A DNA stretch of 16,621 nucleotides. Source: Bacillota bacterium (GTDB lineage Bacteria > Bacillota_H > UBA994 > UBA5500). Below, in pieces: positions 1 to 16,621 of the stretch. Made by a program: the position numbers and the translations under genes. The DNA lies in assembly GCA_012727835.1 (NCBI GenBank), contig JAAYGE010000116.1, forward strand, positions 1 to 16,621, read 5' to 3'. The notes under the pieces were generated by a model. It had not been told where the DNA came from, ran no database searches, and saw nothing but the letters and a program-made list of their open reading frames with translations. Within the stretch, counting starts at the first letter, position 1. The number at the start of each line of letters is the position of its first letter.

Positions 1-556
1 CACCCGTAGGCCCCACCAGGCAAACGATATGCGGTTTCGACGCCGTTCGCTCCGCATAGGGTACTAGCCGGGAGGCTAGTAATTTGCTTCCCCATTGCTC
101 AACTATTGCCTCCTGCCTTAGTTCCTCCGGTGTCAGGTGCACCAACAGATCATCGCAGAGCCCGGCAAGCAGATCATCAGCGAGACCGGTGGTGCGTAAA
201 CGCTCATAAAAGGTGGCTAAGGCGTCCGGATAGGCTGGCTGACTCTGGGAGCTCTGCAAACGCTTAGCCATAATCTTCAACATGCGCTTGGTCTCCAGCA
301 GATCTTGCTGCAGGCTTTCCCAAGGAGGGCTAGCAGTGGGGTAAGCCAACGGCTGCGGCTCCTCCTTGGCCTCGGGAGTGGACAAAGGGGTATCTACAGC
401 AGCGGTGACCTCAACTTGAGAGAAACCTAACCAGCCCCATAGCCCCGGTCTTTTCACTTGTCGGGAACTGAGCACGATAGCATCCTCGCCCAATTCGCGC
501 ACAATTTGCTCCTTCGCATCTTGTAAAGATGCGGCCACAAAACGCTTTATTTTCAT
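1..556 (-). CDS. flhF: FlhF, SRP-type GTPase of flagellar placement (3' part outside the window)
   Basis: Partial gene; the first 185 codons are present. FlhF is a signal-recognition-particle-like GTPase that controls where and how many flagella are assembled at the membrane. The N-terminus reads MKIKRFVAASLQDAKEQIVRELGEDAIVLSSR in two stretches, the typical FlhF opening (a short basic domain with an 'LG.DAIVLS.R' strand). It is followed by a variable proline/glutamine-rich linker, then a helical N domain (about residues 85-170). The G1 loop start, VCLVGPTG, lies right at the window edge; the rest of the G domain is missing. The ATG at 556 directly abuts the TAA stop of flhA. A GAGG six bases upstream, inside the end of flhA, serves as ribosome binding site, so translation is probably coupled to flhA. 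The position after flhA is the usual one in Gram-positive fla/che operons. Confidence 0.93.
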   Translation of the reverse strand, partial: MKIKRFVAASLQDAKEQIVRELGEDAIVLSSRQVKRPGLWGWLGFSQVEVTAAVDTPLSTPEAKEEPQPLAYPTASPPWESLQQDLLETKRMLKIMAKRLQSSQSQPAYPDALATFYERLRTTGLADDLLAGLCDDLLVHLTPEELRQEAIVEQWGSKLLASRLVPYAERTASKPHIVCLVGPTG

Positions 557-2590
557 TTATATCCTCACCACGCCAACTGCTTGAACTTCTTGGGACGGCT
601 CCAACTCGTTGTAAGACAAAACCACAAGACGACTAAAGGCTCGCTCCATTAGACGCTTGAAATAGAGACGGACCAGCGGCGCCGTCAACACGATGGGGTT
701 CTTTCCCTGATTGGTTAAACGCATAACCTCTTTGCTGACACTACCAATCAGTCGTTCTAGTACAGTCGGGTCCAGATTGATGTAACTCCCACCTTCAGTC
801 CTCTGCACCGAGTCCAGGATCAGCTGTTCCAATTCGGCATGCAAAGTGATAACCTGCAGCGGTTCCCCCGGCTCCACATATTGACGAACAATTACCCGGC
901 CGAGAGACTGTCGCACATACTCGGTCAACAGGTCCACATCCTTGGTTATCATTCCATAGTCCCCTAAGGTTTCTAGAATTGTCACCATGTCACGGATCGG
1001 CACCCCTTCGTGCAATAGGTTGGCCAACACCTTTTGTACCTGGCCGATACTTAGCACGTCGGGGACCACCTCGTCTACAACGGCGGGGGCATATTCTCTT
1101 ACCCCATCCAATAAGTGTTGTACATCCTGCCGGCTTAACAGCTCGGGAGCATACTGCCTGATAAGTTCCGTTAGATGGGTGGCCAAGACGGTAGCCGGAT
1201 CCACAACCGTATAGCCTAGAAGCTCGGCTCGCTCCCGCTCGCTCTCTCGAATCCACCAGGCCGGCAGACCAAAAGCCGGCTCGGTCGTCGCTATTCCTTC
1301 AATTATTTCCTCCGCAGCTCCTGGATTCATGGCCAGGAAATGGTCCAGCAGCAGCTCCCCTTGGCCAACAGGAACGCCCTTCACTTTCACCAGATAGGTA
1401 GTAGGCTTCAGTTGGATATTGTCGCGAATACGAATAGTAGGCACCACAAATCCCAAATCGAGGGCGAACTGGCGGCGGATCATGTTTATACGCTCCGATA
1501 ACTCGCTACCTTGGGCCGCATCGGCCAAAGCAATGAGACCGAAACCTAGTTCTATTTCTAACGGGTCGACGGCCAGTAGGCTGGCTACACTCTCGGTTTC
1601 CCCCCCGCTAGCCGTGGCCGCCATCTCTTCAATGGCCGCTGAAGACGCTGGGGGAGCCAGATGGCTTTGCCTACCACGCCCAGCCAGAAAGAAGCTGGTA
1701 GCCGACAAAGCAGCAAAAGGCACTAGGGGCAACCCGGGTACCAATGCCAGCCCCAGCAGTACTATGCCAGCTATGGAAAAAACATCGGGTGTGGCAAACA
1801 GTTGACTGGTGACAGCAGACCCCAAATTGGTCTCGCTGGCACTACGGGTGACCAAGATACCCATGGCCGTTGAAATCATCAGGGAAGGTATTTGGGCCAC
1901 CAGGCCATCACCTACAGTCAGTAACGCGAATTCCTGAATGGCCTCGCCCGCCGGCAAATTCATGCGCAGGGTGCCGATAGCAAAACCGCCAATTAAATTT
2001 AAAAGAGTGATGATAATACCTGCTATAGCATCGCCTTTAACAAACTTACTGGCACCATCCATGGCTCCGAAAAAGTCGGCTTCCCTTTGAACATCCTGTC
2101 GCCGCTTTCTGGCTTCATCTTCTGTAATGAGTCCCGCGTTTAGATCGGCGTCGATGCTCATCTGTTTACCGGGCATAGCATCCAGAGTAAAACGGGCTGC
2201 CACTTCAGCCACCCGTTCGGAACCCTTGGTAATGACGACGAACTGAATAACGACTAAAATCAAAAATACAATCAAGCCGACGATCATATCGCCGCCAACC
2301 ACAAAGTTACCAAAGGCCTGGATAATCTCTCCCGCATTACCATGGAGCAAAATCAAGCGAGTAGAAGATACGTTAAGTGCCAGGCGGAATAGGGTTAGCA
2401 ACAATAACAGGGATGGAAAAACGGAGAATTCCAATGGGCCCTGGACAAACATGGTCATTAATAAAACCGTCAGAGACAAGGTGATATTTACGGCTAAAAG
2501 AATGTCTAATAGCCATGCCGGTAACGGGATTACCATCATCAGCACGGCAATTACTACAATGATTACAACTGAAATATCGGCCAGTTTCAC
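557..2590 (-). CDS. flhA: FlhA, flagellar type III export gate protein
   Basis: FlhA forms the nonameric ring of the flagellar export gate. Its membrane part helps convert ion flow into export and its cytosolic part docks chaperone-substrate complexes. The protein has 677 residues, normal for the family. The first ~310 residues carry about eight hydrophobic segments. The family signature region (FVVGGDMIVG ... ITKGSERVAEVAARF ... DAMPGKQMSIDADL, about residues 96-152) is intact. It is followed by the large soluble domain ending near EVQAVGVVRI. The start is GTG at 2590, supported by an AAGGAG eight bases upstream; the sequence after it (MKLADISVVIIVV) is a normal FlhA N-terminus. It follows flhB after 26 nt and abuts flhF. 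Confidence 0.97.
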   Translation of the reverse strand: MKLADISVVIIVVIAVLMMVIPLPAWLLDILLAVNITLSLTVLLMTMFVQGPLEFSVFPSLLLLLTLFRLALNVSSTRLILLHGNAGEIIQAFGNFVVGGDMIVGLIVFLILVVIQFVVITKGSERVAEVAARFTLDAMPGKQMSIDADLNAGLITEDEARKRRQDVQREADFFGAMDGASKFVKGDAIAGIIITLLNLIGGFAIGTLRMNLPAGEAIQEFALLTVGDGLVAQIPSLMISTAMGILVTRSASETNLGSAVTSQLFATPDVFSIAGIVLLGLALVPGLPLVPFAALSATSFFLAGRGRQSHLAPPASSAAIEEMAATASGGETESVASLLAVDPLEIELGFGLIALADAAQGSELSERINMIRRQFALDLGFVVPTIRIRDNIQLKPTTYLVKVKGVPVGQGELLLDHFLAMNPGAAEEIIEGIATTEPAFGLPAWWIRESERERAELLGYTVVDPATVLATHLTELIRQYAPELLSRQDVQHLLDGVREYAPAVVDEVVPDVLSIGQVQKVLANLLHEGVPIRDMVTILETLGDYGMITKDVDLLTEYVRQSLGRVIVRQYVEPGEPLQVITLHAELEQLILDSVQRTEGGSYINLDPTVLERLIGSVSKEVMRLTNQGKNPIVLTAPLVRLYFKRLMERAFSRLVVLSYNELEPSQEVQAVGVVRI

Positions 2591-2616
2591 TGTGTCATCT
2601 CCTTGTCAGCCCCTCT

Positions 2617-3699
2617 CTACCGACGCCGACGCGTGCTAAAAACAAAGGCAAGAATTTCAGCCACTGCCTGATAAAACTGGGGCGGAATTTCATCCCCCAC
2701 CTCTACAGCGGTAAAGAGGGTTCGAGCTAAGGGCTTATTTTCAACGATAGCAATGCGATGCTGGCGGGCTATTTCCTTAATTTTTCTAGCCAAATGACCT
2801 TGTCCTTTAGCCAAGACCAGGGGTGCCTGGGTTTCATCGGGGTCATATTTTAAGGCAATAGCCAGGTGAATCGGGTTCACAATTACCACATCGGCCTTCG
2901 GCACATCCTGCATCATGCGCCGCCGAGCTAATAGGCGTTGTTTCTCCCGGATGCGAGCCCTTACCTGCGGATCACCCTCTGTCTGCCGAAACTCCTCTTT
3001 AATCTCCTGTTTGGTCATGCGCAAATTCTTATTAAACTCCCACCGTTGGTAGACATAATCGGCTAATCCGAGGACCAATAAAAAGGCAAGAACGCGCATG
3101 GTAGTGCTATAAATCAGGCGCGACAGGTTACTCAAGGATCGGGCCACACCGCTACCGATATGGTCTAGGGACCAACTGAGGGCACTGGCAGCCGATTGGT
3201 ACACGATCAGAGCCACCCCGCCCAGCTTCAACAGGGACTTGAACAACTCCAGCAACGCTCTCTTACTAAACAGGCGTTTGAATCCCTCTATAGGGTTGAG
3301 TTTTTGTAATGAGGGACTTAAAGGCGTCGATGAGAGCAAGAAGCCTACCTGCAGCACATTGCTGATAAGGGCTACCGTAAAAACCACCGCAAATAGGGGG
3401 AGCACCACCTGGCCGGCCTGCAAAGCCACCTGCCATAACCATTGGCTAGCCGTAACCGGATTTAAATCCCCATGGGACAGATTTTGCCAAGTATGGCTGG
3501 CAAAGGCCAAGAAATTGCTACCCGAACCGGGCATCACTTGAAATATGAAAAGCACCGCTGCCAGCAGAACCAAAGTGCTGCTCAGTTCATTACTACGCGC
3601 CACCTGACCTTTACGCCGGGCTTCCTGCCGGCGCTTAGGAGTGGCCGGTTCCGTCTTCTCGCTGGAAAAAAGCTGCAGATCAAAACGCAACTCGATCAT
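2617..3699 (-). CDS. flhB: FlhB, export gate substrate-specificity switch protein
   Basis: FlhB is the membrane export protein whose cytoplasmic domain cleaves itself between Asn and Pro of an NPTH motif, allowing the switch from rod/hook to filament export when FliK signals. The ATG at 3699 is chosen because it overlaps the fliR stop as ATGA and has GGAGG six bases upstream; this gives 360 residues starting MIELRFDLQLF. Visible features are the basic N-terminal 'EKTEPATPKRRQEARRKGQ' segment, four hydrophobic segments (about 40-58, 88-112, 150-176, 195-215), a charged linker, and the C-terminal domain. The cleavage site reads N275-P276-I277-H278 instead of NPTH. The Asn and Pro needed for cleavage remain; the Thr to Ile change is a minor oddity. 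Confidence 0.96.
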   Translation of the reverse strand: MIELRFDLQLFSSEKTEPATPKRRQEARRKGQVARSNELSSTLVLLAAVLFIFQVMPGSGSNFLAFASHTWQNLSHGDLNPVTASQWLWQVALQAGQVVLPLFAVVFTVALISNVLQVGFLLSSTPLSPSLQKLNPIEGFKRLFSKRALLELFKSLLKLGGVALIVYQSAASALSWSLDHIGSGVARSLSNLSRLIYSTTMRVLAFLLVLGLADYVYQRWEFNKNLRMTKQEIKEEFRQTEGDPQVRARIREKQRLLARRRMMQDVPKADVVIVNPIHLAIALKYDPDETQAPLVLAKGQGHLARKIKEIARQHRIAIVENKPLARTLFTAVEVGDEIPPQFYQAVAEILAFVFSTRRRR

Positions 3700-4472
3700 G
3701 GTGACCCTCCGCTGGCTAACCAATCGGCCACTTGTAAGAAGACATCACCCAGGCCCCGCTCCATAAAACTGACCAGTCCTGGTAAGGTAATCACAATCAC
3801 AATCGATAACAACACAATCTTAAGGGGCATACCCACAATAAAAACGTTCATCTGAGGCACCGATTTGGCCATAATACCGAACATTAGACTGGTAAACAGA
3901 GAGGCCCCTATCACCGGCAACGCTATCTGTACCGCCAAGGCCAACAAACGGGTACAAGCATTGATCAACAGAGTGACGTTGGACGGAAAATTGAACCTCC
4001 CCAAAGGCATGATCTGAAAACTTTCGGCTAAGGCCCTCAGTAGCAGCAAATGCCCATGCAAACTTAGGTAGAGCAGAATACATAGCATAGAAAACAGGTT
4101 ACCTATGAGGGGAAATTGACTATCGGATAAGGGGTCCAGCACGTTAGCCATATGAAAACCCATCTCCGTATCTATCAATTGCCCAGCCACACCTACCGCC
4201 CAAAAGAAGAGCTGCACCAGGAAGCCCATACTCACTCCTATCAATACTTCGCAAGCCAACAGCCCCGCCAGCCCCCAAATGGTAACGGGTAAATCGGCCG
4301 GTGGAGCTACCGTGGGAAGCAATAGGAGGGCCACCAACAAAGCGAAGCCGGCTTTAACCATGGAGGGTACATTGCGCCCCCGGAAAAGGGGGGCTGTTAC
4401 CAAAATGGCCGAAGTGCGTGCAAAGATAAGAGCTACTAGGTAAACCTGGAAAGGATCGATAACCTGTATCAT
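3696..4472 (-). CDS. fliR: FliR, flagellar export gate membrane protein
   Basis: FliR joins FliP and FliQ in the helical export channel at the centre of the basal body. The protein has 258 residues with about six hydrophobic segments across its length. The FliR-type stretch 'GVAGQLIDTEMGFHMANVLDP' (given in part), about residues 93-113, is present. The ATG at 4472 follows the fliQ stop by 8 nt; only a weak GGG-containing ribosome binding site precedes it, so expression may rely on coupling with fliQ. Its stop overlaps the flhB start (ATGA). No truncation seen. Confidence 0.95.
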   Translation of the reverse strand: MIQVIDPFQVYLVALIFARTSAILVTAPLFRGRNVPSMVKAGFALLVALLLLPTVAPPADLPVTIWGLAGLLACEVLIGVSMGFLVQLFFWAVGVAGQLIDTEMGFHMANVLDPLSDSQFPLIGNLFSMLCILLYLSLHGHLLLLRALAESFQIMPLGRFNFPSNVTLLINACTRLLALAVQIALPVIGASLFTSLMFGIMAKSVPQMNVFIVGMPLKIVLLSIVIVITLPGLVSFMERGLGDVFLQVADWLASGGSP

Positions 4473-4480
4473 ACCAACCC

Positions 4481-4750
4481 TTACCCTATAGCCGTTACCA
4501 GATTGCCGAGTATACGGCTAGTGAAATTGGTCAATACGGTCATCATCCAAGGGGCAAAAAGTAAAGATGCCAGCATAACTGCCAAAATCTTGGGCACAAA
4601 ACTCAAGGTAGCCTCCTGTATTTGGGTTGCCGCCTGCAAAATACTCACCAAAAGCCCTATGGCCAGGCCACTGAGTAACAGAGGGCCAGCCACCAACAGG
4701 GCGGTCATCACTGCCTCGCGGCCCAAATCAATAATGAACTCGGGCGTCAT
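4481..4750 (-). CDS. fliQ: FliQ, flagellar export gate small membrane protein
   Basis: FliQ is a two-helix membrane protein, several copies of which wrap the FliP/FliR core of the export channel. At 89 residues it has the family's usual length, with hydrophobic segments at about residues 13-40 and 50-72 and the typical connecting motif 'SILQAATQIQEATLSFVPKI'. The ATG at 4750 is preceded by an AAAGGAGGTG element about ten bases upstream, one of the strongest ribosome binding sites in the window. It sits 18 nt after fliP and 8 nt before fliR. Confidence 0.96.
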   Translation of the reverse strand: MTPEFIIDLGREAVMTALLVAGPLLLSGLAIGLLVSILQAATQIQEATLSFVPKILAVMLASLLFAPWMMTVLTNFTSRILGNLVTAIG

Positions 4751-4768
4751 ACTAAGAAGGCACCTCCT

Positions 4769-5506
4769 TTAGAAACTCTGCAATAGGGATTTCACTACCA
4801 GATGCCAACCGTCAACTAGAACAAAGAGAAGGATTTTAAAGGGTAGCGAAATCATCACCGGCGGTAGCATCATCATGCCCATGGACATGAGCGTACTAGC
4901 GATGACCATATCAATAACCAAAAAGGGTACAAAAATGAGGAAACCCATTTGAAACGCCGTCTTTAATTCGCTGATAACGAAGGCCGGTATTAGCGTTACC
5001 AGCGGCACCTCGTCCAGGCTTTCCACTTCTACTCCACTAATATCCGTAAACAATTCCAGATCATGGGCGCGAGTATGGGCCAGCATAAATTCTCGCAGGG
5101 GCCCTTGCCCCAGCTGTAGCGCTTCCTCATGGGTTAGTTCGCCCGCCAAATAGGGCTGGAGAGCCTGCTCGTTTATTTCTGCAAAAACAGGAGCCATGAT
5201 AAATAGGGTCAGGAACAGGCTCAAGCCGATGATCACCTGATTGGGTGGCACTTGTTGTGTAGCTAGAGCATTACGAGTAAAAGAAAGCACAATTACGGTG
5301 CGGGTGAAGGACGTTAATAAAACCAGAATAGCAGGCGCCAAACTTAACACCGTCAGCAGCAGGAAGATATTCAGCATCCCAACCACGTCTTGCGGTGTTT
5401 CCGGTACGGTCAAACGCAAATCAACCGTTGGTTCCAGAGCCATTACCGGTTTAACAGAAAACAGATTTATAATTACAAGCAATAGTAGGGCAAGACGTCT
5501 TTTCAT
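4769..5506 (-). CDS. fliP: FliP, flagellar export channel core protein
   Basis: FliP forms the pentameric core of the export pore. The protein has 245 residues. It opens with a cleavable-looking signal peptide (MKRRLALLLLVIINLFSVKPVMA), then has a membrane segment around residues 42-66. The FliP signature 'ILVLLTSFTRTVIVLSFTRN' lies near 60-79 and is followed by 'ALATQQVPPNQVIIGLSLFLT'. The C-terminal 'FLVIDMVIASTLMSMGMMMLPP' stretch is also present. The ATG at 5506 overlaps the fliO stop by four bases (ATGA), implying coupled translation. It is followed by fliQ and fliR in the conserved fliOPQR order. Confidence 0.97.
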   Translation of the reverse strand: MKRRLALLLLVIINLFSVKPVMALEPTVDLRLTVPETPQDVVGMLNIFLLLTVLSLAPAILVLLTSFTRTVIVLSFTRNALATQQVPPNQVIIGLSLFLTLFIMAPVFAEINEQALQPYLAGELTHEEALQLGQGPLREFMLAHTRAHDLELFTDISGVEVESLDEVPLVTLIPAFVISELKTAFQMGFLIFVPFLVIDMVIASTLMSMGMMMLPPVMISLPFKILLFVLVDGWHLVVKSLLQSF

Positions 5507-5994
5507 GACTTGGGTTCCTTTAATTTATGTAATCGTTCCCGCAGCTCCCGGGCAAACTCCTGGTTGGATTGCTGCCGGGCTTCCGATGATTCTTCCCTGA
5601 CCGCCGATTCTCGACCAGTGAGCTGCGAGAGGATCCGCACCAGCCGACTGGGATTCTGAGCTGTAGGTGTCACTTCCAATTCCGGCGACATGGGGAACTC
5701 CCGTAATACGGTAATAGCCTTATCGGTAACGGAAAGAAGCAAAACCTGATCCATGACCTTCACCAAACACAAGCCCTTACCCGCCCCTAGGGGCAGATGT
5801 TCTATCAAGCGTAAATGTTGCTTAGGGCCGGTAGCTATACCGGCCCCCCTCTGCACCCAAAGGCGGGTGACAAAAATGGCAAGATAGACGACTATGCCAA
5901 AAATAAGCAACAACTTGAGCAACTGCCAAGCAATGTTATCCCCTGATTCAGGCTGAGCAAACTGTTGAGAAAGTAGAAGACCAACCATACCCAA
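5503..5994 (-). CDS. fliO: FliO, flagellar export gate assembly protein
   Basis: FliO is a scaffold that helps assemble the FliP ring. The family is weakly conserved. Here the call rests on size (163 residues), one membrane segment (about residues 24-46, LLKLLLIFGIVVYLAIFVTR), and a small cytosolic domain with 'LRLIEHLPLGAGKGLCLVKVMDQVLLLSVTDKAI', which is FliO-like (given here as a family landmark). Its place immediately before fliP supports it. The TTG at 5994 is chosen because AGGAG lies five bases upstream; the ATG two codons later (5988) would leave eleven bases and is the alternative. It begins 8 nt after the cheY stop. The C-terminal third is charged and probably flexible. Confidence 0.9.
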   Translation of the reverse strand: MGMVGLLLSQQFAQPESGDNIAWQLLKLLLIFGIVVYLAIFVTRLWVQRGAGIATGPKQHLRLIEHLPLGAGKGLCLVKVMDQVLLLSVTDKAITVLREFPMSPELEVTPTAQNPSRLVRILSQLTGRESAVREESSEARQQSNQEFARELRERLHKLKEPKS

Positions 5995-6002
5995 TTACTC
6001 TC

Positions 6003-6529
6003 CTACCGCAAAGCTTTCCGCAGTGCTTCTACCACCCGATCGTGTTGGAATGGTTTAACGATAAAGTCTAGTGCCCCCGCCTGAATGGCCTCCACCACCA
6101 TGGCCTGTTGTCCCATGGCACTGCACATCACAATTCTGGCATCCGGATCTATCTTCTTGATCTCCCGGACAGCGGCGATGCCATCCAATTTGGGCATAGT
6201 AATATCCATGGTGACGATATCCGGTTTAAGTTCCTTATAACGCTCTATTGCCTGCTGCCCATCTTCTGCCTCACCACAGACCTCAAAATTATTCTTTTTT
6301 AATATATCTTTGATCATCCAATTGGACCATGTCATAGCCATCACAGCCTCGCTCATATGGCCTCTGAGGCGGCAATCTGCCTTACCGGCAAGTCAGCCAG
6401 CTAACAGGGGGCATTTCTCAACACCCTCCCCCAGCCTTCTTGCATATGGAGCGATTTTTATAATGAGGACGATGATCACTTTATCCTCATGAACGCTGCA
6501 TCATCGACTACTAAAACGCGGTGACTCAA
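6003..6529 (-). CDS. cheY: CheY response regulator, split by an intron (join 6529..6483 and 6318..6003)
   Basis: CheY carries the chemotaxis signal: phosphorylated by CheA, it binds FliM/FliY at the motor switch. The gene is in two pieces. Exon 1 (47 nt, TTG start at 6529, AAGGAGG nine bases upstream) encodes MSHRVLVVDDAAFMR plus two bases. Exon 2 (316 nt) supplies the rest. Joined, they give a normal 120-residue receiver with D9, D10, phosphoacceptor D54, S82 and K104, and the junction reads FMRMMIKDIL, the usual Gram-positive CheY sequence. Read through unspliced, translation stops at TGA 6478..6476 after 17 residues. An open frame from an ATG at 6356 inside the intron gives 117 residues but lacks D9/D10 and starts with intron-encoded residues, so it is not the real protein. 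No base in the exons looks damaged. It lies 21 nt after fliY, whose CheC-like sites can dephosphorylate CheY. Confidence 0.93.
6319..6482 (-). ncRNA. Compact ORF-less group I intron inside cheY (164 nt)
   Basis: Self-splicing group I introns fold around P1/P10, P3-P8 and a guanosine site in P7. Numbering the insert 1-164 from 6482: P1 pairs the last eight bases of exon 1 (6490..6483) with nt 13-20, ending in U.G at the splice site. P10 pairs the first eight bases of exon 2 with nt 5-12. P3 is nt 29-34 with 129-134; P4 is 40-44 with 91-95; P5 is a GGGGG/CCCCC stem (51-55 with 72-76), probably extended; P6 is 96-101 with 108-113. P7 is G119, bulged A120 and 121-125 with 154-159, giving CAGAGGCCA...TGGTCC against the consensus CAGAGACUA...UAGUCC. 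P8 (135-138 with 144-147) is weak. J8/7 is six bases. The insert ends in G (6319). P2 and a P9 domain are absent and there is no endonuclease ORF. Helices were found by eye; splicing is inferred. Insertion is in phase 2 of codon 16. Confidence 0.92.
6463..6478 (-). other. Internal guide sequence of the cheY intron
   Basis: This 16-nt stretch, TGATCATCGTCCTCAT on the minus strand, is complementary to the joined exon sequence ATGAGGAT|GATGATCA along its whole length, with a single G.T wobble exactly at the splice junction. The first eight bases would form P10 with exon 2 and the last eight P1 with exon 1. It also contains the TGA stop (6478..6476) met by ribosomes on unspliced RNA. The wobble is the classic group I 5' splice-site marker; the length of the match is seen directly. 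Confidence 0.9.
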
Positions 6530-6538
6530 GTGCTACAT

Positions 6539-6545
6539 CCTCCTT
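6539..6545 (-). promoter_or_regulatory. Ribosome binding site of cheY
   Basis: AAGGAGG lies between the fliY stop and the TTG at 6529, with nine bases to the start codon. The only upstream ATG (6538) is followed directly by TAG. This site fixes the cheY start upstream of the intron and is the main reason not to use the ATG inside the intron, which has only a short GAGG four bases away. Confidence 0.85.
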
Positions 6546-6550
6546 CTTGC

Positions 6551-7690
6551 CTACTGAAGATTGGTGACACGATCAACTACGCTAACGATGTCGGTGATCC
6601 GCACCCCGAAATTCTCGTCAATGACTACCACTTCACCCTTGGCAATCAGCTTGCCATTAACATAAATATCCACCGGCTCCCCGGCCACCCGATCCAGCTC
6701 AAAGATAGAACCGGGAACTAGGCTTAATACTTCTTTAACTGTTTTTTCAGTTCGCCCCAGTTCAACGGTCAATTGTAAAGGCACATCCAGCAAGAGCTGT
6801 AAATTTCCCGGGCTGTCCTGGGGGGTAGCCGCCTGGGTGTCGAAAGACTGAAATTCAACCGTTTTTACTGCTACCGGTTGACTGACCACCGTTTGCGCGC
6901 TACCACCGACTTTGGCAGTAGCCGTTGGGGCCTTCGGCGCCGATGGCGCAGGTGTCGATGGTGCAACTGGAATAGCTGTTTCTGGGCCGCTGGACGGCGG
7001 GGGGGTGGCCACCTCTTCGGCCCCGACCGTCAATAGGTCTAACATTTCTCTAGCAAAATCAACCTGCAACAACAGCATGATTTCCGAATCGATGAGGTCT
7101 TCCACCGTCATGCTAAAGGCAATCTGTACTAAGAACTCGCCGTTATCCAACCGGCTATCCAGAGGCGCTTGGCCTAAATCAATAACCCGCGCCGTGGGAG
7201 GGGAAATAACGAAAGTACGATTAAACATACTGGAGAGGGAAGTGGCAGCCGACCCCATCATCTGGTTCATAGCCTCGGATAAAGCACTGAGCACAAAATC
7301 GTCAATGGCCGTCTGGGGATTAAGCCCATCCCGCCCCATCATTAGATCGGCAATCACCGCGCCATCGCTGGTGCGCATTACCAGCAGGTTGCGCCCCTGC
7401 AGCCCTTCCGTATAGCCCACTTCCACTACGATAAAAGGCATCGGACTGGCCTCACGGATCTGTCGGGGCGTAGTAACGGACACTCGGGGAATGGTTATCT
7501 GCACCCGCCGATTGAGTAACGTGGACATGGTGGTGGCGGCAGTGCCCATAGCTATGTTGCCGATTTCGCCTAGAGTATCCCTCTCTGTCACTGTGAGAGT
7601 GGGCGGTTCCTTCTCCGGCTCGCTGCTTTCCTCCAGCGAAACATTTAATAGGGCATCAATTTCTTCCTGTGTCAACATATTACTCTCCAT
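6551..7690 (-). CDS. fliY: FliY, motor switch protein with CheC-like CheY-P phosphatase and FliN domains
   Basis: FliY is the Gram-positive switch protein that combines CheY-P dephosphorylation with a C-ring FliN domain. With the ATG at 7690 (GGAGGTG six bases upstream) it has 379 residues and overlaps the end of fliM by 11 nt; an ATG four codons on (7678) is an alternative. The N-terminus has the CheY-P-binding motif LTQEEIDALL. Two CheC-type active sites are intact: D38-x3-E42-x2-N45 then a Pro after 22 residues, and the SALSEAMN helix (S-x3-E-x2-N) with the same spacing to Pro. A Pro/Ala/Thr-rich linker (about 213-270) follows. The C-terminal FliN/SpoA domain (about 290-379) contains 'LDVPLQLTVELGRTEKTVKEVL' (in part) and 'VNGKLIAKGEVVVIDENFGVRI'. 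Its place next to fliM and cheY fits a signal-terminating role. Confidence 0.96.
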   Translation of the reverse strand: MESNMLTQEEIDALLNVSLEESSEPEKEPPTLTVTERDTLGEIGNIAMGTAATTMSTLLNRRVQITIPRVSVTTPRQIREASPMPFIVVEVGYTEGLQGRNLLVMRTSDGAVIADLMMGRDGLNPQTAIDDFVLSALSEAMNQMMGSAATSLSSMFNRTFVISPPTARVIDLGQAPLDSRLDNGEFLVQIAFSMTVEDLIDSEIMLLLQVDFAREMLDLLTVGAEEVATPPPSSGPETAIPVAPSTPAPSAPKAPTATAKVGGSAQTVVSQPVAVKTVEFQSFDTQAATPQDSPGNLQLLLDVPLQLTVELGRTEKTVKEVLSLVPGSIFELDRVAGEPVDIYVNGKLIAKGEVVVIDENFGVRITDIVSVVDRVTNLQ

Positions 7691-8675
7691 CTTCTTCACC
7701 TCCGGGCAGCACCTTTTCTACTCGCACTGCCAAATGATTACCTACCTTGCCTATAGAACCTAAAAACTTGGTTCGGGTACCGACTTTCACCTTCACCATA
7801 CTATTGGTGCGGGTATCTAAAGGTATACAATCACCGACTTGCAGGTTAAGCAAGTCATTAAATGAAACCATTGCCTCACCTAAATGCACTCGCAACGGAA
7901 CTGCCAGGCGATCAACCGAACGACGCACACGTTCGGCAAGGGTGGGATCGGGAGTTCGGGTTTGACCCGCATACCAAGAACGGGTTGTCAGCTTATCCAT
8001 TACCTTTTCTAACACCATGTGAGGCAAGCAAATGTTAAGCATCGCTTCCGTATTAGCGATTTTGGCGGAGAAGTTAATTAAAGCCACCGTCTCATTCTGA
8101 CTTACTATTTGTGCAAAAAGAGGATTAGTCTCCAGTGAATCATGTATAAAGTTAACATCGGCAACCGTTTCCCAAGCATCTTGATAAAGATTGGCCATAT
8201 GGGTCATCAACTGGGTAACCAAGCCCTGCTCTATATCGGTTAAAGAGCGGCCTTCCTCTATTGATGTTCCGGCCCCACCTAACATACGGTCCAGCATGGT
8301 GAAAATCAGGTCCAGGTTGCATTCCAGCAACCCCCGTCCCTCCCATTCCGGAATTTCAAAAATAGCTAACATGGTCAACAAGGGTAAGGAACGGGTGAAC
8401 TCATAATAGGTCAGTTGCTCCACCGACATGACCTTTATTTCCACCAGGGTGCGCAGGGTGGTTGCCAAATAGGTACTTAGACTGCGCGCAAAATTCTCAT
8501 GCAGCATTTGCAAAGTGCGCAATTGCTCTTTGGTGAATTTCTCCGGCCGCCTGAAATCGTAGAGTTTAACCCGCTGATTCTCACTTTCAGATTCAATTTG
8601 GTCCGGATCTAGTTCACCGGCATCTAGAGCAGCTAAAAGAGCATCTATTTCACTTTGGGACAGTACCTCTCCCAA
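7680..8675 (-). CDS. fliM: FliM, flagellar motor switch protein
   Basis: FliM builds the C-ring with FliG and FliN/FliY and receives CheY-P at its N-terminus. TTG at 8675 is chosen over the GTG three codons upstream (8684): GAGGTG ends six bases before the TTG, and the resulting N-terminus MGEVLSQSEIDALLAAL matches the usual family start. This gives 331 residues. Visible parts are the N-terminal CheY-P-binding peptide (LSQSEIDALL), the middle domain with 'LRTLQMLHENFARSLSTYL' and the GGAG loop ('LDRMLGGAGTSIEEGRSLTDIE', about 128-149, quoted as a landmark), and the C-terminal SpoA domain (about 245-325). It starts 38 nt after fliL. Confidence 0.96.
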   Translation of the reverse strand: MGEVLSQSEIDALLAALDAGELDPDQIESESENQRVKLYDFRRPEKFTKEQLRTLQMLHENFARSLSTYLATTLRTLVEIKVMSVEQLTYYEFTRSLPLLTMLAIFEIPEWEGRGLLECNLDLIFTMLDRMLGGAGTSIEEGRSLTDIEQGLVTQLMTHMANLYQDAWETVADVNFIHDSLETNPLFAQIVSQNETVALINFSAKIANTEAMLNICLPHMVLEKVMDKLTTRSWYAGQTRTPDPTLAERVRRSVDRLAVPLRVHLGEAMVSFNDLLNLQVGDCIPLDTRTNSMVKVKVGTRTKFLGSIGKVGNHLAVRVEKVLPGGEEDGE

Positions 8676-8681
8676 TTGACG

Positions 8682-8687
8682 CACCTC
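8682..8687 (-). promoter_or_regulatory. Ribosome binding site deciding the TTG start of fliM
   Basis: GAGGTG, with six bases to the TTG at 8675. The alternative GTG start at 8684 lies inside this element, which argues against that GTG being the initiation codon. Confidence 0.7.
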
Positions 8688-8713
8688 GCTTTCTTGTCAA
8701 CATCGACTAGTCA

Positions 8714-9112
8714 CTAGTCAATCACGATCTGTTTAAAATACAGGTTGCGTAAATTATCGTGGCCCACGATTTCCCGTAGGGCAGCGAGCAAATCTTGTCG
8801 TAACCGGTCTTGACCGTCAGCCCCGCTCAGCTCTTCCCGCGTGTTGCTGCGCAAGATGCGGTAAACCGCATCATTCACAGCCATCTCCTGTCTCTCCAGT
8901 TCGCTAATATAGCGCTTATCGGCCAACTCTACATTGATTTCTACTCGAATATGGCCTCGATCGGCCAAATCGGTAACAAAAACCTCCGGGATCAGACAGG
9001 CTATCGGCTCTTGGATTCCGGGCGCCAGCACTAAAAAGTAAATGGCAGCCCCGCCGGCTAGTACAATCACCAGCAGCAAAGCCAATAAAACTGTTAACAC
9101 ACGGTTGCCCAT
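8714..9112 (-). CDS. fliL: FliL, stator-associated basal body protein
   Basis: FliL is a single-pass membrane protein whose periplasm/exterior-facing domain surrounds MotB and supports stator function. The ATG at 9112 is chosen because AGGAGG lies six bases upstream (9124..9119), giving 132 residues beginning MGNRVLTVLL. One membrane segment (about residues 5-29) is followed by the FliL domain with 'EVFVTDLADRGHIRVEINVEL' (in part), 'DAVYRILRSNT' and the terminal 'LRNLYFKQIVID', typical of the family (a final '..V.F..FVIQ'-like strand). It sits 10 nt after motB, consistent with shared function. Confidence 0.93.
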   Translation of the reverse strand: MGNRVLTVLLALLLVIVLAGGAAIYFLVLAPGIQEPIACLIPEVFVTDLADRGHIRVEINVELADKRYISELERQEMAVNDAVYRILRSNTREELSGADGQDRLRQDLLAALREIVGHDNLRNLYFKQIVID

Positions 9113-9122
9113 ACTAAACCTC

Positions 9123-9839
9123 CTAGCGGGGCTCAAGCGCACCCACTGTTGATTTTTTGATTACAATCTCAACGCGCCGATTCTGGGCCCTATTAGCTTC
9201 CGAATCGTTAGGTTTTATCGGGCGGTATTCGCTATAGCCAACGGCGGACAACCGCTCGGGGCGAATATTGTGCTTGTGAACAAAATACTCCACCACCCGA
9301 TTAGCCCTGGCCGTTGATAACCACCAGTTGGAAGGAAACTCCTGGGTATGAATCGGCAGGTTGTCCGTATGCCCCTCCACGGCCACTTGATTCGGCACCT
9401 GATGTAGCACTTCTGCCACCTTATCAAGGATGCTAAGGGCTTCGGCCCTTAAGTCGGCTTTTGCTCGGTCAAAAAGGACCGTATCTAAGAAACGAACTAC
9501 TAACCCACGCTCATCGTGAATTACCGCCACCGCATCCTTTAAGCCGGCGGCTTCCAGGTAGGCATCTATCTGCAGGTAGGCATCCTGCATCATCATCTCT
9601 TCCACGCTATAATCGTCCAGGTTGTCGATTGGCCCTAAGGAAGATCCACCATCAAGAACCCCTCTTAATGCGTCTTGTAACGACAACGCCACCTGCTTAA
9701 ACTTCATCGCGTCTATGGTGGAGAAGGCAAATAGCAGTACGAAAAAGCATAGTAGAAGGGTGACCAAGTCGCCATAGGTAGTCAGCCAGCTGCCCGAATC
9801 GGGTGCTACTGGTGCGCTACGCCGTCGCCGTCTACTCAT
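9123..9839 (-). CDS. motB: MotB, stator peptidoglycan-anchoring subunit
   Basis: MotB anchors the ion-driven stator to the cell wall and carries the ion-binding aspartate. The ATG at 9839 overlaps the end of motA by eight bases (ATGAGTAG) and gives 238 residues; a GTG at 9863 is possible but lacks a ribosome binding site. Visible features are a basic start, one membrane segment (about 19-42) with the essential Asp at residue 24 in TYGDLVTLLLCFF, a plug/linker (about 45-95), and an OmpA-like peptidoglycan-binding domain with 'VEGHTDNLPI', 'STARANRVVEYF', 'VGYSEYRPI' and 'NRRVEIVI'. Whether the stator uses protons or sodium cannot be told from the sequence alone. Confidence 0.96.
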   Translation of the reverse strand: MSRRRRRSAPVAPDSGSWLTTYGDLVTLLLCFFVLLFAFSTIDAMKFKQVALSLQDALRGVLDGGSSLGPIDNLDDYSVEEMMMQDAYLQIDAYLEAAGLKDAVAVIHDERGLVVRFLDTVLFDRAKADLRAEALSILDKVAEVLHQVPNQVAVEGHTDNLPIHTQEFPSNWWLSTARANRVVEYFVHKHNIRPERLSAVGYSEYRPIKPNDSEANRAQNRRVEIVIKKSTVGALEPR

Positions 9840-10629
9840 TGCCTTCCACCGTGAAAACCTCACCAGCGTGAGATGGAGCCACCGATTTGCGCGATGCGGC
9901 TAAGAATGCCTTCAGCTTTTCTTCCACGATGCGGGGGTTTTCTCCTGCCTGGATCGACAAAACACCTTCAATCATGACCTCTTTCAACAAGATTTCCGCC
10001 CTACTATTGCTACGCAATTTACTAGCGATAGGTAGACAAATCATATTTGAGATCAAGGAACCATAAAAGGTTGTTATTAAGGCCACCGCCATTCCAGGAC
10101 CAATGGAGGAAGGATCATCAATGTTACGCAACATCTGGATCAGACCGATCAGGGTTCCCAACATACCAAAACCGGGGGCTAAAGCTCCCATGGTATCAAA
10201 CACACTGGCGTTAGCATTATGCCGGTCTTCAATAAAGGTCAATTCGGTTTCTAAGATACTGCGTACCAACTCCGGATCAGTGCCGTCAACGATCAACTGA
10301 ATGCCCTTTTGCAGAAAGGGTTCGCCCATTGTTTCAATGTCATCTTCCAATGCCAGCAAACCTTCCCGTCGGGCCTTTTCCGCATAACCGACCAGCACCT
10401 CAATAATCCTTCCCGGATCCCAGGTCCGTTGGGACTTCAACGTACCCAATACCTTGGGGATATTCTTCAAGGTACTCCAGGGGTAGGAGGCGATGGTGGC
10501 GCCGATGGTGCCGCCAACGGTAATGAGAATGGAATCAAAATCCCAGAAGCTGAGGACGTCGCCTCCAGAAAAGATCGCATAGAAAACTAGGAAAAAACCA
10601 ATCAGTATACCAACTAGGCTAGAGTCCAT
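9832..10629 (-). CDS. motA: MotA, stator ion-channel subunit
   Basis: MotA surrounds the MotB dimer and turns against FliG. The ATG at 10629 is chosen because it has a GGGAGGA about eight bases upstream and starts the real N-terminus MDSSLVGILIGFFLVFYAIF; the open frame upstream is basic and out of character. This gives 265 residues and an 11-nt overlap with flbD. Four hydrophobic segments are visible (about 4-20, 33-48, 145-170, 182-200). The conserved motifs are 'DTMGALAPGFGMLGTLIGLI' and 'GPGMAVALITTFYGSLISNM', the latter two lining the channel. A charged cytosolic loop (about 70-125) would contact FliG. Confidence 0.96.
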   Translation of the reverse strand: MDSSLVGILIGFFLVFYAIFSGGDVLSFWDFDSILITVGGTIGATIASYPWSTLKNIPKVLGTLKSQRTWDPGRIIEVLVGYAEKARREGLLALEDDIETMGEPFLQKGIQLIVDGTDPELVRSILETELTFIEDRHNANASVFDTMGALAPGFGMLGTLIGLIQMLRNIDDPSSIGPGMAVALITTFYGSLISNMICLPIASKLRSNSRAEILLKEVMIEGVLSIQAGENPRIVEEKLKAFLAASRKSVAPSHAGEVFTVEGNE

Positions 10630-10831
10630 CTGGTGCTTCCTCCCTTGCCTTGAGTAACGCCCGATTGCGATACTCCCATACGGCCTCCACCACCTGCTCG
10701 GCCGTCTCCTTAACCACGTACTTATGCCCATTGGTTAGGGTAATAATCACATCAGGCGTGGCTTCCACCGTCTCGATAAGCTCAGCGTTTAGCCAGAACT
10801 TGCTGCCGTTAAAGCGCGTGAGCTGGATCAT
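10619..10831 (-). CDS. flbD: FlbD/SwrD family small flagellar protein
   Basis: This 70-residue protein of the FlbD family is called SwrD in Bacillus subtilis, where it is known to raise flagellar torque through the stators. The family match is clear over 'IQLTRFNGSKFWLNAELIE' and 'VIITLTNGHKYVVKET'. It is soluble, with no membrane segment. The ATG at 10831 has an AGGAGG six bases upstream. The gene lies between flgE and motA, and its last 11 nt overlap motA, so coupling to the stator genes fits a stator-related role. Confidence 0.93.
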   Translation of the reverse strand: MIQLTRFNGSKFWLNAELIETVEATPDVIITLTNGHKYVVKETAEQVVEAVWEYRNRALLKAREEAPDGL

Positions 10832-10862
10832 TAGCCCCCTCCTCCCCGCTAACTTTTAGTGC

Positions 10863-10889
10863 GGTGGGGGAGCTGGGCAGCTCCCCACC
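10863..10889 (-). promoter_or_regulatory. Stem-loop between flgE and flbD
   Basis: The 72-nt spacer holds an inverted repeat: GGTGGGGGAGCT and AGCTCCCCACC (plus-strand order) around a four-base loop, eleven pairs with one extra G/C. On the transcribed strand it is followed by GCACTAAAAG, not a T-run, so it is not a standard intrinsic terminator. It may stabilise or process the mRNA 3' of flgE. Confidence 0.7.
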
Positions 10890-10903
10890 TTAATTAAAAC
10901 CAA

Positions 10904-12127
10904 TTATCGTTTCAGGTTTACAACCTCCTGCAACACCTCGTCAGAAGTGGTAATAATGCGCGAGTTGGCCTGTAAACCCCGCTGGGTGACAATCATCTCC
11001 GTAAACTCCAGGGACAGGTCCACATTGGACATTTCCAACGAGCTGGAGGCAATGGACCCAAATCCAGCGGTGCCGGCTTGTCCAATCTGCTTAAGCCCCG
11101 AGTTGATGGATTCTACAAAGGCGGTATTGCCCACCTTCATCAAGCCAGCCGGGTTGGCGAAACGGGCCAAAGCAATCTGCCCCACATTGCGAATCAGGCC
11201 GTTGGAGAACTCGCCCACAATATTGCCAGCTCCGTCAATGGAGTAGCTCTGTAGAGAACCCTGAGGAGCGCCATCTCGATACGCGATAGCAATAGAAGTC
11301 TCACCAGCAGCTCCCGTCACAGCGCTAAAATCAAGAGTTATTTCTATAGGATCAGCCCCTGTACCCGTCATCCCAATGGTGATAGTAGGCATTGTTGTAG
11401 GACTTGAAAGCACTCCTTTACTATCAAAAACAAGTACCCCAGATCCTCCCGATACTCCTGAGCTACCCGCTGGCGGGGAGATCTGCCAACTCCACGAGTT
11501 GGGTGCATCCTTCCTTGTAATCGTAATCACAACCGTGTGCATACGGCCCAGAGAATCATAAACTTCAAAAGGAGCTGAAATCTCTGCCCCAGGTTCTGTC
11601 TCCACATTGAGGTTATTAGCGAACTCAACGTAAGTAGTAGCGACCGGATTGAAGGGTGTTCCCGTAGAAACCCGGATGTCAGTTAGCTTACCATCTACCC
11701 CCGATGCCAAGTCTAGCCCCTGCACGCGGTAGCCGGTGCCGGGCACCACCAGGTAGCCTTCTTCATCCAGGTCGAAGTTGCCGGCCCGGGTGTACATCAA
11801 GGTGTTGCCGTCCCGTATGATGAAGAACCCGCTACCCTCGATGGCCAGGTCGGTTGCCTTGCCTGTATACTGAATGCTACCGTCTCCGTGGTCGGTATCG
11901 ATACTGGCTAAAGTCATACCTAAACCAACCTGAATCGGGTTGGAGCCGCCGCGACCGCTTTGGGCGCTGGTGGCTGCACGCAGAGTCTGGCTGAACAGGT
12001 CTTTAAAGGTAACTCGGCTGGATTTAAAGCCGATGGTGTTGACGTTAGCAATGTTATTGCCGATAACGTCTAAGCGGGTCTGATGGTTACGCAGGCCGGA
12101 AACGCCGGCATACATGGATCGTAACAC
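10904..12127 (-). CDS. flgE: FlgE, flagellar hook protein
   Basis: FlgE polymerises into the hook joining rod and filament. The protein has 407 residues. The N-terminal rod/hook domain MLRSMYAGVSGLRNHQTRLD followed by VIGNNIANVNTIGFKSSRVTF is characteristic. 'GSGFFIIRDG' (about 101-110) and the flagellar basal-body C-terminal helix 'EMIVTQRGLQANSRIITTSD' (about 376-395) confirm the family. The length and central insert favour FlgE over FlgG, as does its place after flgD. The GTG at 12127 is used, with GGAGGT nine bases upstream. The centre (about 160-280) is the variable outer domain and uses noticeably less GC than the rest of the gene. Confidence 0.94.
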   Translation of the reverse strand: MLRSMYAGVSGLRNHQTRLDVIGNNIANVNTIGFKSSRVTFKDLFSQTLRAATSAQSGRGGSNPIQVGLGMTLASIDTDHGDGSIQYTGKATDLAIEGSGFFIIRDGNTLMYTRAGNFDLDEEGYLVVPGTGYRVQGLDLASGVDGKLTDIRVSTGTPFNPVATTYVEFANNLNVETEPGAEISAPFEVYDSLGRMHTVVITITRKDAPNSWSWQISPPAGSSGVSGGSGVLVFDSKGVLSSPTTMPTITIGMTGTGADPIEITLDFSAVTGAAGETSIAIAYRDGAPQGSLQSYSIDGAGNIVGEFSNGLIRNVGQIALARFANPAGLMKVGNTAFVESINSGLKQIGQAGTAGFGSIASSSLEMSNVDLSLEFTEMIVTQRGLQANSRIITTSDEVLQEVVNLKR

Positions 12128-12155
12128 GAGATATTGACCTCCTTTTTTCTTGATG

Positions 12156-12181
12156 GCTAGACCGCTGTCGTTTGGTCTAGC
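12156..12181 (-). promoter_or_regulatory. Perfect stem-loop just upstream of flgE
   Basis: GCTAGACC and GGTCTAGC form an eight-base perfect inverted repeat around a ten-base loop, about 30 nt before the flgE start. On the transcribed strand it is followed by CATCAAGAAAAAAGG, so it lacks a terminator's U tract. It could shield or present the flgE ribosome binding region, or stabilise a processed mRNA end. Confidence 0.7.
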
Positions 12182-12182
12182 G

Positions 12183-12209
12183 AGGGCTTCCTCTCAGAGG
12201 TCCAGCCCT
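12183..12209 (-). promoter_or_regulatory. Nested stem-loop at the end of the TIGR02530-type gene
   Basis: AGGGCT...AGCCCT encloses CCTC-TCA-GAGG, giving a ten-pair interrupted stem that overlaps the stop codon of the upstream gene and directly precedes the next stem-loop. No T-run follows on the transcribed strand. Confidence 0.65.
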
Positions 12210-12603
12210 AGTTCAAAATAACTGCGCTATCAATATTGGTGAATACGTTTTCGCGCATATGCTCCTCGTCCACCGCCGTAATTACGGTACGGTTAGGAAT
12301 ATTGACCACGAAGGCCGTTCGGTTCAGCAGAATCAAAGAATCCCGGGCCCCTTTGTTGGCCGCACTGACCACCGCCTGCTGCAACCGGTTTACATCGGCC
12401 GGGGTCAGCTGAATCTGCCGCTGCTGGATGCGCTCCATGGCGTGTTTAGAAAAGCGCAACGTTTGTTGCTCGGCCAGAGCCGCGTCCAACACGCTCTGAA
12501 AACCCTGGGCTGCAGTAGCCTTACCCGTTGACCGTTTAACGGGCGCCGGCGCACCTATAGGCCGCGGCGTAGGATAAATTCGGTTAGATAGTCTGGGGTC
12601 CAT
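12208..12603 (-). CDS. Small conserved flagellar operon protein (TIGR02530 type)
   Basis: The protein has 131 residues. It is of a small family found in flagellar operons next to flgD and flgE in Gram-positive and some other bacteria; its biochemical role is not established. The recognised part is 'FSKHAMERIQQRQIQLTPAD' onward to 'RTAFVVNIPNRTVITAVD' and the ending 'ENVFTNIDSAVIL', the usual family pattern. The N-terminal 40 residues are basic and proline-rich. It is soluble. The ATG at 12603 has AGGAGG six bases upstream and overlaps the flgD end by 20 nt. A hook-assembly role is inferred from context only. Confidence 0.85.
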   Translation of the reverse strand: MDPRLSNRIYPTPRPIGAPAPVKRSTGKATAAQGFQSVLDAALAEQQTLRFSKHAMERIQQRQIQLTPADVNRLQQAVVSAANKGARDSLILLNRTAFVVNIPNRTVITAVDEEHMRENVFTNIDSAVILN

Positions 12604-13018
12604 TCTGCTCCTCCTCTACCAGCGGTTGCACCGCATTCACCCATTCCACCGGGTAGAGTTGATCGTTAACAGCCACCTGCACTTTACCATTCAAGGTTAC
12701 TACCCTTTCCACAATCCCGGCTGTTGGCTCCTGGCCGTTATCAGGTAAGATCAACACCTCTTGTCCCAGCATGGCCATGGCGCTCAAGCGCCACATCTGG
12801 TTATTGAGATTCTGCATCTGCTCCAGCGTTGAGAATTGGGCCATCTGGGCCACAAATTCCCGGTCATCCATGGGTGACAACGGATCTTGATGCCGCAGTT
12901 GGGTGACTAGAAGTCGAAAGAAGGCATCTTTGCCGAGCATGTCGTTGGCCTTATTCTGGGTAGCTGAACTTACCCCACCGGTTACCCTATTGCTGCTGGT
13001 TGCCGCTATTTGAGTCAC
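12584..13018 (-). CDS. flgD: FlgD, hook cap (hook assembly scaffold) protein
   Basis: FlgD caps the growing hook and is replaced when the hook is complete. The protein has 144 residues, the short Gram-positive form without the extra C-terminal domain of enteric FlgD. The family core 'LGKDAFFRLLVTQLRHQDPL' followed by SPMDDREFVAQMAQFSTLEQM (about 29-69) is clear; a short beta-rich tail (about 85-130) follows. The start is GTG at 13018, with GGAGG seven bases upstream. It follows fliK by 17 nt. Confidence 0.94.
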   Translation of the reverse strand: MTQIAATSSNRVTGGVSSATQNKANDMLGKDAFFRLLVTQLRHQDPLSPMDDREFVAQMAQFSTLEQMQNLNNQMWRLSAMAMLGQEVLILPDNGQEPTAGIVERVVTLNGKVQVAVNDQLYPVEWVNAVQPLVEEEQNGPQTI

Positions 13019-13035
13019 TCATTTCCCTCCTTTGC

Positions 13036-14367
13036 CTAAAGTCGATAATCCAGACGCTTAGCGAAGGTAATTACCTCCAATTCTTCCGCATCTTCGGTTT
13101 TCACTATTCCGATTCGTTGGGGGCGACGTTGCTGTTCCTCTTGGAAAGGCTGTTGCTCTCGCCCGAAGGACTGGCCAAATTGGGGGGCCGTTTCTGCTCC
13201 CAGAAAGACTTGGGTAAACCCTTGATTGACTAAGTTCTCCCTTAAGAGCGGTAACTCTAGGCGCAGAGCTTCAGTTGCTTCCGGCCGGAAGGTCTGTAAC
13301 TGGGCGGTAAGCACGTTGCCCTCCAGTTTGAGTTCCACCCGCACTTCGCCCAGACTTTCCGGGTACAACTGCAGGCGCATGCTTATGCTTTCCTGCGACT
13401 GAAGAAATCGCAGCTGGCGTACGCCCATGGCTATCCCCTGTTCCAGCTGGTGCAGAAGAGGCGTTCCCGGTCGGGCTGTATAGTTTAAAGCGCTGTTCTG
13501 CTCAACGACCGGCCCCTGCCCTTTATTAATGGCTAGGCCAGGCTGGACCGCCATTTGGCTATCCGCATCCCGCTCCTCCACCGCTGCTAGGGTTTCAGCC
13601 ATAATCTCAAGCTCTTCAGCTAGCAGGCCCTCCCTGGTAGCGGCAGCTTTCGCTGTAACGGTGGTCGCCTTTTCGCCCTGAGGGGAGCTAAACGCCTCTA
13701 ACGCCTCTTCGCTGGAGGTTAAAGCCGCCTCATCATTGGCCTCACCGCTTCCCCTTAATAGCCAATACCGCTCCAATTCCCCCCAACCCGTTGGTTGTAC
13801 CGGATTCATTGCCCCTTTAGAAATGGTAGTATTGGCCTCCAATTCCTGTAACACTTCCACCAGCCTTGTTAGGGGGGACGTCGCTGCCTTTGATTCCACC
13901 TTCACCTCTTCGACCAGCGGTTCTTTCACTAAGAGGCCGTGGGCTGCCTCCTGTTGTACGCCTTGTGGTTGAGGAGTCTCCATAACCTCCATGCCCACCA
14001 ATTCCAGTTGGGACTCAGGCATGGGATTCAGATGTGGGGCCTCGGGAACAGCCACCAAATCTTCCTCGGCGGCTAGCCCCTCACCCTGCTCCGGCTGCTC
14101 CAGTGGAGCCGGGACTAGCGTTAAGCCCTGAGATTGCGCCAGTAGAGCGGCCAGCGCTTCTAAACCTTTGCTAGCCATTTTCTCCGGATCTTCCTCCAAT
14201 TGGGGCTGGGGCACAAGATCTGGAGAAGAATCGCCGGCCAGCGCACTGATTTGCGTCAGCAATTGCTCAAAACCCACTGGAGATTTAGCTGAAGGAGCAT
14301 CGCTGCCCGCGGATTTCACTGCCTGCGTAGGGACCAGATCTAATAGGCCCCCTGACACTTGCATCAT
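13036..14367 (-). CDS. fliK: FliK, hook-length control protein
   Basis: FliK is exported as a molecular ruler and triggers the FlhB specificity switch. The protein has 443 residues, with a long acidic, glutamine/alanine/proline-rich N-terminal ruler part (about 1-290) of low complexity and a compact C-terminal domain. The latter has the FliK signature 'ISMRLQLYPESLGEVRVELK' followed by LEGNVLTAQLQTFRPEATEAL (about 333-375) and 'LRENLVNQGF'. The tail is glutamine-rich. The ATG at 14367 has GGAGGTG five bases upstream. The N-terminal part is poorly conserved in the family, so the call rests on the C-terminal domain and on position between the motE-like gene and flgD. Confidence 0.92.
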   Translation of the reverse strand: MMQVSGGLLDLVPTQAVKSAGSDAPSAKSPVGFEQLLTQISALAGDSSPDLVPQPQLEEDPEKMASKGLEALAALLAQSQGLTLVPAPLEQPEQGEGLAAEEDLVAVPEAPHLNPMPESQLELVGMEVMETPQPQGVQQEAAHGLLVKEPLVEEVKVESKAATSPLTRLVEVLQELEANTTISKGAMNPVQPTGWGELERYWLLRGSGEANDEAALTSSEEALEAFSSPQGEKATTVTAKAAATREGLLAEELEIMAETLAAVEERDADSQMAVQPGLAINKGQGPVVEQNSALNYTARPGTPLLHQLEQGIAMGVRQLRFLQSQESISMRLQLYPESLGEVRVELKLEGNVLTAQLQTFRPEATEALRLELPLLRENLVNQGFTQVFLGAETAPQFGQSFGREQQPFQEEQQRRPQRIGIVKTEDAEELEVITFAKRLDYRL

Positions 14368-14398
14368 CGTCTCACCTCCTTTCTAAAGATGCTTAGGT

Positions 14399-14956
14399 TT
14401 ATTTACCAGCTTGTATAGATGCGATCTGAGCAGCTTTCTCCGGTTGCATTTTGCCTAAAATAGCTCCCGCCGCCTCCGCTGGCATCTGATACAAGATCGA
14501 CCTCACTTCTTCCACATTCATCTTCTCTAAGATCTGGGCTGCCTCCTGAGCCCGCATGTTTTGATACATCTTAGCCGTACGCACCAATTCGGCATCGGCT
14601 TTCGCTGTTTGTTCAGCTACCAATTGGGCCTTCAAATCTTCTATTTCCTCCAACAGCTCCTCAATGCGAGCCTGCTGCTGGCGTACATTGTCCTGTAGAT
14701 CGCTGATGCGTTGCTCTCGCTGCTCTATTTCCAACTCCAATAGTTCTATGCGAGCGTCCCAGTCGGGTTCTTCCTCCTCAGGTTCCGGGTCCGCTGGCTC
14801 CGGGCTAGGGAAGAGCCGCCCCACCAGAGGTAAGTCGGCATATTCCCACCAACCGAGGGCTCGTCCCACCAGTATGGTGCTGATGGTGACTATACCTAAC
14901 ACCAGAAAGACGAGTACAAAGATTAGACCGATTGATTTGTTGCGTTTCTCCGTCAT
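14399..14956 (-). CDS. MotE/YlxF-like membrane coiled-coil protein
   Basis: The protein has 185 residues. One membrane segment (about 9-31) is followed by a proline/glutamate-rich linker (about 50-66) and a long coiled coil (about 68-125, rich in E, Q, L). The C-terminal helical domain ('YQNMRAQEAAQILEKMNVEE', 'VRSILYQMPAEAAGAILGKM') is of the MgtE N-terminal type. This architecture and position between fliJ and fliK match Bacillus YlxF and are related to MotE of alpha-proteobacteria, which acts as a MotC chaperone. The exact function in Gram-positives is not known. It starts by a four-base ATGA overlap with the fliJ stop. Confidence 0.85.
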   Translation of the reverse strand: MTEKRNKSIGLIFVLVFLVLGIVTISTILVGRALGWWEYADLPLVGRLFPSPEPADPEPEEEEPDWDARIELLELEIEQREQRISDLQDNVRQQQARIEELLEEIEDLKAQLVAEQTAKADAELVRTAKMYQNMRAQEAAQILEKMNVEEVRSILYQMPAEAAGAILGKMQPEKAAQIASIQAGK

Positions 14957-15402
14957 AGTCGTTCCCCATTTGGCCAGCTCTGCACGGCTAGTTCATCAAG
15001 AGCGACCTGTTCCAACTGTGCCTGAGCTAGCATGAATTGTTCTTTCTGCCTTTCTTCTAATTGCTCCAAGGTTCGTCTTTCTAGGCGGGCCCGATACACA
15101 TGCTGACGTTGTTCATCAACGGCTTCCTCAGCCGTAACCCTTTCCTGTTGTCGCTCCTCCTCCCGCTGAGCCAACACGGGATGCCAGTTGCGCCAAGTAA
15201 TCAACTGGGCCGCCGGCAAGCCTCCCGCCTCTGCCTGCTGCATACGCCCAAGAAACCGGATGCGTTGCTCACGGGCTTGGGCTAGGGCCTCTTCAGCCTG
15301 GGCTAGTTCTCCCAACCTCTGTTGCAACTTTCTTTTTTCCATATCTTCAACAGCCTGTTGCAGGCGCAACACCTGAGCTAAACGAAAATTAAACACCGCC
15401 AT
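14953..15402 (-). CDS. fliJ: FliJ, export ATPase stalk/chaperone escort protein
   Basis: FliJ is the coiled-coil stalk in the FliI hexamer that links it to FlhA. The protein has 149 residues, almost wholly alpha-helical and rich in Q, E, R and A, with the family-like start 'FNFRLAQVLRLQQAVEDMEK'. The ATG at 15402 has GGAGGT eight bases upstream and lies 6 nt after the fliI stop. Sequence conservation in the family is low; the place between fliI and the motE-like gene makes the call secure. Confidence 0.92.
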   Translation of the reverse strand: MAVFNFRLAQVLRLQQAVEDMEKRKLQQRLGELAQAEEALAQAREQRIRFLGRMQQAEAGGLPAAQLITWRNWHPVLAQREEERQQERVTAEEAVDEQRQHVYRARLERRTLEQLEERQKEQFMLAQAQLEQVALDELAVQSWPNGERL

Positions 15403-15408
15403 TCCTTT

Positions 15409-16621
15409 TTACCTCCCGACTGCCTGCAACAAGGCGGCCACTGCCTGTTGATAGTTGTCCTTTTCCATAGCCACCTGCTGCAAAACACCGTTAATGGCTG
15501 GCAGCCTTTCTATTGCTTCATCGATCTCCGGATTGCCGCCCGCCTTATAGGCTCCGATATTGATCAAGTCCTGATTTTCCCGATAGACCGCCAGCAAACG
15601 CCGGGCTCGATTGGCTGCCTCCCGCTGCTCCGGCGACGCCAGTTCCATAAACAAACGGCTAATGCTGGCCAACGGATCGATGGCGGGATAATGGCCCCGG
15701 TTGGCTAAATCGCGGGAGAGGACGATGTGGCCGTCGAGAATACCACGCACCGCATCGGTGATCGGTTCGTTCATGTCATCACCATCCACCAAGACGGTGT
15801 AAAAGGCGGTTATGGAGCCCTCCTCGGCTCGTCCGCTTCTTTCCAGCAGCCGCGGCAACAGGGAAAAGACCGAGGGAGTGTAACCGCGGCTGGTGGGCGG
15901 CTCGCCGATTGATAACCCCACCTCCCGTTGAGCCATAGCAAAACGGGTTAGTGAGTCGACCATTAACATCACATTCTGGCCTTGGTCACGGAAATATTCG
16001 GCGATGGCGGTGGCCACAAAAGCCCCTTTTAAGCGGACTAGAGCCGGTTGGTCGGAGGTGGCAACGACCACCACCGAGCGAGCCATCCCCTCGGGGCCCA
16101 GATCCCTTTCGATAAACTCTCTGACCTCCCGGCCCCGCTCGCCGATGAGCCCAATCACATTTACGTCGGCTTGGCTGTTGCGGGCAATCATACCTAGTAG
16201 GGTACTCTTACCCACACCGCTACCGGCAAAAATGCCTAGTCGCTGACCGATGCCCACCGTGAGCAAGCTGTCAATGGCCCGCACGCCGGTGGATAACACC
16301 TGATCGATACGTGGCCGCGTCAAGGGGTGGGGCGGCTCGGCCATCAGAGGATAAAAGGTGCGGCTCAGAATTGGCTCCCCCTCATCCAACACATTACCCA
16401 GGCCATCCAGCACACGCCCTAACAGGTCCTCCCCCACGGCCACCTGTAACGGTCGCCCGGTAGCCTCCACCAACGAACCGGGGGCTAACCCGTCGGCCCC
16501 ACCTAACGGCATCAATAGGACACTATCGTCTCTAAAACCAACTACCTCGGCCAGCACCCAAGATTGGTCTGTGCGCCTGATACGGCAAACTTCTCCCACT
16601 TGTACCAGCGGCCCGGTGGAC
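15409..16621 (-). CDS. fliI: FliI, flagellar export ATPase (5' end outside the window)
   Basis: FliI is the F1-like hexameric ATPase of flagellar export. At least 403 codons are present. The frame stays open to the window edge and reads STGPLVQVGEVCRIRR, a normal internal FliI stretch, so the GTG at 16599 is an internal valine codon and the true start is upstream. Counting from that GTG: the beta-barrel domain covers about 1-85, Walker A GSGVGKST about 126-133, and 'GLIGERGREVREFIE' follows. Walker B is VMLMVDSLTRFAMAQRE, followed by 'SIGEPPTSRGYTPSVFSLLP' and the arginine-finger region. The C-terminal helical domain ends AVAALLQAVGR. About 30-40 residues appear to be missing at the N-terminus. 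Confidence 0.96.
   Translation of the reverse strand, partial: STGPLVQVGEVCRIRRTDQSWVLAEVVGFRDDSVLLMPLGGADGLAPGSLVEATGRPLQVAVGEDLLGRVLDGLGNVLDEGEPILSRTFYPLMAEPPHPLTRPRIDQVLSTGVRAIDSLLTVGIGQRLGIFAGSGVGKSTLLGMIARNSQADVNVIGLIGERGREVREFIERDLGPEGMARSVVVVATSDQPALVRLKGAFVATAIAEYFRDQGQNVMLMVDSLTRFAMAQREVGLSIGEPPTSRGYTPSVFSLLPRLLERSGRAEEGSITAFYTVLVDGDDMNEPITDAVRGILDGHIVLSRDLANRGHYPAIDPLASISRLFMELASPEQREAANRARRLLAVYRENQDLINIGAYKAGGNPEIDEAIERLPAINGVLQQVAMEKDNYQQAVAALLQAVGR

Follow-up and report, generated by a model that had tools for sequence, protein, structure and literature searches.

How can a cheY gene whose reading frame is broken by a stop codon still yield CheY? The question is raised by the window, the whole 16,621-nt stretch of DNA analyzed here, in which cheY lies on the minus strand as two exons, 6529..6483 and 6318..6003, separated by an insert at 6482..6319. 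The original prediction had cheY split by 164 nt at 6319..6482, and these coordinates proved exact. Exon 1 has a TTG start and consists of 15 codons plus AT; the ribosome binding site that had been ascribed to it is found as AAGGAGG at 6545..6539. Unspliced, its frame reads ATA AAG TGA and so ends two codons into the insert, as had been stated. Exon 2, assigned from the Pfam match, the PDB match, and the joined frame, runs to a TAG stop. Removal of the insert creates the junction AT^GATGATC, which reads FMRMMIKDIL, in a joined frame of 120 aa plus a stop, in agreement with the 120-residue CheY that had been forecast. The product matches PF00072 (E 1.8e-32) and the CheY structure 1tmy in the PDB (E 3.8e-53 over residues 1–118), and the expected D9, D10, D54, S82, and K104 are all present. 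The gene sits in what we take from the ORFs to be a flagellar operon, with the order, 5′ to 3′, of FliM- and FliY-like genes, cheY, and FliO/P/Q/R-like genes, and its RNA is probably part of the flagellar operon transcript.

What is the insert? With high confidence, judging from sequence, it is a minimal group I intron that interrupts codon 16 of CheY and would be spliced out to restore the frame, and carriers most likely must excise it from the mRNA to make CheY. We infer splicing and RNA catalysis from the anatomy, the homologs, the pair changes, and the exon conservation, all observed directly, and the chemistry from the family. In cheY RNA, the guide sequence would pair with both the end of exon 1 (P1, including a U.G pair) and the start of exon 2 (P10). 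A P7-bound guanosine would attack the 5′ splice site, after which exon 1 would attack just past the terminal G and AT would be ligated to GATGATC. The early stop codon would halt translation of unspliced RNA before a ribosome could reach the core.

The anatomy of the insert, from a hand-built fold, follows the order expected of such an element: P1 with a U·G at the 5′ splice site, P10 adjoining P1 on the guide, a P3/P7 pseudoknot, P4–P6, P8, and a terminal G. PMC3984707 describes the group I core in this order. P1 is formed by ATGAGGAT at the end of exon 1 (6483..6490), whose last base is the U of the U.G pair, and by GTCCTCAT in the internal guide sequence (6463..6470). The next 7–8 nt of the guide (6471..6478) form P10 with GATGATCA in exon 2 (6311..6318). 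P3 pairs 6445..6453, which has one bulged base, with 6350..6357. In the P4-P5-P6 domain, P4 (GCAAG at 6439..6443 with CTTGC at 6388..6392) is directly followed by P6 (6386..6384 with 6370..6368), and both are seen in the fold, the alignment, and RNAalifold. P5 pairs 6431..6436 with 6395..6400 and is topped by a P5a hairpin at 6407..6429 with a GAGA tetraloop, whose loop is identical in all four aligned rows; P6a pairs 6381..6378 with 6374..6371. The joiners around P4 and P5 are AA and RA, and J6/7 is 3 nt. P7 consists of GAGGCCA (6358..6364, with a bulged A at 6363) and TGGTCC (6324..6329), with a G-C pair between 6362 and 6325. A P8 hairpin (6336..6348) is followed, before the second P7 strand, by a short J8/7, ATGACA (6330..6335), and the terminal (omega) G is at 6319. 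The second strands of P3 and P5 and the P8 hairpin are backed by both fold and alignment. An earlier hand model with P4 at 60–65/96–101 was dropped; taking GCAAG/CTTGC as P4 and 60–65/96–101 as P5 fits all copies. The hallmarks originally listed (the U.G at the 5′ splice site, the terminal G, the order of P3/P4/P6/P7, the bulged A, and R/S-like strands including TGGTCC) are thus all in place. J8/7 presumably resembles the usual J8/7, and other single motifs presumably resemble those of named introns. There is no endonuclease ORF in the intron and no long ORF within the 164 nt; frames of 60 aa or more that overlap the intron (6003..6356 on the minus strand and 6310..6492 on the plus strand) extend into exon 2 or exon 1 DNA.

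Could such a fold arise by chance? The insert has an 8-bp P1 with an abutting 8-bp P10: a P1 of at least 8 bp with a P10 of at least 7 bp occurs in none of 20,000 dinucleotide shuffles. The folding energy of the insert is modestly low (z −2.05, matched by 7 of 200 shuffles). The P3–P8 topology, put as a loose descriptor, also fits 151 of 4000 shuffles (3.8%) and 16 of 402 window tiles, and was dropped as a chance test because it does not discriminate. It is thus P1/P10 and the comparison with relatives that carry the case. The search with Rfam group I models that the original prediction had proposed came back empty for the insert, with no match over 6250..6560 either at the gathering threshold or at E up to 10. 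Likewise, no Rfam group I match was found over loci L085 and L082, the homologous loci giving only two unrelated weak matches, and RF00028 found nothing in the three genomes with homologous inserts.

What do the relatives show? Of 80 cheY loci, the best found in genome contigs, 79 align without a break from residue 1 to residue 119 or 120, and a set of 109 loci (not de-duplicated) is also uninterrupted at the site. The one exception is L001, in the metagenome-assembled genome Bacillota bacterium JPNG_metabat.60 (G001), in which the match starts at residue 12. In L001 the same cheY site contains an insert of 162 nt, identical to the window insert in 144 of 165 aligned columns, and the flanks are 75–77% identical. 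Homologous inserts occupy the same site in G004 (174 nt) and in G003 (135 nt visible, followed by the Ns of a scaffold gap), so that three complete copies and one partial copy could be compared. A U.G-bearing P1 with a guide sequence is present in all four, P10 in all three whose 3′ exon is visible, and all 59 modelled pairs are standard in the two closest sequences. The terminal G is the same in L001 and G004; G003 has Ns there. The FliM-like protein is 80%, 79%, and 71% identical to that of the window in G001, G003, and G004, respectively, and 82% in G002 (partial, at a contig edge), compared with 32–35% in ten more of the 15 genomes covered; G009 gave no match. By this measure, G001, G003, and G004 group with the window. 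The insert is present in all three genomes of the clade that show the site, cheY not being seen in G002. Wider searches returned the same three genomes every time: 3 of 199 relatives in one search (R1), and 3 of 15 genomes of the class and 3 of 398 sampled from the phylum in another (R2). Across sets of 101, 199, 15, and 398 genomes, which overlap and of which the large ones were searched with stricter filters that lose weak matches, intron matches occur only in G001, G003, and G004. A DNA search found no second intron copy in G001, and a protein search of the 199 relatives found no further carriers above 80% identity to P0014. In viral contigs, ten stretches share a 17-base core pattern, of which none scores with R2 (best E 5.9); the P1/guide pattern occurs in none, and the CheY relatives encoded there are 47–53% identical.

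Have the pairings been maintained as the sequences diverged? In a four-row MAFFT alignment (A2) covering 59 modelled pairs and 211 cells, eight pairs are changed on both sides: one in P3 (A-U to G-C), three in P5, one in P5a, two in P6a, and one in P8. The shuffled mean is 3.6, and none of 500 shuffles reaches 8. Paired cells make up 95.7% of the 211, the nine nonstandard ones lying in P5, P5a, and P6a, and sliding the partners by 1–3 columns leaves at most 45.1% paired and at most three double-changed pairs, a control that favours the structure since it was drawn from two of the four rows; four related rows are also few. P1, P4, and P7 are invariant, with P7 visible in three rows, and therefore covariation does not test these helices; P10 varies once, on one side only. 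With no structure supplied, RNAalifold recovers P1, P4, the base of P5, most of P5a, P6, P6a, five of the six P7 pairs, and P8. The middle of P5/P5a comes out differently, and the program is unable to display P3 or P10 together with P7. The original prediction staked itself on any homologous insertions conserving the P3 and P7 pairings. Such insertions exist and keep both; as to covariation, P3 is supported by its one double change, and P7, being invariant, is neither supported nor refuted.

These pair changes also bear on how else the insert might be passed. It is most improbable that ribosomes bypass the insert, or that exon 2 alone is translated from an internal ATG at 6356. A 117-aa frame (6003..6356) is indeed open in the window, and the database protein P0002 shows a similar frame, but bypassing predicts no pair changes in P3, P5, P6a, and P8, the L001 frame from the same ATG hits a stop within the intron, and a product begun there would be without D9 and D10. 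The 117-aa frame, which begins within the intron and is not conserved in L001, is likely to be what a gene caller would report as CheY.

If the insert is a group I intron, is the gene around it still in use? Between the joined exons of the window and L001, 63 of 120 codons are identical, 51 differ synonymously, and 6 are changed (dN 0.029; dS 2.87, which is saturated; dN/dS near 0.01). This comparison shows strong purifying selection on the cheY exons. In G001, G003, and G004 no other close CheY was found; the next CheY-like matches there are 40% identical in a 368-aa frame, 43% in 371 aa, and 38% in 357 aa, respectively. Because the exons are conserved and no further close CheY turned up in the three carrier genomes searched, the interrupted gene is probably the working CheY of its carriers. 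The same two observations uphold the original claim that CheY would need RNA splicing in these organisms, and it is fair to infer that CheY output would depend on ribozyme activity. Could the insertion instead be dead, with cheY a pseudogene and the fold a relic? The stop codon in the exon 1 frame would fit, as would an in-frame stop in exon 2 of the G004 gene (L085), although an intact copy of that protein is on record (P0012). A dN/dS near 0.01, an insert shared in position by four lineages, and pairs kept by double changes are not what a relic would show, and this explanation is very improbable. In G004, a terminator-like hairpin follows cheY.

Protein databases hold traces of the same arrangement. 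With the 117-aa exon-2 frame as query, 8000 candidates were scored, and the best 120 include 24 proteins of at least 81% identity, P0001 being the window's own. Five of these nearest CheYs are uninterrupted (P0004–P0007 and P0010). The other 19 begin at MIKDIL or close to it: ten precisely at it, where the cause of truncation is not readable from the protein, and nine with extra residues. In five of the nine, the extra residues include MTWS, which is the translation of J8/7 plus the second P7 strand. The N-terminal 46 residues of P0021 match the intron translations of L001 (E 2.4e-9), the window (6.5e-7), and G004 (2.1e-5); the best of 79 control loci gives E 0.52. With intron-derived N-termini on the one hand and intact proteins on the other, it follows that more carriers exist and that uninterrupted alleles are close by. 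P0024, with its longer N-terminal extension, suggests that the intron of a relative has a longer 3′ tail. In P0021 and P0022, MTWSNSMMRR precedes MIKDIL; in those cheY genes the intron may sit a few bases further upstream.

Does the intron act unaided? P9 or P9.0 is usual in the P3–P9 domain, as a peripheral rather than a core element. In the hand-built fold the window insert has neither P2 nor P9, and L001 is likewise without them. The tail from the second P7 strand to exon 2 (AATTG, 5 nt, in the window and L001; ACCG in G004) has no P9 or P9.0 in any of the three. A P2 hairpin is present in G003 and G004, and together with the possible longer tail in the relative that encodes P0024 it makes the window copy look reduced. 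Hence, the element may descend from group I introns but, having lost P2 and P9, no longer splice unaided, needing a host RNA-binding protein, a chaperone, or a particular growth temperature. This is possible but not the favored account: the core is kept with compensating changes, and no protein partner is known.

A further proposal is that splicing acts as a conditional gate, responding to temperature, Mg2+, GTP, or a ligand and thereby setting the level of CheY and motility. The intron sits in the apparent only cheY, and temperature-dependent self-splicing of flagellin introns is the subject of a paper (Hayakawa and Ishizuka 2012, as cited in PMC3984707). Against this, 164 nt leaves no room for an aptamer, and the uninterrupted cheY genes of close relatives (P0004–P0007, P0010) mark the intron as dispensable in the clade. 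The gate is thus unlikely, and regulation of chemotaxis through splicing is speculation that no result here supports. It is similarly doubtful that the element is a retained gate on CheY without P2 and P9, responsive to temperature, Mg2+, or GTP, and one of a wider class of tiny introns. If there were such a gate, flagella would be built while CheY, and with it control of tumbling, was set by RNA folding; if there were such a class, tiny group I introns in bacterial protein genes would have been missed by RNA models and entered in databases as truncated proteins.

What are the implications of a simple group I intron in cheY, the favored reading? First, an intron in the apparent only cheY, kept across several related species with uninterrupted alleles nearby, is a natural comparison. 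Second, introns of 162–174 nt that escape the Rfam model mean that surveys with that model undercount them. Third, gene callers record the split host gene as an N-truncated CheY. Fourth, the small size of the element permits a quick test of self-splicing without P2 and P9.

How does the cheY intron compare with known systems? Few bacterial protein-coding genes contain group I introns. The Azoarcus tRNA-Ile intron, at about 205 nt, is likewise small, compact, and free of an ORF, but it interrupts a tRNA gene and has P2 and P9. The family model RF00028 (Intron_gpI) has the same helices in the same order (P1, P3–P8, P10, and the terminal G), but it spans 253 positions, compared with 162–174 nt for the cheY introns, of which two copies are without P2 and three without P9, and which do not score at E up to 10. 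In the open-access literature searched, no report of an intron in cheY or another chemotaxis gene was found; nor was any paper on the smallest group I intron found there, and no size record is claimed. A parallel is offered by the flagellin genes of thermophilic Bacillus/Geobacillus, which carry group I introns (Hayakawa and Ishizuka 2009, 2012, as cited in PMC3984707); like the cheY intron, these reside in a protein-coding motility gene of Bacillota, but in a different gene and at a different site. Flagellin introns in another Bacillota relative (G021) match RF00028, whereas the cheY intron does not. Two introns in that genome exceed the RF00028 cut-off, L116 (C8:58491-58812) and L117 (C8:43624-43955), and with L116, located where a flagellin frame ends, a motility gene is hit again. 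A third match there, L118 (C12:57432-57708), is below the cut-off (45.4 bits); a nearby 139-aa frame that looks by eye like a homing endonuclease, close to an smpB-like gene, suggests a tmRNA intron. PMC3984707 also lists group I introns in Bacillus recA and nrdE and in cyanobacterial nrdE, which are bacterial protein-coding hosts like cheY, although other genes. The group I mechanism and its occurrence in bacterial protein-coding genes, flagellin included, are thus known, and cheY joins these as a new host gene.
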